64,000 nt of DNA. It comes from Stenotrophomonas sp. BIO128-Bstrain. GTDB lineage: Bacteria; Pseudomonadota; Gammaproteobacteria; Xanthomonadales; Xanthomonadaceae. The position numbers and the translations under genes were made by a program. The notes beneath the pieces are model-generated. The model had not been told where the DNA came from, did no database searches, and worked only from the letters and a program-made list of their open reading frames with translations. Position 1 is the first letter of the stretch. Every line of letters starts with the position of its first letter. The stretch spans positions 4,200,501 through 4,264,500 of the forward strand of contig NZ_CP124620.1 in NCBI RefSeq assembly GCF_030128875.1, in the 5' to 3' direction. Below, one piece after another: positions 1 to 64,000 of the stretch.

Positions 1-1351
1 GCGGTTTGGGGGCGCCTTCTTCGACCACCGGCACCCGCCAGAACAGGCGGATGCCGCCGCGGGTCAGGCCGATGATCACCATCAGGCTGCTGCCCAGCAC
101 CGCGGCCCAGACCGCCCAGGTGTACTGCGCCGGCATGCCGGCCAGCAGGGCCGCCTTGGCCAGGAAGCCGGACAGCGGCGGCAGGCCGGCCACCGAGACG
201 GCGCCGATCAGGAACAGCACCGCCGGCGTTTCCTTGCCCGGCATCGGCGCGATGATTTCCTTCCTGTCGCTGGCACCGCCGCGGCGGCGGCGGATCAGAT
301 CGGCAATGAGGAACAGCGCGGCAGCCACGAAGGTACTGTGCGGCAGGTAGTACAGGCCGGCCGAGAGCACTTCGGGTGTGCGCACCGAGAAGGCGATGAA
401 CAGCGTCGCTGCCGAGACCACCACCAGGTAGGAAATCAGCACGCGCAGGCGCGCCGCGGCCAGGACACCCAGGCCGCCCAGCACCAGCGTGGCCACGCCT
501 GCCCAGAGAAGCCACTGGCTGCCGTAGCCGGCCATCGGGCCGGCACCGTCGCCGAACCACAGGGTGCTGACCCGCAGCACTGCATAGAGGCCGACCTTGG
601 TCATGATCGCGAACAGGGCGGCCACGGCAGCCGGCGCACGCGCGTAGGCTTCGGGCAGCCACAGGTACAGCGGCATCAGCGCGGCCTTGCTGCAGAACAC
701 CAGCAGCAACAGCCCCATGGTCGCCTTGACCAGGGTCAGGTGCGAGGCCGGCACTTCGGCGATGCGCTGGGACAGCTCGGCCATGTTGAGCGAGCCCAGC
801 GAGGCGTACAGCAGGCCGAGTGCGATCAGGAACAGGGTCGAGGCGGTGACGTTGAACACCACGTAGTGCAGGCCGATGCGCATGCGCAGGCCGCGCCCGC
901 CGCTGAGCAGCAGGCCGTAGGAGGCGATCAGCATCACCTCGAAGAACACGAACAGATTGAAGATGTCGCCGGTCAGGAACGCGCCGTTGAGGCCGACCAG
1001 CTGGAACTGGAACAGCGCATGGAAGTGCGGCGCGCGCCGGTCCCAGCCCGAGCAGGCGTGCAGCAGGCAGGGGATGGCCAGCAGCAGGGTGGTCACCAGC
1101 ATCCATGCCGAGAGGCGGTCGGCCACCAGCGCGATGCCCAGCCGCGAAGGCCAGTCGCCCAGCAGGTACACCGCGATGCTGCCATCGGCGGTCTGCGCGA
1201 ACAGCAGTGCGACCGCCGCGGCGAGCGCGGTCAGCGTGGTCCACGCCACCGTGCGCTGCACCTTCGGCCCGTAACGGCGGTGCTCGACGAACAGCGAGCA
1301 GGCCGCGCCGAACAGGGGAATCAGGATGGGCAGGATCACCGCATGGTTCAT
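1..1351 (-). CDS. mnhD: Na+/H+ antiporter subunit D (MnhD/MrpD), partial
   Basis: Membrane subunit of the multisubunit cation/proton antiporter (Mrp/Mnh/Pha), homologous to the proton-pumping NuoL/M/N subunits of complex I. The start is the ATG at 1351, overlapping the mnhC stop as ATGA; about 450 codons are visible and the frame is still open at the window edge, so the C-terminus is missing. The protein is a chain of hydrophobic helices with family features such as FNLFVFFEVMLIASYGLL and KAALMPLYLWLPEAYARAP, the latter carrying the conserved lysine of the channel. It is the third gene of an mnhA(B)-C-D transcript; E, F and G should follow outside the window. Confidence 0.9.
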   Translation of the reverse strand, partial: MNHAVILPILIPLFGAACSLFVEHRRYGPKVQRTVAWTTLTALAAAVALLFAQTADGSIAVYLLGDWPSRLGIALVADRLSAWMLVTTLLLAIPCLLHACSGWDRRAPHFHALFQFQLVGLNGAFLTGDIFNLFVFFEVMLIASYGLLLSGGRGLRMRIGLHYVVFNVTASTLFLIALGLLYASLGSLNMAELSQRIAEVPASHLTLVKATMGLLLLVFCSKAALMPLYLWLPEAYARAPAAVAALFAIMTKVGLYAVLRVSTLWFGDGAGPMAGYGSQWLLWAGVATLVLGGLGVLAAARLRVLISYLVVVSAATLFIAFSVRTPEVLSAGLYYLPHSTFVAAALFLIADLIRRRRGGASDRKEIIAPMPGKETPAVLFLIGAVSVAGLPPLSGFLAKAALLAGMPAQYTWAVWAAVLGSSLMVIIGLTRGGIRLFWRVPVVEEGAPKP

Positions 1352-1731
1352 GCGCCGCCCTCCCGGCCCGGCGCGGTATCGGCAGGCAGCTCTTCTTCTT
1401 CGTGCGCGTCCACGTGGTCGCTGTGGTTGTCGCTGCGGCTGCGCATGGCCAGCACGATGCTGACCGCGGTCATCGCAAACGCGATCACGATGGCGGTCAG
1501 CACCAGCGCCTGCGGCAGCGGATCGGTGTAGTTGCCCAGGTCGCTGTCGATGCCCTCACGCAGCACCGGCGCCTTGCCCTGCACCAGCCGGCCACCGGCG
1601 AAGATCAGCAGGTTGGTCGCATACGACAGGAAGGTCATGCCGAGGATCACATCGAAGCTGCGCGCGCGCAGCAACAGGTAGATGCCGATCGCGCTCAGTA
1701 CGCCGATGGCGCTTGCCAGGGCCAGTTCCAT
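1348..1731 (-). CDS. mnhC: Na+/H+ antiporter subunit C (MnhC/MrpC)
   Basis: A 127-residue membrane protein homologous to NuoK, with three hydrophobic helices at about residues 2-22, 27-47 and 70-95 and a charged C-terminal tail (DNHSDHVDAHEEEE) likely in the cytoplasm. The motif ATNLLIFAGG and the length fit MrpC. It overlaps mnhA by one base at its start and mnhD by four bases at its end, so the three are translationally coupled. It works only as part of the antiporter complex, which exports Na+ in exchange for protons and supports pH and salt tolerance. Confidence 0.92.
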   Translation of the reverse strand: MELALASAIGVLSAIGIYLLLRARSFDVILGMTFLSYATNLLIFAGGRLVQGKAPVLREGIDSDLGNYTDPLPQALVLTAIVIAFAMTAVSIVLAMRSRSDNHSDHVDAHEEEELPADTAPGREGGA

Positions 1732-4556
1732 CAGTGCATCTCCCCGGTTTTTGCCGAACGGCGGGTGGGATCGATCTCGCCTTTGCGGGCGTTGCGGGTG
1801 CGCGAGGGCTTGATCGTGCCCATCATCGAGAGCATCAGCATCACACCGCCGAACACCACCAGGTACACGCCGGTATCAAAGCCGACCGCACTGGCCAGCG
1901 GCACCTCGCCGATCAGCGGAATGTGCAGGTCCAGATGGCCGCTGGTCAGGAACGGCACGCCGAACAGCATCGAGGCGCAGCCACTGAGGATGGCGATCAG
2001 CAGACCGGCACCGATGCAGCGGATGTAATCGAAGCCGAAGCGCGATTCCACCGAAGTGGTGCCCTGGATGACGTACTGGATCAGCAGCGGCACGGCCAGC
2101 ACCAGGCCGGCGATGAAGCCGCCGCCGGGCGCGTTGTGGCCGCGCAGGAACAGGAAGATCGAGACGGTCAGGGTGAGCGGGAACATGATCTGGGCAAGAT
2201 CGGCCGGTACCGGCAGCTTGATCGGCGGGCCGGGCATGATCTGCTCCGGTGCCATCCGCGAGCGGCGCAGCATGGCGTGCACCACCAGCGCGGCGATGCC
2301 GAACACGGTGATCTCACCGAACGTATCAAAGCCACGGAAGTCGACCAGGATCACGTTGACCACGTTCTGCCCATAGGCCTCCGGCAGCGCACGTGCCAGC
2401 AGCTCGCCGGCCATGGTGTTGGGCGGCAGGGTCATGGCGGTGTACGCCATCGCGGCCAGGCCACCACCGGCGACGATCGCGATCACCGCATCGCGCCGCT
2501 TGCGCCAGACCGACTTCTCCGGCGGCGACTGGATCGGCAGGTAGTTCATGCCCAGCAGCATCAGCACCAGGGTGACCATCTCCACCAGCAGCTGGGTCAG
2601 GGCCAGATCCGGCGCGGACAGGAACACGAAGGTCAGCGACACCATCAGGCCGACGCCACCGACCACCAGCACCGCCAGCAAACGCTGCCGGTAGACGAAC
2701 AGCGCGCCCAGCGCGCAGGCCATCATCACCAGCCACAGGGCCCAGCCCAGCAGCGGGATCGGCTGCGGCGAGGGCCAGTTGGGCGAGGCGGGATGGGCCA
2801 CGAACGGGGCGGCGGCGACGATCACCGCCACCACCACCAGCGCCATCAGCATGCGCTGCAGGCTGCCGTTGGCCAGGCCCTGGGTGAGCCGGTGGGCGAA
2901 GCCGAACACCAGGTCCAGCTGCTTGTGGAAAATGTTGCGGCCGATGCTGCGGCTGACCACCGCGTGCAGGTCGATCAGGCGGCGCAGACCGAAGTACAGC
3001 GCGATGCCCCCGACCACACCGGCTGCGCTCATCGCCAGCGGCATGTTGAACCCGTGCCAGACCGAGAGGCTGTAAGCCGGCATCGCCGGGCCGAGGATGG
3101 ACGAGGCGGCGGCGTGCAGTACCGGGGCGATGGTGATCGCCGGCGCAACGCCGACGGCCACGCAGACCACCACCAGGATCTCCACCGGCACCTTCATGAA
3201 GCGCGGCGGCTCATGCGGGACGCGGTCCAGATCGTGCGGCCCCTTGCCGAAGAAGGTGTCGTGCACGAAGCGCAGGCTGTAGGCCACACCGAACACGCCG
3301 GCCAGCAGCGCGGCGATCGTCATGGCGATGCGCATCGCCTCCGGCCCGGCGGTCAGGGCTTCGGCGAACAGCATTTCCTTGGACAGGAAGCCGTTGAGCA
3401 GCGGGATGCCCGCCATGGCCAGCGAAGCGATGATCGCCAGCGCGCTGGTGATGGGCATCAGCTTTCGCAGTCCTCCCAGCTTGCGCATGTCGCGGGTACC
3501 GGTTTCATGGTCGATGATGCCGGCGGCCATGAACAGCGAGGCTTTGAAGGTGGCGTGGTTGAGGATGTGGAACACACCGGCCACCACCGCCATCGGCGCG
3601 GACAGGCCGAACAGCATCGTGATCAGGCCCAGGTGGGAGATCGTCGAATAGGCGAGCAGGCCTTTGAGGTCATGCTGGAAGATCGCGTTCCAGGCACCGA
3701 TCAACAGGGTGATCGCACCGATGCCGCTGACCGTATAGAAGAACAGGTCGGTGCCGGCCAGCGCCGGGTGCAGTCGGGCCAGCAGGAAGACACCGGCTTT
3801 GACCATCGTGGCCGAGTGCAGGTAGGCCGAGACCGGCGTCGGCGCGGCCATCGCGTGCGGCAGCCAGAAGTGGAACGGGAACTGGGCGCTCTTGGTGAAG
3901 ATGCCGGCCAGGACCAGGAACAGCGCATAGGGATACAGCGAACTGGCGCGGATCAGATCGCCGGCGGCGAGCACCGCATCCAGTTCGAAGCTGCCGACGA
4001 TGCGGCCGATCAACAGCACGCCGCCAAGCAGGGCCAGGCCGCCGCCGCCGGTGACCACCAGGGCCATCCGGGCGCCCTCGCGGGCGTCCTGCCGGTGCGA
4101 CCAGAAGCCGATCAGCAGGAACGAGCTGATGCTGGTCATTTCCCAGAACACCATCAGCAGCAACAGGTTGCCCGACAGCACCATGCCCAGCATGGCGCCC
4201 ATGAACAGCAGCAGGTAGCAGTAGAAACGGTGGGCGCTGTCGCGGGCACTGAGGTAGTAGTGGGCGTACATCACCACCAGTGCGCCGATCGCCAGCACCA
4301 TCCCGGCGAACATCCAGGCCAGGCCATCCAGGCGCAGCGAGAAGGCCAGGCCGATCTGCGGTATCCACTCCCCGTAACTGCGGACGATGCCGCCGTCCAT
4401 GATCGCCGGGGTCATCGTCGCCAACAGCGCCAGTCCCCCCAGCGGAGCGGCCGCGGCTACCCAGGCGGCCGTGGAGCGGGAGGTGCGGCGGAATGAAGCG
4501 ACAGCCACTGCCATCAGGAAGGGCAGGGCGAGCAGCAGGAGCAGACTAGGATTCAT
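1731..4556 (-). CDS. mnhA: Na+/H+ antiporter subunit A/B fusion (MnhAB, PhaAB type)
   Basis: A 941-residue polytopic protein combining the NuoL-like MrpA core (about residues 1-640, with FWEMTSISSFLLIGFW and SATMVKAGVFLLARLHP), an MrpA C-terminal domain (about 660-770), and a carboxy-terminal MnhB domain (about 790-930, with RGHNAPGGGFIAGLVLA). A and B being fused is known from group 2 Mrp operons of proteobacteria (pha type). It starts at ATG 4556 with a hydrophobic first helix and no obvious longer start. It is the promoter-proximal gene of the visible mnh operon, and its promoter should lie in 4557-4915. Confidence 0.93.
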   Translation of the reverse strand: MNPSLLLLLALPFLMAVAVASFRRTSRSTAAWVAAAAPLGGLALLATMTPAIMDGGIVRSYGEWIPQIGLAFSLRLDGLAWMFAGMVLAIGALVVMYAHYYLSARDSAHRFYCYLLLFMGAMLGMVLSGNLLLLMVFWEMTSISSFLLIGFWSHRQDAREGARMALVVTGGGGLALLGGVLLIGRIVGSFELDAVLAAGDLIRASSLYPYALFLVLAGIFTKSAQFPFHFWLPHAMAAPTPVSAYLHSATMVKAGVFLLARLHPALAGTDLFFYTVSGIGAITLLIGAWNAIFQHDLKGLLAYSTISHLGLITMLFGLSAPMAVVAGVFHILNHATFKASLFMAAGIIDHETGTRDMRKLGGLRKLMPITSALAIIASLAMAGIPLLNGFLSKEMLFAEALTAGPEAMRIAMTIAALLAGVFGVAYSLRFVHDTFFGKGPHDLDRVPHEPPRFMKVPVEILVVVCVAVGVAPAITIAPVLHAAASSILGPAMPAYSLSVWHGFNMPLAMSAAGVVGGIALYFGLRRLIDLHAVVSRSIGRNIFHKQLDLVFGFAHRLTQGLANGSLQRMLMALVVVAVIVAAAPFVAHPASPNWPSPQPIPLLGWALWLVMMACALGALFVYRQRLLAVLVVGGVGLMVSLTFVFLSAPDLALTQLLVEMVTLVLMLLGMNYLPIQSPPEKSVWRKRRDAVIAIVAGGGLAAMAYTAMTLPPNTMAGELLARALPEAYGQNVVNVILVDFRGFDTFGEITVFGIAALVVHAMLRRSRMAPEQIMPGPPIKLPVPADLAQIMFPLTLTVSIFLFLRGHNAPGGGFIAGLVLAVPLLIQYVIQGTTSVESRFGFDYIRCIGAGLLIAILSGCASMLFGVPFLTSGHLDLHIPLIGEVPLASAVGFDTGVYLVVFGGVMLMLSMMGTIKPSRTRNARKGEIDPTRRSAKTGEMH

Positions 4557-4915
4557 GCAGGGAATGCGGGATTCACGAGCAGGCCGTTCAGTCTAACAGG
4601 CAGGCAATTGCTGCCGATACACCCGAATACGCCCTCAATTGCATGTAACGTGCACTGATTCATTTTTTCCGGGCAGCGCCCGGCCCCATTCGGGTCCGTC
4701 GGCGGCCGTATGGAAGCCCGCTGGTGACTTTGCCGACTGTGGCCTCCCGACGCCTGTGGAAACGGATCCGGAACCAGGCGTCGCAGGGGCTGCGGGGCCG
4801 AAACGGTGTGCACGAAGATGAACGGTGGCCGTCGCTCGAAAGGCCACTGGGGACGATGCTGGAGGGTGCGGCGTGGAGTGCCGGTGAGTGTCCGCGCTCG
4901 TTCAGGAAAAGCGGG
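4557..4915. other. Intergenic region upstream of mnhA
   Basis: This 359-base gap separates the mnhA start from the stop of the DUF962 gene; both are on the minus strand. It must carry the mnh promoter but I could not place convincing -35/-10 boxes. A perfect 6-bp hairpin (CCGGGC-agc-GCCCGG, 4668-4682) is present; it is flanked by T residues on the 5' side only, so it does not read as a terminator in either direction. Short ORFs here lack coding character. Confidence 0.5.
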
Positions 4916-5395
4916 TCAGTAGCGCCAGTCCATCCGGCGATAGAGCTTGGCCAATACCCACAGGGGGCCGATCAACAGGTAGACCAGATCGGTCAGGAAG
5001 CTCGGCTTGCGGCCTTCGTGCTTGTGGCCGATGAACTGCGCCACCCACGCCACGGCAAAAACCCCCAGCGCCAGCCAGAACAGGTTCACCAGGCCGATCT
5101 CGGCTTCCAGCAACCGGCAGACGCAGCCGCTGACGAAGAAGAACGCCAGCATGCCGTAGCCCAGCGTGCGCGAAAGACGGTTGTAGAAGCACCAGGCGGC
5201 GAACATCGCCAGGCCGGCCCAGATTCCGTTCTGGAACCAGGTGATCAGCGGCGGCAGGCACCACAGCAGGGCGATGACCGACCACGCGATCGCCGGGACG
5301 GCCAGGACGTGGATGCGCTGGTTCAGCACATTGCGGTGGTCGTCGGAATAGCTGGCGAAGTAGCGGTCGATCGGGCGTGCGACGGTGGTGGCCAT
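4916..5395 (-). CDS. DUF962 / Mpo1-like membrane protein
   Basis: A 159-residue protein with about four transmembrane helices and the DUF962 family pattern: an N-terminal SYSDDHRNVLNQRIHVLAVP block and a later QFIGHKHEGRKP block. In yeast the relative Mpo1 is an Fe2+-dependent dioxygenase of fatty-acid alpha-oxidation, and the histidines in these two blocks are the likely metal ligands; whether the bacterial protein has that activity is inferred. An upstream in-frame ATG would add 37 residues that are encoded by a REP element, so the ATG at 5395 preceded by GGGAGGG is chosen. It is monocistronic, between REP elements and the mnh operon. Confidence 0.8.
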   Translation of the reverse strand: MATTVARPIDRYFASYSDDHRNVLNQRIHVLAVPAIAWSVIALLWCLPPLITWFQNGIWAGLAMFAAWCFYNRLSRTLGYGMLAFFFVSGCVCRLLEAEIGLVNLFWLALGVFAVAWVAQFIGHKHEGRKPSFLTDLVYLLIGPLWVLAKLYRRMDWRY

Positions 5396-5435
5396 GGTCC
5401 CTCCCAGGATCTGCAGAGCATACCGCCCCGGGCGG

Positions 5436-5519
5436 GTAGAGCCGACCGTTGGTCGGCTTGCTCTCACCCAGGCACTAGGCCACCAACGTCCGCGGCCGTC
5501 GACCAACGGTCGACTCTAC
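5436..5519. repeat. REP (SMAG-type) pair in inverted orientation
   Basis: A unit reading GTAGAGCCGACCGTTGGTCG at 5436 and an inverted unit ending CGACCAACGGTCGACTCTAC at 5519 face each other. Each is a short palindromic hairpin with a GTAG head, the form typical of Stenotrophomonas intergenic REPs. The pair sits between purC and the DUF962 gene, just upstream of the DUF962 start. Confidence 0.85.
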
Positions 5520-5528
5520 GGCCGGGAC

Positions 5529-5551
5529 CCCCCGGCCATCACGGCCGGGGG
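5529..5551 (-). terminator. Hairpin downstream of purC
   Basis: A perfect 9-bp stem (CCCCCGGCC / GGCCGGGGG) with a five-base loop lies 10 bases beyond the purC stop. There is no T-run on the minus strand after it, so it could be a weak terminator or an mRNA 3'-end protecting hairpin. Confidence 0.45.
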
Positions 5552-5561
5552 CGCAGGCGAA

Positions 5562-6494
5562 TCAGTCGACGGAGATCCCGGCCAGGCGCTGCAGCGCCTC
5601 GGCGTACTTGGCGCGGGTACGTTCGATGATCTCGGCCGGGATGCTCGGGCCGGGCGCGGTCTTGCCCCAGTCCAGCGTCTCCAGGTAATCGCGGACGAAC
5701 TGCTTGTCGTAGCTTGGCGGGCTGGTGCCCACCTCGTACTCGTCGGCCGGCCAGTAGCGCGAGGAATCCGGGGTCAGCATCTCGTCCATGATGTACAGAC
5801 GGCCATCGGCATCGGTACCGAACTCGAACTTGGTGTCGGCCAGGATGATGCCGCGCTCGCGCGCATAGTCGGCGGCGAAGGCGTAGATGCGCAGGGTCGC
5901 ATCGCGTACGCGCTCGGCCAGGTCCGCACCGACCGCCTTCACCATCGCATCGAAATCGATGTTCTCGTCATGGTCGCCGACGGCGGCCTTGGTCGAGGGG
6001 GTGAAGATCGGTTCGGGCAGCTGCTCGGCCTGGCGCAGGCCGTCAGGCAGCTCGATGCCGCTGATCTTGCCGGTGCGCTGGTAGTCCTTCCAGCCACTGC
6101 CGATCAGGTAACCGCGGGCGATCGCCTCCACCGGGACCGGCTTGAGCTTGCGGGTGACCACCGCGCGCTTGGCGTACAGCGCCGGATCGACACCCTCGGG
6201 CAGCACACTGGCGACATCGATGCCGGTCAGGTGGTTGGGCATCAGGTGCGCGGTCTTGGCGAACCAGAAGTTCGAGACCTGGCAGAGCATTTCGCCCTTG
6301 CCGGGGATCGGATCGGGCAGCACCACGTCGAAGGCTGACAGACGGTCGGTCGCGACCATCAGCAGGTAGTCCCCCGGCGGAGTGCCGGCGGGGAGCCGGT
6401 CGCGCGGAATGTCGAAAACATCACGCACCTTGCCGCGATGGCGCAAGGGCAGGCCGGGGAGATCGGATTGCAACAACGTGGTCGGCACGGGCAC
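5562..6494 (-). CDS. purC: Phosphoribosylaminoimidazole-succinocarboxamide synthase (PurC)
   Basis: Ligates aspartate to CAIR with ATP to give SAICAR in de novo purine synthesis; cytosolic. At 310 residues it is of the longer, yeast Ade1-like type rather than the roughly 237-residue E. coli type. Diagnostic segments are [12 protein letters not shown] near the N-terminus (ATP site), [36 protein letters not shown], and LADTKFEFG. It starts at ATG 6494 and stands alone, with a REP pair and hairpin downstream. Confidence 0.96.
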
Positions 6495-6631
6495 TCCTGA
6501 GGCTTCGTCATGACAGCTGTCCAGGGGACCCGGAGGGCCCGCACAGACAGCGGGCGGCCTAGTGTAAAGCGGGTTGGGCCCGCTGTGACGTAAAATGAGG
6601 ATCCTTTGTCGCCTCGGCTGCCCAGACCACC

Positions 6632-6961
6632 ATGCGCTGGTACGGAAAACTGCTCGGATTCATCGCTGGCGCCCTGTTGTTCAGGCCCAATCCGCTGTTC
6701 GGGGCCGCGTTCGGGCTGTTGCTGGGGCATGCCTTCGACGCCGACTGGTTCCGGCTGAACAGGGAAAACCCCTACCGCGAGCTGGGGCTGACCTCCGAGG
6801 CGACCGATGCCGAGATCGACCTGGCCTACCGCCGGCTGATGTCCCAGTACCACCCGGACAAGGTGGTCGGCGCCGCCCCGGAGCTGCGCCAGCAGGCCGA
6901 GCGCAAGTCGCGCCAGCTCAATGCCGCCTATGACCGCATCAAGACCCTGCGCAAGCGCTGA
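6632..6961 (+). CDS. Small J-domain protein (DjlA-like, lacking TerB)
   Basis: A 109-residue protein. Residues 1-45 are hydrophobic with glycines ([23 protein letters not shown]), like the membrane-anchoring start of DjlA, and residues 47-107 form a J-domain with the HPDK signature (YHPDKVV) that stimulates DnaK ATPase activity. The TerB-like middle domain of DjlA is absent. No strong Shine-Dalgarno precedes ATG 6632. It lies upstream of rpe by 42 bases and could share its transcript. The DnaK partnership is family knowledge; the client is unknown. Confidence 0.82.
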
Positions 6962-7003
6962 TTCCGCGCGGCGCCCCCTTTCAACATCCTGAAGGTCCCG
7001 GCC

Positions 7004-7681
7004 ATGTCCAACTGCATCATTGCTCCCTCCATCCTGTCCGCCGATTTCGCCCGCCTGGGCGAGGAAGTGGACAACGTGCTCGCGGCCGGCGCCGACTGGG
7101 TGCATTTCGATGTGATGGACAACCACTATGTGCCGAACCTGACGATCGGCCCGCTGGTCTGCCAGGCGCTACGCAAGCATGGCGTGACCGCACCGATCGA
7201 CGTGCACCTGATGGTGGAGCCGGTGGACCGCATCATTCCGGATTTCGCCGAGGCCGGCGCGACCTACATCAGCTTCCATCCGGAGGCGAGCCGCCACGTG
7301 CACCGCACCATCCAGCTGATCCGTTCGCTGGGCTGCAAGCCGGGCGTGGTGCTCAATCCGGCCACGCCGGTGGACATCCTGGACTGGGTGCTCGATGACC
7401 TGGACCTGGTGCTGGTGATGTCGGTCAACCCGGGCTTCGGCGGCCAGGCCTTCATTCCCTCGGCGCTGGACAAGGTGCGCGCGATCCGCAGGAAGATCGA
7501 TGCCAGCGGCAAGGACATCCGCCTGGAGATCGACGGTGGCGTGAAGGCCGACAACATCGGTGCCATCGCGGCGGCCGGTGCGGATGCGTTCGTGGCCGGC
7601 TCGGCGATCTTCAATGCGAAGACCAGCTACCAGGACGTGATCGCGCAGATGCGCCAGAACGTCGCCCAAGCGCGGGGCTGA
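7004..7681 (+). CDS. rpe: Ribulose-phosphate 3-epimerase (Rpe)
   Basis: Interconverts ribulose 5-phosphate and xylulose 5-phosphate in the pentose phosphate pathway; cytosolic TIM barrel of 225 residues, the usual length. The start [15 protein letters not shown], metal ligands in [12 protein letters not shown] (H34, D36) and DVHLMVEP (H68), [10 protein letters not shown], and LEIDGGVK (catalytic aspartate) are all present. Start is ATG 7004; a weak GAAGG lies upstream. The GNAT gene follows after three bases, so the two are probably cotranscribed. Confidence 0.97.
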
Positions 7682-7684
7682 GCC

Positions 7685-8173
7685 ATGACGGTGGCCACTG
7701 TGACCATCCGCGTGGCCACCGCCGACGATGCAGCGCTGATCCTGCGCTTCATCCGCGAGCTGGCGATCTACGAGAAGGCCGAGTCGTCGGTGCAGACCGA
7801 CGAAGCGGGCATCCGCGCGAGCCTGTTCGGGCCGGAAGCGAAAGCGCACGCGCTGATCTGCGAGGCCGACGGCGTGGCCATCGGCTATGCGGTGTATTTC
7901 TACAATTACTCGACCTGGCTGGGCCGCAACGGGATCTACCTGGAAGACCTGTACGTGAGCCCGGAACGGCGCGGCAGCGGGGCCGGCAAGGCATTGCTGC
8001 AGCACATCGCACGGATCGCGGTGGCCGAAGGCTGCGGCCGGTTCGAGTGGTCGGTGCTGGACTGGAATGAACCGGCGATCCAGTTCTACCAGGCCGCCGG
8101 TGCGAAGCCGCAAAGCGAGTGGACGGTGTACCGGATGGAAGGCGAGGCATTGCGGACCTTCGCCGAAGGCTGA
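7685..8173 (+). CDS. GNAT family N-acetyltransferase
   Basis: A 162-residue single-domain acetyltransferase using acetyl-CoA. Motif A is visible as LEDLYVSPERRGSGAGKALL with the R/Q-x-x-G-x-G/A loop, and the C-terminal block FEWSVLDWNEPAIQFYQAAG fits the diamine/spermidine N-acetyltransferase-like branch. The start IRVATADDAALILRFIRELA is typical of that group. The substrate cannot be deduced; small amines or amino-acid-like compounds are plausible. It begins three bases after rpe and is followed by a REP element. Confidence 0.88.
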   Translation: MTVATVTIRVATADDAALILRFIRELAIYEKAESSVQTDEAGIRASLFGPEAKAHALICEADGVAIGYAVYFYNYSTWLGRNGIYLEDLYVSPERRGSGAGKALLQHIARIAVAEGCGRFEWSVLDWNEPAIQFYQAAGAKPQSEWTVYRMEGEALRTFAEG

Positions 8174-8180
8174 GCACCCG

Positions 8181-8202
8181 GTAGAGCCGACCGTTGGTCG
8201 GC
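8181..8202 (+). repeat. Single REP (SMAG-type) unit
   Basis: GTAGAGCCGACCGTTGGTCG followed by GC lies eight bases after the GNAT stop. It has the same GTAG head and stem as the unit at 5436. Confidence 0.8.
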
Positions 8203-8218
8203 TGCCCTCCCGGCGGCA

Positions 8219-8251
8219 AGAAAAAAGACCGCACCCTTGCAGATGCGGCCC
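8219..8251 (-). terminator. Possible orphan terminator on the minus strand
   Basis: Read on the minus strand, CCGCA and TGCGG form a short stem with a 10-base loop, followed by TCTTTTTTC. No minus-strand gene lies near enough to use it (the next one ends at 9960). The stem is short, so this could be chance. Confidence 0.35.
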
Positions 8252-8393
8252 CGGGAACAGCGGGAGGCTGATCCTGCCTCCATCCATCTTCCCTGCTATG
8301 GCCTTCCATTCTCCCGGTGGCCGATGACAGGCAGATGACATGATGTCGTCAATGGCCCTGTGGAGAGCAGCGCATGCGCACTAGAATGCGTCG

Positions 8394-8885
8394 ATGGAAA
8401 ATGATGCCGATGTCGTTGCGCTGCTTGAATCATGGTTCCAGTTTGCGGCAGAAGATGCACTGGTCGTTGATCTGGACTCCATCAATACCGAGGCGCGTGG
8501 GAATCTCTGCGCTTTCTCTCCACCTCCAGAAATGAACCTGGAAGTTGAGCCGGTGGTTGCCTTCATCAACCGGGTTGCCACGCACCGGGCCTCGCAGGTC
8601 GCGGGTCACGCAATGACGTTCTACTGCTGGCACGACGCGATGGTGCGGCAGCTGCGCCTGAGTCTGGTGTCATTCGGGCACGGCCATCTGCCATTTGGCT
8701 GCCACTACGTTGAAACGACGGATATCCGCAGCGTTGTGCAAGCCATCGTGGTCGACGATTGGAACAACCCTCGATACATGTGCTTTGAAGAAGACGGTGC
8801 AGACGGCGGCATCGATGTCGATGTAAACGAGCCGATGTACACGGAAAAGCATCCCCTGAGGGTCGCGGTCATGGCGCTCGGCTGA
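8394..8885 (+). CDS. Hypothetical protein
   Basis: A 163-residue protein I do not recognise. It has no signal peptide or membrane segment, is acidic (many D and E, especially the DDWNNPRYMCFEEDGADGG region), and would be cytosolic. Codon use is less GC-biased than in the genes on both sides, with codons such as gat, gca, gtt and aaa more frequent. It is isolated, with 220 bases upstream and 75 downstream. Lower GC and isolation suggest acquisition or a fast-evolving gene, possibly an immunity-type protein, but nothing here proves that. Confidence 0.6.
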   Translation: MENDADVVALLESWFQFAAEDALVVDLDSINTEARGNLCAFSPPPEMNLEVEPVVAFINRVATHRASQVAGHAMTFYCWHDAMVRQLRLSLVSFGHGHLPFGCHYVETTDIRSVVQAIVVDDWNNPRYMCFEEDGADGGIDVDVNEPMYTEKHPLRVAVMALG

Positions 8886-8960
8886 ACGGTTTCGCCGGCT
8901 TCACCGACGGCCACCCCGCGCGCTGCTAGCCTTCGCTTCCCCACTCCCTGGAAGTACCGC

Positions 8961-9893
8961 ATGAGCCGTCCCCATTGGCGTTTGATCCTCAACGGCAAGG
9001 CCACCGGCAATGAGGATGTGCGCGAGGCGGTGGCAGCACTGCGCGAGCGCGGGGTGCAGCTGGAGGTGCGGGTGACCTGGGAGTCGGGCGATGCCGAGCG
9101 CTACGTGGCCGAGGCGATCGCACACGGGGTCGACACGATCATCGCGGCCGGCGGAGACGGCACGCTCAGCGAGGTGGCCGAGACGCTGGCCCATCGCGAG
9201 GAGCCGGCCGATGCACTGCCGTCGCTGGGCCTGTTGCCGCTGGGCACGGCCAATGACTTCGCCACGGCGGCCGAAATTCCCGACGAACCGCTGGCGGCGC
9301 TGGAGCTGATCAGGCACGCGCCGGCGCGGCCGGTCGATCTGCTGCGCATCGATGCCGACGGCAAGGTGTGGTGGTGCGCGAACGTAGCCAGTGGCGGTTT
9401 CGGCACCGAGGTGACGGTGGAGACCGATGAGGGCCTGAAGAAGGTGCTCGGCGGGCTGGCCTATCTGGTGACCGGGGTCTCGCGGCTGGGCCGGATCGAT
9501 CCCATCCAGGCGCGGGTCCGGGCGCCGGGCTTCGAATGGGCCGGTGGCTTCATCGCGCTGGGCGTTGGCAACGGCCGCCAGGCCGGCGGCGGCCAAGTGC
9601 TGTGCCCGGAGGCCCTGATCGACGATGGTGTGCTCGATATCACCGTGATTCCCGAGCTGAGCGGGGAGGTGGCGTCCACCTTCGCTGCGCTGGTCAAGGG
9701 CGGCAAGCGCGGTGCGCTGGAACAGGTGGCCGAACGTGTCCAGGCGCCGTGGGTGGAGATCGAGGCCGAGGCGCCGCTGACCCTCAATCTGGATGGCGAG
9801 CCGGTCCAAGCCCGCCATTTCCGCATCGACTGCGTGCCGGGGCGGGTGAACCTGCATGTGGCGCTGGACAGCCCGCTGCTGTCCAGGGCCTGA
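8961..9893 (+). CDS. yegS: YegS-like lipid kinase
   Basis: A 310-residue member of the diacylglycerol/sphingosine kinase family, which phosphorylates a lipid alcohol with ATP at the inner membrane face. The ATP-binding loop [15 protein letters not shown] is at about residues 62-76, [13 protein letters not shown] follows at about 91-103, and [11 protein letters not shown] closes the second domain. Length and layout match E. coli YegS (299 residues), which phosphorylates phosphatidylglycerol in vitro; the in vivo substrate is not settled. Start is ATG 8961 with a weak GGAAG upstream. Monocistronic. Confidence 0.9.
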
Positions 9894-9959
9894 GTCCCGG
9901 CGCGGCTGCGGGGCCGTCCTGCATACGGCTGGCGCGTGGTGGCGCCTGCCGTGCCCGGC

Positions 9960-10676
9960 TCACTTGAACAGGCGGTCCAACAACCTGCCGGCCGCGTTTT
10001 CAACCGTCTGATCCGCGCGCCCGCCGATACCCGTGGCGACGCCGGCCGACGTGACTGGGCGATCCTTGAAGGAAACGGGGAATGTCTGCAGCCGTCGCAG
10101 TCGTCCCTGGCCCAGGTTTTCGTACTGGCCGAAGCTGGCACTGATATCGAAGCGGCTGCCCGGGGTCTGCGCCTCGTTCATGGCGCGCTGCACGAGGAAG
10201 GTGACCGTGCTGGATCGGCCTGGCAGCAGGGTGAAGGTCGGGTCGACCCGGTTCGTGGTGGCGATCGGGATGCCCTTGATCGTGTCTTTGTCCTGCCCGC
10301 CGAAGAAGCGGTAGGTATAGCCGTGGCTGTCGGTCACGTTGAAGGTGTCGTACTCATAATTCAACACCATCGGCTGCGACGACACATTGCGCAGTGTCAT
10401 CGTCACCGTGATCTCTACCGAGCCGCGCGTGCGCTGTCCTGCCCGGATCGAATCCAGTCGCGCTTCGATATCGCCAAATCGCTCCAGTGCGCCGGTGTTG
10501 TCGGGGGCTGGCACGCCGCAGCGTTGGTTCAACGCGTCCAGCTGGGCACGCAGCTGTGCGTTCTCACGACGGAGCGCGTCGGCGGATTGTGCGTGGGCAG
10601 GCACGGCCTGACCGGCCAGCAATGCGGCCGCCGCAGCGGCCGACAGCAGCGACTGCTTCAAGGTGATTCCGTTCAT
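9960..10676 (-). CDS. Secreted coiled-coil protein of unknown function
   Basis: The chosen start, ATG 10676 preceded by GAGGA, gives 238 residues beginning with a classical signal peptide (hydrophobic to about residue 25, cleavage after AHA). Next comes a short coiled-coil/heptad stretch (ADALRRENAQLRAQLDALNQ, about residues 30-50), then a domain of about 150 residues rich in beta strands (VEITVTMTLRNVSSQPMVLN, then TFTLLPGRSSTVTFLV) that reads like an immunoglobulin-like fold. A longer frame exists but would add 12 residues that destroy the signal peptide. It is the last gene of a three-gene operon (11885 to 9960) of envelope proteins. I do not recognise the family. Confidence 0.7.
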   Translation of the reverse strand: MNGITLKQSLLSAAAAAALLAGQAVPAHAQSADALRRENAQLRAQLDALNQRCGVPAPDNTGALERFGDIEARLDSIRAGQRTRGSVEITVTMTLRNVSSQPMVLNYEYDTFNVTDSHGYTYRFFGGQDKDTIKGIPIATTNRVDPTFTLLPGRSSTVTFLVQRAMNEAQTPGSRFDISASFGQYENLGQGRLRRLQTFPVSFKDRPVTSAGVATGIGGRADQTVENAAGRLLDRLFK

Positions 10677-10686
10677 GTGCAGATCC

Positions 10687-11028
10687 TCAATGCATGGACA
10701 TGGCTGCGCCAAACAGGCCGAGCACGGTGAGATTGACCAGCACCCAGACGATGCCCGCAGCGAACAGGCTGGCCAAGGTGATCAACAACTGCTTGATGCC
10801 ATCGGGGTTCCCCTTGCTTTGCGCATAGGCGAAACACAGGATCGTGCTGAGCAGGAACAGCACCACACCGACGATGCCGACGATCGGCACCAGCGCGCAG
10901 CCCCAGCCGATCCATCGCAGCGTCCTGGCCGTGCGCATCAGGCCGTCGGTTGCGCGCCGCCCGGCTTCCTCGCGCACGAGGCGCTGCTGCAGCGCGTTCT
11001 GGACGTCGCTTTCATTGAGTTGATTCAT
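10687..11028 (-). CDS. Small membrane protein of unknown function
   Basis: A 113-residue protein starting at ATG 11028 behind AGGGGA. A hydrophilic N-terminus (about 1-38) is followed by two transmembrane helices at about residues 40-65 and 82-108 (WIGWGCALVPIVGIVGVVLF and LASLFAAGIVWVLVNLTVLG). It lies 10 bases before the downstream secreted protein and 29 bases after the lipoprotein gene, so the three form one operon. The overall shape (soluble head, two helices) resembles small envelope stress or CD225-like proteins, but no clear family motif is seen. Confidence 0.7.
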   Translation of the reverse strand: MNQLNESDVQNALQQRLVREEAGRRATDGLMRTARTLRWIGWGCALVPIVGIVGVVLFLLSTILCFAYAQSKGNPDGIKQLLITLASLFAAGIVWVLVNLTVLGLFGAAMSMH

Positions 11029-11057
11029 GGATGATTCCCCTGTGGATTCCGAAACGA

Positions 11058-11885
11058 TCAGCTGCCCAACGCACGCCGTGCGCAGTCCTCCGGTGAAACG
11101 CACGGATCCTCTTCCGCTGGCTGCGCTGCCACCGCCGGATCGGGCGAGTAGGACGCCAGGACGCGTCCGCTGCGGTCCAGAAGCTGGACATGCGTGACAT
11201 AGGCATTGATGCGACGCTGGTTCAGATCGGCAGACTGGACGAAGAAGTAGGTCCGCAGCCGGGGTTTGCTGTTCCATCGGCTGCGAAGCCCTTCGAGCTG
11301 GCGGGCAACCGTTTCGTCAGCGACCGGGGCAAGCTGGACCTGCGCGGGATTGGCCCAGGTGTAGCTGTACTCCGGAATGTCCATGAAGTAGCGGTACTTG
11401 CCGCCGTTGAATTCGCCGACCGGGAAGCCCTTCCGCTCGAAGTCATAGGCCTGCAGGTCGGCATCCTCCAGTTCGCTCCAGTAATAGGGCGAGCGGCCAG
11501 CGTCTGCGATGCTCTGTTCGAGCTGCGGGCGAAGCGCCCCCATCAGGTCCTTGCGGCGGAAGGTATCGGCGGTGCCGCGGTATTCCTGCGAGGCAAGGCT
11601 GGCCATCGTGTCGAAATCCGTCGGAAGCCTGGACATGGCGGCATAAAGAAACATGACCTGCTGGCCGCTATCCAACTTGCGGTACTCGGCCAGCGGCTTG
11701 GCCAGGTCGGCTTGAGGAAGGGGGGTGGGCGCCGGTTTATCGGCGTTTGCCTCACCCTCGGCCGCAGCGGCGTTGCTGTCCTTATCGGTACTCGGGGAGG
11801 CTGCATCGCCTCTGCCGCCGCATCCGACGAGCAGCAGGGACAGGGTGAGCGCAGTAGAAACTGATCGCAGCGCAGAGAGGGCCAT
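11058..11885 (-). CDS. Putative lipoprotein of unknown function
   Basis: The start ATG 11885 gives 275 residues with a lipoprotein signal ending LLLVGC (lipobox LVGC, lipidated cysteine about residue 20), then a low-complexity linker rich in A, D, P and E (to about 60), then a folded domain containing QQVMFLYAAMSRLPTDFDTM and YFMDIPEYSYTWANPAQVQL. The C-terminus has a possible disulfide pair (DPCVSPEDCARR). First gene of the operon with the 113-residue membrane protein and the secreted coiled-coil protein, and divergent from a LuxR-type regulator. The domain has no function I can name. Confidence 0.72.
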   Translation of the reverse strand: MALSALRSVSTALTLSLLLVGCGGRGDAASPSTDKDSNAAAAEGEANADKPAPTPLPQADLAKPLAEYRKLDSGQQVMFLYAAMSRLPTDFDTMASLASQEYRGTADTFRRKDLMGALRPQLEQSIADAGRSPYYWSELEDADLQAYDFERKGFPVGEFNGGKYRYFMDIPEYSYTWANPAQVQLAPVADETVARQLEGLRSRWNSKPRLRTYFFVQSADLNQRRINAYVTHVQLLDRSGRVLASYSPDPAVAAQPAEEDPCVSPEDCARRALGS

Positions 11886-11920
11886 GGCGTCCTTGACGTG
11901 GTGATGGGATGGCGGCAAAT

Positions 11921-11946
11921 CTGCGTCCAGATGCGCAGCGACGCAG
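11921..11946. promoter_or_regulatory. Inverted repeat in divergent promoter region
   Basis: CTGCGTC (11921-11927) and GACGCAG (11940-11946) are perfect 7-bp arms around 12 bases, between the lipoprotein operon and the LuxR-type regulator. This is a plausible operator for that regulator or an activator; the binding protein is not known. Confidence 0.4.
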
Positions 11947-11985
11947 GTCATGGACATGACTTGACGAACAACACAGGAGATGGTT

Positions 11986-13110
11986 GTGAAAGCGGAGCTT
12001 ATGGAAGAGCTGTACGCGGGGGTCACCGACCCGGAGCGGATGCAGTCATTCGTTGAACGTCTCGGTCGCGCAGTCGGTTGCCACTCCGGCAGCGTGACCC
12101 TGCGCGACGTGCACGGGGGGCGACACAGGGCGCTGGTCGCGGCCGGCGCGATGGCCGACCCGCGTACGGTGGAGCGCTTCAACGAAGACACGCTCTACTC
12201 GGTGGACAACCTCTGGTTCAACCGGGCCGCGCCGACGATGCGTGCTGGCAGCGTCATCGTCAGCGATCGGGTGGCCACGCTCGATGAGATGCGTGGAACG
12301 CGGTACTACCTGGATTTCCTGCGCCAGATCGACACGCTGCGTTCGGTGGCATTGTGTGCCTCGCGCAAGCCGGACCAGGTGACCATGCTGACCTTCGTGG
12401 GAACCGAGCGGCGCGGTGATTTCGATGCCCGCGAGGTGGCACTGTGCGAAGCGTTGGCCCCTCACTTCGTCAATGCCTTCGAGCTGCGCCAGGCACTGCA
12501 GGACGCGTGGCGGCAGGCAGGAACGCTGGCCCTGCTGCTTCTCGATGAGAACCTGCGGCCAGTATCGGTCAATGCCGGGGGCGAGGAGATGCTGCTGGCG
12601 CGCGTCCTGCGTGTGCGCCGAAAGGCGGCATTGGAGCCGGTGCATCCCGCCTCGCGGGCGGGTTGGAATGCCCTGGTCCGGCGCCTGGCGCTGCGGGGCG
12701 GTCCGGCGCAGGACCCCGGAGAGGATATCGTCGCTCTGCACGATGCAGATGGACTCCTGGCAGGATTCGCATCGCTTCGGCCCTATGGAAAGTACATTCC
12801 CGGTACGGGCACCGCCCGTTTCGTCATGACGGTCAACACGCTGGTGCGCCGCTCCTCGGCGGGGCTGTCCGCCACCCTGCGCGAGCTTTTCGGCCTGACC
12901 CCGGGCGAAGCGACGCTGGCCGTAGCGCTGCATCACCAGGGCGAGCTGTCGGCCGCCGCAGCGACCTGCGGCATCGGTGTCGGGAGTGCGCGGACCCGCC
13001 TGCAGAGCATTTTCGAGAAGACCCGCCTGCATCGGCAGGTGGACCTGGTCAGGATGCTGGACACCCTGAACGGCATGCTGGCCAGTGAGCGCCCGCTGCC
13101 GCTGTACTGA
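11986..13110 (+). CDS. LuxR-type helix-turn-helix transcriptional regulator
   Basis: A 374-residue protein ending in a LuxR/FixJ-like DNA-binding domain (about residues 305-370: LTPGEATLAVALHHQGELSA then SARTRLQSIFEKTRLHRQVD). The N-terminal 180 residues resemble a GAF-like sensor, and no phospho-acceptor receiver is present. An ATG at 11980 sits one base after AGGAG; the GTG at 11986 is seven bases after it, so GTG 11986 is the better start. It is divergent from the three-gene envelope operon, which it may control. The ligand is unknown. Confidence 0.82.
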   Translation: MKAELMEELYAGVTDPERMQSFVERLGRAVGCHSGSVTLRDVHGGRHRALVAAGAMADPRTVERFNEDTLYSVDNLWFNRAAPTMRAGSVIVSDRVATLDEMRGTRYYLDFLRQIDTLRSVALCASRKPDQVTMLTFVGTERRGDFDAREVALCEALAPHFVNAFELRQALQDAWRQAGTLALLLLDENLRPVSVNAGGEEMLLARVLRVRRKAALEPVHPASRAGWNALVRRLALRGGPAQDPGEDIVALHDADGLLAGFASLRPYGKYIPGTGTARFVMTVNTLVRRSSAGLSATLRELFGLTPGEATLAVALHHQGELSAAAATCGIGVGSARTRLQSIFEKTRLHRQVDLVRMLDTLNGMLASERPLPLY

Positions 13111-13221
13111 CGCCCGGGCAGTCGCTCCATGCCGGAGTGGGCCGCCACGTCGGCCTTGGAGCGGCTGCACGCAGGCCCGGGCGGGGTTCCCCCCCGCGCC
13201 GGGCTGAGGTACAGTCGCCGG

Positions 13222-13371
13222 GTGTCCATTCTGACGACCCCGCATACCCTTTCTTCCGCTCGCCGTTGGTGGCGATGGTGGCCTGTTGCCGTCGTCCGTC
13301 CCGCCACCGCCGTTTCCCGGAAGGAAAGTCGTCTTGATTACGCTCGAGCAGTTCCAGCAGCAGGCCGCTGA
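13222..13371 (+). CDS. Possible Trp-rich leader peptide of trpE
   Basis: An ORF starting at GTG 13222 (GAGGT 11 bases upstream; a longer version could start at ATG 13129) contains four Trp codons out of five (W-W-R-W-W, 13267-13281). It runs across the trpE start in another frame and stops at 13369-13371. Four Trp codons immediately upstream of the first gene for Trp synthesis is the hallmark of ribosome-sensed regulation. Unlike a classic leader, it does not stop soon after the Trp codons, and there is no terminator with a T-run. Confidence 0.55.
   Translation: MSILTTPHTLSSARRWWRWWPVAVVRPATAVSRKESRLDYARAVPAAGR
13249..13328 (+). promoter_or_regulatory. Nested RNA structure that could hide the trpE ribosome binding site
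   Basis: CTTTCTTCC (13249-13257) can pair with the trpE Shine-Dalgarno region GGAAGGAAAG (13319-13328) through 9 bp with a one-base bulge. Inside it, GGTGGCG (13268-13274, within the Trp codons) pairs perfectly with CGCCACC (13302-13308). A ribosome stalled at the Trp codons would cover the anti-SD strand and open both helices, freeing trpE translation when charged tRNA-Trp is scarce. The pairing is read from sequence; the mechanism is inferred. Confidence 0.5.
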
Positions 13372-14809
13372 AGGCCACACCCGCATCCCCGTCGTCCGTG
13401 AAGTGCTGTCCGACCTGGACACGCCGCTCTCGGTCTATCTGAAGCTCGCCGACGGCCCGCATACCTATCTGTTTGAATCGGTCGAGGGCGGCGAACGCTT
13501 CGGGCGCTATTCCATCATCGGCCTGCCGGCGCGCCGGGTGTATGCCTTCCACGGCCATACCCTGACCATCAGCGAATCCGGCACCGTGGTGGAAACCCGC
13601 GAGGTCGCCGACCCGTTCACCGAGGTCGAGGCCCTGCGCAGCGCCCACTCGGTGCCGAAGCTGGCCGGTCTGCCCGGCTTCACCGGGGGCCTGGTCGGCT
13701 GGTTCGGGTTCGAGTGCATCGGCTACATCGAACCGCGCCTGGCGCCGCCGCGTGGCCGCGACGAGCTGGGCACGCCGGACATCCTGCTGCTGCACTCCGA
13801 AGAACTGGCGGTGTTCGACAACCTCAAGGGCCGCCTGTACCTGATCGTGCATGCCGACCCGGGCCAGCCCGGTGCATGGGAGGAGGCCCAGGCACGGCTG
13901 GATGCACTGGTCGCCAAGCTGCGCGCCCCGGGTGCCGGCTACCCCGCGCCGATCACCCGCGACGTGCTGGACGAGAACGATTTCGTCTCCGGCTTCACCC
14001 GCGAAGGCTTCATCGCCGCGGTCGACAAATCCAAGGAATACATCCGCGCCGGCGACATCTTCCAGGTGGTGCTGAGCCAGCGCCTGAGCGTGCCGTTCAA
14101 GGCGCGCCCGGTGGATGTGTACCGCGCGCTGCGTGCGCTCAATCCCTCGCCGTACATGTATTTCCTCGATACCGGCGATGTGCAGGTGGTCGGTTCCTCG
14201 CCGGAAATCCTGGTGCGCCTGCAGGACGGGGAAGTCACCGTGCGTCCGATCGCCGGTACGCGCCCGCGTGGCGCGACGGTGGAAGAAGACAACGCGCTGG
14301 AAGTGGAACTGCTGGCCGACCCCAAGGAGCGCGCCGAGCATCTGATGCTGATCGATCTCGGCCGCAACGATGCGGGCCGCGTGTCCAAGGCCGGCACGGT
14401 GGAAGTGGGCGAGCAGTTCGTGATCGAGCGCTACAGCCACGTCATGCACATCGTCAGCGAAGTCACCGGGCAGCTGCAGCCGGGCCTGAGCTATGCAGAC
14501 GTGCTGCGTGCGACGTTCCCGGCCGGCACCGTCAGCGGTGCGCCGAAGATCCGCGCGCTGGAAGTGATCCGCGAGCTGGAACCGATCAAGCGCAACGTCT
14601 ACGCCGGCAGCATCGGCTACATCGGCTGGCATGGCGATGCCGACACCGCCATCGCGATCCGCACCGCGGTGATCAAGGACGGCCGCCTGCACGTGCAGGC
14701 CGGTGCCGGCATCGTCTACGACTCCGATCCCGGCAAGGAATGGGACGAGACGATGAACAAGGGCCGCGCGCTGTTCCGTGCGGTCGCGCAGGCTGCCAAG
14801 GGCCTGTAA
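13334..14809 (+). CDS. trpE: Anthranilate synthase component I (TrpE)
   Basis: Converts chorismate plus ammonia (from TrpG) to anthranilate, the first committed step to tryptophan. Start TTG 13334 lies six bases after GGAAGGAAAG and gives 491 residues, the usual size. Seen are the N-terminal Trp-feedback region (YLFESVEGGERFGRYS), DIFQVVLSQRLSVPF, GSSPEILVR, RPIAGTRPRGAT, and the Mg2+/chorismate site LIDLGRNDAGRVSKAGTVEV. A longer frame from 13286 would put the start inside the leader structure and lacks a ribosome site. trpG follows 75 bases later. Regulation by the upstream Trp leader is inferred. Confidence 0.96.
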   Translation: MITLEQFQQQAAEGHTRIPVVREVLSDLDTPLSVYLKLADGPHTYLFESVEGGERFGRYSIIGLPARRVYAFHGHTLTISESGTVVETREVADPFTEVEALRSAHSVPKLAGLPGFTGGLVGWFGFECIGYIEPRLAPPRGRDELGTPDILLLHSEELAVFDNLKGRLYLIVHADPGQPGAWEEAQARLDALVAKLRAPGAGYPAPITRDVLDENDFVSGFTREGFIAAVDKSKEYIRAGDIFQVVLSQRLSVPFKARPVDVYRALRALNPSPYMYFLDTGDVQVVGSSPEILVRLQDGEVTVRPIAGTRPRGATVEEDNALEVELLADPKERAEHLMLIDLGRNDAGRVSKAGTVEVGEQFVIERYSHVMHIVSEVTGQLQPGLSYADVLRATFPAGTVSGAPKIRALEVIRELEPIKRNVYAGSIGYIGWHGDADTAIAIRTAVIKDGRLHVQAGAGIVYDSDPGKEWDETMNKGRALFRAVAQAAKGL

Positions 14810-14884
14810 CGGCGCATTGCCGAACGGCCTGGCCCGTGCGCGGTTGCGCGCACGCCACTTCCCCATTCAAGACGGACCCTGACC

Positions 14885-15463
<579 letters not shown>

Positions 15464-15496
15464 GCGCGCTGCACCTGCATCACAAAGGACCCCCGC

Positions 15497-16534
15497 ATGA
15501 CCTTCTCCCCCCAGGAAGCCCTGCAGCGCACCATCGAGCACCGCGAAATCTTCTTCGACGAAATGGTCGACCTGATGCGGCAGATCATGCGCGGTGAGGT
15601 CTCGCCGGTGATGACCGCCGCGATCCTGACCGGCCTGCGGGTCAAGAAGGAAACCATCGGCGAGATCGCCGGTGCGGCCACCGTGATGCGCGAACTCGCG
15701 CTCGCGGTGCCGGTGGAGGACAAGGCGCATCTGGTGGATATCGTCGGCACCGGCGGCGATGGCTCGCATACCTTCAACATCTCCACCTGCGCGATGTTCG
15801 TGGTGTCCGCGGCGGGGGCCAAGGTGGCCAAGCATGGCAACCGCAGTGTTTCCTCCAAGTCCGGCAGTGCCGATGCGGTCGAGGCGCTGGGCGCGATCAT
15901 CGACCTCACCCCCGACGAAGTCGCGCGCGCGATCACCGAAACCGGCATCGGCTTCATGTTCGCGCCGATGCACCACCCGGCGATGAAGGTCGTCGCGCCG
16001 GTGCGCCGCGAAATGGGCGTGCGTACGATCTTCAACATCCTCGGCCCGCTGACCAATCCGGTCGGTGCGACCAATGTGCTGATGGGCGTGTTCCACCCGG
16101 ATCTGGTCGGCATCCAGGCACGCGTGCTGCGCGAACTCGGTGCCGAGCGCGCCTTGGTGGTGTGGGGCCGCGACAACATGGATGAGATCTCGCTCGGTGC
16201 CGGCACGCTGGTCGGCGAGCTGCGCGACGGCAAGGTGCGCGAGTACGAGATCCATCCGGAAGACTTCGGTATCGCGATGTCGGCCAGCCGCAACCTCAAG
16301 GTCGAGAGTCCGGAGGAATCCATCGCCATGCTGCGCGGCGTGCTCGACAACCAGCCCGGCCCGGCGCTGGACATCGTCGCTCTCAACGCCGGCGCCGCCC
16401 TGTATGTGGCCGGTGTCGCCGACAGCATCGCCGATGGCCTGGCCCGCGCGCGCGCGGTGCTGGCCGATGGCAGTGCGCGCTCGCGGATGGAGCAGTACGT
16501 AGCCGCCACCCGCCGCATCCGCGGGGCCGTCTGA
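15497..16534 (+). CDS. trpD: Anthranilate phosphoribosyltransferase (TrpD)
   Basis: Transfers phosphoribose from PRPP to anthranilate. The 345-residue protein has the nucleoside-phosphorylase-like N-terminal helices, the PRPP loop [38 protein letters not shown], and the anthranilate/PRPP segment [12 protein letters not shown], followed by [13 protein letters not shown]. Start ATG 15497 follows AAAGGAC. It is 33 bases after trpG and part of the trpGDC cluster. Confidence 0.97.
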
Positions 16535-16597
16535 GCCCGCGTTTTCAGAATTCAGCGGGGCTGGCCGATAATGGCCGGCCTCCAGGACCCCAATGAC

Positions 16598-17392
16598 ATG
16601 AGCGACATCCTCGATACCATCCTGGCCCGCAAGGCCGAAGAAGTCGCCGCACGCCGTGCCCAGGTGCCGCTGGAGGCGCTGATCGCGCGCGTGGAGCAGG
16701 CCCCGCCGGTGCGGGGGTTCGCCGATGCGCTGCGCGCCTCGATCACCGCCGGCAACCCGGCCGTGATCGCCGAGATCAAGAAGGCCAGCCCGTCCAAGGG
16801 CGTGATCCGCCCTGACTTCCATCCGGCCGATATCGCGGTGAGCTACGAGTTCGGTGGCGCCAGCTGCCTGTCGGTGCTGACCGACGTGGACTTCTTCCAG
16901 GGCAGCGATGCCTATCTGCAGCAGGCCCGGGAGGCCTGCACGCTGCCGGTGCTGCGCAAGGACTTCGTGATCGATGCCTACCAGGTGTATGAAGCGCGCG
17001 TGCTCGGCGCGGACTGCATCCTGCTGATCGTGGCTGCTTTGGACGACCGCCAGCTGGCCGAGCTTTCCGACCTGGCCATGCAGCTGGGCATGGACGTGCT
17101 GGTGGAAGTGCACGACATCGACGAGCTGGAGCGTGCCATCCAGGTGCCGGTGCCGCTGATCGGCATCAACAACCGTAACCTGCGCACCTTCGAGGTCTCG
17201 CTGCAGACCACGCTGGACATGCGCCAGGCCGTACCGCGCGACCGCCTGCTGGTCACCGAAAGCGGCATCCTCGGCCCGGCCGATGTCTCGGTGATGCGTG
17301 AGGCCGGGGTCAATGCGTTCCTGGTCGGCGAGGCCTTCATGCGCGTGGAAGAGCCCGGCGAGGGCCTGCGTCAGCTATTCTTCAGCGCATGA
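16598..17392 (+). CDS. trpC: Indole-3-glycerol phosphate synthase (TrpC)
   Basis: TIM-barrel enzyme that closes the indole ring from CdRP. Starting at ATG 16598 gives 264 residues, the usual length of a stand-alone TrpC not fused to TrpF. Conserved segments are [47 protein letters not shown] and [13 protein letters not shown] longer ORF from 16571 adds nine unconserved residues. The stop overlaps the start of the following HAD gene as ATGA, so those two are translationally coupled. trpF, trpB and trpA are not in this window. Confidence 0.96.
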
Positions 17393-18135
17393 CAGCGATC
17401 TACCCAACGCCGCGCGACGACGCCCCGCTGGTGGTCTTCGATTTCGATCACACCCTGTATGACGGCGATTCCGGCAGCCATCTGTTCGCCTGGCTGATCA
17501 AGCGCAACCCGCTGCGGCTGCTGGCCGCCCTCATCGCCACGCCGCTGCTCGGCCCGCTGGTGGCGTTCCTGCCGACCCGGCGCCGCGGCATCTCCGGCTA
17601 TGTCTGGATCGCCACGTTCGGCCTGCACCGGGCGCGCGAGTTCAACAAGGTGATCGACCGCTACGTGCTCAAGCACGAGGCCGACATCCGCCGCCGCCTG
17701 CTGCCGGTCGCGCTGGAGGTGTTTGCCCGCCACCGGGCCGCCGGAGACCGCGTGGTGGTCGCCACCGGTGCGCCGCCGGAACTGGCCCGCGCGATCCTGG
17801 CCTTCGTCGCCCACCAGGGCGTGCCGGTGATCGGCAGCGAGGTCGGCCCGTTCCTGGGCGCGGTCATCGCCACCCGGCACTGCCACAACGAAGAAAAGAT
17901 GCGGATGCTGCGCGAGCGCGGCTATGGCGAGATCGACGTCGCCTACTCCGACAGCAGCGCCGACCTGCCGCTGCTGCTGGCCGCGGCCGCGCCGGTCGTG
18001 GTCAATCCCAAGGCCTCGCGGGTGGCGTACTTCCGCCAGGTGCTGCCCCCGGTACCCCGGTGCTCAACTGGGGCTGCGTGGACCGGGCCGGCGACCCGGT
18101 CTGATCCGGCGCTGAAAACGCCCGGGAAGGGCTGA
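17389..18135 (+). CDS. HAD-IB family phosphatase, 3' end frameshifted
   Basis: A haloacid-dehalogenase-type phosphatase of the SerB/CicA-like IB class. The nucleophile motif is [13 protein letters not shown] (D18/D20), motif II is [10 protein letters not shown], and motif III-IV is [12 protein letters not shown]. In the annotated frame the last 30 residues after RQVLPP are proline- and basic-rich nonsense. Restoring one C to the five-C run at 18046-18050 gives [20 protein letters not shown] and a stop at 18102-18104, which fits the family. So this is either a real 1-bp deletion that lengthens and alters the tail, or a sequencing error. Catalytic residues are unaffected. Coupled to trpC by ATGA overlap. 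Confidence 0.85.
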
Positions 18136-18154
18136 AAAGCGTGTCGCGTCCGGC

Positions 18155-18916
18155 TCAGCCTGCGCGCCACTGCACGATTGCGTGGCTGATCTGGAACAGG
18201 CTGATGCCCAGGACCAGCACGCCGACGGCGATCAACACCCAGCGTTCCTTGACGTTCTTGACCAGAATCGCGGCGATCGGCGCGGCCATCATGCCGCCGA
18301 TCAGCAGGCCGGCGACGATGTTCAGGTACTGCACGCCCATGGTCAGCAGGAACGTGATCGACACCGCGAGGGTCACCACGAACTCGGCGGCATTGACCGT
18401 GCCGATGGTGGTGCGGGCCTTTCCGCCGCGGGCGAGCAGGGTGGAGGTGGCCACCGGGCCCCAGCCACCGCCGCCGCTGGCATCCAGCAGGCCGGCCACG
18501 AAGCCCAGCAGCGGGACACGCTTCACTTCCTGCGCCGGCAGCATCCGGCCGGCCGCGCGCAGCAGGATGAAGATCGCCAGCACCAGCAGATACATATAGA
18601 TGAAGGGGCGGATCACGTCACCGGGCAGCTGGGTCAGCACGTAGGCGCCCACCACACCACCGACCGCGCCGGGCAGGGCCAGGCGCAGGAACAGCCGGCG
18701 GTCCACATTGCCGGCGACCAGGTGCGACACCCCGGAGGCGCCGGTGGTGAAGACTTCAGCGGTGTGCACGCTGGCGCTCACGGCTGCCGGCGGCACGCCC
18801 ATGCTCAGCATCACCGAGGAGGACACCAGCCCGAAGGCCATGCCCAATGCGCCATCGACCAGCTGTGCGCCCAGGCCGATCAGGATGAACCAATAGAATT
18901 CGCTGCCAAGTTCCAT
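18155..18916 (-). CDS. TauE/SafE family membrane transporter
   Basis: A 253-residue membrane protein with about eight hydrophobic helices in two repeats, as in the TauE/SafE (sulfite exporter) family. Family features are GAQLVDGALGMAFGL near residues 16-30 and the second-half copy GFVAGLLDASGGGGWGPVATS near 130-150. Substrates in the family include sulfite, sulfoacetate and other sulfur organics; none can be assigned here. It is convergent with the HAD gene (19-base gap) and stands alone, upstream of a REP pair. Confidence 0.85.
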   Translation of the reverse strand: MELGSEFYWFILIGLGAQLVDGALGMAFGLVSSSVMLSMGVPPAAVSASVHTAEVFTTGASGVSHLVAGNVDRRLFLRLALPGAVGGVVGAYVLTQLPGDVIRPFIYMYLLVLAIFILLRAAGRMLPAQEVKRVPLLGFVAGLLDASGGGGWGPVATSTLLARGGKARTTIGTVNAAEFVVTLAVSITFLLTMGVQYLNIVAGLLIGGMMAAPIAAILVKNVKERWVLIAVGVLVLGISLFQISHAIVQWRAG

Positions 18917-18943
18917 GCGAACAGCCTAGCGGCAAATGGGCAG

Positions 18944-19029
18944 GTAGTGCCGGCCGTTGGCCGGCCACCTCGTCCAGGTCGACGGGCAAGGGGGGATCTG
19001 CATGGTTGCCGGCCAGCGGCCGGCACTAC
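18944..19029. repeat. REP (SMAG-type) pair, inverted orientation
   Basis: GTAGTGCCGGCCGTTGGCCG at 18944 and an inverted GGCCAGCGGCCGGCACTAC ending at 19029 form a head-out pair between the TauE/SafE gene and clp. The stems differ from those at 5436 (GCCGGCC rather than GCCGACC), so more than one stem variant is present in this window. Confidence 0.85.
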
Positions 19030-19039
19030 GCGGGCAGGA

Positions 19040-19705
19040 TCAACGGGTGCCGTACAGAACGACGGTCTTGCCACGGGCATGCAGCAGCCCGTCGGTCTGC
19101 AGCTTCTTGAGCACGCGGCCGGCCATTTCACGCGAGCAGCCGACCAGGCGCGCCAGCTCCTGGCGCGAGACGCGCAGCTGGGTGCCCTGCGGGTGGCTCA
19201 TGGCCTCCGGCTCGCGGGACAGGTCGTGCAGGGTCCGCACGATGCGGTCGGTCACGTCCAGGAAGGCCAGGCGGCTGGCTTTCCTGCTGGTGTCGAGCAG
19301 GCGCTTGGAGAGCTGCTGGCCGATCGAGTAGAGCAGCCGCGGGGCATCGGCGGAGAGCGGGCCGAGGAACAGCTGATGCAGGCGTTCGTAGCTGATCTCG
19401 GCCAGTTCGCACGGGGTGCGGGTGCGCAGGATCACCTCGCGGCGGTCCGATTCCACGAACAGCCCCATCTCGCCGACGAACTCTCCCGAGCCGAAGTAGC
19501 CCAGCACCAGCTCACGATCGTCATCTTCCTCAGCCATTATTGAGACGGAGCCGCTGATGACGTAGTACAGGGTGCCTGCCGGATCCCCCGGACGGAACAC
19601 GTCGGTACGGGCGGGATAACGGCGGCGGTGGCTGTGGGCCAGGAAGCGATCGATTGTTGCGATATCCAGGGCCAATGGACTTGTGGCAAGGCGCACAGTT
19701 GACAC
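19040..19705 (-). CDS. clp: Clp, Crp/Fnr-family global regulator
   Basis: A 221-residue Crp-like protein very close to Xanthomonas Clp, a regulator of virulence, motility and extracellular enzymes whose DNA binding is inhibited by c-di-GMP. It has a cyclic-nucleotide-binding beta roll (VFRPGDPAGTLYYVISGSVS, GEFVGEMGLF) and an HTH (VSRQELARLVGCSREMAGRV). E90 corresponds in position to E99 of Xcc Clp, a residue linked to ligand response (from memory). The start is GTG 19705 with GGAG nine bases upstream; no in-frame ATG exists just upstream. It is divergent from speD. Confidence 0.94.
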   Translation of the reverse strand: MSTVRLATSPLALDIATIDRFLAHSHRRRYPARTDVFRPGDPAGTLYYVISGSVSIMAEEDDDRELVLGYFGSGEFVGEMGLFVESDRREVILRTRTPCELAEISYERLHQLFLGPLSADAPRLLYSIGQQLSKRLLDTSRKASRLAFLDVTDRIVRTLHDLSREPEAMSHPQGTQLRVSRQELARLVGCSREMAGRVLKKLQTDGLLHARGKTVVLYGTR

Positions 19706-19755
19706 GTTGAGGCGCTCCGATTGCTCATGAAGAATTCACGGCTATGTGCCGGGAG

Positions 19756-19777
19756 CTTAACGATCCGAATTGTTAAG
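19756..19777. promoter_or_regulatory. Inverted repeat between clp and speD
   Basis: CTTAAC and GTTAAG form perfect 6-bp arms around 10 bases in the clp-speD intergenic region. It is AT-rich for this genome and centred 61 bases upstream of the clp start, so it may be an operator or part of overlapping promoters. Confidence 0.4.
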
Positions 19778-19875
19778 GGCAAACCGAGCACAGCTACTCG
19801 TTTCAATGCAAGTTTCGCCCCCGATCACTTTGCCCCATAATTACTTCTTTCCCACCACACACAGGATCGACCGCC

Positions 19876-20670
19876 GTGGTCAAGCCGTTGCCTCGCCTGA
19901 GGTTGCAGGGTTTCAACAACCTCACCAAGGCGCTGAGCTTCAACATCTATGACGTCTGTTACGCCCGCACCGAAGAGGAGCGTCAGCGTTACATCGAATA
20001 TATTGATGAAGAGTACAACGCCGATAGGCTGACTCAGATCCTGACCGACGTTGCCGAGATCATCGGCGCGAACATCCTGAACGTGGCCCGCCAGGACTAC
20101 GACCCCCAGGGTGCCTCGGTGACGATCCTGATCTCGGAAGAGCCGGTGATCGACAAGAAGCAGGCCGGCAAGGAGCTGATCTCCGATGCCGTGGTCGCCC
20201 ATATGGACAAGAGCCACATCACTGTCCATACCTACCCGGAAACCCATCCGCAGGAGGGCATCGCCACGTTCCGCGCGGACATCGATGTGGCCACCTGTGG
20301 CGTGATTTCCCCGCTGAAAGCGCTGAACTACCTGATCGAGAGTCTGGAATCGGACATCGTGATCATGGACTACCGCGTGCGTGGCTTCACCCGTGACGTG
20401 AAGGGCAAGAAGCACTACATCGATCACAAGATCAACTCGATCCAGAACTTCCTGGCCAAGAACATCAAGTCGCGCTACGAGATGTTCGACGTCAATGTCT
20501 ATCAGGAAAACATCTTCCACACGAAGATGCACCTGAAGGACTTCGACCTGGACCAGTACCTGTTCGAAGAGAAGGCCAAGAACCTGTCGTTCAAGGAACG
20601 CATGAAGATCGAGGCGCTGCTGCGTCGTGAGATCGAAGAGCTGTTCCACGGGCGCAACCTGGCCGAGTAA
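19876..20670 (+). CDS. speD: S-adenosylmethionine decarboxylase proenzyme (SpeD)
   Basis: Makes decarboxylated S-adenosylmethionine, the aminopropyl donor for spermidine. The 264-residue protein is of the E. coli (class 1A) type. Self-cleavage at [13 protein letters not shown] between K112 and S113 yields the pyruvoyl group. Other family segments are [20 protein letters not shown] and [26 protein letters not shown] sequence. Start is GTG 19876, with AGGA upstream. It is divergent from clp; a riboswitch-controlled exporter lies downstream on the same strand. Confidence 0.95.
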
Positions 20671-20719
20671 GGCACACCCTGCGATTTCGTCCGGGCCTGG
20701 CCCCGGCCGACCTCGTCCA

Positions 20720-20790
20720 GGCGGGACGGCCCGCCCTGTGGAACCGGTGTTTGCGCAAAATCGGGTTCCACGGCAGCTACCGACGACGGT
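20720..20790 (+). ncRNA. Guanidine-II (mini-ykkC) riboswitch
   Basis: Two hairpins with ACGR loops, the defining feature of this class, precede the sugE-type exporter: GGCGGG-ACGG-CCCGCC (20720-20735, 6 bp) and ACCG-ACGA-CGGT (20779-20790, 4 bp). They are separated by 43 bases that fold into their own hairpin (GTGGAACC with GGTTCCAC). Guanidinium would bind both loops. The second hairpin uses CGGT, which is also the start of the terminator stem beginning at 20786, so binding should oppose termination. The spacing is at the long end for the class. Confidence 0.75.
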
Positions 20791-20825
20791 CCGGTGTGAA
20801 AACACCGGGCCGTTTTGTTTTTGTT
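20786..20825 (+). terminator. Rho-independent terminator of the riboswitch / speD
   Basis: A 12-bp stem, ACGGTCCGGTGT (20786-20797) with ACACCGGGCCGT (20802-20813), with a GAAA loop and one G-U pair, is followed by TTTGTTTTTGTT. It could end the speD transcript and be the expression platform for the downstream exporter gene. Confidence 0.8.
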
Positions 20826-20842
20826 AACCCAAGGAATCCCCC

Positions 20843-21160
20843 ATGCCCTGGATCTATCTTCTCGTGGCCGGTCTGTTCGAGATCGGCTTCGCCATCGGAA
20901 TGAAGTACTCCGAAGGCTTCAGCAAGCCCCTTCCCACGCTGGCCACCGTCGCCGCCGCCCTGGTCAGCCTCTACCTGATGAGCCAGGCCATGAAATCCAT
21001 TCCGGTCGGCACCGCCTATGCGATCTGGACCGGGATCGGCGCACTGGGCGTGGCGATGCTGGGCATCTTCCTGTTCGGCGACAGCGCTTCGCCGTCGCGG
21101 CTGGCCTGCATCGCGTTGATCGTGGCCGGGGTGATCGGGCTGAAGCTGGTCTCGGTCTGA
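20843..21160 (+). CDS. gdx: Guanidinium exporter Gdx (SugE subfamily of SMR)
   Basis: A 105-residue small multidrug resistance protein with four transmembrane helices. E13 in WIYLLVAGLFEIGFAIGMKY is the proton/substrate glutamate, and PVGTAYAIWTGIGALG is the helix-2 signature of the SugE/Gdx branch. Gdx proteins exchange guanidinium for protons. The preceding guanidine-II riboswitch with an overlapping terminator independently supports guanidinium as the substrate. Start ATG 20843 lies eight bases after AAGGA. A REP pair follows. Confidence 0.92.
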   Translation: MPWIYLLVAGLFEIGFAIGMKYSEGFSKPLPTLATVAAALVSLYLMSQAMKSIPVGTAYAIWTGIGALGVAMLGIFLFGDSASPSRLACIALIVAGVIGLKLVSV

Positions 21161-21164
21161 TCGT

Positions 21165-21238
21165 CGCCCGGCCAACGGTCGGACGCTACCGCTGGGCCTC
21201 CGCGCCACCGCGGCAGGTATCGACCGTTGGTCGATACG
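21165..21238. repeat. REP (SMAG-type) pair
   Basis: CGGCCAACGGTCGGACGCTAC ending at 21189 and GTATCGACCGTTGGTCGATAC at 21217-21237 form two palindromic units between gdx and coq7. The second has a near-perfect 7-bp stem. The GTAG head is degenerate in the second unit (GGTATCG). Confidence 0.7.
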
Positions 21239-21241
21239 CCG

Positions 21242-21886
21242 TTACAACCGGTACGCGATGGTCTTCATGACCTTGGAGGCCAGCGCCATCACCGATGGGA
21301 TCGGGGCGGGCAGCCTGCGCGCGCCGGCATGCTCGGCGTGGTCGGCGTGGCGGGCCTCGTCGATCTTCATCACCTTGATCACCTCGCGGCTGCGCAGGTC
21401 GGCCGGCGGCAGGGTGTCCAGGTGTTCGTCCAGATGGGCTTCCACCTGGCGCTCGGTTTCAACCACGAAACCCAGGTTCCAGCCGTCCCCGCGCAGGCCC
21501 GCCAGGGTGCCGATGGTGTAGCTGCCGGCATACCAGATCGGGTTGAACAGGCTGGGACGGCTGTCCAGTTCGCGCAGGCGCTGGGCGCACCAGGCCAGGT
21601 GGTCGGTCTCTTCCTGGGCCGCATCGAGCAGGTGGGCGCGGGTTTCCGGCTCGCGGGCGACCGCGGCCTGGCCGAAGTACAGGCCCTGGGCGCAGACCTC
21701 GCCGACGTGGTTGATGCGCATCAGGCCGGCGGCGTGGCGGCGCTCGGGTGCGGCCATCTGCACGTCCGGGGTGCCCTCGGCGGGGTAGGGGCGGCTGGCC
21801 GGCGGGTTGCCGAACACCGTATCCAGGGCCCGCTGGGCTTCGGTCAGCAGGTGGTCGAGCGGGGTGATCTGGCGGAGCGCGGTCAT
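21242..21886 (-). CDS. coq7: 2-polyprenyl-3-methyl-6-methoxy-1,4-benzoquinol hydroxylase (Coq7)
   Basis: Di-iron monooxygenase that adds the last ring hydroxyl in ubiquinone synthesis; peripheral to the inner membrane. The 214-residue protein has the four-helix di-iron ligands in [45 protein letters not shown] and [15 protein letters not shown], which are the E-x-x-H-type motifs of the Coq7 family. The N-terminal 45 residues are an extension rather than a membrane anchor. It is divergent from rplM. Confidence 0.93.
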
Positions 21887-21963
21887 GGCAGGCGGTGTCG
21901 CGGCGGGGGACCGTCGATTCTCGCCCCATGGGGCCGGTGTGCCAAGCCGGGATCGGGGTCAAC

Positions 21964-21992
21964 TTGCATGTGGTGGGGATGGCCAGTACAAT
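21964..21992 (+). promoter_or_regulatory. Sigma-70 promoter of rplM-rpsI
   Basis: TTGCAT (-35, 21964-21969) and TACAAT (-10, 21987-21992) are separated by exactly 17 bases, and lie 75 bases upstream of the rplM start. It is a near-consensus arrangement fitting a ribosomal-protein operon. Confidence 0.75.
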
Positions 21993-22067
21993 CCCGCCTC
22001 TTCACAACGCGTGGCAGAGTTCCGGCCGTACTGCGCCGTAATGAGCCCGACCTACTTGAGTTCTTTC

Positions 22068-22496
22068 ATGAGCACTTTCACTGCAAAGTCCGAGACCGTC
22101 CAGCGCGACTGGTATCTCGTCGACGCTTCCGGCAAGACGCTGGGCCGTCTGTCCACCGAGCTGGCCCGCCGTCTGCGCGGCAAGCACAAGCCGGTCTACA
22201 CCCCCCACGTTGATACCGGTGATTACCTGGTTGTCATCAATGCAGAAAAGATTGCCGTCACCGGCAACAAGCTGCAGGACAAGCTGTACCACCGCTTCAC
22301 TGGCTACATCGGCAACCTGAAGACCGAAACTCTGGCCCAGGCGCTTGAGCGCCACCCGGAGCGCGTCATCGAGACCGCCGTCAAGGGCATGCTGCCGAAG
22401 GGCCCGCTGGGCCGCGCCATGTACCGCAAGCTCAAGGTGTACTCGGGTTCCGAGCACCCGCACGCCGCTCAGCAGCCCCAGGTTCTGGATATCTAA
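22068..22496 (+). CDS. rplM: 50S ribosomal protein L13
   Basis: A 142-residue L13, identical in length to E. coli. Segments are [38 protein letters not shown] and [21 protein letters not shown] longer frame from 21807 has no support: the ATG at 22068 begins [15 protein letters not shown], matching family N-termini, and the promoter at 21964 would otherwise lie inside the gene. It is in operon with rpsI, two bases apart. Confidence 0.98.
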
Positions 22497-22498
22497 TC

Positions 22499-22891
22499 AT
22501 GGCTATCACGCAAAACTACGGCACCGGCCGCCGCAAGTCCTCCACCGCCCGCGTGTTCCTGCGCAAGGGCGCCGGCAACATCACCGTCAATGGCCGTCCG
22601 CTGGACGAGTTCTTTGGCCGTGAGACTGCACGCATGATCGTGCGTCAGCCGCTGGAACTGACCAAGAACACCGAAACCTTCGACATCATGGTCACCGCTG
22701 CTGGCGGTGGTACCACCGGTCAGGCCGGTGCGATCCGTCTGGGCATCGCCCGCGCGCTGATCGAGTACGACGAAACCCTGAAGTCCGAGCTGCGCAAGGC
22801 TGGCTTCATGACCCGTGACGCCCGTGAAGTCGAGCGTAAGAAGGTCGGCCTGCACAAGGCACGTCGCGCCACCCAGTTCTCCAAGCGCTGA
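22499..22891 (+). CDS. rpsI: 30S ribosomal protein S9
   Basis: A 130-residue S9 with the start [20 protein letters not shown], the [20 protein letters not shown] segment and the C-terminal [17 protein letters not shown] tail that reaches the P-site tRNA. It begins two bases after the rplM stop, the usual rplM-rpsI arrangement. A strong terminator follows at 22941. Confidence 0.98.
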
Positions 22892-22940
22892 TCCATCGCG
22901 CCTGGCGTGGGATCCTTCGGGATCCCCCTGGGAGGTACGC

Positions 22941-22966
22941 AAAAGCCCGGCTTCGGCCGGGCTTTT
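22941..22966 (+). terminator. Rho-independent terminator after rpsI
   Basis: AAAAGCCCGGC-ttcg-GCCGGGCTTTT: a perfect 7-bp GC stem (extended by A-T pairs) with a TTCG loop and T-run. It ends the rplM-rpsI operon. Confidence 0.9.
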
Positions 22967-23052
22967 GTCGTTTCCGGGGGTGGGTGTCCCCGTCCGGGGG
23001 CGCGCGCCGCCAGGCGAGGGGATGTGGCAGGCAGGGCAGGGGAGGGCTGGCG

Positions 23053-23079
23053 CCCACACCTTGCTGCGCAAGGTGTGGG
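23053..23079. repeat. 11-bp perfect hairpin
   Basis: CCCACACCTTG (23053-23063) and CAAGGTGTGGG (23069-23079) form an 11-bp stem with loop CTGCG. It lacks a GTAG head and a T-run, so it is neither a REP of the main type nor a terminator. Confidence 0.45.
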
Positions 23080-23110
23080 GTCCGGGCGCTTCGCGTCCCG
23101 ACAAACGCCC

Positions 23111-23158
23111 AAACAAACAGAAAAGGCCGATCTTTCGATCGGCCTTTTCTGTTTGTTT
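23111..23158. terminator. Bidirectional terminator between rpsI region and tRNA genes
   Basis: A perfect 22-bp palindromic stem with a TTTC loop, its lower part A/T-rich and its upper part GGCCGATC. The 5' arm is A-rich and the 3' arm T-rich, so it would stop transcription in both directions. For the minus strand it ends the tRNA-Met/tRNA-Gln transcript, its edge touching the CCA of tRNA-Gln. Confidence 0.85.
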
Positions 23159-23232
23159 GGCTGCCCCGGATGGATTCGAACCACCGAATGCCTGAGTCAG
23201 AGTCAGGTGCCTTACCGCTTGGCGACGGGGCA
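23158..23232 (-). tRNA. tRNA-Gln (anticodon CTG)
   Basis: On the minus strand a 75-base cloverleaf with encoded CCA: acceptor TGCCCCG with CGGGGCA (U1-A72 pair as in glutamine tRNAs), D-loop CCAAGCGGTAAGGC, anticodon stem CCTGA/TCAGG with loop CTCTGAC (anticodon CUG), and T-arm GGTTCGAATCC. Discriminator is G73. It is downstream of tRNA-Met on the same strand, 49 bases apart. Confidence 0.93.
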
Positions 23233-23281
23233 AAATGTGCGTGCAATTATTGCACTTTCTCCCTGAAAAACCAAGCGAACT

Positions 23282-23358
23282 TGGTGGCTATGGGTGGACT
23301 CGAACCACCGACCCCAGCATTATGAGTGCTGTGCTCTAACCGGCTGAGCTACATAGCC
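23282..23358 (-). tRNA. tRNA-Met (anticodon CAT, elongator)
   Basis: On the minus strand a 77-base cloverleaf with encoded CCA: acceptor GGCTATG/CATAGCC, D-loop GCTCAGCCGGTTAGAGC, anticodon stem CAGCA/TGCTG with loop CTCATAA (anticodon CAU), and T-arm GGTTCGAGTCC. The G1-C72 pair and the absence of the three G-C pairs in the anticodon stem mark it as an elongator, not an initiator, tRNA. Confidence 0.9.
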
Positions 23359-23372
23359 TCAGGGAGCCGGTA

Positions 23373-23401
23373 ATTCTGGAGATGTATCTGGAATCTGTCA
23401 A
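23373..23401 (-). promoter_or_regulatory. Sigma-70 promoter of the tRNA operon
   Basis: On the minus strand TTGACA (23396-23401) and CAGAAT (23373-23378) are 17 bases apart, 15 bases before the tRNA-Met 5' end. A perfect -35 box fits a strong stable-RNA promoter. Confidence 0.75.
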
Positions 23402-23479
23402 CACTTTTTCACCGCGCTTGTGAGTGGGCAGCGGGCGTGGCACAGTCCCGATCAGTAGATTTTTCTAGGAGTCCGCATC

Positions 23480-24109
23480 GTGATCGATCCGGACGGCTAT
23501 CGACCGAACGTCGGTATTGTGCTGATGCGGCAGGATGGGCAGGTTTTCTGGGCACGACGCGTGCGCCGGGATGGCTGGCAGTTCCCGCAGGGCGGCATGA
23601 ACACCGACGAGACGCCTGTCGAAGCCATGTATCGCGAGTTGCAGGAAGAGACCGGGCTGTTGCCGGAGCACGTTGAAGTGCTCGGGGCGACGCCGGGTTG
23701 GCTTCGCTATCGGCTGCCGGCCCGGGCCATCCGCCGCAATGAACGGCAGGTCTGCATCGGCCAGAAGCAGGTGTGGTTCCTGCTGCGGCTGGCCGGGGAC
23801 GAATCCCACGTCACCCTGGACCATACCGACAGCCCCGAATTCGACCAGTGGCGTTGGGTCGACTTCTGGTACCCGGTGGAGCACGTGGTGATGTTCAAGC
23901 GGGGCGTCTACGCACGCGCCCTGCGCCATCTGGCGCCGCTGGCCCGGGGAGTGGCCGGGACGGGGGTGGAATCGATGCCGAAATCCGCCCAGGAAGCCTG
24001 GATGCCCGGCAATGCGGCCGGCCACGACCGGCCACGCAAGCGCACCACGCCCAAGCGGGGCGGCGGCTACTGGCCGCGCAAGACCAAGGGCGAGCCGGGC
24101 GCGGTCTGA
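23480..24109 (+). CDS. rppH: RNA pyrophosphohydrolase (RppH)
   Basis: Nudix hydrolase that removes pyrophosphate from the 5' end of mRNA and triggers RNase E decay. The start is GTG 23480 with TAGGAG upstream. The 209-residue protein has [20 protein letters not shown] at the N-terminus and the Nudix box [20 protein letters not shown] followed by TGLL. Its C-terminal tail of about 50 residues is basic ([20 protein letters not shown]), longer than E. coli RppH (176 residues), and may bind RNA. Confidence 0.94.
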
Positions 24110-24136
24110 GCGATCCCGGTGGCCGTGAACCGTATC

Positions 24137-24176
24137 GAGAATGATTCAGGTTCGAAATTGACAACCATTCTCGTTT
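24137..24176 (+). promoter_or_regulatory. Fur-box-like site upstream of bfd
   Basis: GAGAATGATTC (24137-24147) and AACCATTCTC (24163-24172) are opposed half-sites of the kind in Fur boxes, spanned by an AT-rich segment with TTGACA (24158-24163, possible -35). Fur would repress bfd in iron-replete cells, as known in other proteobacteria. Confidence 0.6.
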
Positions 24177-24225
24177 CGATTGGAATAGCAGCAGGCCGAT
24201 CCGGGCCTGCCTGCCGAGTCCGCAC

Positions 24226-24432
24226 GTGTACGTCTGCATCTGCAACGGGGTTACCGACCATCAGATCCGTGAAGCCGCCCAGAGCGGTGTCGCGAGCGTG
24301 TCCGAGTTGACGATGCGCACCGGCTGCGGCGCCACCTGCGGGTCCTGCCTGGACATGGCGGCGGACCTGCTGGCCAAGTTCAGCGCCACCCACGATCTGC
24401 CCCTGCCGGTCCTGGGCCTCCAGGCCGCCTGA
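24226..24432 (+). CDS. bfd: Bacterioferritin-associated ferredoxin (Bfd)
   Basis: A 68-residue [2Fe-2S] protein that reduces bacterioferritin to release iron. The cluster ligands match the family: C4 and C6 in MYVCICNGVTD, and C38 and C41 in CGATCGSCLD. Start is GTG 24226. It lies behind a Fur-like site and 143 bases upstream of bfr on the same strand, so iron release and storage genes are adjacent. Confidence 0.92.
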   Translation: MYVCICNGVTDHQIREAAQSGVASVSELTMRTGCGATCGSCLDMAADLLAKFSATHDLPLPVLGLQAA

Positions 24433-24575
24433 CCGGGCGGTGCGCCCGCGAGCCGCCGGCCGCCCAGGGTGGGCTTGCCCTTCTGCCGGGTCGCAACTGA
24501 GCACGATTCGCGTTCCTTCATGCTTCCGCGCGACGCGCTACAGTGCCCGCGATTCCACGCAGCAGGAGCACGCTC

Positions 24576-25046
24576 ATGAAGGGCGACGCGAAAGTCATCG
24601 AATTCCTCAACAAGGTCCTCTACAACGAGCTGACCGCCATCAACCAGTACTTCCTGCACGCCAAGATGCTGAAGAACTGGGGTCTGAAGGAGCTCGCCGA
24701 TCACGAGTACAAGGAATCGATCGAAGAGATGAAGCATGCGGACATCCTGTCCGACCGCATCCTCTTCCTCGAAGGCCTGCCGAACTTCCAGGCACTGGGC
24801 AAGCTGCGCATCGGCGAGAACCCGGCCGAGATCCTGCAGTGCGACCTCAGCCTGGAACGCGATGGCGTGGTGACCCTGCGCGAAGCGGTGGCCTATGCCG
24901 ATTCGATCGGTGACTACGTCAGCCGCCAGCTGTTCGTGAAGATCCTCGAGTCCGAGGAAGAGCATATCGACTGGCTGGAAACCCAGCTGGATCTGATCGA
25001 GCGCATCGGCGAACCGAACTACCTGCTGACTAAGATCGAAGACTGA
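24576..25046 (+). CDS. bfr: Bacterioferritin (Bfr)
   Basis: Iron-storage subunit of a 24-mer cage with haem at the dimer interface. Start ATG 24576 after GCAGGAG gives 156 residues, the usual length. The ferroxidase ligands are intact: E18, E51, H54, E94, E127 and H130; the haem ligand M52 is present. So both ferroxidase and haem binding are predicted. It is convergent with the histidine kinase gene, one base from its stop codon. An upstream in-frame ATG at 24543 would add 11 unconserved residues. Confidence 0.96.
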
Positions 25047-25047
25047 G

Positions 25048-27363
25048 TCAGCCCTGCAACGGGGCGCGCAGGCGGGCGTGATAGCCGCCCAGCGCGATCC
25101 GTGCACGCGCGAACTCGGCGATCAACAGCGCCACCGCGACCGCGGGGCGCTCCAGCGTGCCGGCGCGGGCATCGTGCTCGATCCGCCAGGCCGCGGCCGA
25201 CAAGGCCATCGCACCCACATTCGCACTGGCGGATTTGAGGCTGTGCGCCAACGCGCGCAGCTGGTCCAGATCCGCGGCAACCGAGGCGTCCTGCAGCTGC
25301 CGGATCAACGGTGGCGTGTCATCCAGGAACACGCCGATGATGCGCGCGGTGTCGGCGCCGACTACCTCCAGCAGTTCATCCAGCACCTCCTGATCGAGCA
25401 CCGGGGCCGGTGACTCGTCGCGGGTCGGCGAAGCGGCGGGCGGAGCCGGCGCGTGCTGAGGCAGGGACGGTGGCTGCACTGCCGGGTCATCGGCCATCGC
25501 ACTGCCCCAGCGCGCCAGTACGGCCTGCAGCGTTTCGCGGTTGATCGGCTTGGACAGGTAGTCATCCATGCCGGCCTGCAGGCAGCGCTCGCGGTCGCCG
25601 GCCATCGCGTTGGCGGTCATCGCCACGATCGGCAACCGTGCGGTGCCGCGCGGGGCCTCGTGCGCGCGCCAACGGCGGGTGGTGTCGTAGCCATCCAGCA
25701 CCGGCATCTGGCAATCCATCAACACCACATCGAATGGCCGCGCGTGCAGCGCCGCCAGCGCCTGCTCGCCCTGCGTGGCGGTCTCCACCTCGCAGCCCAA
25801 TACCTGCAGCAGGCGCTGGGCGACCAGCAGGTTCACGCTGTTGTCCTCCACCAGCAGCACGCGCAATGGGAACTGCGGCAGGGCCATGGGCGAGCCGGCG
25901 TACTCCACCTCGGCCAGCAGCGCGGCCGGCCGGGCGCTGGCGACCACCGGCCTCAGCAGTGCATGCAGTTCGCTGTCTGCAACCTGCCGCGGCAGCGCCG
26001 GTCCCGGGCCGAGGGCCTCGGGCGCGGGTGCCTCCTCGCCGTACAGCCACAACAGCTGCGCTCCGGCATGCCGCTCGTTGCCGGCCAATGCCTTCTGCAG
26101 CGCCTGGGTGCCGTGACGCAGGCCGTCAGTGTCGGCGATGACCCAGGCCAGCACCGGGTCGATGCCGGGGCGCTGCGGCGCGCGCAGGGCGTCGATCGCT
26201 TCGGCGGCGGTCTCCACCGTGTGCAGGCGCAGGTCATGGTGCTGGGCCACGCGCTCGATGCGCTGGGCCAGCAACGCATCGCGCGTGATCAGCAGGGCGC
26301 GGCGCACGGTGCCGATGGCGGGCAGGTCGCCGATCACCTTGAGCAGCGGGATCTCGAACCAGAACGTGGCGCCCTGCCCGGGCGTGGAATGCACGCCGAT
26401 GCGGCCGTGCATGAGATCGATGATGCGCTTGCAGATCGCCAGCCCCAGGCCGGTGCCGCCATACAGGCGCGTGGTCGAGGCATCGGCCTGGCTGAAGGAC
26501 TGGAACAGGCGCGCCTGCAGGGCGTCATCGATGCCGATGCCGCTGTCGGCGATCTCGAACCGCAGCTGGTGCTGTGCGTTGGTCTCGCCCTGGCGCTGCA
26601 CGCGCAGCCGGATCTGGCCGCGCTCGGTGAACTTGATCGCGTTGACCAGCAGGTTGCTGAGCACCTGGCGCAGCCGCACCGGATCGCCGCGAACCGACAA
26701 CCGCACCGCCGGGTCCAGCTCGAGCGACAGCTGCAGGCCCTTGGGATCGGCGGCACGCTGCATGAGCTGCACCAGTCCTTCCAGCAGCTCGCGCAGGTTG
26801 AACGTGGTGATCTCCAGGTTCAGGCCCCTGGCTTCGAGCCGCGAGTAATCGAGGATGTCATCGACGATGCGAAGCAGCTGCTGCGAGCTGGTCGCGGCGG
26901 TCTGCAGCATCTGCCGCTGGTCGCTGCCGAGCTGGCCGCGCGCGATCAGGTCCAGCATCGGCAGGATGCCGTTGAGCGGCGTGCGGATCTCATGGCTCAT
27001 CGTGGCCAGGAACTCACCCTTGGCCAGCGCCGCGGCTTCGGCGGCCTGCTTGGCGCTGAGCAGTTCCTGTTCGAGCTGGTTCTGCTGCTGCCGGCGTTGT
27101 TGAAGGTGATCGCGCTCCAGCAGCAGCGACTCGCTGCGCAGCTGCAGGGTGTGGAACTGATCCTGCGTCTCCCGCCAGCGGCGCACCACCTGCAGCGCAG
27201 CCAGCAGCGCCAGCACGGCGGTGCCCGCGGCGATGTCGATCCAGGGGCCATTGGCGCCGATCCGTGCCATCACGCCGGCGGTCGCGCAGGCCGCGGCCGA
27301 CCCGGCGGCGATCCACAGCGAGGCCGGGGTGGGCGAGGGGGCTGGCCGTCCGTGGCGTCCCAT
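25048..27363 (-). CDS. Hybrid sensor histidine kinase with receiver and Hpt domains
   Basis: A 771-residue membrane-associated phosphorelay kinase. Order: two hydrophobic helices (about 15-33, 40-60) with almost no periplasmic loop, coiled coil to about 110, HisKA with MSHEIRTPLNGI (H124), HATPase with NLLVNAIKFTERG, DSGIGI, and GGTGLGLAICKRI, a degenerate receiver-like region (about 360-480), a receiver with VEDNSVN and VVLMDCQMPVLDG (phospho-Asp), and C-terminal Hpt with LAHSLKSASANVGA. The sensor helices suggest membrane or redox cues rather than a ligand domain. It starts two bases after the FimX-like gene stop, so the two form an operon. Confidence 0.9.
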   Translation of the reverse strand: MGRHGRPAPSPTPASLWIAAGSAAACATAGVMARIGANGPWIDIAAGTAVLALLAALQVVRRWRETQDQFHTLQLRSESLLLERDHLQQRRQQQNQLEQELLSAKQAAEAAALAKGEFLATMSHEIRTPLNGILPMLDLIARGQLGSDQRQMLQTAATSSQQLLRIVDDILDYSRLEARGLNLEITTFNLRELLEGLVQLMQRAADPKGLQLSLELDPAVRLSVRGDPVRLRQVLSNLLVNAIKFTERGQIRLRVQRQGETNAQHQLRFEIADSGIGIDDALQARLFQSFSQADASTTRLYGGTGLGLAICKRIIDLMHGRIGVHSTPGQGATFWFEIPLLKVIGDLPAIGTVRRALLITRDALLAQRIERVAQHHDLRLHTVETAAEAIDALRAPQRPGIDPVLAWVIADTDGLRHGTQALQKALAGNERHAGAQLLWLYGEEAPAPEALGPGPALPRQVADSELHALLRPVVASARPAALLAEVEYAGSPMALPQFPLRVLLVEDNSVNLLVAQRLLQVLGCEVETATQGEQALAALHARPFDVVLMDCQMPVLDGYDTTRRWRAHEAPRGTARLPIVAMTANAMAGDRERCLQAGMDDYLSKPINRETLQAVLARWGSAMADDPAVQPPSLPQHAPAPPAASPTRDESPAPVLDQEVLDELLEVVGADTARIIGVFLDDTPPLIRQLQDASVAADLDQLRALAHSLKSASANVGAMALSAAAWRIEHDARAGTLERPAVAVALLIAEFARARIALGGYHARLRAPLQG

Positions 27364-27365
27364 GC

Positions 27366-29225
27366 TCAGAGCACCGAGTTCTGGAAGTCGAAGTTCAGTT
27401 CGCTGCCGGCGGACTGGACCATGTTGCCCTGGATGAAATCAACGCCGCTGATCCACATCGCGGCCGCGGCCTGCGGATCTTCGATCTGCTGGCCGATGAT
27501 GCGCAGCCCGGCGCGGTGCGCCCGGTCGATCGCTGCGCGCAGTTCGTCGCGGGTCTGCTGGTTGGCATGGCTGTTGGAGAAGCGCGCGGCCATGCGCACA
27601 TACGCCAGCGGCAGCTGCGCCATCAAGGCGTTGGCCTCATCGCCCGGCTCGAACTGGCTCAGGCAGAAGCGCACGCCGGCCGCATGCATGCGCGTGCAGA
27701 ACTGCTGCAGGGTGACGGTGTGGATCAGGGCATCAGGCAGGCGCACGTCGATGACCAGCGCGCTGCCGTCGATCTGGCGGCTGGCCAGCGACTCCAGCAG
27801 CCAATCGCCGAACGCATCGCGGGCCAGCGTGCGCAGCGACTGCGAGACGAACAGGTGCAGCGGTTGCGCGGCGTGGCGATACAGATCCAGCAGGCCCAGC
27901 GCGTGGTCGAGCACCTGCTGGTCAAGATCGGCGATGCGCCCGGCCGCCTCGGCCGCCGGAATCACCTGGCCGGCGGCCAGCACACTGCCATCGGCCTGGC
28001 GCAGCCGCAGCAGCACCTGGTACTGCGCGGTGTTGCCGCCGGCGACGGCGACGATGGGTTGATAGGCCAGTTCCAGTTGCCCTTCCAGCAACGCAAGATG
28101 TTCCTGTGCGGCCACATCTTCGCGACGCACATAGGCGGCCACGCCGGCGGTCAGCAGGCGCGCCTGCAGCGTCGTGCGTTCGACCGCTTCCAGCGCGCTG
28201 CCCGCGTCGGAGAAGCCCGGGGAAAGCTGGGCATGGCCGACCACGCCGCGCAGGTGCACCGATTCGTCATCGCGGATCACGAACGCGCGCGTGGACAACT
28301 GTTCGCGCAGCGCGTGCGCCATCGTATCCAGCGTGTCCTCGTCGGCATCGCGGGCCAGGACCAGGAAGCTGTTGTCGTTCAAGCGCGCCAGCAGGTGCGG
28401 TTGCGCGGCATCGGCCAGGCGTTGGCCGGCCTGGGTCATCAGCCGTTCGAAGGCGGCATAGCCATAGCGTTCGCGCAGGCCGAGCGCACTGGCGATCTCG
28501 ATGAAGAACAGGCCGCCGCGATCGCGGTGCGCGAGCGAGGTGCCCAGCTCCTGCATCACGTGATGGCGGGTGGGCAGGCCGGTCTCGGGATTGTTCATCG
28601 CCGGCGCACCCGCGTTGCCCGCCTGCGAGGCGGCCTGCGCACGGGCGCGGCGGATCCGGTTGGAGACGGCCGCGATCAGGTGGCGCGGGCGGATCGGCTT
28701 GCTGAGGAAATCATCGGCACCGCTGTCGAGTACCTCGAACTGGCGCTCCGGATCCGGGTCGCCACTGAGGAACACGATCGGCAGCAGCTGCTGGCCAGGC
28801 TGCTGGCGGATCAACGCGGTCAGGCGCATGCCGTCCAGGCCGGGCAGGTGCAGGTCCATCAGGATCAGGTCGGGGCGATGCTCGGCGATGGCCTGCTGCA
28901 CGCCTTCGGCATCGCCGTGCACCAGCGCCTGCATGCCGGCGCCGTGCAGCACGCTCTGTGCGAACAGCGCCTGCGAGCGGTCGTCTTCGACGATCAGGAC
29001 GCGGTACGGCGAATCGATGCCTGGCGGCACCAGGTCGCTGGCATCGGTGGTCATTGGCGGCAGCAACGGCGGCGGGCTGGCCGGCACAGGATTGAGCGCG
29101 ACGACATTGCTGTGCGCCAACGCGGCGGGCGTGGCCTGGCGTTGCCAGCGCTGCCAGTGCTCGGCCGGCGGCGTTTCAGCGCGCACGGCGCGGGCGGGTG
29201 CAACAACGTTGTCGTGAACGGCCAT
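27366..29225 (-). CDS. fimX: FimX-like degenerate REC-GGDEF-EAL protein
   Basis: A 619-residue protein with an N-terminal receiver (about residues 72-190: VLIVEDDRSQALFAQ, LILMDLHLPGLDGMR with phospho-Asp, FLSGD), a degenerate GGDEF domain (about 220-360; NDNSF replaces GGDEF), and a C-terminal EAL domain (about 375-615; YQVLLRLR replaces E-x-L, so the catalytic glutamate is lost). The end FIQGNMVQS...LNFDFQNSVL resembles FimX, the c-di-GMP receptor for type IV pilus function. So it is probably a c-di-GMP effector rather than an enzyme. Start ATG 29225 has GGGAG upstream. It is cotranscribed with the kinase. Confidence 0.7.
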   Translation of the reverse strand: MAVHDNVVAPARAVRAETPPAEHWQRWQRQATPAALAHSNVVALNPVPASPPPLLPPMTTDASDLVPPGIDSPYRVLIVEDDRSQALFAQSVLHGAGMQALVHGDAEGVQQAIAEHRPDLILMDLHLPGLDGMRLTALIRQQPGQQLLPIVFLSGDPDPERQFEVLDSGADDFLSKPIRPRHLIAAVSNRIRRARAQAASQAGNAGAPAMNNPETGLPTRHHVMQELGTSLAHRDRGGLFFIEIASALGLRERYGYAAFERLMTQAGQRLADAAQPHLLARLNDNSFLVLARDADEDTLDTMAHALREQLSTRAFVIRDDESVHLRGVVGHAQLSPGFSDAGSALEAVERTTLQARLLTAGVAAYVRREDVAAQEHLALLEGQLELAYQPIVAVAGGNTAQYQVLLRLRQADGSVLAAGQVIPAAEAAGRIADLDQQVLDHALGLLDLYRHAAQPLHLFVSQSLRTLARDAFGDWLLESLASRQIDGSALVIDVRLPDALIHTVTLQQFCTRMHAAGVRFCLSQFEPGDEANALMAQLPLAYVRMAARFSNSHANQQTRDELRAAIDRAHRAGLRIIGQQIEDPQAAAAMWISGVDFIQGNMVQSAGSELNFDFQNSVL

Positions 29226-29282
29226 CCGTACTCCCAGTCTGCGCCGCAATTATGCGATGAACGCCCGGAGGCAGGGCGCGCC

Positions 29283-29909
29283 TTACCGGGGCAGGGTGCC
29301 CGGTTTCACCTGCGTCTGCCCACTGTCGGCCTGGCGCATCAGCCAGCGCATCCCCTTCCACAGCGTCCGCCAGATCATCCACACGATCAACGCGCCGATC
29401 AGGCTGCACGCCACCACCAGGATCAGCGCCAGCCACGGGTGCGCCAGTGCGAGCGCCAGCCCGCCGACCACCACGGTGTCTTCGGCCGCCGAGGCGACCC
29501 AGTTGCTGGCCGGTTCGGGCGAGGTGTTGAGCAGGGCACGGGTGCCGGACTTCAGCCCGTGGCTGGCCAGCGCCACCCCGGCCCCGGCCACCAGGGCGGT
29601 ACCGCTGAGTTCACCGCTGGGCGAGAGCGTGGCCGCGGCCAGGAACGCACCCGCCGGTACCCGGGCCAGGGTCTGGACCAGGTCCCAGACTGAATCGACC
29701 CCGGGGATCTTGTCGGCGAAGAACTCGGCGATGGCCAGCGCGGCCGAGGTGCCCAGCACCCACCACGATTCGGTGGCCTGCAGCGCGGGCGGCAGGTCGA
29801 CCCAGCCGAGCAGGCCGGCCAGCCCCACGCCGAACACGGTCAGGTACACGCGGATACCGGCCAGCCAGGCCAGCAGGATGCCGATCACGAACAGGTGGGC
29901 TTCGGTCAT
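29283..29909 (-). CDS. DUF4126 membrane protein
   Basis: A 208-residue protein with about five hydrophobic helices and the DUF4126 layout: GIRVYLTVFGVGLAG near the N-terminus, a central FFADKIPGVDSVWDLVQT loop, and GVALASHGLKSGTRALLNTS in the middle. The chosen start ATG 29909 drops 13 residues encoded only by a longer frame. Function is unknown. It is 57 bases upstream of the FimX-like gene on the same strand and may head that operon. Confidence 0.8.
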   Translation of the reverse strand: MTEAHLFVIGILLAWLAGIRVYLTVFGVGLAGLLGWVDLPPALQATESWWVLGTSAALAIAEFFADKIPGVDSVWDLVQTLARVPAGAFLAAATLSPSGELSGTALVAGAGVALASHGLKSGTRALLNTSPEPASNWVASAAEDTVVVGGLALALAHPWLALILVVACSLIGALIVWMIWRTLWKGMRWLMRQADSGQTQVKPGTLPR

Positions 29910-30090
29910 GGCACGCGCTCCGGTGGCAGAATGTGCACAGGCGCACACTATCGTGGATGACGTCCATGAACGCTACTGCCCGGATCCCGAGCCTGCGCGG
30001 ACAAGGCCTTTCCCCTGACTTACACTAGCCCGTCGTTCCAGACAGGGGCCGTTGCGACAGCGCCGGCAGGCGCGGTCGCCCAGGACTGCC

Positions 30091-30840
30091 ATGAATAAGC
30101 CCACACCTTCCCGCATCCAGATCCGTCGGCCGGGCACGCCGCCCGTGCAGGACCGCAAGCGCCTGCTGGTGCTGGGCGGTGCCTGGCTGCTGTCGCTGAT
30201 CCTGGCCGCGCTGCTCGGCGCCTGGCTGGGCTCGCCCGGCGGCGACGTCGGCACCCAGCTCAAGGCCGCCGAGACCCGCAACGAGCGCCTCCAGCAGCAG
30301 CTCATCGAACTGCAGCAGCGCCAGGCGACCCTGCAGGCCTCCGACCGCATCAGCCGTGCTGCCAATACCGAGGTCCAGGCCTCGCTGGGTGAGCGCGATG
30401 AAGAGATCGCCGGCCTGCGCGCCGACGTGGCCTTCTACGAGCGCCTGGTCGGGGCGACCAGCCAGCGCAAGGGCCTGAACACCCATTCGGTGGAGTTTTC
30501 GCCGGAAACCGGCGGCACCTGGCAGTACGCCGTGGTGCTGACCCAGAACCTGAACCGCGGGGCGATCAGCCAGGGGCAGATGCGCTTCACCGTGGAAGGC
30601 GTCAAGGACGGCAAGCTGACCTCGGTCAGCTGGGACGAGCTGCACCAGCGCACCAAGGTACCGGGCCAGGACTATTCCTTCCGGTACTTCCAGCAGCTCA
30701 CCGGCAGCGTGATGCTGCCCCAAGGCTTCACCCCGCAACGTGTGCGGGTCACGCTGGGATCGGGCGCGGGGGGCGCCACCCAGGTATTCGATTGGAAACA
30801 GGCCGGGGCACCGGCGGCATCGGCAAAAGAAGGGGAGTAA
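30091..30840 (+). CDS. DUF6776-type single-pass membrane protein
   Basis: A 249-residue protein with a basic cytoplasmic head, one transmembrane helix at about residues 27-50 (LLVLGGAWLLSLILAALLG), a coiled coil (about 65-110, rich in Q, E and L) and a periplasmic beta-rich domain (HSVEFSPETGGTWQYAVVLT). The layout fits DUF6776 proteins found upstream of bactofilins. The bactofilin gene follows after four bases, so a shared role in cell-envelope or cytoskeleton positioning is a reasonable inference. Start is ATG 30091. Confidence 0.75.
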   Translation: MNKPTPSRIQIRRPGTPPVQDRKRLLVLGGAWLLSLILAALLGAWLGSPGGDVGTQLKAAETRNERLQQQLIELQQRQATLQASDRISRAANTEVQASLGERDEEIAGLRADVAFYERLVGATSQRKGLNTHSVEFSPETGGTWQYAVVLTQNLNRGAISQGQMRFTVEGVKDGKLTSVSWDELHQRTKVPGQDYSFRYFQQLTGSVMLPQGFTPQRVRVTLGSGAGGATQVFDWKQAGAPAASAKEGE

Positions 30841-30844
30841 GCCC

Positions 30845-31306
30845 ATGTTTGGCAGCAACAAGTCCAACCGCGACGGACATCTGGTCGTGGACGCGCTGAT
30901 CGGCGCGCAGGTGGTGATCCGCGGGGACGTGGAATTCAGCGGTGGCCTGTATGTGGAAGGCACCATCCTGGGCAAGGTGATCGCCCAGGACGGCGCCAGC
31001 AACGCCACCCTGACGGTGGCCGAGCACGGCGCCATCGAGGGCGAGATCCGCGCCCAGGTGGTGGTCATCAGCGGCCGCCTGGATGGGGATGTGCACGCCA
31101 CCGAGCGGGTCGAACTGACCCCCAGCGCCCGGGTCACCGGCAATATCCACTACCAGGTGGTGGAAATGCACGCCGGTGCCCAGCTGACCGGCCGCCTGAT
31201 CCACACCTCGGCGCAGATGGCCCTGCCGCCGCCGTCCGGGGATGCGGACGAGGGCAAGGGCAAGGACACCGCCGCCCGCAAGAAGCTGGCCGAGGCGATG
31301 GCCTGA
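30845..31306 (+). CDS. Bactofilin
   Basis: A 153-residue polymer-forming cytoskeletal protein. The core (about 15-115) is a beta-helix of repeating turns such as ALIGAQVVIRGDVEFSGGLY and GAIEGEIRAQVVVISGRLDG, with disordered ends. Start ATG 30845 follows GGGAG. Bactofilins assemble into filaments that position cell-wall enzymes, stalks or pili. The N-terminus (MFGSNKSNRDG) is short, as usual. It is coupled to the DUF6776 gene and followed by erpA. Confidence 0.9.
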   Translation: MFGSNKSNRDGHLVVDALIGAQVVIRGDVEFSGGLYVEGTILGKVIAQDGASNATLTVAEHGAIEGEIRAQVVVISGRLDGDVHATERVELTPSARVTGNIHYQVVEMHAGAQLTGRLIHTSAQMALPPPSGDADEGKGKDTAARKKLAEAMA

Positions 31307-31360
31307 ATCGCGCCGGCGCCTCACCTTGAAACCGTGCTCATGCAGCCCCATGCTGGGGGC

Positions 31361-31750
31361 ATGAGCACGCTTGTTTCCCTGCCCGGCGCACCCGCCGCCG
31401 CGCCGAACTACCAGTCCCTGGACCGTCCGCTGAACTTCACCGAGGCCGCTGCGGCCAAGGTCAAGGAGCTGATCCAGGATGAGGGCAACGCTGCCCTCGC
31501 CCTGCGCGTCTACATCGAAGGCGGTGGCTGTTCCGGCTTCCAGTACGGGTTCGAGTTCGATGAGAACCGGGCCGAGGACGATCTGGCGGTGGATACCGCG
31601 GGCGTCACCCTGCTGGTGGATCCGCTGAGCCTGCAGTACCTGATGGGCGCCGAGGTGGATTACACCGAGAGCCTGACCGGCGCGCAGTTCGTGATCCGCA
31701 ATCCGAACGCGAAGACCACCTGCGGCTGCGGCAGCAGTTTCAGCATGTGA
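31361..31750 (+). CDS. erpA: Iron-sulfur cluster insertion protein ErpA
   Basis: A-type carrier that passes Fe-S clusters to apoproteins. Starting at ATG 31361 gives 129 residues. The three conserved cysteines are in [15 protein letters not shown] and [11 protein letters not shown]. An N-terminal extension of about 20 residues ([19 protein letters not shown]) precedes the core. It is monocistronic or reads on from the bactofilin gene 54 bases upstream. Confidence 0.93.
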
Positions 31751-31819
31751 TGCGCGCGCAACCGGCCTGCGGGTCGGTTGCCGCTTGCCAGTCCCGCCGA
31801 ATGTGGGCAGGCTCTTGCG

Positions 31820-32725
31820 ATGTCCAAATTCTCTTCGCAGCTTTCCGGTTTCGCCTTCGTCAGCGAGCCGTTGGAGCGCTCCGATACCCTGCGCGATGAC
31901 GCTGATGCGTTGTTGCGGCTGTGGCCGGACGCGCGCGTATTGGTGCTCGACCAGGACGGCACCGCACTGGCGGGCAACGACGGCCAGCCCCTGCCACTGA
32001 CCGGCGCCGAGCTGGGCGGTGGCCCGGGTACCGCGATCTTCCTCGGCCTGCGCGGCGAGCAGGCGTGGTTCTCGATGGAGGCCGCCGGCCTGTCGGTGAC
32101 GGCCCCGCAGCGGGTCGACCTGCGGCAGTCGGCCGCGACCTGGTCGATCGCCGATTCCACCGCCTTCTGTTACGCACGCGGCATGTCCTACTGGCAGTCG
32201 CGCACCCGTTTCTGCGGCGTGTGTGGCGGCGCGGTGACCTTCAGCCGCGGCGGCTTCGTCGGCCGCTGCGGCCAGTGCGCAACCGAACATTACCCGCGGG
32301 TGGATCCGGCCGTGATCGTGGCCGTGGAAAACCAGGGTCGGCTGCTGCTGGGCCGCCAGGCCAACTGGGCCCCGCGTCGCTATTCGGTGCTGGCCGGCTT
32401 CGTCGAGCCCGGTGAATCGCTGGAGCAGACCGTGGTCCGTGAGGTGTTCGAGGAAAGCCGGGTGCGCGTGCGCGAGTGCCGCTACCTGGGGACCCAGCCA
32501 TGGCCGTTCCCCGGCGCGCTGATGCTCGGCTTCGCCGCGACGGCCGAAGACGACGTGCCGACCGTGAACGGCGAGCTTGAGGATGCCCGCTGGTTCACCG
32601 CCCAGGAAGTGGGCGCTGCCCTGGCCCGGGATGTCGAGGACGACGGCGAAGGCATCCGCCTGTCCCCGCCGATCTCGATCTCGCGCAGCCTGATCGAGCA
32701 CTGGTACCGCCAGCAGGTCGCCTGA
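31820..32725 (+). CDS. nudC: NADH pyrophosphatase NudC
   Basis: Nudix hydrolase that cleaves NAD(H) and can remove NAD caps from RNA. The ATG at 31820 gives 301 residues. A zinc ribbon is visible (FCGVCGG and RCGQC), the Nudix box is GFVEPGESLEQTVVREVFEE, and TQPWPFPGALM matches the NudC-specific SQPWPFPxS motif. No strong Shine-Dalgarno precedes the start. An upstream ATG would add 14 residues without family support. Confidence 0.93.
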   Translation: MSKFSSQLSGFAFVSEPLERSDTLRDDADALLRLWPDARVLVLDQDGTALAGNDGQPLPLTGAELGGGPGTAIFLGLRGEQAWFSMEAAGLSVTAPQRVDLRQSAATWSIADSTAFCYARGMSYWQSRTRFCGVCGGAVTFSRGGFVGRCGQCATEHYPRVDPAVIVAVENQGRLLLGRQANWAPRRYSVLAGFVEPGESLEQTVVREVFEESRVRVRECRYLGTQPWPFPGALMLGFAATAEDDVPTVNGELEDARWFTAQEVGAALARDVEDDGEGIRLSPPISISRSLIEHWYRQQVA

Positions 32726-32845
32726 CCGTCGCCTGCCGTTGCCGCAGGCTGAACACGCGGCGCGTTACATTACCTACGGCCCGGGGAATTGCCGGGCCGC
32801 AAGGCATAGTAGCGGCGCGTTCCACGTCCCGAGCCGGAGGCTTAC

Positions 32846-33739
32846 ATGTTCACCACCCTGGTCGCCGTGCTGGTTGCCTTGGCCCTGGGCCATGTCGCGC
32901 CGGGCGCGGCCGTTGCGCTGCGGCGGTTCGGCCTCTACCGGCGCTGGCTGCAGTGGCTGGACCGGCATGCCGCCGAAGACGGCGCCTGGCGCGGACGCAA
33001 GGGTGCCTGGCTGGCGGTGCTGCCGTTCGTCGTGGTGCTGGGCCTGATCCAGTGGCTCTTCGATGATCGGATGTACGGCCTGCCGTCACTGCTGCTGGGC
33101 GTGCTGGTGCTGGTGATGTGCTGGGGCCCGCGCGACCTGGACCGCGATGTCGAGGCGGTGATCGATGCCGATGACGCCCATGCGCGTCATCTGGCGATCG
33201 CGCAGCTGCAGTCCGCCGGTGGCAGCCTGCACGAAGACGTCCCCTCGCTCGTCGAAGCAACGGTGCTCAACGCGCTGCGGCGCTGGTTCGCGGTGCTGTT
33301 CTGGTTCCTGCTGCTGGGCCCGGTCGGCGCGCTGCTGTATCGCCTGCTGGCGTTGCTGGCGGTCGGCCCGATGCGCTCGCTGGCCAGCGTGGAAGCGGTC
33401 GCCGGTGCACGCGTGGTGCTGTCCTGGCTCGAATGGCCGGTGGCGCAGCTGATGTCGCTGTCGATGGCGCTGGTCGGCAACTTCGATACCGCATTCAAGG
33501 CGTGGCGCGAGGCGCATGGCAACCAGTGGGCCGCCTCCACGCACTTCCTTGGCGCGGTCGCGCGGGCGAGCGTCAGTGCCGAGCTGCGCGAGGATGCGCA
33601 CGATTACAGCGATGCGGGCATGGTGCCGGTATGGCGTCGGCTGCCGGAACTGCGCGATGCAATGAGCCTGGTGTGGCGCATGCTGCTGTTGTGGATGGCA
33701 GTGCTGGCGTTGCTGGTGATCGCCGGCTGGGTCACCTAG
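32846..33739 (+). CDS. ampE: AmpE-like regulatory membrane protein
   Basis: A 297-residue membrane protein with about four hydrophobic segments (about 1-25, 55-95, 140-175, 275-295) and the cobalamin-biosynthesis CobD/AmpE fold features FWFLLLGPVGALLYRLLALL and NFDTAFKAWR. AmpE is encoded with AmpD and linked to beta-lactamase induction in enterobacteria; here ampD is not adjacent, so that function is by name only. Start ATG 32846 follows GGAGG. Confidence 0.82.
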   Translation: MFTTLVAVLVALALGHVAPGAAVALRRFGLYRRWLQWLDRHAAEDGAWRGRKGAWLAVLPFVVVLGLIQWLFDDRMYGLPSLLLGVLVLVMCWGPRDLDRDVEAVIDADDAHARHLAIAQLQSAGGSLHEDVPSLVEATVLNALRRWFAVLFWFLLLGPVGALLYRLLALLAVGPMRSLASVEAVAGARVVLSWLEWPVAQLMSLSMALVGNFDTAFKAWREAHGNQWAASTHFLGAVARASVSAELREDAHDYSDAGMVPVWRRLPELRDAMSLVWRMLLLWMAVLALLVIAGWVT

Positions 33740-33748
33740 CGGTTGGGA

Positions 33749-34168
33749 TCAGCCCGGTGCCAACCAGGTAAACGGCACCCACGGCAGGTTGCGTGCGATC
33801 CAGTACGCGGGCAGCAGGATCAGCCAGAAGGCGGGCTTCATCAGCAGCGTGATCAGCGGCTGCAGCACGCGTGGGCGCCAGCCCAGCGCCCAGCCGATCA
33901 CCAGCGGGGCGACGGCCAGCATCAGCATGGCCAGGGGATTCATCGAGAACGCGGCGACCACATCGCCGTGGGCCAGCGCGTGCAGTGCACGCGTCAGCCC
34001 GCAGCCGATGCAGTAGTACCCGGTAACGGCCAGGAAGCTGCACGGCGGGAACGGACTGCTGGCGCTGTTGGGGTCGTAGTGCCGCAGCACCCAGAACCCC
34101 GCGCCGGCGGCCAAGGTGGCCGGCGGCAGGGCCGCCAGCAACCAGCGCTTGCCGTGCAGCGCGATCAT
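33749..34168 (-). CDS. DUF2752 membrane protein
   Basis: A 139-residue protein with about three transmembrane helices and the DUF2752 signature CSFLAVTGYYCIGCGLTRAL (two cysteines and C-G-L-T-R). Function is unknown. Its start overlaps the stop of the CD225/dispanin gene by one base (TGATG), so the two are translationally coupled. Confidence 0.85.
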   Translation of the reverse strand: MIALHGKRWLLAALPPATLAAGAGFWVLRHYDPNSASSPFPPCSFLAVTGYYCIGCGLTRALHALAHGDVVAAFSMNPLAMLMLAVAPLVIGWALGWRPRVLQPLITLLMKPAFWLILLPAYWIARNLPWVPFTWLAPG

Positions 34169-34527
34169 CAGCTGGCGCTTTCGATCTGCTGCTGGAACTG
34201 CTGCATCTGCTGCATGTAACCGTCAACGCCCATGAAGGCCAGCGAGATCACGAACAGCACGACGCCGGCGATCAGGAAACCGGTGGTGACCCACGCCCAG
34301 ATCTTGGCGTTCTTGGAGGCACGACGTGCGCCTTCCAGGTCGCCTTGGTTGAGCAGGCCGTTGACCTTGCTGGCGAACACGATCGCGACCACGCCGGTGA
34401 CGATGCCCGGGAAGCTCAGGCACGACAGGCAGCACACGAAGAACGCCAGGATGGTGACGACGATCGACCAGATCAGGTGGTTCGGAATGCTGCCCGGGGC
34501 GGGCGGCAGGGGGGCGGTGGCATTCAT
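34168..34527 (-). CDS. CD225/dispanin family membrane protein
   Basis: A 119-residue protein with two hydrophobic segments. The first (HLIWSIVVTILAFFVCCLSC) is followed by FPGIVTGVVAIVFASKVNGL and the second by a tail (YMQQMQQFQQQIESAS). The sequence between them, with GDLEGARRASKNAKIWAW, is the CD225 pattern also seen in animal interferon-induced transmembrane proteins. The bacterial role is unknown. It is upstream of, and coupled to, the DUF2752 gene. Confidence 0.85.
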   Translation of the reverse strand: MNATAPLPPAPGSIPNHLIWSIVVTILAFFVCCLSCLSFPGIVTGVVAIVFASKVNGLLNQGDLEGARRASKNAKIWAWVTTGFLIAGVVLFVISLAFMGVDGYMQQMQQFQQQIESAS

Positions 34528-34741
34528 CAGCGAAGCTCCATTTGCTTGGGTGGGTGTGTACGGGATGGATCCGGGGCGAACAACACACGCGATGAGGCAC
34601 GATCGGCAACAGGTGACACGACGGCAATGTCCGGCATCGAGCGTCCGCCCGCGCCGGCCAGCGCGGGCGAGGTGCCCCGGGCGGTAATCTAACCGATGTA
34701 CCCGCGTCCATGTATACGGTTACATGCAGGCAGGGCGGGAC

Positions 34742-36631
34742 TCACGCCTGGTCAGCCCGCAGCTGGCGCACCTGTGTCTCCAGCATCGGGGCCGTGGCGA
34801 CCTCGCCGGCGATCGGTGCCGACGCAACCACCCCGACATGCGCGCGGAACCGACGTGGCACGCGCATCCGGCCCAGGCGCGTGTCGCGCCGGCTCCACAT
34901 GCTCGACCACATGCCGCGCAGCGCCATCGGCACCACCGGCACCGGGCGGCGCTCGAGAATCTTCTCCACGCCCGACTTGAACGCGCCCATCTGCCCATCA
35001 CGCGTCAATGCGCCCTCGGGGAAGATGCAGACCAGCTCGCCTTCGGCCAATGCCTTGTCCACCTCGTCGAACGCGGCCTGCATCAGCGCCGGATCCTCGC
35101 GTGCACCGGCGATCGGGATCGCCTTGGCGGTGCGGAAGATCCAGCGCATCACCGGGATGTTGAAGATCCTGTAGTACATGACGAAGCGCACCGGGCGCGG
35201 GATCGTGGCCGAGAGGATCAGCGCGTCCATGTAGCTCACATGGTTGCACACGATCAGCGCCGCGCCCTCGTCCGGCACGTTGGCCTCGATCCCGTGCGGG
35301 CGAAGGCGGTACAGCGCACGCACCATCACCCAGCTGAGGAAGCGCATCAGGAATTCGGGGACGATCGTGAAGATGTAGATCGACACCACGGCGTTGGCGA
35401 TCGCCAGGGCCAGGAACAGCTGCGGAATGGTCCAGTCCAGCACGCGCTGGGTGAGCAGGCCCAGGCCTGCGGCCAGCACGATGAAACCGGAGTTCTGGAT
35501 GTTGAGCGCGGCGAACACGCGCGACATCTCCGACTTGGCCGTGCGGCTCTGGATCAGTGCGAACAGCGGCACCACGAAGAAGCCGGTGAACAGACCGATG
35601 CCGATCAGGTCGATGATGATGCGCACGCTGCCCGGCGCCTGTACGAACTGCCAGATCGACAGCCCGGCGGCGGCGGCTTCCCCGACACGTGCGAAGTACA
35701 GGTCGAGCATGAAGGCGGTCATGCCGAACGCGCCCAGCGGCACCAGGCCGATTTCCACGGTGCGCCCGGACAGCTTCTCGCACAGCAGCGACCCGGTGCC
35801 GGTGCCGAGCGAGAACAGCGCCAGCGCGAAGATGTACAGCGTGGAGCCACCGCCTAGATTGATTTCGGCGTAGGTGGGCAGCTGCGAGGTCAGCATGGTG
35901 CCGACGAACCAGAACCAGGACACGCCGAGGATCGCGTTGCGCACCGCCTTCTGCTTCTTGGCCATGCGCAGCACCGCCAGCGACTCGGGCAGCGGGTTCC
36001 AGTTGATCTTCAGGTCCGGTGCGCCGGCATCGACCTTCGGGATCATCCGCGCGGTGAGGTTGCCGGCCACGGCCAATACGATCACCGCGGTCGCGGCGAC
36101 GATCGGGCCATGGCTGCCCGCCAGGGTGAAGATCAGACCGCCAGCGATCATGCCGGTCAGGATCGACAGCGAGGTGCCCATTTCGACCAGGCCGTTGCCG
36201 CCGGTCAGCTCCTCGGGCTTGAGGATGGAGGGCAACACCGAGTACTTCACCGGCCCGAACAGGGTGGACTGCATGCCGGTGCAGAACAGCGCGACCAGCA
36301 GCACCGGCATGCTCTCGGTCAGGAAGCCGACCGCGGCCAGCGACATGATCGCGATCTCCATGGTCGTGGTGATCACGATCAGCCGCGACTTCTCCAGCTT
36401 CTCCGCGATCTGCCCGGCCAGCGCCGAGAACAGGAAGTACGGCAGGATGAAGATTGCCGGTGCCAGGTTGGTGTACAGCGAGCGCTCTTCGATCGGCGTG
36501 CCGAGGAAGAACAGCAGCGCGATGATCGCCTGGCGGTAGACGTTGTCGTTGAACGCGCCCAGCGACTGGACGATGAAAAACGGCAGGAAACGGCGTTGCC
36601 TGAGCAGGGCGAACTGACTATGGCCGGACAT
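34742..36631 (-). CDS. LplT-like MFS / PlsC acyltransferase fusion
   Basis: A 629-residue fusion. Residues 1-400 form a 12-helix major-facilitator domain (LplT lysophospholipid flippase type: QSLGAFNDNVYRQAIIALLF), and about 430-600 form a 1-acylglycerol-phosphate acyltransferase with NHVSYMDALI (HX4D) and FPEGALTRDG. Together they look like half of the E. coli LplT-Aas system: take lysolipid inward, then re-acylate it. The AMP-ligase domain of Aas is absent, so the acyl donor (acyl-ACP or acyl-CoA) is unknown. Start ATG 36631 has AAGGAG upstream. Confidence 0.88.
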   Translation of the reverse strand: MSGHSQFALLRQRRFLPFFIVQSLGAFNDNVYRQAIIALLFFLGTPIEERSLYTNLAPAIFILPYFLFSALAGQIAEKLEKSRLIVITTTMEIAIMSLAAVGFLTESMPVLLVALFCTGMQSTLFGPVKYSVLPSILKPEELTGGNGLVEMGTSLSILTGMIAGGLIFTLAGSHGPIVAATAVIVLAVAGNLTARMIPKVDAGAPDLKINWNPLPESLAVLRMAKKQKAVRNAILGVSWFWFVGTMLTSQLPTYAEINLGGGSTLYIFALALFSLGTGTGSLLCEKLSGRTVEIGLVPLGAFGMTAFMLDLYFARVGEAAAAGLSIWQFVQAPGSVRIIIDLIGIGLFTGFFVVPLFALIQSRTAKSEMSRVFAALNIQNSGFIVLAAGLGLLTQRVLDWTIPQLFLALAIANAVVSIYIFTIVPEFLMRFLSWVMVRALYRLRPHGIEANVPDEGAALIVCNHVSYMDALILSATIPRPVRFVMYYRIFNIPVMRWIFRTAKAIPIAGAREDPALMQAAFDEVDKALAEGELVCIFPEGALTRDGQMGAFKSGVEKILERRPVPVVPMALRGMWSSMWSRRDTRLGRMRVPRRFRAHVGVVASAPIAGEVATAPMLETQVRQLRADQA

Positions 36632-36722
36632 GGAGACTCCTTGCGAACCGGCGCAGCCTAGCATTCTCCCTGTTGGCGCAGCATGGCAGCGCCGCGGTAC
36701 GGTGCAGGCAGCCCCGTCCTGG

Positions 36723-36805
36723 GTAGCTCACGACCGTTGGTCGTGAGAACGTTCTATAGGCCGTGAGACGTTCAACATCCGTATCGACCACCGGTCGATA
36801 CCTAC
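36723..36805. repeat. REP (SMAG-type) pair at the end of the FUSC gene
   Basis: GTAGCTCACGACCGTTGGTC at 36723 and an inverted unit ending CGGTCGATACCTAC at 36805 flank the 3' end of the FUSC gene. The CTAC of the second unit is the complement of GTAG, and the gene's TAG stop (36802-36804) lies in that GTAG head. Confidence 0.75.
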
Positions 36806-38979
36806 CGCAGCGTGCGCGCGGCCTCGTTGGCGGCACCGCGCAGCTTGGGCAGCAGGCGCAGCATCAGGCCCATCTGGGTCCGGATCAGCTGCAGCTGGGG
36901 CGGCATGTCGTCCGGGATCTGCTCGAGCTGTTCGGCCAGGGCGCGGTCGCCGTCGTTGGCGTCCTCGGCCACCGGCTCGCGCTGCTGCAGCGCGCTGGCG
37001 ATCTGCTGCATCGCCTGCTCCACGCGTTCCCCGCCGGACAGGGCGAGTGGGTCCTGGCCGTAGCTGTCCAGCTGGGTGCGGTGCGCACCCAGCGCGGAGA
37101 GATGGCCGAGCAGCGTGTTGGACAACGCCAGGAAGCGGAACCCCGCATCCAGGTTGCGGCGTACGTGGCCCGGCTCGCGCAGCATGTTCGACAGGGCCGT
37201 GGACAGCGCCGCATCGGCGTTGTGCATGTCGCGCCGTGCGATGCGGTAGGCCAGATCGTCCCGCATGCCACTGCCGTACTGGCCGAGCACGGCGTGCAGG
37301 TACCTGGCGCAGTTGTCGAGCACCCGCGCCATCACCAGGTTCAGGCGGCGGCCCTGCCAGTCGGGCAGGATCAGGAAGGCTGCCGCCGCGGCGATCGCAC
37401 AGCCCAGCAGCGTATCCACCAGCCGCGGCCAGATCAGCAGGAAGCCATCGCCGATCAGGTTGAAGCAGGTCAGCGCCATCACCGTGATCGCCGCCGAGGC
37501 CACCAGGTAGCGATCGCTGCGGGTGAAGAAGAACAGCAGCGCCGAGAGCAGTGCGATCAGCAGCTCGATGCGCAGGTCCTGGAACAACTGCATCAGCGCC
37601 CAGGTCAGCACCAGGCCGATCAGGGTGCCGGCGATCCGCTGCGCCAGCCGCTGGCGGGTGGCACCGAAGTGCGGGCGGCAGACGAACACGATGGTCAGCA
37701 GCACCCAGGAGCCGTTCTGGGCGTTGAACAGGCGGATCGCCGCGAAGCCGACGATCAGCGCCAGCGCCATGCGCAGGCCGTGCCGGAACAGCACCGAGCC
37801 GGGGGTGAGCTGCTGGCGGATACGCACGCCCATCTCGCGCAGGGTGTGCGGGTTGGTATCGCGCAGGCGGGTGTCCACGTTGTCCAGCGTGGACTCGGAC
37901 TTCTCGGCTTCGGACAGGCGGCGTTCGATGCTCTGCAGGTTGTGGCCCAGCAGTTCCAGCGAGGCCAGCAGGCGCTGCCACTGGGGGTTGTGCTGGGCGC
38001 GCAGCCAGGCCAGCGAATCGGTCAGGTCGGCGGTGGCCTGCTTGGTGCGCTCGCCGTACTGGAAGGGCTGGCGCAGGCGGATCGCCTGGCCGAGATTGGC
38101 GCAGGCTTCGCCCTGCAGCGCGAGCAGGCGCTGGCAGCGGTACAGCACGTCGCTGTGGAAGAACGCTTCGGTCAGGGCGCCATAGGGGTAGTGCGAGGAG
38201 CTGGCGCGCTCGTGGAAGTCCTGGGCCATGTAGTACAGGCGCAGGTACAGGCCGGACTGCACGCCGGGCCGGCCGGAGCGGCCAAAGCGCGCCAGGATCG
38301 CGGTCTTGGCGATGTTGAGGGCTTCAACCACGCGCCGGTTCTGCTCGGCCAGGGCGAGCTGGCGCTTCTGCACGTCCGCATCGCGGACCGGTTCGAACAG
38401 ATCGGCCTTGAGCTTGAGGTAGCGGCCCAGCTCCAGATACAGGCGGGCAACCCGCTCGCGCACCGGGCGGTTGGCGAACAGGGCGGTCCACAGGATCGAG
38501 AGCAACGCATACCAGACCGCACCGGCCAGCAGGTGGCTCACGGCGTTGACCGCCTGGGACAGATCGGCGGCACCGTGCTGTTCCAGCCCGATCATCGTGT
38601 AGATGGCCAGGGTTACCGTGGCCTGCGCGATCGAGGCATAGCGCTCGCCGAGCGCGCCGAGCAGGGTCAGCCCGAAGGTGGCCGCGGCCAAGGCGGTGAT
38701 GAACCACCACGGATGCGGGAACAGCACCACCACCGCCGCGGCGGCCGCCACGAAGCACAGCAGCGACAGCGCCACCGATTTGATCCGGCCCCACCAGTTG
38801 TCGTCGGTCTCGGCGATCGCGCTGGCGATGATGCCCAGGAACACGCCGGGCAGGGCGGGCAGCTGGTCCAGGTACCAGCACAGCCCCATGGCCGCCGACA
38901 ACGCGATGAATACCCGCAGGCCATAGCTGGCCTTTTCATGTGCCCAGAGGCGGCTGACGCGGGTTTCGAACGAGGGCAT
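36802..38979 (-). CDS. FUSC family protein (YccS-like)
   Basis: A 725-residue inner-membrane protein with the FUSC/YccS layout: an N-terminal helix bundle (about 20-170), a long cytoplasmic domain (about 175-395), a second bundle (about 400-520) and a C-terminal soluble tail. Segments such as PGVFLGIIASAIAETDDNWW and GSWVLLTIVFVCRPHFGATR are typical. The family includes the AaeB aromatic acid exporters and plant aluminium-activated channels; substrate unknown. Its stop codon falls in a REP element. Confidence 0.85.
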   Translation of the reverse strand: MPSFETRVSRLWAHEKASYGLRVFIALSAAMGLCWYLDQLPALPGVFLGIIASAIAETDDNWWGRIKSVALSLLCFVAAAAAVVVLFPHPWWFITALAAATFGLTLLGALGERYASIAQATVTLAIYTMIGLEQHGAADLSQAVNAVSHLLAGAVWYALLSILWTALFANRPVRERVARLYLELGRYLKLKADLFEPVRDADVQKRQLALAEQNRRVVEALNIAKTAILARFGRSGRPGVQSGLYLRLYYMAQDFHERASSSHYPYGALTEAFFHSDVLYRCQRLLALQGEACANLGQAIRLRQPFQYGERTKQATADLTDSLAWLRAQHNPQWQRLLASLELLGHNLQSIERRLSEAEKSESTLDNVDTRLRDTNPHTLREMGVRIRQQLTPGSVLFRHGLRMALALIVGFAAIRLFNAQNGSWVLLTIVFVCRPHFGATRQRLAQRIAGTLIGLVLTWALMQLFQDLRIELLIALLSALLFFFTRSDRYLVASAAITVMALTCFNLIGDGFLLIWPRLVDTLLGCAIAAAAAFLILPDWQGRRLNLVMARVLDNCARYLHAVLGQYGSGMRDDLAYRIARRDMHNADAALSTALSNMLREPGHVRRNLDAGFRFLALSNTLLGHLSALGAHRTQLDSYGQDPLALSGGERVEQAMQQIASALQQREPVAEDANDGDRALAEQLEQIPDDMPPQLQLIRTQMGLMLRLLPKLRGAANEAARTLR

Positions 38980-39049
38980 GGCGACTCGGCGGAAGAGAGG
39001 CCGCCATTATTGCCGGTGCGGAGTGAAGGGGACACCTCTACCGCCGACG

Positions 39050-39148
39050 GTAGTGCCGGCCGCTGGCCGGCTCCCGACAATGCCGAGGAGCCGGCCAGCG
39101 GCCGGCACTACGCGCTGTGTGGAGGAGCCGGCCAGCGGCCGGCACTAC
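39050..39148. repeat. Three REP (SMAG-type) units
   Basis: One unit GTAGTGCCGGCCGCTGGCCG (39050) and two inverted copies, each ending GCGGCCGGCACTAC (39111 and 39148), lie in a 100-base stretch between the FUSC and TonB receptor genes. The last two are almost identical, 13 bases apart, suggesting recent duplication. Confidence 0.88.
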
Positions 39149-39162
39149 CTGTGTGCTTCCGG

Positions 39163-41232
39163 TTACATGTCCCAGCGCACGCTTACCGCGAAGGTGCGCG
39201 GCAGGCCGACGCCTGCGTTGAACCAGTACTTCTTGTTGGCCAGGTTCTCCACGCCGGCGCGCCAGGTGACGGGATGGCCGGCGGCCTGCATCCGGTAGCC
39301 GACACCGGCGTTGACCAGCGTGTAGTCGGGCAGCTTGAGCGTGTTGTCGGCGTCGTAATAGACGTCACCGTAGTAACGGGCCAGTGCATACACGCTCAGG
39401 CCCTCAACCTGCGGGACGCTGTAGTCGGCGTGCAGGACGCCCTGCCAGCGGGCGGCGCCGGCGGTGCGGTTGCCTTCCTGGGCGACGCTGTCGGGGGAGA
39501 GCTTGTCGTAGGTGGGGTCCAGCCAGGTCACGCCGCCACCGAGCGTGAAGGCATCGGTCAGGCGCACGTCGCCGCTGACTTCCACGCCTTCGTACAGCGT
39601 GATGCCGTCCTGCACCAGCAGCTTGCCGGCGGGCGTGAGCAGGTCGATGTTCGCGCCACGCTCCAGCCGGAAGGCGGCGGCATTGGCGCTCCAGCGCGGG
39701 TACTCGATCTTGGCGCCGATCTCGTACTGCTTGCTGATGGTCGGGTCGAGCACGTCACCGGCATTGATGTAATCGCTGCCCACGCGGCTGCCGGCTTCCA
39801 GCGATTCCACGTAGCTGGCATACAGCGTCACTGCATCGGCCGGCTTGTACATCAGGGCGTAGGTCGGGGTGACCGGATAGGTGTGGTACGCACCCTTGTT
39901 CTCGAAGTCGTTGTAGCGCGCGCCGGCCAGCAGCGACCAGCCATCGGCGAAGCTGACGGTATCGCTGACAAACGCAGCCTGCTGCACCGTTTCGCTGCCG
40001 CGGCTGAGCACGCGCGAGCCGACCGCATCATGACGCAGTGTCGGGCGCTGGTAGAGGTTGCCGCGGCCGATGGTGTTCCACTCGTAGGGACGGTCCCAGC
40101 CCAGCCCGATCTGGTGGGAGACGCCGGCGACCACCTGGTGCGACAGCGGGCCGGTCTGGAAGCGGCCCTGCACGATCGCCTGGGCCAGCTTCCACTCGCT
40201 CTTGCCGCCGAGCTCGTAGGTGTTGACGTTGTAATCGCCGTTGACGTCATCGATATAGGCGAAGATCTTGTTGACGTCGTTCCATGAGGTGGTCACGCCA
40301 TAGCTCAGGCTGGCCTTCCAGTCACTGTTGATCTGCCAGTTCAACGCCGTGGAGAGCAGGCTGGAACGGGTGTCGTAGTAGCTGCCATCGATGCTGTTGT
40401 CGATGTCGCCCGCGAGCGGGCGCGGCAGCTCGGTCAGGCCGATGAAGTAATACTGCGGCGACTCGTTGCTGAGATCGCGCGACTGGAACACGCCATCGAA
40501 GGTCCAGGTCAGCCGGTCGGTCAGGCGTGCATCCAGCGACAGGGCGCCGACCTTGCGGTTCACCTCCCCGCCGTTGAACGTTTCACCTTTCTCCTGGTAC
40601 GCGTTGAAGCGGTAGCCGAACATGTCCTCGTTGCCGAAGCGTCCGCCCACATCGATCTGGCCGCTGACGATGCCTGCCTCGCGCCAGCCGAGCTGTGCCG
40701 ACAGCGTGGTGACCTCGGTCGGCTTCTTGGTGACGTAGTTGACGATGCCGCCGGGCTGGCCGAAGCCGTACATGAAGCCGCCGGGACCTTTGAGCAGTTC
40801 CACCTGTTCCATCACTTCCAGCGGCCACTCGGTGCCCCACGAGGACACCTGCAGGCCGTTGACGCGGTAGCTGTCGTAGCTGAGATCGATGCCGCGGTTG
40901 CGGATCGGCGAACTCCAGCCGCTGGCGTAGGCGCTGACCTGGGTGACCACCGAAGGATCGGTCAGGAAGGCTTCGCCCAGCGAGACCACCTGGCGCTTTT
41001 CGATGTCCTCGCGGCCGACCACCGAGATCGCAAACGGGGTATCGCGCACGGCGCGGTCGCCCAGGGCGCCGGTATCGGTGTGGGTACGTTCGGCGGTGAC
41101 CTTGATCGCATCCAGGTCGGTGGCCGAGCGCGCCCGCGCGGTGCCGTCCGGTACGGACTGGGCATGGGCGGCGCAGGCCAGCGACAGTGCGACGGCCAAC
41201 GTGGCCAGGCGGGGCAGGGAGGACGACAGCAT
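39163..41232 (-). CDS. TonB-dependent siderophore receptor
   Basis: A 689-residue outer-membrane receptor. ATG 41232 after AAGGAA begins a signal peptide (cleavage after AHA, about residue 25). A TonB box is near DLDAIKVTAERT, then the plug domain (about 45-160, with GGIVNYVTKKP), then a 22-strand barrel ending in VRWDM (C-terminal aromatic/hydrophobic residue). It is typical of ferric-siderophore uptake; the siderophore is not deducible. A Fur-like site lies about 140 bases upstream. The TonB/ExbBD system is not in this window. Confidence 0.9.
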   Translation of the reverse strand: MLSSSLPRLATLAVALSLACAAHAQSVPDGTARARSATDLDAIKVTAERTHTDTGALGDRAVRDTPFAISVVGREDIEKRQVVSLGEAFLTDPSVVTQVSAYASGWSSPIRNRGIDLSYDSYRVNGLQVSSWGTEWPLEVMEQVELLKGPGGFMYGFGQPGGIVNYVTKKPTEVTTLSAQLGWREAGIVSGQIDVGGRFGNEDMFGYRFNAYQEKGETFNGGEVNRKVGALSLDARLTDRLTWTFDGVFQSRDLSNESPQYYFIGLTELPRPLAGDIDNSIDGSYYDTRSSLLSTALNWQINSDWKASLSYGVTTSWNDVNKIFAYIDDVNGDYNVNTYELGGKSEWKLAQAIVQGRFQTGPLSHQVVAGVSHQIGLGWDRPYEWNTIGRGNLYQRPTLRHDAVGSRVLSRGSETVQQAAFVSDTVSFADGWSLLAGARYNDFENKGAYHTYPVTPTYALMYKPADAVTLYASYVESLEAGSRVGSDYINAGDVLDPTISKQYEIGAKIEYPRWSANAAAFRLERGANIDLLTPAGKLLVQDGITLYEGVEVSGDVRLTDAFTLGGGVTWLDPTYDKLSPDSVAQEGNRTAGAARWQGVLHADYSVPQVEGLSVYALARYYGDVYYDADNTLKLPDYTLVNAGVGYRMQAAGHPVTWRAGVENLANKKYWFNAGVGLPRTFAVSVRWDM

Positions 41233-41368
41233 CGATGGGTTCCTTGGCGGACAGCACAATGCCGTCCGCGATCTACAGAGGGCGGGGGAGGGTCGATGGC
41301 TGGATCGCGCAGGCTGGCCGGGAACCGGCAGCGGGGGCATCGCAGAGGGCGATGCAGGACCGTGGCTG

Positions 41369-41392
41369 GATGAGAATTGTTGTCGTTTTGTT
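41369..41392 (-). promoter_or_regulatory. Fur-box-like site upstream of the siderophore receptor
   Basis: On the minus strand AACGACAACAATTCTCATCC matches the right half of a Fur box (AAT-GAGAATT core in reverse). It lies 137-160 bases upstream of the receptor start and would give repression by Fe-Fur. Confidence 0.6.
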
Positions 41393-41439
41393 ACGTGGCG
41401 TCAAACCGGTGCGCACCGGCCGGGGGTACCGACAGGGGC

Positions 41440-41464
41440 GTACCGACCAACGGTCGGTACCTAC
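41440..41464 (-). repeat. REP-like unit between the receptor and the RND operon
   Basis: The sequence GTACCGACCAACGGTCGGTACC followed by TAC is an 8-bp palindrome with its GTAG head on the minus strand. It sits between the divergent-side ends of the siderophore receptor and the RND permease gene. Confidence 0.65.
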
Positions 41465-41475
41465 CGATGCAATGC

Positions 41476-44400
41476 CTACCGCGCGGCGGCGGCCCGCTTC
41501 AACGCGCGCTTCTCTCGGCGCCGCGCCCGGCGGGCCACCCAGCGCTCGCGCAGGCACGAGAAGATCACGTACAGCGCGGGCGTGCTGAGCAGGGTCAGGC
41601 TCTGCGAGAACAGCAGGCCGCCGATCATCGCGATGCCGAGCGGGCGGCGCAGTTCGGAGCCTTCGCCCAGGCCGATGGCCAGCGGTACCGCGGCCAGGAT
41701 CGCCACCATGCTGGTCATCATGATCGGGCGGAAGCGCACGATGCTGGCTTCGCGGGCGGCCTCCAGCGGCGTCTTGCCATGCTCGCGCTGCGCGACCACC
41801 GCGAAGTCGATCATCATGATCGCGTTCTTCTTGACGATGCCGATCAGCAGCACCAGCGCGATCATCGAGATCACCGACAGCTCGGTGTTGGTGCCGTACA
41901 GCGCCAGCAGCGCGCCGACGCCTGCCGCCGGCAGCGTGGAGAGGATGGTGACCGGGTGGATCAGGCTCTCGTACAGCATGCCCAGCACCAGGTAGACGGT
42001 GATGATCGCCGCCATCACCAGGATCAGCATCGCCATCGGGTCCGAATCGAAGCCGAACCCGGCGTCGTCGGCCAGGCGGATGTCGCCGGGCATGCGCATG
42101 CCGTTGACGGTGCTGTCGATGATCGCCTTGGCCTCGCCCATGCTGGTGCCGGGGGCGAGGTTGTAGCTCAGGTCCATCGTGGTGTACTGGTTCTCGTGGG
42201 TGATCTGCGACGGTGCCAGACCCGGTACCTGCTCGGCCACCGCGGTGATCGGCACCATCTCGCCATTGCCGGCGCGCACGTAGATCTGGTCCAGCGCGCC
42301 CGGTGTCGCGGTCTGCTCCGGCAGGGCGTTGACCACCACGCTGTACTGGTTGATGTCCGAGTAGATCGTGGAGATCTGGCGCTGGCCGAAGGCGCCGTAC
42401 AGCGCGCCGTCGATGGCACCGACCGACACGCCCAGGCGGGCGGCCTTGGCCCGGTCGATCACGATGTTCTGGCGCAGGCCGGCGGCGTCCACGTCGGTGC
42501 CGACATCGGCCAGCTTCGGGTTCTTCTTCAGCGCGGCCTGCAGCTTGGGCAGCCACTCCTGCAGCTGGGCCAGGTCGTTGCCCTGCAGCGAGACACGGTA
42601 CTGCGCGCCCTGGCTGGCACCACCGCCGTCATTGCTGGGCAGATCCTGGATGGCGCGCAGGCGCAGCTGCAGGTCGGGGTAACGATCGGCCTTGGCGCTC
42701 AGGCGGGCCAGGGCCTGCGCGGTGGTCTCGCGGCGGCCGTCCTTGCGCGACTTCAGCTCAACATTGAACTGCGCGCTCGAGCCCTGGCGGCCACTGCCCA
42801 GGCGCACACCCACGGTCTTCACCGCCGGGTCGGCCATCAGCATGTCGGTGATGCGGCGCTGGCGGTTGACCATGTCTTCGAACGAGACCGTGGCGCTGGA
42901 ATTCGCGCGGCCCCAGATCAGCCCGGTGTCCTGCGGCGGGAACGCGCCCTTCTTGACCGCACCGAACAGGAACACCGTCGCGCCGATCAGCAGCAGCGGC
43001 GTCAGCGACAGCAGCAGCGCGTGGCGCAGCGAGAAATCCAGCAGCTTCACGTAGATCCGCAGCATGCGGTCGTGGCCGGCATCGAGCAGGCGGCCGAAAC
43101 GGCTCGGCGCACCGGCGTCGGCATGCGCGCTCAGGAAGCGGCTGCACAGCGCCGGGGTCAGCGTCAGCGAGATGATCATCGAGACCACGATGGCCGCCAC
43201 CAGGGTGACGGTGAACTCGCGGAAGAACGCGCCCATCATGCCTTCGGCGAACAGCAGCGGAATGAACACCGCCACCAGTGAGGCGGTGATCGAGACGATG
43301 GTGAAGCCGATCTCGCGCGCGCCGGTGAGGGCGGCCTGCATGCGCGGCATGCCCTCGTCGAGGTGGCGCATGATGTTCTCGATCACCACGATCGCATCGT
43401 CGACCACGAAGCCGATCGCGATCACCAGCGCCAGCAGGCTCAGGTTGTTCAGGGTGAAGCCCAGCACGTACATCACCAGCGCCGCGCCGGCCAGTGACAG
43501 CGGCACGGTCACCGCCGCGATCAGGGTCGGGGCCAGCCGGCGCAGGAACAGCGCCATGGTCAGCACCACCATGGCCAGCGCGATCAGCAGGGTGATCTGC
43601 ACTTCATGCAGCGACGAGCGGATGGTCGGGGTGCGGTCGAAATACGGGGTGAGCGTGGTACCCGGTTCGAGGTAGTCGCGCAGGGTCGGGATCTGCGCCT
43701 TCACCCGGTCCACGGTTTCCACGATGTTGGCGCCGGCGCGGGTGAACACGTACATCACCACCGCCGGTTTGTGGTTGAACCACGCGGCCTGGTAAGCGTC
43801 CTGCTGCCCGTCGTAGACGTTGGCGATGTCCTGCAGGCGGATCACGCGGCCATCGTCGGCGGTCTTGATCACCAGCTGGGCGAAATCGGCGGCGCGCGCG
43901 ACCGAATCGTTGGCGATGATCGCGGTGGTGGTGTTGCCATCGGTGAGGAAGCCGGTCGGCGAGGTCACGTTGGCTGCGCGTACCGCATTGCGCAGGTCAT
44001 CGGCGGTCAGGCCGAGGGCATTCATCAGGCGCAGGTTGACGTCCACCCGCACCGCCGGCGTGGAGGCGCCGGCGATATCCACCGAGGAGACCCCGGTGAT
44101 CTGGCGCAGGCGCTGGGCCAGCAGCGAATCGGCCACGTTGTAGAGGTCGTCGGCCGACTGCGTTTCGGAGGTCAGGGCGATCGCGATGACCGGGTCGTCG
44201 TTCGGGTTCGCCTTCTGGAACATCGGCGTGCCCAGCCCGGCGGGCAGGTCGGACTGGGCGGAGTTGATCGCGGTCTGCACGTCCAGCGCGGCCGAGTCGA
44301 TATCGCGGTCGCTCTGGAAGATCATGAAGACCAGCGAGCTGCCTTCGGAGCTGGACGAGCGCATGCGGTCGATGCCGGGCAGCTGGCCGAGGTGGCGCTC

Positions 44401-44601
44401 CAGCGGCGCGGTCACCGTGGAGGCCATCGTCGTGGCGTCCGCGCCGGCCTGGTTGGCGTGCACGAAGATCACCGGGATCTGGATGTTCGGCAGTGCCGAC
44501 ACGCCCAGCTGCAGGTAGCAGATCACGCCCACCACGAACAGGCCGATGGCCAGCAGAGCGGTGCCGATCGGGCGGCGGATGAACGGGCCGGAGATGTTCA
44601 T
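41476..44601 (-). CDS. smeK: RND multidrug efflux permease, MdtC/SmeK-like
   Basis: A 1041-residue resistance-nodulation-division pump with 12 transmembrane helices (first at about 10-30; the middle core TLIAAVTVPLSLAGAALVMY and FVVDDAIVVIENIMRH carries the charged proton-relay residues) and two large periplasmic domains. Start ATG 44601 gives MNISGPFIRRPIGTALLAIG, typical of MdtB/MdtC. It is the third gene of an adaptor-pump-pump operon, as in MdtABC and SmeIJK. No outer-membrane factor gene is in the operon, so it likely uses a TolC homologue elsewhere. Substrates are inferred, not shown. Confidence 0.85.
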   Translation of the reverse strand: MNISGPFIRRPIGTALLAIGLFVVGVICYLQLGVSALPNIQIPVIFVHANQAGADATTMASTVTAPLERHLGQLPGIDRMRSSSSEGSSLVFMIFQSDRDIDSAALDVQTAINSAQSDLPAGLGTPMFQKANPNDDPVIAIALTSETQSADDLYNVADSLLAQRLRQITGVSSVDIAGASTPAVRVDVNLRLMNALGLTADDLRNAVRAANVTSPTGFLTDGNTTTAIIANDSVARAADFAQLVIKTADDGRVIRLQDIANVYDGQQDAYQAAWFNHKPAVVMYVFTRAGANIVETVDRVKAQIPTLRDYLEPGTTLTPYFDRTPTIRSSLHEVQITLLIALAMVVLTMALFLRRLAPTLIAAVTVPLSLAGAALVMYVLGFTLNNLSLLALVIAIGFVVDDAIVVIENIMRHLDEGMPRMQAALTGAREIGFTIVSITASLVAVFIPLLFAEGMMGAFFREFTVTLVAAIVVSMIISLTLTPALCSRFLSAHADAGAPSRFGRLLDAGHDRMLRIYVKLLDFSLRHALLLSLTPLLLIGATVFLFGAVKKGAFPPQDTGLIWGRANSSATVSFEDMVNRQRRITDMLMADPAVKTVGVRLGSGRQGSSAQFNVELKSRKDGRRETTAQALARLSAKADRYPDLQLRLRAIQDLPSNDGGGASQGAQYRVSLQGNDLAQLQEWLPKLQAALKKNPKLADVGTDVDAAGLRQNIVIDRAKAARLGVSVGAIDGALYGAFGQRQISTIYSDINQYSVVVNALPEQTATPGALDQIYVRAGNGEMVPITAVAEQVPGLAPSQITHENQYTTMDLSYNLAPGTSMGEAKAIIDSTVNGMRMPGDIRLADDAGFGFDSDPMAMLILVMAAIITVYLVLGMLYESLIHPVTILSTLPAAGVGALLALYGTNTELSVISMIALVLLIGIVKKNAIMMIDFAVVAQREHGKTPLEAAREASIVRFRPIMMTSMVAILAAVPLAIGLGEGSELRRPLGIAMIGGLLFSQSLTLLSTPALYVIFSCLRERWVARRARRREKRALKRAAAAR

Positions 44602-44635
44602 CGAACGCCTCCGCAGCGGTCTGCGGTGCTCATCA

Positions 44636-47600
44636 TCACGCCTGCGGCTCCTGCACCGGGCCATGGCCGTGACGCAGCGCGCGCTGTTCGCGGCGCTGGC
44701 GCAGGCGCTCGGAGAAGCGCTCCATGTACAGGTAGATCACCGGCGTGGTGTACAGCGTGACCAGCTGCGACAGCAGCAGGCCGCCGACGATGGCGATGCC
44801 CAGCGGGCGGCGCAGCTCCGAGCCGATGCCGGTGCCCAGCGCCAGCGGCAGCGCGCCGAGCATGGCCGCGGCGGTCGTCATCATGATCGGGCGGAAGCGC
44901 AGCAGGCAGGCGCGGCGGATCGCTTCATGCGCGTTGGCCCCGGTGCGGCGTGCCTCGATCGCGAAGTCGACCATCATGATGCCGTTCTTCTTGACGATGC
45001 CGATCAGCAGCACGATGCCGACGATGCCATCCACCGACAGCGGCAACCCGCACACCATCAGTGCCAGCAGTGCGCCGACACCGGCCGGCGGCAGGGTGGA
45101 GATGATGGTGAAGGGGTGGATGTAGCTTTCATACAGCACGCCCAGCACGATGTAGATCAGCACCAGCGAGGCCAGCAGCAGCCACACCACGTCGGTCTGG
45201 CTGCCGGTGAACTCGGCCGCCTTGCCGATGAACTGCGCATGCACCTGCGAGGGCATGTCCAGGCCGGCCTTGGTTTCCTCGATCGCCTTGACCGCATCGG
45301 ACAGCGAGTAGCCCGGCGCGATGTTGAACGACACCGTGACCGCCGGCAGCTGTTGCTGGTGGCTGACCACCAGCGGGGTGCTGGTGACCTTGCCTTCGGC
45401 CAGCGCGGCCAGCGGAATGATGTTGCCCGCACCGACCGGGATACCGGTGTTCTGCGCGCCGATGCCGGTGGCCGTGGACGAGTTGGACGAGGTGACCTGG
45501 CCGAAGTTGGTGGCGTTGCTGCCGGTCAATGCACCGGCCCCGTTGGAGGCCACCGCCAGCTGGTTCATCAGCGCGGTGCTGGTGCGGAATTCCGGCGCCA
45601 CTTCCAGCACCACGCGGTACTGGTTGAGCTCGGTGAAGATGGTGGAGATCTGGCGCTGGCCGAAGGCGTCGTACAGGGTGTCGTCGATGGTCTGCATCGG
45701 CACGCCGAGCACGCTGGCCTTGTCGCGGTCGATGGTCAGTTCCAGCGCGCGGCCCTGGTTGGACAGGTTGTTGTCCACGTCGGCCAGTTCCGGGCGCTGG
45801 CGCAGCGCTTCGGTCAGCCGGGTGGCCTGCAGCGCGACCTGCGCGCTGTCCACGTCCGACAGCGAGTACTGGTACTCGGTGGCCGCCACGCGGGTATCCA
45901 GGGTGACGTCCTGCACCGGCTTGAGATACAGCGCCACGCCGGGGATGCCGGCCACGGCCTTCTGCAGGCGCGGCAGGATCTCATCCAGGCCATCGCGGTC
46001 GCCGCGCTCCTTGAGCACGATCGACAACTGGCCCTGGTTGAGCGTGGGGTTCATGGTGCCGGCGCCGATGAAGGCGGACACGCCGGTCACCGCCGGATCG
46101 CTGCGCAGGGCTTCGGCCACGGCCTTGGTGCGCTGCTCCATCTGCGGGAAGGCGATGTTCTGGTCGGCCTGGACCACGCCGGTGATCAGGCCGGTGTCCT
46201 GTTCGGGCAGCAGACCCTTGGGGATCACGATGTACAGCACCACGGTCAGCACCAGCGCACCGGCGGCGACGGCCAGGGTCAGCGGCTGGTGATCGAGCAC
46301 CCAGTCCAGGCTGCGCTCGTACAGGCCGACGGTGCGCGACCACACGGTGGTCTTGCCGGCCGCGGCGGCACGCTCGTGCGCGTCTTCGCCTTCGGGCAGC
46401 GCGTCCGGCTTGAGCAGGTAGGCGCACATCATCGGGGTGAGCGTCAGCGAGATCAGCATCGACAGCGTCACCGCGATGCTCAGCACCCAGGCGAACTCAT
46501 GGAACAGGCGGCCGGTGACGCCGGGCATCAGCAGCAGCGGCAGGAACACCGCCACCAGCGAGATGGTCAGCGAGAGCACCGTGAAGCCGATCTGCTGCGC
46601 GCCGATCTCGGCTGCTTCGGGGCCGCTCTTGCCCTGTTCGATGTAACGCACGATGTTCTCGATCATCACGATCGCATCGTCGACCACGAAGCCGGTGGCC
46701 ACCACCAGCGCCATCAGTGAGAGGTTGTCCAGCGACATGCCGGCGAACGCCATCACCCCGAAGGTGCCGGCCAGCGACAGCGGCACCGCCACCGAGGGAA
46801 TGATGGTGGCCCACAGGCGGCGCAGGAACACGAAGATCACCGCCACCACCAGGCCGATGGTCAGGATCAGGGTGAACTGCACTTCATGCACCGAGGCGCG
46901 GATGGTCTCGGTCCGGTCGTTGAAGATCTCCAGGTGCACGTCGGCCGGCAGCACGTTCTGCAGCTGCGGCAGCAGCGTACGGATGCGCTCGACGGTCTGC
47001 ACGATGTTGGCACCGGGCTGGCGGCGCACTTCCAGCAGCACCGCCGGCTTGCCATCGGCCCACGCGGCCAGCTGGTCGTTCTCCACGCCATCGACCACGT
47101 TGGCGACATCGGACAGGCGCACCGGGCGGCCGTTCTTGTAGCTGATGATGGTGTCGCGGTACTCGGCGGCGCTGGTCAGCTGGTCATTGGTGCCGATCGA
47201 GTAGGACTGGGTCTTGCCGTTGAGCGAGCCCTTGGGCGCGTTGACGTTGGCCTGGGTCAGCGCGCTGCGCAGGTCTTCCAGGGTCAGGCCCATGTTGGAC
47301 AGCTGCGCCGGGTTGACCTGGATGCGCACGGCCGGGCGCACGTTGCCGGCGATGGAGACCAGGCCCACGCCCTGCACCTGCGACAGGCGCTGGGCGAGGA
47401 TGGAGTCGGCGTAGTTGTTGACGTCGCGCAGCGGGCGCGTGTCGGAGGTGAGCTTGAGGGTGACGATCGCCGCATCGGCCGGGTTCACCCGGTTGTAGAC
47501 CGGCTGGTAGGGCAGCGAAGACGGCAGCGTGGCCTGGCGGATCGCGGCCTGCACGTCCTGCGCGGCGATGTCGATGTCGCGGTCCATCGAGAACTGCAGG

Positions 47601-47875
47601 ATGATCGTGGACAGCCCCGCCGACGAATCGGAGGTCATGATCTCCAGCCCGGAAATCTGCCCGAACTGGCGCTCCAGCGGCGTGGTCACCAGCGAGGCCA
47701 TGGTGACCGCGTTGGCGCCGGGGTACTGGGTGGTCACCACCAGGCTGGGCGCATCGATCTCGGGCAGCGCCGACACCGGCAGCTGGCGGTAACCGAGGAT
47801 GCCGAGCAGCAGCAGGCCTGCCATCAGCAGCGAGGTGGCGATCGGGCGGCGGATGAAAATCGTCGAAAAGCCCAC
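44636..47875 (-). CDS. smeJ: RND multidrug efflux permease, MdtB/SmeJ-like
   Basis: A 1079-residue RND pump starting at GTG 47875. N-terminal FIRRPIATSLLMAGLLLLGI, the proton-relay helix FVVDDAIVMIENIVRYIEQG and IYIVLGVLYESYIHPFTIIS are standard features. It is upstream of the second pump by 34 bases and downstream of the adaptor. Two different pumps fed by one adaptor is the MdtABC/SmeIJK arrangement, where both subunits form a heterotrimer. Which substrates this pair exports cannot be told here. Confidence 0.85.
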   Translation of the reverse strand: MGFSTIFIRRPIATSLLMAGLLLLGILGYRQLPVSALPEIDAPSLVVTTQYPGANAVTMASLVTTPLERQFGQISGLEIMTSDSSAGLSTIILQFSMDRDIDIAAQDVQAAIRQATLPSSLPYQPVYNRVNPADAAIVTLKLTSDTRPLRDVNNYADSILAQRLSQVQGVGLVSIAGNVRPAVRIQVNPAQLSNMGLTLEDLRSALTQANVNAPKGSLNGKTQSYSIGTNDQLTSAAEYRDTIISYKNGRPVRLSDVANVVDGVENDQLAAWADGKPAVLLEVRRQPGANIVQTVERIRTLLPQLQNVLPADVHLEIFNDRTETIRASVHEVQFTLILTIGLVVAVIFVFLRRLWATIIPSVAVPLSLAGTFGVMAFAGMSLDNLSLMALVVATGFVVDDAIVMIENIVRYIEQGKSGPEAAEIGAQQIGFTVLSLTISLVAVFLPLLLMPGVTGRLFHEFAWVLSIAVTLSMLISLTLTPMMCAYLLKPDALPEGEDAHERAAAAGKTTVWSRTVGLYERSLDWVLDHQPLTLAVAAGALVLTVVLYIVIPKGLLPEQDTGLITGVVQADQNIAFPQMEQRTKAVAEALRSDPAVTGVSAFIGAGTMNPTLNQGQLSIVLKERGDRDGLDEILPRLQKAVAGIPGVALYLKPVQDVTLDTRVAATEYQYSLSDVDSAQVALQATRLTEALRQRPELADVDNNLSNQGRALELTIDRDKASVLGVPMQTIDDTLYDAFGQRQISTIFTELNQYRVVLEVAPEFRTSTALMNQLAVASNGAGALTGSNATNFGQVTSSNSSTATGIGAQNTGIPVGAGNIIPLAALAEGKVTSTPLVVSHQQQLPAVTVSFNIAPGYSLSDAVKAIEETKAGLDMPSQVHAQFIGKAAEFTGSQTDVVWLLLASLVLIYIVLGVLYESYIHPFTIISTLPPAGVGALLALMVCGLPLSVDGIVGIVLLIGIVKKNGIMMVDFAIEARRTGANAHEAIRRACLLRFRPIMMTTAAAMLGALPLALGTGIGSELRRPLGIAIVGGLLLSQLVTLYTTPVIYLYMERFSERLRQRREQRALRHGHGPVQEPQA

Positions 47876-47963
47876 GGGCGGGTCCTTGCTGGTGCGTCGT
47901 GCTGCGTTGGATCAGGCGAACGCCGGCGCTTGGGCCGGCGTCAGGTACACAGGGCGGGCGCGA

Positions 47964-49202
47964 TCAGCGCGGACCGCCACCGCGGCGTCCACCGCCACCC
48001 TGCTGCTGGGCGGCCTTGAGCTCGGCTTCGGTCGGTGCGGCCGGGGTTTCGCCGGGCTTGAGCGCGGTGACCTTGGCGCCCGGCTTGAGCCGGAACTGGC
48101 CTTCGCTCACGACCCGTTCGCCGCCCTTCAGGCCCTCGGTGATCTGCACCTGGCTGTCGCCGACTTCCACGCCGCTCTTGACCGTCTGCATGGCCACGGT
48201 GCTGTCCGGCTTGACGATATAGACGTACTCGCCGTCCGGGCCACGCATCACGGCCTGGGTCGGGATGACGACGCCGCCGGCGATGGTGCGCAGCTGCATG
48301 CGGACGTTGACGAACTGGCCCGGCCACAGCGAATTGTCTTCGTTGTCGAACAGGGCGCGCGCGCGGAAGGTGCCGCTGTCGCTGCTGATCTGGTTGTCGA
48401 CCACGTCCAGCTTGCCGCCATCGGTCAGTACGTGCGCATCGTTGCGGTCCAGCGCGGCGATGGCCACCGCGCCGGCGGCCTGGGCCTGGCGGACGGCGGG
48501 CAGCTGACGCTCGGGCAGATTGAACACGACGTGGATCGGGTGGATCTGGGTCAGGGTCACCAGCGCGGTGCCGGCGCTGACGATGTTGCCGGCATCGACT
48601 GCACGGATACCGGCGATGCCCGAGATCGGCGCCGTCACGCGGGTGTACTGCAGCTGCACCTGGGCGGCGCGCATGCTGGCTTCGTTGGCCGCCACGGCAC
48701 TTTCAAACTGGGCCACCTGGTTGCGCTGGGTATCCAGGTCGGTCTTGGCTACGTACTGGCGGTACTCGGCCGAGTTCGAGCGCTGGTAGTTGGAGCGGGC
48801 GGTGGCGAGCTGGGCCTGGTTCTGGCGCTTGGCCGCCGCGGCCTCGTCGTAGCTGGCCTGCAGGGTGCGCGGATCGATCTGGGCGAGCAGGTCGCCCTTC
48901 TTCACTTCCTGGCCTTCCTTGAAGTTCAGGCTGATCAGCTGGCCGCCGACCTGCGGGCTCACGGTGACGGTGTTCATCGCCGCGACCGTACCCAGTGCGC
49001 TTGCATAGACCGGCACGTCCTGGCGCGCCGCCTCGATCACCGTGACCGGCACCGGGCCTGCATTGGCCGGATCACCGCCCTGGCGCCCTTCGGCTGCCGG
49101 ACCTGCCGCGTCTCCCTTCTTGCCGCCCATCAGGCGCACACCCATGACGGCAACCACCAGCACTGCGACCACCAGCAGCACGATCTTCCAGAAACGCGAC
49201 AT
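47964..49202 (-). CDS. smeI: RND periplasmic adaptor, MdtA/SmeI-like
   Basis: A 412-residue membrane-fusion protein linking the pumps to an outer-membrane factor. It has an N-terminal anchor (about 5-22), a coiled hairpin (about 105-175), a lipoyl-like domain (VSPQVGGQLISLNFKEGQEV and TRVTAPISGIAGIRAVDAGN) and a beta barrel (about 215-340). The C-terminus is a Gly/Arg-rich tail (GGGGRRGGGPR). It is the first gene of the operon with smeJ- and smeK-like pumps. Confidence 0.87.
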   Translation of the reverse strand: MSRFWKIVLLVVAVLVVAVMGVRLMGGKKGDAAGPAAEGRQGGDPANAGPVPVTVIEAARQDVPVYASALGTVAAMNTVTVSPQVGGQLISLNFKEGQEVKKGDLLAQIDPRTLQASYDEAAAAKRQNQAQLATARSNYQRSNSAEYRQYVAKTDLDTQRNQVAQFESAVAANEASMRAAQVQLQYTRVTAPISGIAGIRAVDAGNIVSAGTALVTLTQIHPIHVVFNLPERQLPAVRQAQAAGAVAIAALDRNDAHVLTDGGKLDVVDNQISSDSGTFRARALFDNEDNSLWPGQFVNVRMQLRTIAGGVVIPTQAVMRGPDGEYVYIVKPDSTVAMQTVKSGVEVGDSQVQITEGLKGGERVVSEGQFRLKPGAKVTALKPGETPAAPTEAELKAAQQQGGGGRRGGGPR

Positions 49203-49433
49203 TCAATAACTCCTGAGGGGGCTGGCGGAGGGCGGGGGGCCCCGGTTGGCTAGGCGCAAAGCATACTCGTCGCCCGTGGCCTTTCATGCATGACGGATGG
49301 GACGGGCGATCAGACCGGATGTGACGGGTGAGGTTCCCCCATGAACGTTCGCCGGGGCAGAAAGTTACACCGCGGCGGTTCCGGATGCCCTACATTCAGG
49401 TTCGACCGTTGTCCTGCCCCGTGGAGACCTGCA

Positions 49434-50765
49434 ATGCCCCGTCTGTCGCTGCTGATGTCCGCCCTGCTGTTGGCCACCCCCGGCCTGGCCGCCGCCGCCC
49501 CCGCCGAACGCCCCGAAGTGGCGGCCGCCGCGACCCGCCTCAAGGCCCAGGTCATCGACTGGCGCCGCGATTTCCACCAGCACCCGGAGCTGTCCAACCG
49601 CGAGGAACGCACCTCGGCCAAGGTCGCCGAGCGCCTGCGCGCGATGGGCCTGAAGCCGCAGACCGGTATCGCCCACCATGGCGTGGTGGCCATCATCAAG
49701 GGCGGCAAGCCCGGCCCGCGGATCGCCCTGCGCGCGGACATGGACGCCCTGCCGGTGACCGAACAGACCGGCCTGCCGTTCACCTCCAAGGCCACCAGCA
49801 CCTACCGCGGCGAGACCGTCGGGGTGATGCACGCCTGCGGCCACGATGCCCACACCGCCATCCTGCTGGGCGTGGCCGACGCGCTGGTGAAGATGCGCGC
49901 GAACCTGCCTGGCGAAGTGATGCTGATCTTCCAGCCCGCCGAAGAGGGCGCGCCGCCGCCGGAAGAGGGCGGTGCGGCGCTGATGCTCAAGGAAGGGCTG
50001 TTCAAGGACTTCAAGCCCGAGGCGGTGTTCGGCCTGCACGTGTTCTCCAGCGTGCCCGCGGGCCAGATCGCGGTGCGCGGCGGCCCGCTGATGGCGGCCT
50101 CGGACCGGTTCGGGATCAAGGTGATCGGCCGCCAGACCCATGGCTCGGCGCCGTGGAACGGGGTGGACCCGATCGTGGCCACGGCCGACCTGGTCGGCAC
50201 CGCGCAGACCATCGTCAGCCGCCGCGCCAACCTCTCCAAGCAGCCGGCGGTGGTGACCTTCGGCGCGATCAAGGGCGGCATCCGCTACAACATCATCCCC
50301 GATGAAGTGGAGATGGTCGGCACCATCCGTACCTTCGACGAGGGCATGCGCCAGCAGATCTTCGCCGACCTGCGCAACGTGGCCGAGCACACCGCGGCCG
50401 CGCACGGGGCCAAGGCGGAAACCGAGATCTACGAATCCGAAGGCAACCCGGCCACGGTCAACGACCCGGCCCTGACCGCGCGGATGCTGCCGAGCCTGCA
50501 GGCCGTGGTGGGCGAAGGCAATGTCTACGAGCCGCCGCTGCAGATGGGCGCCGAGGACTTCTCGCTGTATGCCCAGCAGGTGCCGGGCATGTTCTTCTTC
50601 GTCGGCTCGACCGGCGAGGGGATCGATCCGGCCACGGCGCCGGCCAACCATTCGCCGAAGTTCCTGCTCGATGAGAAGGCGCTCGATGTGGGCCTGCGCG
50701 CGCTGCTGCAGGTGAGCCTGGATTACCTCAATGGGACGCCGGCTGCGGCGCCTGGCGCGGGCTGA
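49434..50765 (+). CDS. M20 family metallopeptidase / amidohydrolase, secreted
   Basis: A 443-residue M20D-type hydrolase with a signal peptide (MPRLSLLMSALLLATPGLAA...) and the metal site HACGHDAHTAILLG, with QPAEEGAPPPEEGG and GLHVFSSVPAG following; the family includes IAA-amino acid and N-acyl-amino-acid hydrolases. FFHQHPELSNREERTS-like sequence opens the catalytic domain. The start is ATG 49434 with GGAGA upstream; a longer frame from 49341 has no signal peptide. Acting in the periplasm is inferred from the signal. Confidence 0.88.
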   Translation: MPRLSLLMSALLLATPGLAAAAPAERPEVAAAATRLKAQVIDWRRDFHQHPELSNREERTSAKVAERLRAMGLKPQTGIAHHGVVAIIKGGKPGPRIALRADMDALPVTEQTGLPFTSKATSTYRGETVGVMHACGHDAHTAILLGVADALVKMRANLPGEVMLIFQPAEEGAPPPEEGGAALMLKEGLFKDFKPEAVFGLHVFSSVPAGQIAVRGGPLMAASDRFGIKVIGRQTHGSAPWNGVDPIVATADLVGTAQTIVSRRANLSKQPAVVTFGAIKGGIRYNIIPDEVEMVGTIRTFDEGMRQQIFADLRNVAEHTAAAHGAKAETEIYESEGNPATVNDPALTARMLPSLQAVVGEGNVYEPPLQMGAEDFSLYAQQVPGMFFFVGSTGEGIDPATAPANHSPKFLLDEKALDVGLRALLQVSLDYLNGTPAAAPGAG

Positions 50766-50935
50766 AGCCAGCGGACGGCTGGTAGACGGCAGGTCCCGGC
50801 CGCTGGCCGGGGCGAAAACCGGCACGGGCGGGAGGGTTCCGATCCTCCCCCCGACTGGGGATGCAACCACCCGGCCGCCGGGTCCGTTCGTTTTCGCCGG
50901 CGGACGCCGCGCGCCTACCGGCGTAAAATGGCGGC

Positions 50936-51754
50936 ATGAATACCCCCCAGGACTCCAGCCTCGGTCGCGAGGTGGCTTACCCGTCGCAGTACGATCCCGG
51001 CCTGCTTTTCCCCATCCCGCGCCGCGGCGCCCGCGAAGAGATCGGCCTGGACGAGGCGGCGCTGCCGTTCGTCGGCCATGACCGCTGGCAGGCCTATGAG
51101 CTGAGCTGGCTGGACGGGCGCGGCAAGCCGCGCGTGGCGGTGGCCACGGTCAGCGTGCCGTGCACCTCGCCGAACCTGATCGAATCCAAGTCATTCAAGC
51201 TGTACCTCAATTCGCTCAACAGCACGCGCTTCGACGATGACGCGGCTGCGCGCCTGTGCATCACGCGCGATCTGTCGGCCTGTGCGGGGGCGGTGGTGAC
51301 GGTCGTGTTCGGGGTGCCACCGCTGGTGGAAGACGCCGAGGGCGAATCGCTGGACGAGCGCGACGTGGCCATCGAGCGCTACGGCCCACCGGCGCCGGAA
51401 TTCCTGTTCGCCTATGCCGATGACGTGGTCACCGAGACATTGAGTTCGGCGCTGCTCAAGTCCAACTGCCCGGTCACCGGCCAGCCGGACTGGGCCAGTG
51501 TCAGCGTGCGCTACCGCGGCCCGAAGATCGACCGCGACGGCTTGCTGAAGTACCTGATCAGCTACCGCGAACACGCCGAGTTCCATGAGCAGTGCGTTGA
51601 GCGGATCTTCAGCGAGATCACCCAGCGCTGCCAGCCACAGTGGCTGGAAGTGGAAGCGCGCTACACCCGGCGCGGCGGGCTGGACATCAACCCGTGGCGG
51701 GCTAGCCCGGGCATCGCCGCCCCGGCACGTACCGTCCGCGACCTGCGCCAGTAG
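50936..51754 (+). CDS. queF: 7-cyano-7-deazaguanine reductase, bimodular QueF
   Basis: NADPH-dependent reduction of preQ0 to preQ1 in queuosine synthesis. The 272-residue enzyme is the two-module type of gammaproteobacteria. [17 protein letters not shown] is the substrate/NADPH motif, and [14 protein letters not shown] carries the catalytic cysteine and aspartate. Start is ATG 50936. The TAG stop is inside the GTAG head of a REP element. Confidence 0.95.
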
Positions 51755-51820
51755 AGCGACCCCACGGGTCGCTGCCCCGGAACCCGGCACCACGCGCAGC
51801 CACCTATGGGGTGGCTCTAC
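51751..51820. repeat. REP-like pair at the end of queF
   Basis: GTAGAGCGACCCCACGGGTC at 51751 and an inverted unit ending ACCTATGGGGTGGCTCTAC at 51820. The GTAG head supplies the TAG stop of queF. The stem GAGCGACCC differs from the other REPs in the window. Confidence 0.7.
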
Positions 51821-51939
51821 CCCCGGGCAACGTGGCCGCCGGTAGCCGTTCCGCACGTCTTCACATCCACGCCATGCCCCATTAACAAGGGCTGTGACAC
51901 CGTGCCTCCCATGTCGTCAATCAAGACGGGAGTGTATGG

Positions 51940-52233
51940 ATGAGTACCGATAAGAAAGTCGACTTTTCCGGTGTCAGCGCCAGCGTTGACACCACCGCGC
52001 AGAAAGTCGATCAGGTCGATTTCTCGGGTGTGACCGCCTCGGTGGATACCACCGCGGAGAAGGTAGGAGGCACCTACACGGTGCAGAAGGGCGATTCGCT
52101 CTCGAAGATCGCCAAGCAGGAACTGGGCGATGCCAATGCGTGGAAGCGCATCTTCGAGGCCAACCGCGACGTGCTGGACGATCCAGACAAGATCCAGCCC
52201 GGCCAGACCCTGAAACTGCCGCCCAAAGCCTGA
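51940..52233 (+). CDS. Small LysM-domain protein with internal repeat
   Basis: A 97-residue protein. Residues 1-41 hold a tandem repeat: VDFSGVSASVDTTAQKVDQ and VDFSGVTASVDTTAEKVGG. Residues 45-95 form a LysM domain (TYTVQKGDSLSKIAKQELGD then ANAWKRIFEANRDV and PGQTLKLP). No signal peptide is seen. It resembles Kbp/YgaU, a cytoplasmic potassium sensor with BON and LysM domains, although the BON domain is missing. A lipoprotein gene follows 39 bases later. Confidence 0.8.
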   Translation: MSTDKKVDFSGVSASVDTTAQKVDQVDFSGVTASVDTTAEKVGGTYTVQKGDSLSKIAKQELGDANAWKRIFEANRDVLDDPDKIQPGQTLKLPPKA

Positions 52234-52272
52234 TCCACTTTACTGCCCACCATCACACAGGGAGCAATCTCC

Positions 52273-52776
52273 ATGAAGAAGTCGTCCATCAGTACTGCCG
52301 TTCTCGCTGCGCTTCTGGCCACCGTAGCCCTGGCTGGCTGCAAGAAGAAAGAAGACACCGCCGATAACAACGCACAGCCGGCGGCGACCGCGCCTGCCGC
52401 GCCGGCTCCGATGACCGAAGCCGCGCCGCAGCCGATGACCGCTGCCACCGGCGTGACCGTTTCGACCGTCACCGTCGGCAAGACCGCTGCGGCGGACAAG
52501 ACCGTCACCTCGGCCGCATTGTTCGCGCCGAAGGACGACATCATCGTCTCGATCCGCACGGACGGCAGCGCCAACAACGCCAACGTCGCGGCCAAGCTGA
52601 CCTTCCAGAACGGGCAGGTTGCCGGTGAGCAGAACCAGGTGGTCAATACCACCGGTGCCGAGACCACCAACATCTCCTTCAAGAATGCCAATGGCTGGCC
52701 GGCGGGCAAGTACCGCGCGGAAGTCACGGTAGATGGTAAGGCGGCTGGATCGCCGCAGGAGTTTGAGGTCAAGTAA
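52273..52776 (+). CDS. Putative lipoprotein of unknown function
   Basis: A 167-residue lipoprotein with lipobox LAGC (cysteine about residue 23) followed by KKK, an Ala/Pro-rich linker to about 60, and a beta-rich domain with NNANVAAKLTFQNGQVAGEQ. Start ATG 52273 follows AGGGAG. It is likely cotranscribed with the LysM gene. A strong terminator follows at 52817. Function unknown. Confidence 0.75.
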   Translation: MKKSSISTAVLAALLATVALAGCKKKEDTADNNAQPAATAPAAPAPMTEAAPQPMTAATGVTVSTVTVGKTAAADKTVTSAALFAPKDDIIVSIRTDGSANNANVAAKLTFQNGQVAGEQNQVVNTTGAETTNISFKNANGWPAGKYRAEVTVDGKAAGSPQEFEVK

Positions 52777-52816
52777 GCCTAGACGCCGACTCTCTCCCGG
52801 CAACAGGCTCACGATG

Positions 52817-52848
52817 GACGCAGCCGCGAGGCTGCGTCTTTTTTATTG
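52817..52848 (+). terminator. Rho-independent terminator after the lipoprotein gene
   Basis: GACGCAGCC-gcga-GGCTGCGTC, a perfect 9-bp stem, is followed by TTTTTTATT. It ends the LysM-lipoprotein transcript. Confidence 0.92.
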
Positions 52849-53090
52849 TTCTTTTTCCATCGGCGTGGCAAGCAGAAGTGCTTGATGCCATTGCGCGCAC
52901 ATCCGCCGGTGTGGGTCGAGCGCAGCGCGGCCCGCGTAGCCAGATGATTGCCGCCTCACGGAAGGACTCGGTTTCAGGCTCGCAGCAGGCTCCAGCGGTG
53001 GCATCACCCGATCCACACTATCCGCGGATGGCGGAACTCGTATAGTCGGAGGATGGGGCGTGGCGCGGCGCTGGGATCCAAGGAGCGGCA

Positions 53091-53660
53091 ATGAGCAAAA
53101 CGGGGATGTGGTGTTTCTTTGCGCCTGCTATGGCGTTTGTTCCTGGATACGCATGTGGACAGGAAGCAGCAATATGGGGCCACAGTTGCGATCACCTCCT
53201 CTATGGCGCGTGCCTGCGGGTCCCCGCCGGGATGTCGATCAGCTACGAATCACCTGCGGATTTCGGGATTCATGACGTTCTGAAAGATCAGCGGAGCGTG
53301 TTGCTGGTCTATGAAGGTGACGCACCGCAACCGCCCAGTCCGGGATCGTCTATCGATCTGAAATTAACCCTTCCTGGCTATCAGCTTTCAGGCTACAGAA
53401 CGGCCGAGGGCGATTCGACCCGATACGACATCTTCGTCAAGCCTGACCGATCGGGTGTCATGCCGCTGCATCTGATCGGCACGGCGACCGGCGCCTCACA
53501 GCGAAAGGACCTGGCAGCGGCAGTTGGCGGCTTCCGGGTATGTAGTTTCAAGCGCAACCACAGCAGCCAGACACTCACGTGTCCTCGCCAAAGCGTGTGG
53601 GGAAAGCCCCTTGCGGAATGGGTGGACGGTCTCCCAGAGGCCGCAGCAGTTTCCGAATGA
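53091..53660 (+). CDS. Hypothetical secreted protein
   Basis: A 189-residue protein I do not recognise. The N-terminus (MWCFFAPAMAFVPGYACGQ) is a likely signal peptide, cleaved near CGQ. Five or more cysteines (HSCDHLLYGACLR, VCSFKRN, LTCPRQ) could form disulfides in the periplasm. It has lower GC than its neighbours. Isolated, with 314 bases before and 269 after. A partial surface or toxin-like role cannot be argued from the sequence. Confidence 0.55.
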   Translation: MSKTGMWCFFAPAMAFVPGYACGQEAAIWGHSCDHLLYGACLRVPAGMSISYESPADFGIHDVLKDQRSVLLVYEGDAPQPPSPGSSIDLKLTLPGYQLSGYRTAEGDSTRYDIFVKPDRSGVMPLHLIGTATGASQRKDLAAAVGGFRVCSFKRNHSSQTLTCPRQSVWGKPLAEWVDGLPEAAAVSE

Positions 53661-53923
53661 GCGGATCTGCACCCGGAGGGCGCCTGAGCTGCCGGTTGGC
53701 GCTGATGCATCACACCGTTCCAGTACGTTTGCGTATGGGATGGCTTTGCTCCGGGGGGCTGAAAACGCGACAATGCGGGGGTTTCCCGCCGTGCGCGCCG
53801 TTGGTCGGCGCGGTCCCCAGGGAAAGTGCGGGCCCGCTGTGCCAGGCCCTGCACGCGACACGGTTGCACGCGGCCCGGCATTGCCGTCGGCCATCATTCA
53901 CGAGATCTGCAAGAGAGCCCTGA

Positions 53924-56155
<2,232 letters not shown>

Positions 56156-56189
56156 GGCAACGGTCCCGCCACTGCGGTGATCGATGAAG

Positions 56190-56217
56190 AACCCGCGCTC
56201 CGGCGCGGGTTTTTTTA
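56190..56217 (+). terminator. Rho-independent terminator of icd
   Basis: ACCCGCGC-tcc-GGCGCGGGT, stem of about 8-9 bp, is followed by TTTTTTT. It ends icd and separates it from the minus-strand gene. Confidence 0.93.
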
Positions 56218-56246
56218 TGGGTGATTGCTTCTGATCGGGCGGCAGT

Positions 56247-57143
56247 TCACTGGCGGCCGGGACGGCGGCCAAACTGGGTCGAGAGGAGGGCGATCTCCGC
56301 ATCCAGCGCAGCCTGCTGCTCTGCGGCCATCAAACGCAGGACGACGGTGCCATCTGTCTCCGTGCAGGCACCCGTGTTGAAGCACAGCGCATCCATCAAT
56401 TCACTTCCCACCCCGCAGGCAAGTCCACGTTGGCAGGCGGTGATCTGCCACGCCAATCCGGTGATGAGCGGATCTCCACCCGCGGCTCCCGTCGCAGCGG
56501 CTCCCTGAGCAAGGGCCCCCAGATACACCATCGCCGTCGCGTCGTCGCCCGCAATGACCTGCTCCATCAACTGGCCATACTCCGCCGGCGTGAGAGGTGC
56601 CGTAGCGGTATGGCGAAGACGCAACCAAAGCTGCGAAGCAAAATCACCCTGGCGTGCGGCCTGCTCGCGCCAAGCCAGCATGGCGTCAAGTGGAATCACC
56701 TGCCCGCCATCCACACCGCCACATTGCGCGAAAACACGTTCGCCGGTCAGGCGCATCTGCTGCGCGGCATCTGGATCCGGATGCACCCTGGCCGCGCTTT
56801 CGACGCCCTCGAGATAGGACGCACGCCGGAGGTTCACCAGAAAACACTTCTCGTACAGCTCGGCCAACCGACGCTGCGCGTGGACATCACCGCCTCCGGC
56901 CGCAGCGCTGACACGTTCGAACTCTCTGCGGGTGGCATCTTCGAAGCCGGCCGCGAGTGGTCCAGACTTAAGCGCATGAGGGGCTGGAGCGACAGCCTCC
57001 GCGGACAGCGCAGGTGTCGAAGAAGGTCCTGCCATGGTCTGCGATGCCCGTGACGGGTCACGTTGGCCCCAGAACACGGCTATCAGTATTGCCGCCAGCA
57101 ACAAGGCGCTCGCCCACACTGTCCTGCGACGGCCTGTCGTCAT
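56247..57143 (-). CDS. Hypothetical membrane-anchored or secreted protein
   Basis: Start ATG 57143 (CAGGGGC upstream) gives 298 residues. An N-terminal helix at about residues 8-25 (TVWASALLLAAILIAVFWGQ) is a signal anchor or signal peptide, and the rest is alpha-helical and Ala/Gln/Leu-rich. The helical pairs around FVNLRRASYLEG- and LAWREQAARQGDFASQLWLR-like sequence recall Sel1-type repeats but are too irregular to call. It is convergent with icd (terminator between) and divergent from aceK (184 bases). Confidence 0.62.
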   Translation of the reverse strand: MTTGRRRTVWASALLLAAILIAVFWGQRDPSRASQTMAGPSSTPALSAEAVAPAPHALKSGPLAAGFEDATRREFERVSAAAGGGDVHAQRRLAELYEKCFLVNLRRASYLEGVESAARVHPDPDAAQQMRLTGERVFAQCGGVDGGQVIPLDAMLAWREQAARQGDFASQLWLRLRHTATAPLTPAEYGQLMEQVIAGDDATAMVYLGALAQGAAATGAAGGDPLITGLAWQITACQRGLACGVGSELMDALCFNTGACTETDGTVVLRLMAAEQQAALDAEIALLSTQFGRRPGRQ

Positions 57144-57327
57144 CACTGCCCCTGTTCGATAGTTGATGGTTGATGGGGCGACTCTACCCCGGAACCCGGG
57201 TGCACACCTGCGCCGACTGGGCAACCGCCCAGTCGCTGCCGTATGGTGGCGGCAGGTCCTCTGGAAGTGGCTGCATGCGCGCTCGCTGTTCCTGCCGGTT
57301 CTCTCACTGCGCCGTCCGGGGTGCCGC

Positions 57328-59040
57328 ATGAACCCGGCAGCGGATGCGCTGGCGCGGCTGATCCGCGATGGCTTCGAGGACTACCATGCGCGCTTCGCGG
57401 CGATCAGCCGGCGTGCGCGGCGGCGCTTCGAACAGCGCGACTGGGCGGGTGCGCGGCAGGACGCCGTGGAGCGCATCGCGCTGTATGACCAGTGCATCGC
57501 CGGGACCGTCGATGCCCTGCGCCGCGCAGCGGGCGCGGACATCGGTGAGCGCGCGCTGTGGCTGCGCATACGCCCCGCCTACGCTGCGCTGCTGGCCGGG
57601 TTGATCGACGCCGAGCTCTACAAGACCTTCTACAACACACTGGCGCGGCGGTTGTTCGCCACCCGCGGTGTGGACGGGGCGATCGAGTTCATGGCGATGG
57701 ATGTGGAGCCGTCCGATGCCATCACCCATCCGGTCGCGCGACACAGCTACACGCTCTCTCCCACGCGTCCGGCGGACGCGTTCATGCGCGTGCTCGGCGA
57801 CTATCGGTTCGATGTGCCGTATGCACACCAGCTGCGCTGCGCCGCGGCGGTGGCCGTGCGCCTGCAGGACGATCTGGCACATTGGGGCGATTACCCGGTG
57901 CGCAGCATCGAACTGCTCGATACGGTGTTCTATCGTGAGCGCCGCGCCTATCTGGTCGGGCGCGTCTTCGGCGAGCATTGCTTCTCGCCCTGCGTGATCG
58001 CACTGGTCCATGACGAGCGCGGCCTGCGCGTCGATGCGGTGCTGAGCCGGCGCCGCGATCTCGCGCATCTGTTCGGTGTCTCGCGCAGCTACTTCCAGGC
58101 CGACCTGGCGACCGTTGGCGATGCGGTGGTGTTCCTGCGCAGCCTGCTGCCGGGCAAGCCGGTCGATGAGATCTACACCGTGCTCGGGCGCGCCAAGCAG
58201 GGCAAGACCGAGCGCTATCGCACGTTCTTCCGTCACTTCCAGGACCAGCCCGGCGAGCAGCTGGTGCACGCCGATGGCACGCCCGGCATGGTCATGGCGG
58301 TGTTCACCCTGCCCAGCTATCCGCTGGTGTTCAAGCTGATCCGCGACCGTTTCGCCTGGCCCAAGACCATGACCCGGCACCAGGTCGAAGAGAAGTATGC
58401 GCTGGTATTCAACCTGGACCGTGTCGGCCGGCTGCTCGACGCACAGCCCTATCGGCACCTGCGCTTCCCGCGGTCGCGTTTCTCCGCGGCGCTGCGCGAG
58501 GAACTGCTGACCCAGTGCGCCGGCAGCGTGCATGAGGAGGGCGAGGAACTGGTGATCGCGCTGTGCTACGTGCAGCGACGCTTCCGTCCGCTCAATCTGT
58601 ACCTGCGCGAGCAGACCGCCGAGGCGCGTCGCATTGCCGCGCTCGACTACGCGCAGGCGATCACCGACATGGCGCGCAACAACATCTTTCCCGGCGACAT
58701 GCTGCCGAAGAACTTCGGCGTGTCGCGGCATGGGCGTGCCGTGTTCTACGACTACGATGAGCTGTGCCTGATCACCGAGTGTGCCTTCCGCGCCTGGCCG
58801 GCGCCGCGCAACGAAGAGGAAGCGCTGGCCGACGAGCCATGGTTCCAGATCGGCCCCCAGGACGTGTTTCCCGAGCGCTTCTGGATGTTCATGGGGCTGC
58901 CGCCGCCCGAGCTGGCCGCGGTGCGCGAGCACTTCGGGCATCTGTTTGATCCGGCCTGGTGGCAGCGGCTGCAGGCCGGTTTCGCGGCCGGTGATTTTCC
59001 GGATACCCCGCCGTACGCCGGGGCGCTGCGGCTGGCCTGA
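57328..59040 (+). CDS. aceK: Isocitrate dehydrogenase kinase/phosphatase (AceK)
   Basis: Bifunctional enzyme that phosphorylates and dephosphorylates isocitrate dehydrogenase, directing carbon into the glyoxylate shunt. Starting at ATG 57328 gives 570 residues, close to E. coli AceK (578). The kinase region has [20 protein letters not shown] and [20 protein letters not shown] longer frame from 57163 is not supported. In E. coli the substrate is the dimeric ICD serine site; the nearby enzyme here is monomeric. The glyoxylate shunt genes aceA/aceB are not in this window. Confidence 0.93.
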
Positions 59041-59097
59041 TTGTCCACCCGATTCCCACTGCGCTACGCTGTCAGGCATCCACAAGGAGAGAGTGCG

Positions 59098-59973
59098 ATG
59101 CGTTGTTCCCCTATTCTTGCCCTGGCATTGGCCTTCAGCGGCGTGGGCATGGTCGTGGTCCCTGATGCGGACGCACAGACCAAGCGCGAGGTGCGCGAGC
59201 AGGCCGAAGCCAGCATGGTGCTTACCGGCGAGATCGATATCGGCACCGAAGGGCAGGTCGAGGCGTTCCGTCTGGACAAGCGCGCGCAGGTCGACGAGAC
59301 CATCGTCACCTTCGTCGAAAATGCCGTCAAGACGTGGCGTTTCGCCCCGGTGCTTGTGAATGGCCAGACCGTCAAGGCACGTACCCCGGCCACCATCCGC
59401 CTGGGTGCGAAGAACAACCCCGATGGCACCGGCCTGATCACGCTGCTGGCAGCGAATTTCGAAACGTACGACGAAACCTCGACCGACAACGTCACCAAGG
59501 TGAAGATGACGCCGCCGGTGTATCCCGAGGATGTCTTCAATGCGCGCGGGCGTGGCGATGTATTGCTGCTGATACAGGTCGGGCGCGACGGGAAGGTGCT
59601 GGATGTGGCCACCGAGCAGGTCAATCTTCGTGTGATCGCCAACGAGGCGAACATGCGGAAAATGCGCGACAAGCTGGCCCGCGTGTCGATGGGCGCCGCA
59701 CGTAAGTGGACCTTCAAGGCGCCCTCTACCGGAGATCAGAAGGACGAGGCGAGCTGGACCATCCGGGTGCCGGTGCGATTTTCGTTCAGCGATGAGGTGG
59801 AGCGCTACGGCCGCTGGGATGCCTACATTCCCGGCCCGCACCAGCAGGCCCCGTGGCGCAGCGACAAGGCACTGAGCGCCGATGCCAATGCCGACCTGCT
59901 GCCCGCCGGCGGCGTGTTCATGGCCGACGCCGCCAGCAAGGCGCCGAAGCTGCTGACGCCGCTCGGCGGCTGA
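59098..59973 (+). CDS. Secreted TonB-C-terminal-like protein
   Basis: A 291-residue protein from ATG 59098 (AAGGAGAG upstream) with a signal peptide (CSPILALALAFSGVGMVVV...). Two beta-rich segments read like the TonB C-terminal domain: KTWRFAPVLVNGQTVKARTP and the stretch GRGDVLLLIQVGRDGKVLDV followed by AARKWTFK. There is no N-terminal transmembrane anchor or proline-rich linker, so it is not a full TonB. Role in the periplasm is unknown. It follows aceK by 57 bases. Confidence 0.68.
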   Translation: MRCSPILALALAFSGVGMVVVPDADAQTKREVREQAEASMVLTGEIDIGTEGQVEAFRLDKRAQVDETIVTFVENAVKTWRFAPVLVNGQTVKARTPATIRLGAKNNPDGTGLITLLAANFETYDETSTDNVTKVKMTPPVYPEDVFNARGRGDVLLLIQVGRDGKVLDVATEQVNLRVIANEANMRKMRDKLARVSMGAARKWTFKAPSTGDQKDEASWTIRVPVRFSFSDEVERYGRWDAYIPGPHQQAPWRSDKALSADANADLLPAGGVFMADAASKAPKLLTPLGG

Positions 59974-60009
59974 GGCTGACAGGAGCGCGGGCGTCGCGCC
60001 CGCGGTCCC

Positions 60010-61596
60010 TCAACCAACGCCCGGACTGCCGGGCTGCGGGTACACCACGGTGCGATTGCGGCCCTGTTCCTTGGCCATGTACAGCGCCTTGTCGGCCAGC
60101 CGCAGCGCCTGCTGCGGATCATCGTGATAGGTCGGGTAGTGGGCCACGCCCAGCGACACGGTGACCGTGCCGACCTGCTCGAACACTTCGGCGGCCACCT
60201 GGATACGCAGGCGCTCGGCCACCTGCGCGGCATGGAGGGCATCGATGCCCGGCAACAGGATCAGGAACTCCTCGCCGCCGTTGCGGCAGAGCAGATCGGT
60301 GTCGCGTGAGCCATCGCGCATCAATTGCGCGATGCGCAGGATCACGGCGTCGCCGACCGCATGACCGAAGCGGTCGTTGATGCTTTTGAAGCGGTCGATG
60401 TCCAGCGCGATGATCCCGAACGGCTGGCCGCGTGCCTGCCAGTCTTCCAGCCCCTGCTGCAGGCCGCGCCGGTTCTGCAGGCCGGTAAGGGGATCGGTCA
60501 TGCTGGCGCGGTTGAGCTTGCCGATGCGGTCCTGCAGCAGGTTGAAGCTGTACAGCAGGGCGGCTTTGAGCTGGGCGACTTCGTAGTACCAGGCCCGGAT
60601 ACCGGTGACGTGGCGGATCGCGATGCCGGTGTCGCGGTTCTGCACGTTGCGCGCCAGCTGCCATAGCGGCAGCGAGATGCGCCGCGCAAACCACCAGGTG
60701 ATCAGCAGCGACAGGATGCCCAGCGGAATCGCATTCCAGATCACCGCCGACATCAGCTTGGACAGTGAGGCCAGCGTGGCGGTGGTCGGCCGCTGGGCCA
60801 CCACCCCCCAGCCAACGCTCGGCACCGGCGCGTACCCGGCCAGCATCTGCACGCCATGGGTATTGCGCACCTGCTGGGCGCCCGAGTGGCCCTGGGTGAC
60901 TGCCTGCACGGCCGGGTTCTGCAGCGCGAACTGGCCGACCCGGTCCTGCTCGATGTGGTACAGGATGCGGCCATTGCGGTCGACCACGTACAGGTAGGAA
61001 CCATCGCGGTAGTAGTGCTTGCCCAGCAACGACTGCAGGATGCTGCGCTGGCGCAGGTAGATGGTGCCGCTGACGTAGCCCTGGTACTGGCCCTGCGCGG
61101 AGAAGATCGGGTGCGAGATCGCCACCAGCAGCCGGCCGGTGGCCGACTGGTACGGATCGCTGATGAACGGCGCACGCCGGGCGAGGGCGTCGCGGTTGCC
61201 AGCACTGTTGAGCAGCACGCCCTGCAGGGCAAGACTCTGCGGTGAGGTGGCCAGCACGGTGCCCCCGGCATCGACGATCAACACCGAGTTGAAGCTGTTG
61301 GTCTGCAGTTGCAGGCGGGCGGCCTCGGCCTCCAGCGCCTGGCGATCATGCTGGCGCTGGCCGAGCACGGTGGCGCTGTAGGCCACCTGCTGCTGAGCGG
61401 AGAGCACGAAGTTCTGGGTCGATTCGGCGAGCTTGCTGGCGTACACGCGGTTGGCTTCCAGCGTGTTGCCGATCAACTGTTCGCGCTGCACGCGGTAGCT
61501 GGCATGCAGGGTGTTGGCCAGGGCGATGATCGCGCTGAGCAGGGCCAGGGCAAGGATCAACGTGCCGAGGTTGAGGCGGGCGGACAACGGGCGCAT
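60010..61596 (-). CDS. Diguanylate cyclase with dCache sensor
   Basis: A 528-residue membrane protein that makes c-di-GMP. Order: transmembrane helix (about 15-33), periplasmic double-Cache sensor (about 40-260), second helix (about 275-295), HAMP-like segment, and C-terminal GGDEF domain (from about 365). The active site is GGEEF, with the inhibitory I-site RDTD five residues before it, so product inhibition is likely. The ATG at 61596 is preferred over the longer frame; a GTG lies nine bases upstream of it. Ligand unknown. Minus-strand, monocistronic. Confidence 0.92.
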   Translation of the reverse strand: MRPLSARLNLGTLILALALLSAIIALANTLHASYRVQREQLIGNTLEANRVYASKLAESTQNFVLSAQQQVAYSATVLGQRQHDRQALEAEAARLQLQTNSFNSVLIVDAGGTVLATSPQSLALQGVLLNSAGNRDALARRAPFISDPYQSATGRLLVAISHPIFSAQGQYQGYVSGTIYLRQRSILQSLLGKHYYRDGSYLYVVDRNGRILYHIEQDRVGQFALQNPAVQAVTQGHSGAQQVRNTHGVQMLAGYAPVPSVGWGVVAQRPTTATLASLSKLMSAVIWNAIPLGILSLLITWWFARRISLPLWQLARNVQNRDTGIAIRHVTGIRAWYYEVAQLKAALLYSFNLLQDRIGKLNRASMTDPLTGLQNRRGLQQGLEDWQARGQPFGIIALDIDRFKSINDRFGHAVGDAVILRIAQLMRDGSRDTDLLCRNGGEEFLILLPGIDALHAAQVAERLRIQVAAEVFEQVGTVTVSLGVAHYPTYHDDPQQALRLADKALYMAKEQGRNRTVVYPQPGSPGVG

Positions 61597-61812
61597 GCGG
61601 TTCACGGGCAGCAGGGTGCAGCACCAACCGGAACACGCGGATGGAACGGCAGCAGCGAAGCAGTCAGGAGCGCACGACACAGTGCCGAACCGGTGCGCGT
61701 GCCGCGCCCGCCTTTCGACGACCCCGCCCCCGGGCGGTCAACAACTCTTTGGGCGGCGATTATTGCGGATTATACCCCCACGTGGGTGAAGTGGGCACCG
61801 CGGTGGCGGCCT

Positions 61813-62835
61813 TCAGCGTTCCAGGCGCCTGCGCAGTACGCCGCGCAGGTGATCGGCGCCGGCCTGGTCCAGTGGTCCGAGCACACCGCGTACGGCCTCG
61901 GGGATGTGCGCGGTGGTGTGTTCATCGGCCTGGAAGACGTAATGCTGGAAAATCGCCTGCCAATGCGCGCGCTGCGCCGGCGGCAGATCGCGGAGCGCCA
62001 GCAGCGAGAGCATCAATGCGTTCATCGGCGCATCCATCCACGCCGGCACCGGCCGCCACCAGTAATTGACCAGCACGTTGAACGCCTCCAGCCCTTCCAT
62101 GTGGTGCCACCACAGCGATGGAATGAACACGGCATCGCCCGGCCCCAGCTCGGCCACCTGTGCGTGCGCCAGTGCCGCGCTGAAGCGTGGAAACCGCACC
62201 AGGTCCGGTGCGGCGAAATCGACCAGGCTGACCGCCTGCCCGGCCGGCGTGAAATCCAGTGGCCCGATATACAGATTGCCCACCTGCGATGGGGGGAACA
62301 GGGTGACGCGGCGGCGGCCGGCGGCTACGCAGGCCAGGTTGTCCGGCACGTCCTGGTGGGCGGCGATGCGCGAGCGGTTGCCGATCCAGATGCTGGCCAG
62401 CGGATCGTCCACCCCCAGTTCCAGCGCATTGGTCTGGCGGAAGCCAGGCAGGAAGCTGTCCAGCGTGGTCGATGCCACATAGATCGACGGCGGTGCCAGT
62501 GCCGGCGCGTACTTGAGCAGGGTATCGAGCACGACCTTCAACGGGATCTGCTCGCGGCGGAAATTGAAGCCGCTCATGTCCGCGTTGTAGAACACCCGTC
62601 CCCGGGCCTCCGGTGGCGCCGTGGTGGCAGTGACCGGCAGCGCGCCGTGATCGAACTGCTTGAGATGGTCAACCGCCGCCTGCGCGGACCGGGTCGCTGC
62701 GGCGACCAGCGGCCACCCGGCCACCAGCCCGCGGATCACCTTCGGCGTGGTCCAGCCGGGCAACTGCGCGTGCAGCTGCGCCGGATCCAGATCATGCAGT
62801 TCCTCGATCGGGCCGGGCATGGCGGACATCGGCAT
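61813..62835 (-). CDS. JmjC/cupin-like Fe(II)-dependent dioxygenase homologue
   Basis: A 340-residue cupin-like protein. The iron triad is suggested by AHQDVPDN (H-x-D) and WWHHMEGL (distal His), with RRVTLFPP for 2-oxoglutarate-type binding. Proteins of this kind sit next to TonB-dependent receptors and tryptophan halogenases in Xanthomonadaceae gene clusters. The receptor lies just downstream (62941) on the same strand in the reverse sense, so it is immediately adjacent. Substrate unknown; protein or small-molecule hydroxylation is possible. Confidence 0.78.
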   Translation of the reverse strand: MPMSAMPGPIEELHDLDPAQLHAQLPGWTTPKVIRGLVAGWPLVAAATRSAQAAVDHLKQFDHGALPVTATTAPPEARGRVFYNADMSGFNFRREQIPLKVVLDTLLKYAPALAPPSIYVASTTLDSFLPGFRQTNALELGVDDPLASIWIGNRSRIAAHQDVPDNLACVAAGRRRVTLFPPSQVGNLYIGPLDFTPAGQAVSLVDFAAPDLVRFPRFSAALAHAQVAELGPGDAVFIPSLWWHHMEGLEAFNVLVNYWWRPVPAWMDAPMNALMLSLLALRDLPPAQRAHWQAIFQHYVFQADEHTTAHIPEAVRGVLGPLDQAGADHLRGVLRRRLER

Positions 62836-62886
62836 CCTGATGGCAGGGGCGGGTGGCGCCCACGGTAGCGCGCAGGTGAGGGAAGC

Positions 62887-62915
62887 GGAAGGCCGCGGGA
62901 TGAGCGCGGCCTTCC
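62887..62915 (-). terminator. Hairpin between the TonB receptor and JmjC-like genes
   Basis: GGAAGGCCGCG (62887-62897) and CGCGGCCTTCC (62905-62915) form a perfect 11-bp stem with loop GATGAGC-like sequence. There is no T-run, so its role as terminator of the receptor gene is weak. Confidence 0.4.
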
Positions 62916-62940
62916 GGTGCTGCAGCTCGGCAGTGCCGAC

Positions 62941-64000
62941 TCAGAACTTGTAACGGACGCCGAACATGTACCGCGGGCCGGTCTGGGTGGCGTAGCGCAG
63001 CATGTTGGTGTGGCGCGAGTAGGTGCGCATGGTCTCGTCGGTCAGGTTGATCGCTTCCAGGCTCAGGGTCAGCTGCTCGCTGACCGCGTAGCTGATGTTG
63101 AGATCAAGCTGGCCGTAGGCTTCGGTGTAGTTCGGGTTGGGGCCCTGGCCGCCGATGCCGTTGAGGAACTTGTCGCGCCAGTTGTAGGCCGCACGCACCT
63201 GCCAGGCGTTCTTGTCGTAGAACAGCACCGCGTTGGCAGAATCGCTGAGGCCGATCATCGGATACTGGTCGCCCAGGCTGAGGTTGTCGAAGGTCAGGCC
63301 GGACTTCACCTTGGTGTAGTTCGCCGCGACGCCAAAGCCGGACTGGCCGAACAGATGCTGCACGGCCACTTCCCAACCCTGGAGGTGGTCCGAACGCTGG
63401 TTGGCCGGCAGGGTGACGTCAAACCCGGCAATCGGATCACCCGGCTGGCCGACGATGCTGCCGGTCTGCTGCCCTGCGGAATTGACGCCGGTGGAGGTCA
63501 CGCCCGGGTCGCCGGCATGGTTGGTGAAGATGTAGTTGCGGATGCACACCGTATCGGTGGCCACGCAGCCCGATGCCAGTGCCTCGTTCCAGTAGGCGCC
63601 GCCCACGGGGGTGTGCAGGCTGCCTGCATCCTCACGCGCGATCGTATTGCTGATGAAGTTCTTGATGTTCTTGCGGAAGAAGCCGACCGAGGCGTAGCTG
63701 GCCTCTCCGTAGTACCACTCCAGCGAGAGATCGAAGTTGTCCGAGAGCAACGGCTCCAGTGCCGGGTTGCCACGCGAGCCGGTGCCGCCCTGGGTGCGCA
63801 CGATGTTGTCCAGACGCTGCCCGCTTTCGATCTGCGTCCAGCCTGGACGGCCGAGACTGCGGCTGTAGCTGCCGCGCAGCGCCAACGATTCGCTCAGGTC
63901 CAGCTTCAGGTCGAGATTGGGCAGGATGTAGTCGTACTTGCCCTTGCCACCCACGAAGGCGCCTTCGTCGGCGTAGGTGATGTTGAACTCGTTGAGCGAA
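62941..64000 (-). CDS. TonB-dependent receptor, partial (C-terminal part)
   Basis: The frame is open to the window edge, giving the last 353 codons of an outer-membrane receptor; the N-terminus is missing. Visible are barrel strands such as LALRGSYSRSLGRPGWTQIE and the ending TGPRYMFGVRYKF with a terminal aromatic residue, as required for outer-membrane insertion. The block RSDHLQGWEVAVQHLFGQSG and GYN-type strands match the CirA/FecA-like large Xanthomonas receptor class. Upstream of the visible methionine at 63954 the frame continues as coding sequence. The cargo is not deducible. Confidence 0.85.
   Translation of the reverse strand, partial: SLNEFNITYADEGAFVGGKGKYDYILPNLDLKLDLSESLALRGSYSRSLGRPGWTQIESGQRLDNIVRTQGGTGSRGNPALEPLLSDNFDLSLEWYYGEASYASVGFFRKNIKNFISNTIAREDAGSLHTPVGGAYWNEALASGCVATDTVCIRNYIFTNHAGDPGVTSTGVNSAGQQTGSIVGQPGDPIAGFDVTLPANQRSDHLQGWEVAVQHLFGQSGFGVAANYTKVKSGLTFDNLSLGDQYPMIGLSDSANAVLFYDKNAWQVRAAYNWRDKFLNGIGGQGPNPNYTEAYGQLDLNISYAVSEQLTLSLEAINLTDETMRTYSRHTNMLRYATQTGPRYMFGVRYKF

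Follow-up and report, generated by a model that had tools for sequence, protein, structure and literature searches.

A Trp-codon leader reading frame that overlaps trpE in Stenotrophomonas and its relatives, and its probable role in translational attenuation

The trp operon is the textbook example of attenuation by transcription termination. The Escherichia coli trpL leader is a transcription attenuator in which a leader peptide with Trp codons is encoded ahead of trpE and ribosome stalling acts as the sensor. In attenuation of the ermC type a stalled ribosome frees a sequestered Shine-Dalgarno sequence (SD). The ermC leader is described as controlling translation in the excerpt of PMC2965389. 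For the trpLE(G) genes of Sinorhizobium meliloti, the excerpt of PMC7298713 reports that the RNA rnTrpL begins directly with the Trp leader's ATG, which makes it leaderless. Among Actinobacteria, upstream ORFs (uORFs) rich in the amino acid concerned precede cys biosynthesis genes, with no obvious terminator and a mechanism presented as speculative, and in the LEU element base pairing links the codon region of the leader to the SD of the gene under control, as far as the excerpt of PMC1262725 goes. A study of mycobacterial cys leaders concerns leaderless transcripts, to judge from the excerpt of PMC4633059.

The locus analyzed here lies in a window of 64,000 nucleotides from Stenotrophomonas sp. 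BIO128-Bstrain, whose coordinates are used throughout (Table 1). The Trp codons that the preliminary description had noted before trpE (TGG TGG CGA TGG TGG, encoding WWRWW) are confirmed at their place and conserved among relatives. They are part of a leader ORF of 49 codons that opens with GTG and closes with TGA, crosses the TTG start of trpE and ends at bases 36–38 of that gene, in a frame other than that of trpE. Its start codon lies 6 bases past a TACAGT box, which, given the usual distance between a -10 box and the transcription start, predicts a leaderless mRNA whose 5' end is probably at or near the GTG. This ORF, its probable leaderless start, its overlap with trpE and the conservation of the CGA codon go beyond the preliminary description. 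A simple scan of positions 13100–13400 found neither a sigma-70 consensus promoter nor a terminator-like hairpin in the window leader; Rfam gave no match over the leader and three weak ones (E up to 5) within 12000–15200. Directly 5' of the trpE leader is an ORF of 376 aa (11980–13110) with no Pfam match at 1e-3, whose C-terminal part resembles, by eye, a LuxR-type helix-turn-helix.

Table 1. Sequence features of the trpE leader and the downstream trp genes, in window coordinates.
Feature	Position	Strand	Basis or remark
-10 box TACAGT, candidate trpE leader promoter	13210..13215	+	TANAGT spacing across leaders; no -35 box assigned
Leader ORF (uORF), GTG start, 49 codons, overlapping trpE out of frame	13222..13371	+	Probably leaderless
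Anti-SD arm within the leader ORF	13250..13258	+	MFE; covariation peak in leader nt 15–36
Regulatory codons Trp-Trp-Arg(CGA)-Trp-Trp	13267..13281	+	Conserved Trp codons
Candidate short hairpin UGGUGG/CCGUCG, last two Trp codons with 13289–13294	13276..13294	+	Aligned leaders
trpE SD region, partner of the anti-SD arm	13318..13328	+	MFE, covariation, opening model
trpE, TTG start, anthranilate synthase component I	13334..14809	+	Pfam PF04715, PF00425
Out-of-frame leader stop within trpE; T supplied by position 3 of a GCT (Ala) codon	13369..13371	+	
trpG	14885..15463	+	PF00117; named from family and place
trpD	15497..16534	+	PF00591, PF02885
trpC	16571..17392	+	PF00218

With a short Trp-rich ORF before the first gene of the pathway, the trpE leader can be classed, on its sequence, among trpL-like ribosome-mediated amino-acid leaders. 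Like E. coli trpL, it has a Trp-codon leader peptide 5' of trpE and would sense by a stall; unlike trpL, it shows no terminator or T-run, appears to sequester the SD, overlaps trpE and is probably leaderless. The release of a sequestered SD by a stalled ribosome would be shared with the ermC type, whereas the signal would be amino-acid supply instead of an antibiotic and the leader ORF overlaps its target gene. The S. meliloti system differs in being a transcription attenuator that yields the sRNA rnTrpL and a peptide of 14 aa, with no overlap with trpE described in the excerpt of PMC7298713. The cys leaders, as the excerpts of PMC1262725 and PMC4633059 present them, have Cys in place of Trp and belong to another phylum. 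In the LEU element the Leu codons themselves form the stem, together with a pseudoknot (excerpt of PMC1262725), whereas the trpE leader has a separate anti-SD arm 5' of the Trp codons.

The distribution of the leader was examined in relatives. A trpE match was obtained in 186 of 198 genomes of the Xanthomonadaceae family, and upstream DNA was taken from 130 of those 186 (30 loci and 100 stretches) and from 23 of the 80 loci of a second set, giving 153 trpE upstream regions, 149 of them distinct. A motif-free search found an ORF with at least two Trp in five codons in 104 of the 149 regions, compared with 0–12 in 20 dinucleotide shuffles (two of the 104 rows, L053 and L123, resemble chance), and an ORF with at least three in 76 regions, compared with 0–1 in the shuffles. 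The preliminary description had cautioned that GC repeats could produce WWRWW by chance and had left the decision to conservation, which speaks for the Trp codons. A script accepted a leader in 104 of the 130 family regions, spread over 26 of the 37 genera examined. In the second set of loci, relatives that carry it include Stenotrophomonas, Xanthomonas, Pseudoxanthomonas, Lysobacter and Luteimonas. The script left 26 of the 130 regions without a leader, and 22 after correction by eye: L113 and L184 had been dropped as duplicates of the leader-bearing L038 and L041, while L124 and L146 failed its rules and yet have a visible leader. The other 11 of the 37 genera sampled yielded no accepted leader, and neither did loci L046–L054 and L097 of the second set, the majority of which are from Rhodanobacteraceae.

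A set of 113 leaders was defined by the Trp-CGA core and an in-frame start placed behind a -10 box. In 100 of them, 6 or 7 nt separate the box from the start codon. A frame-blind search for TANAGT, 6–7 nt and ATG or GTG returned 91 of the 113, all 91 in frame with the Trp codons; note that this is mildly circular, as the rows had been admitted by some in-frame start behind a looser -10. The script-chosen start of trpE itself is ATG in only 10 of the 113. The amino-terminal half of the leader varies in sequence and length between genera, and the Trp-CGA core is constant.

The predicted MFE structure of the window leader, the one fold considered here, is nested, where a classical trp attenuator has antiterminator and terminator helices that exclude each other. 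An outer helix of nine pairs, one of them G-U, joins 13250–13258 to 13318–13326 and covers the trpE SD, and it encloses an inner stem between 13261–13282 and 13291–13312. This fold is better than that of its shuffles (z -2.55, with 0 of 200 shuffles as good). The anti-SD strand and the SD proposed in the preliminary description, CTTTCTTCC at 13249–13257 and GGAAGGAAAG at 13319–13328, are both present at those positions, and their pairing covaries in the alignment-free test presented below. Its second helix fared less well: GGTGGCG (13268–13274) and CGCCACC (13302–13308) are in place and a nested stem does appear in the MFE structure, but its register there is about 3 nt off and the inner helix shows no covariation (z -0.6), its Trp side hardly varying. 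The spacer pairs with the Trp codons alike in native and swapped sets, and as it is C-rich chance pairing comes easily. The short hairpin UGGUGG/CCGUCG has 91% of its cells paired across 65 aligned leaders with no two-sided changes, and a register shifted by 3 reaches 88%.

In the alignment-free test, the pairing energy between each 5' arm and its own SD was compared with that of swapped partners. Among 72 leaders of less than 85% identity, the energy is -13.94 for own and -11.73 for swapped pairs, and 0 of 5000 permutations were as good; one leader per genus (n = 26) gives -13.45 against -11.46, with 0 of 10,000. Native pairing was likewise matched by 0 of 10,000 permutations for the overlapping leaders with an ATG start (n = 48), and the window's GTG-start group, taken alone (n = 12), shows modest covariation (446 of 10,000 as good). 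In the controls, z is -0.3 for DNA 5' of the promoter, -1.4 for trpE +60 to +108 and -1.3 for a shuffled arm. Covariation peaks in leader nt 15–36 (z -6.4 and -7.3) and is weaker in nt 30–48 (z -3.4). On the side of the SD region, it resides in the 3' half (z -6.0; 5' half z -0.3). A separate observation is that pairing of trpE +12 to +60 is weaker with the SD of the same leader than with the SDs of other species (z +4.9, 72 leaders; 13346–13393 versus 13314–13331 in the window), as if the codons after the start had been selected to leave the SD free of other partners.

Tests on fixed alignment columns give a weaker picture. RNAalifold did not find the outer helix in 65 aligned leaders. The intended outer register pairs 63% of cells (67% in the ATG group, 50% in the GTG group), and two-sided changes in it are no commoner than in slid registers. 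An uninterrupted Watson-Crick helix of at least 4 from GGA is missing in 18 of 69 leaders. Ranked among the alternatives, native pairs have a median of 0.26. The pairing register slides between groups, so that fixed-column tests cannot track the outer helix. The alignment-free test, together with the opening model that follows, nevertheless places the trpE SD in a helix with an arm of the leader.

The energy needed to open six SD bases was modeled on the assumption that a ribosome covers -15 to +14 relative to the A site. The mean cost is 6.62 kcal/mol in free RNA and 3.66 when the 5'-arm codons are shuffled. A ribosome placed on the Trp codon that precedes CGA reduces it to 3.83, and one on the following Trp codon, the second conserved one, to 4.34; in the latter position the cost decreases by more than 0.5 in 57 of the 72 leaders and increases in 4. 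The corresponding values for the window are 7.25 in free RNA and 2.88 and 3.65 with a stalled ribosome. The modeled cost drops as well when the ribosome is at codon 4 (4.56), which means that opening is not unique to a stall at Trp. With the third Trp codon of the window in the A site the modeled MFE structure retains the SD helix, and the first two Trp codons should thus matter most.

The best explanation, which we consider likely, is translational attenuation of trpE through a stall at the Trp codons. The comparison supports a conserved leader, frame and stop, a covarying pairing and the absence of a terminator, to which the following steps add an inferred transcription start, stalling, direction of response and role for the overlap. 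Transcription would begin at or adjoining GTG 13222, and ribosomes would load the leader ORF on the leaderless 5' end. When charged tRNA-Trp is ample, they would pass the Trp codons fast, cross the trpE start in the other frame and leave at 13369–13371; behind them, 13250–13258 would pair with the trpE SD and shut the site. When Trp-tRNA is scarce, a ribosome would pause at 13267–13281, over or beside the anti-SD arm, the helix would be opened, and the accessible SD would allow trpE to be translated. Ribosomes crossing the trpE start may add to repression. The preliminary description had taken this translational view, and the conserved Trp codons, the covarying anti-SD/SD pairing and the lack of terminator-like hairpins in the 113 leaders support it. 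It had also named loss of the Trp codons or of the pairing in related species as grounds for rejection; both are kept, and the observation itself is confirmed.

An alternative, which we judge possible rather than probable, is that repression comes mainly from leader ribosomes elongating through the SD and start codon of trpE, which an upstream stall at Trp would clear. The strength of this explanation is that the overlap has been kept. Fifteen different distances separate the Trp codons from TrpE residue 1, and one frame is held in 111 of the 113 leaders. Ninety-eight leaders run past residue 1, and 91 of them, in 24 of 26 genera, use the same stop (+35), a position at which 1 of 49 trpE genes without such a leader has a stop triplet. 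The codon that gives the T of the shared stop is GCT in 85 of the 91 (the T itself is required by the grouping), whereas GCT makes up 21 of the 247 remaining Ala codons within codons 1–60 of trpE. However, the other 15 leaders of the 113 stop before TrpE residue 1, 14 of them also before their script-chosen start codon (L127 is the one short leader that reaches into the start codon assigned to its trpE), and in these 15 the native anti-SD and SD still pair better than swapped partners (0 of 10,000 permutations, n = 15). The helix is thus maintained without the overlap. It may also be that a leaderless uORF is translated too rarely for occlusion. Helix and occlusion could also act together as two gates of a distinct family architecture, in which a leaderless Trp uORF carries the anti-SD arm and overlaps trpE with a fixed stop about 36 nt inside, and initiation is set by whether a single ribosome is stalled, crossing or gone; this view is held tentatively.

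Attenuation of transcription, either classical or Rho-based within the untranslated leader or trpE, with the Trp stall switching between RNA structures, appears unlikely. The regulated gene and the presence of a Trp-codon leader are as in E. coli trpL. Moreover, rut sites are C-rich, as is the spacer (C 0.50, G 0.23), and untranslated trpE could expose a Rho site as a second layer. On the other hand, the intrinsic terminator and T-run between leader and trpE that characterize the classical attenuator were not detected in the family sequences: a terminator-like hairpin occurs in 0 of 113 leaders, by a scan so strict that it detected only 3 of 26 outside the family, and a run of at least five T between the Trp codons and trpE in 1 of 113. 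The betaproteobacterial Trp-CGA-Arg-Trp leaders differ in this respect, with T6 runs in 9 of 9; in five others from Betaproteobacteria the T runs reach only 2–3. The lack of a visible terminator and T-run, noted for the window leader in the preliminary description, recurs in nearly all family leaders scanned, and as it is what translational control requires it supports the translational reading. It is very improbable that the leader peptide acts in trans in the manner reported for the Sinorhizobium peTrpL. The likely leaderless 5' end that encodes the leader would be common to both systems, going by the excerpt of PMC7298713, but the amino-terminal half of the peptide is what varies between genera and the constant core is Trp-CGA. 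Chance, by which GC-rich repeats would yield WWRWW and any SD would find a partner in a C-rich arm, is barely credible. The region is indeed GC-rich and the spacer pairs equally with native and swapped Trp codons, yet the shuffles fall far below the real count of Trp-rich ORFs, covariation exceeds both swaps and controls, and frame and stop are conserved.

The arginine codon between the Trp codons deserves separate mention. The first Trp is followed directly by CGA in 102 of 102 motif-free leaders, the two chance rows being set aside, and in 112 of the 113 rows, which were chosen by a motif favoring CGA. In the same genomes CGA accounts for 0 of 479 Arg codons within the first 65 codons of trpE. 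CGA is read slowly in some bacteria, and it may be a built-in kinetic brake between the Trp codons. Outside the family, Trp-CGA-Trp or Trp-CGA-Arg-Trp leaders were seen before trpE in Marinobacter, Microbulbifer, Burkholderiales and others (within L058–L112). These gamma- and betaproteobacterial leaders have the same core, with CGA in 22 of 24 rows of the Trp-CGN pattern, but their ORFs end before trpE. A run of at least five T is found in 2 of 14 other gammaproteobacterial leaders and absent from 12. The shared Trp-CGA core suggests a link by descent between the family leader and trp leaders elsewhere in the proteobacteria.

A covariance model of the leader was searched in whole genomes of the order (250) and the class (274), with 14–15 candidates scored per genome. 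In the order search, and among those candidates, matches with E below 1e-7 are confined to the leader's own family; of 15 weaker or second matches inspected, two lie before trpG and the other 13 are unlike leaders. The class search gave weak matches in 13 genomes outside the family, of which seven were inspected and none resembles a trpE leader. Several of these seven are antisense to an apparent clpB (by eye). One genome carries a second leader copy (L257, G052:C2:182919-183030, minus strand) with TACAGT, 6 nt, ATG and the peptide motif ARWWWP, which ends about 150 nt before an apparent trpG, some 3 kb past trpE. Another has a decayed leader remnant before trpG (L258, G019:C11:53908-53983).

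Within the window's own genome, a strict pattern applied to nine loci found no similarly built leader ahead of other biosynthesis genes; for L226 (upstream of thrA) and L227 an ORF listing took the place of the strict scan. The region upstream of ilvC (L221) has, by eye, hairpins followed by T-runs and no leader rich in branched-chain codons; it is possibly another attenuator. A different recurring element, resembling GGAGGCAATCCCGCCTCC plus CCGTCGTCC, with variants, was noticed by eye upstream of trpE in genomes with and without the leader (L123, L131, L151, L157, L159, L160, L167, L178, L184, L185 and L197), in several loci just 3' of an apparent rpe. Rfam searches of six loci returned a single match, weak and apparently unrelated, in L118, a locus outside the list for this element.

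A literature search found no description of a trpE leader in Xanthomonas or Stenotrophomonas, and an earlier account may still exist; the excerpts of PMC8632094 and PMC10272879 have no bearing on it. As far as could be checked, the elements are known singly and their combination is new. Most genera of the family that were examined appear to retain the Trp-codon sensor of the textbook attenuator with its output shifted to translation initiation and an overlapping reading frame included in the device. The leader would offer a compact system in which to study how a sensor can persist when its output changes. The retention of CGA in gamma- and betaproteobacterial Trp leaders poses a question that is directly testable. 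For the biology of the family, the proposed switch predicts how trpE would be regulated in many plant-associated bacteria.
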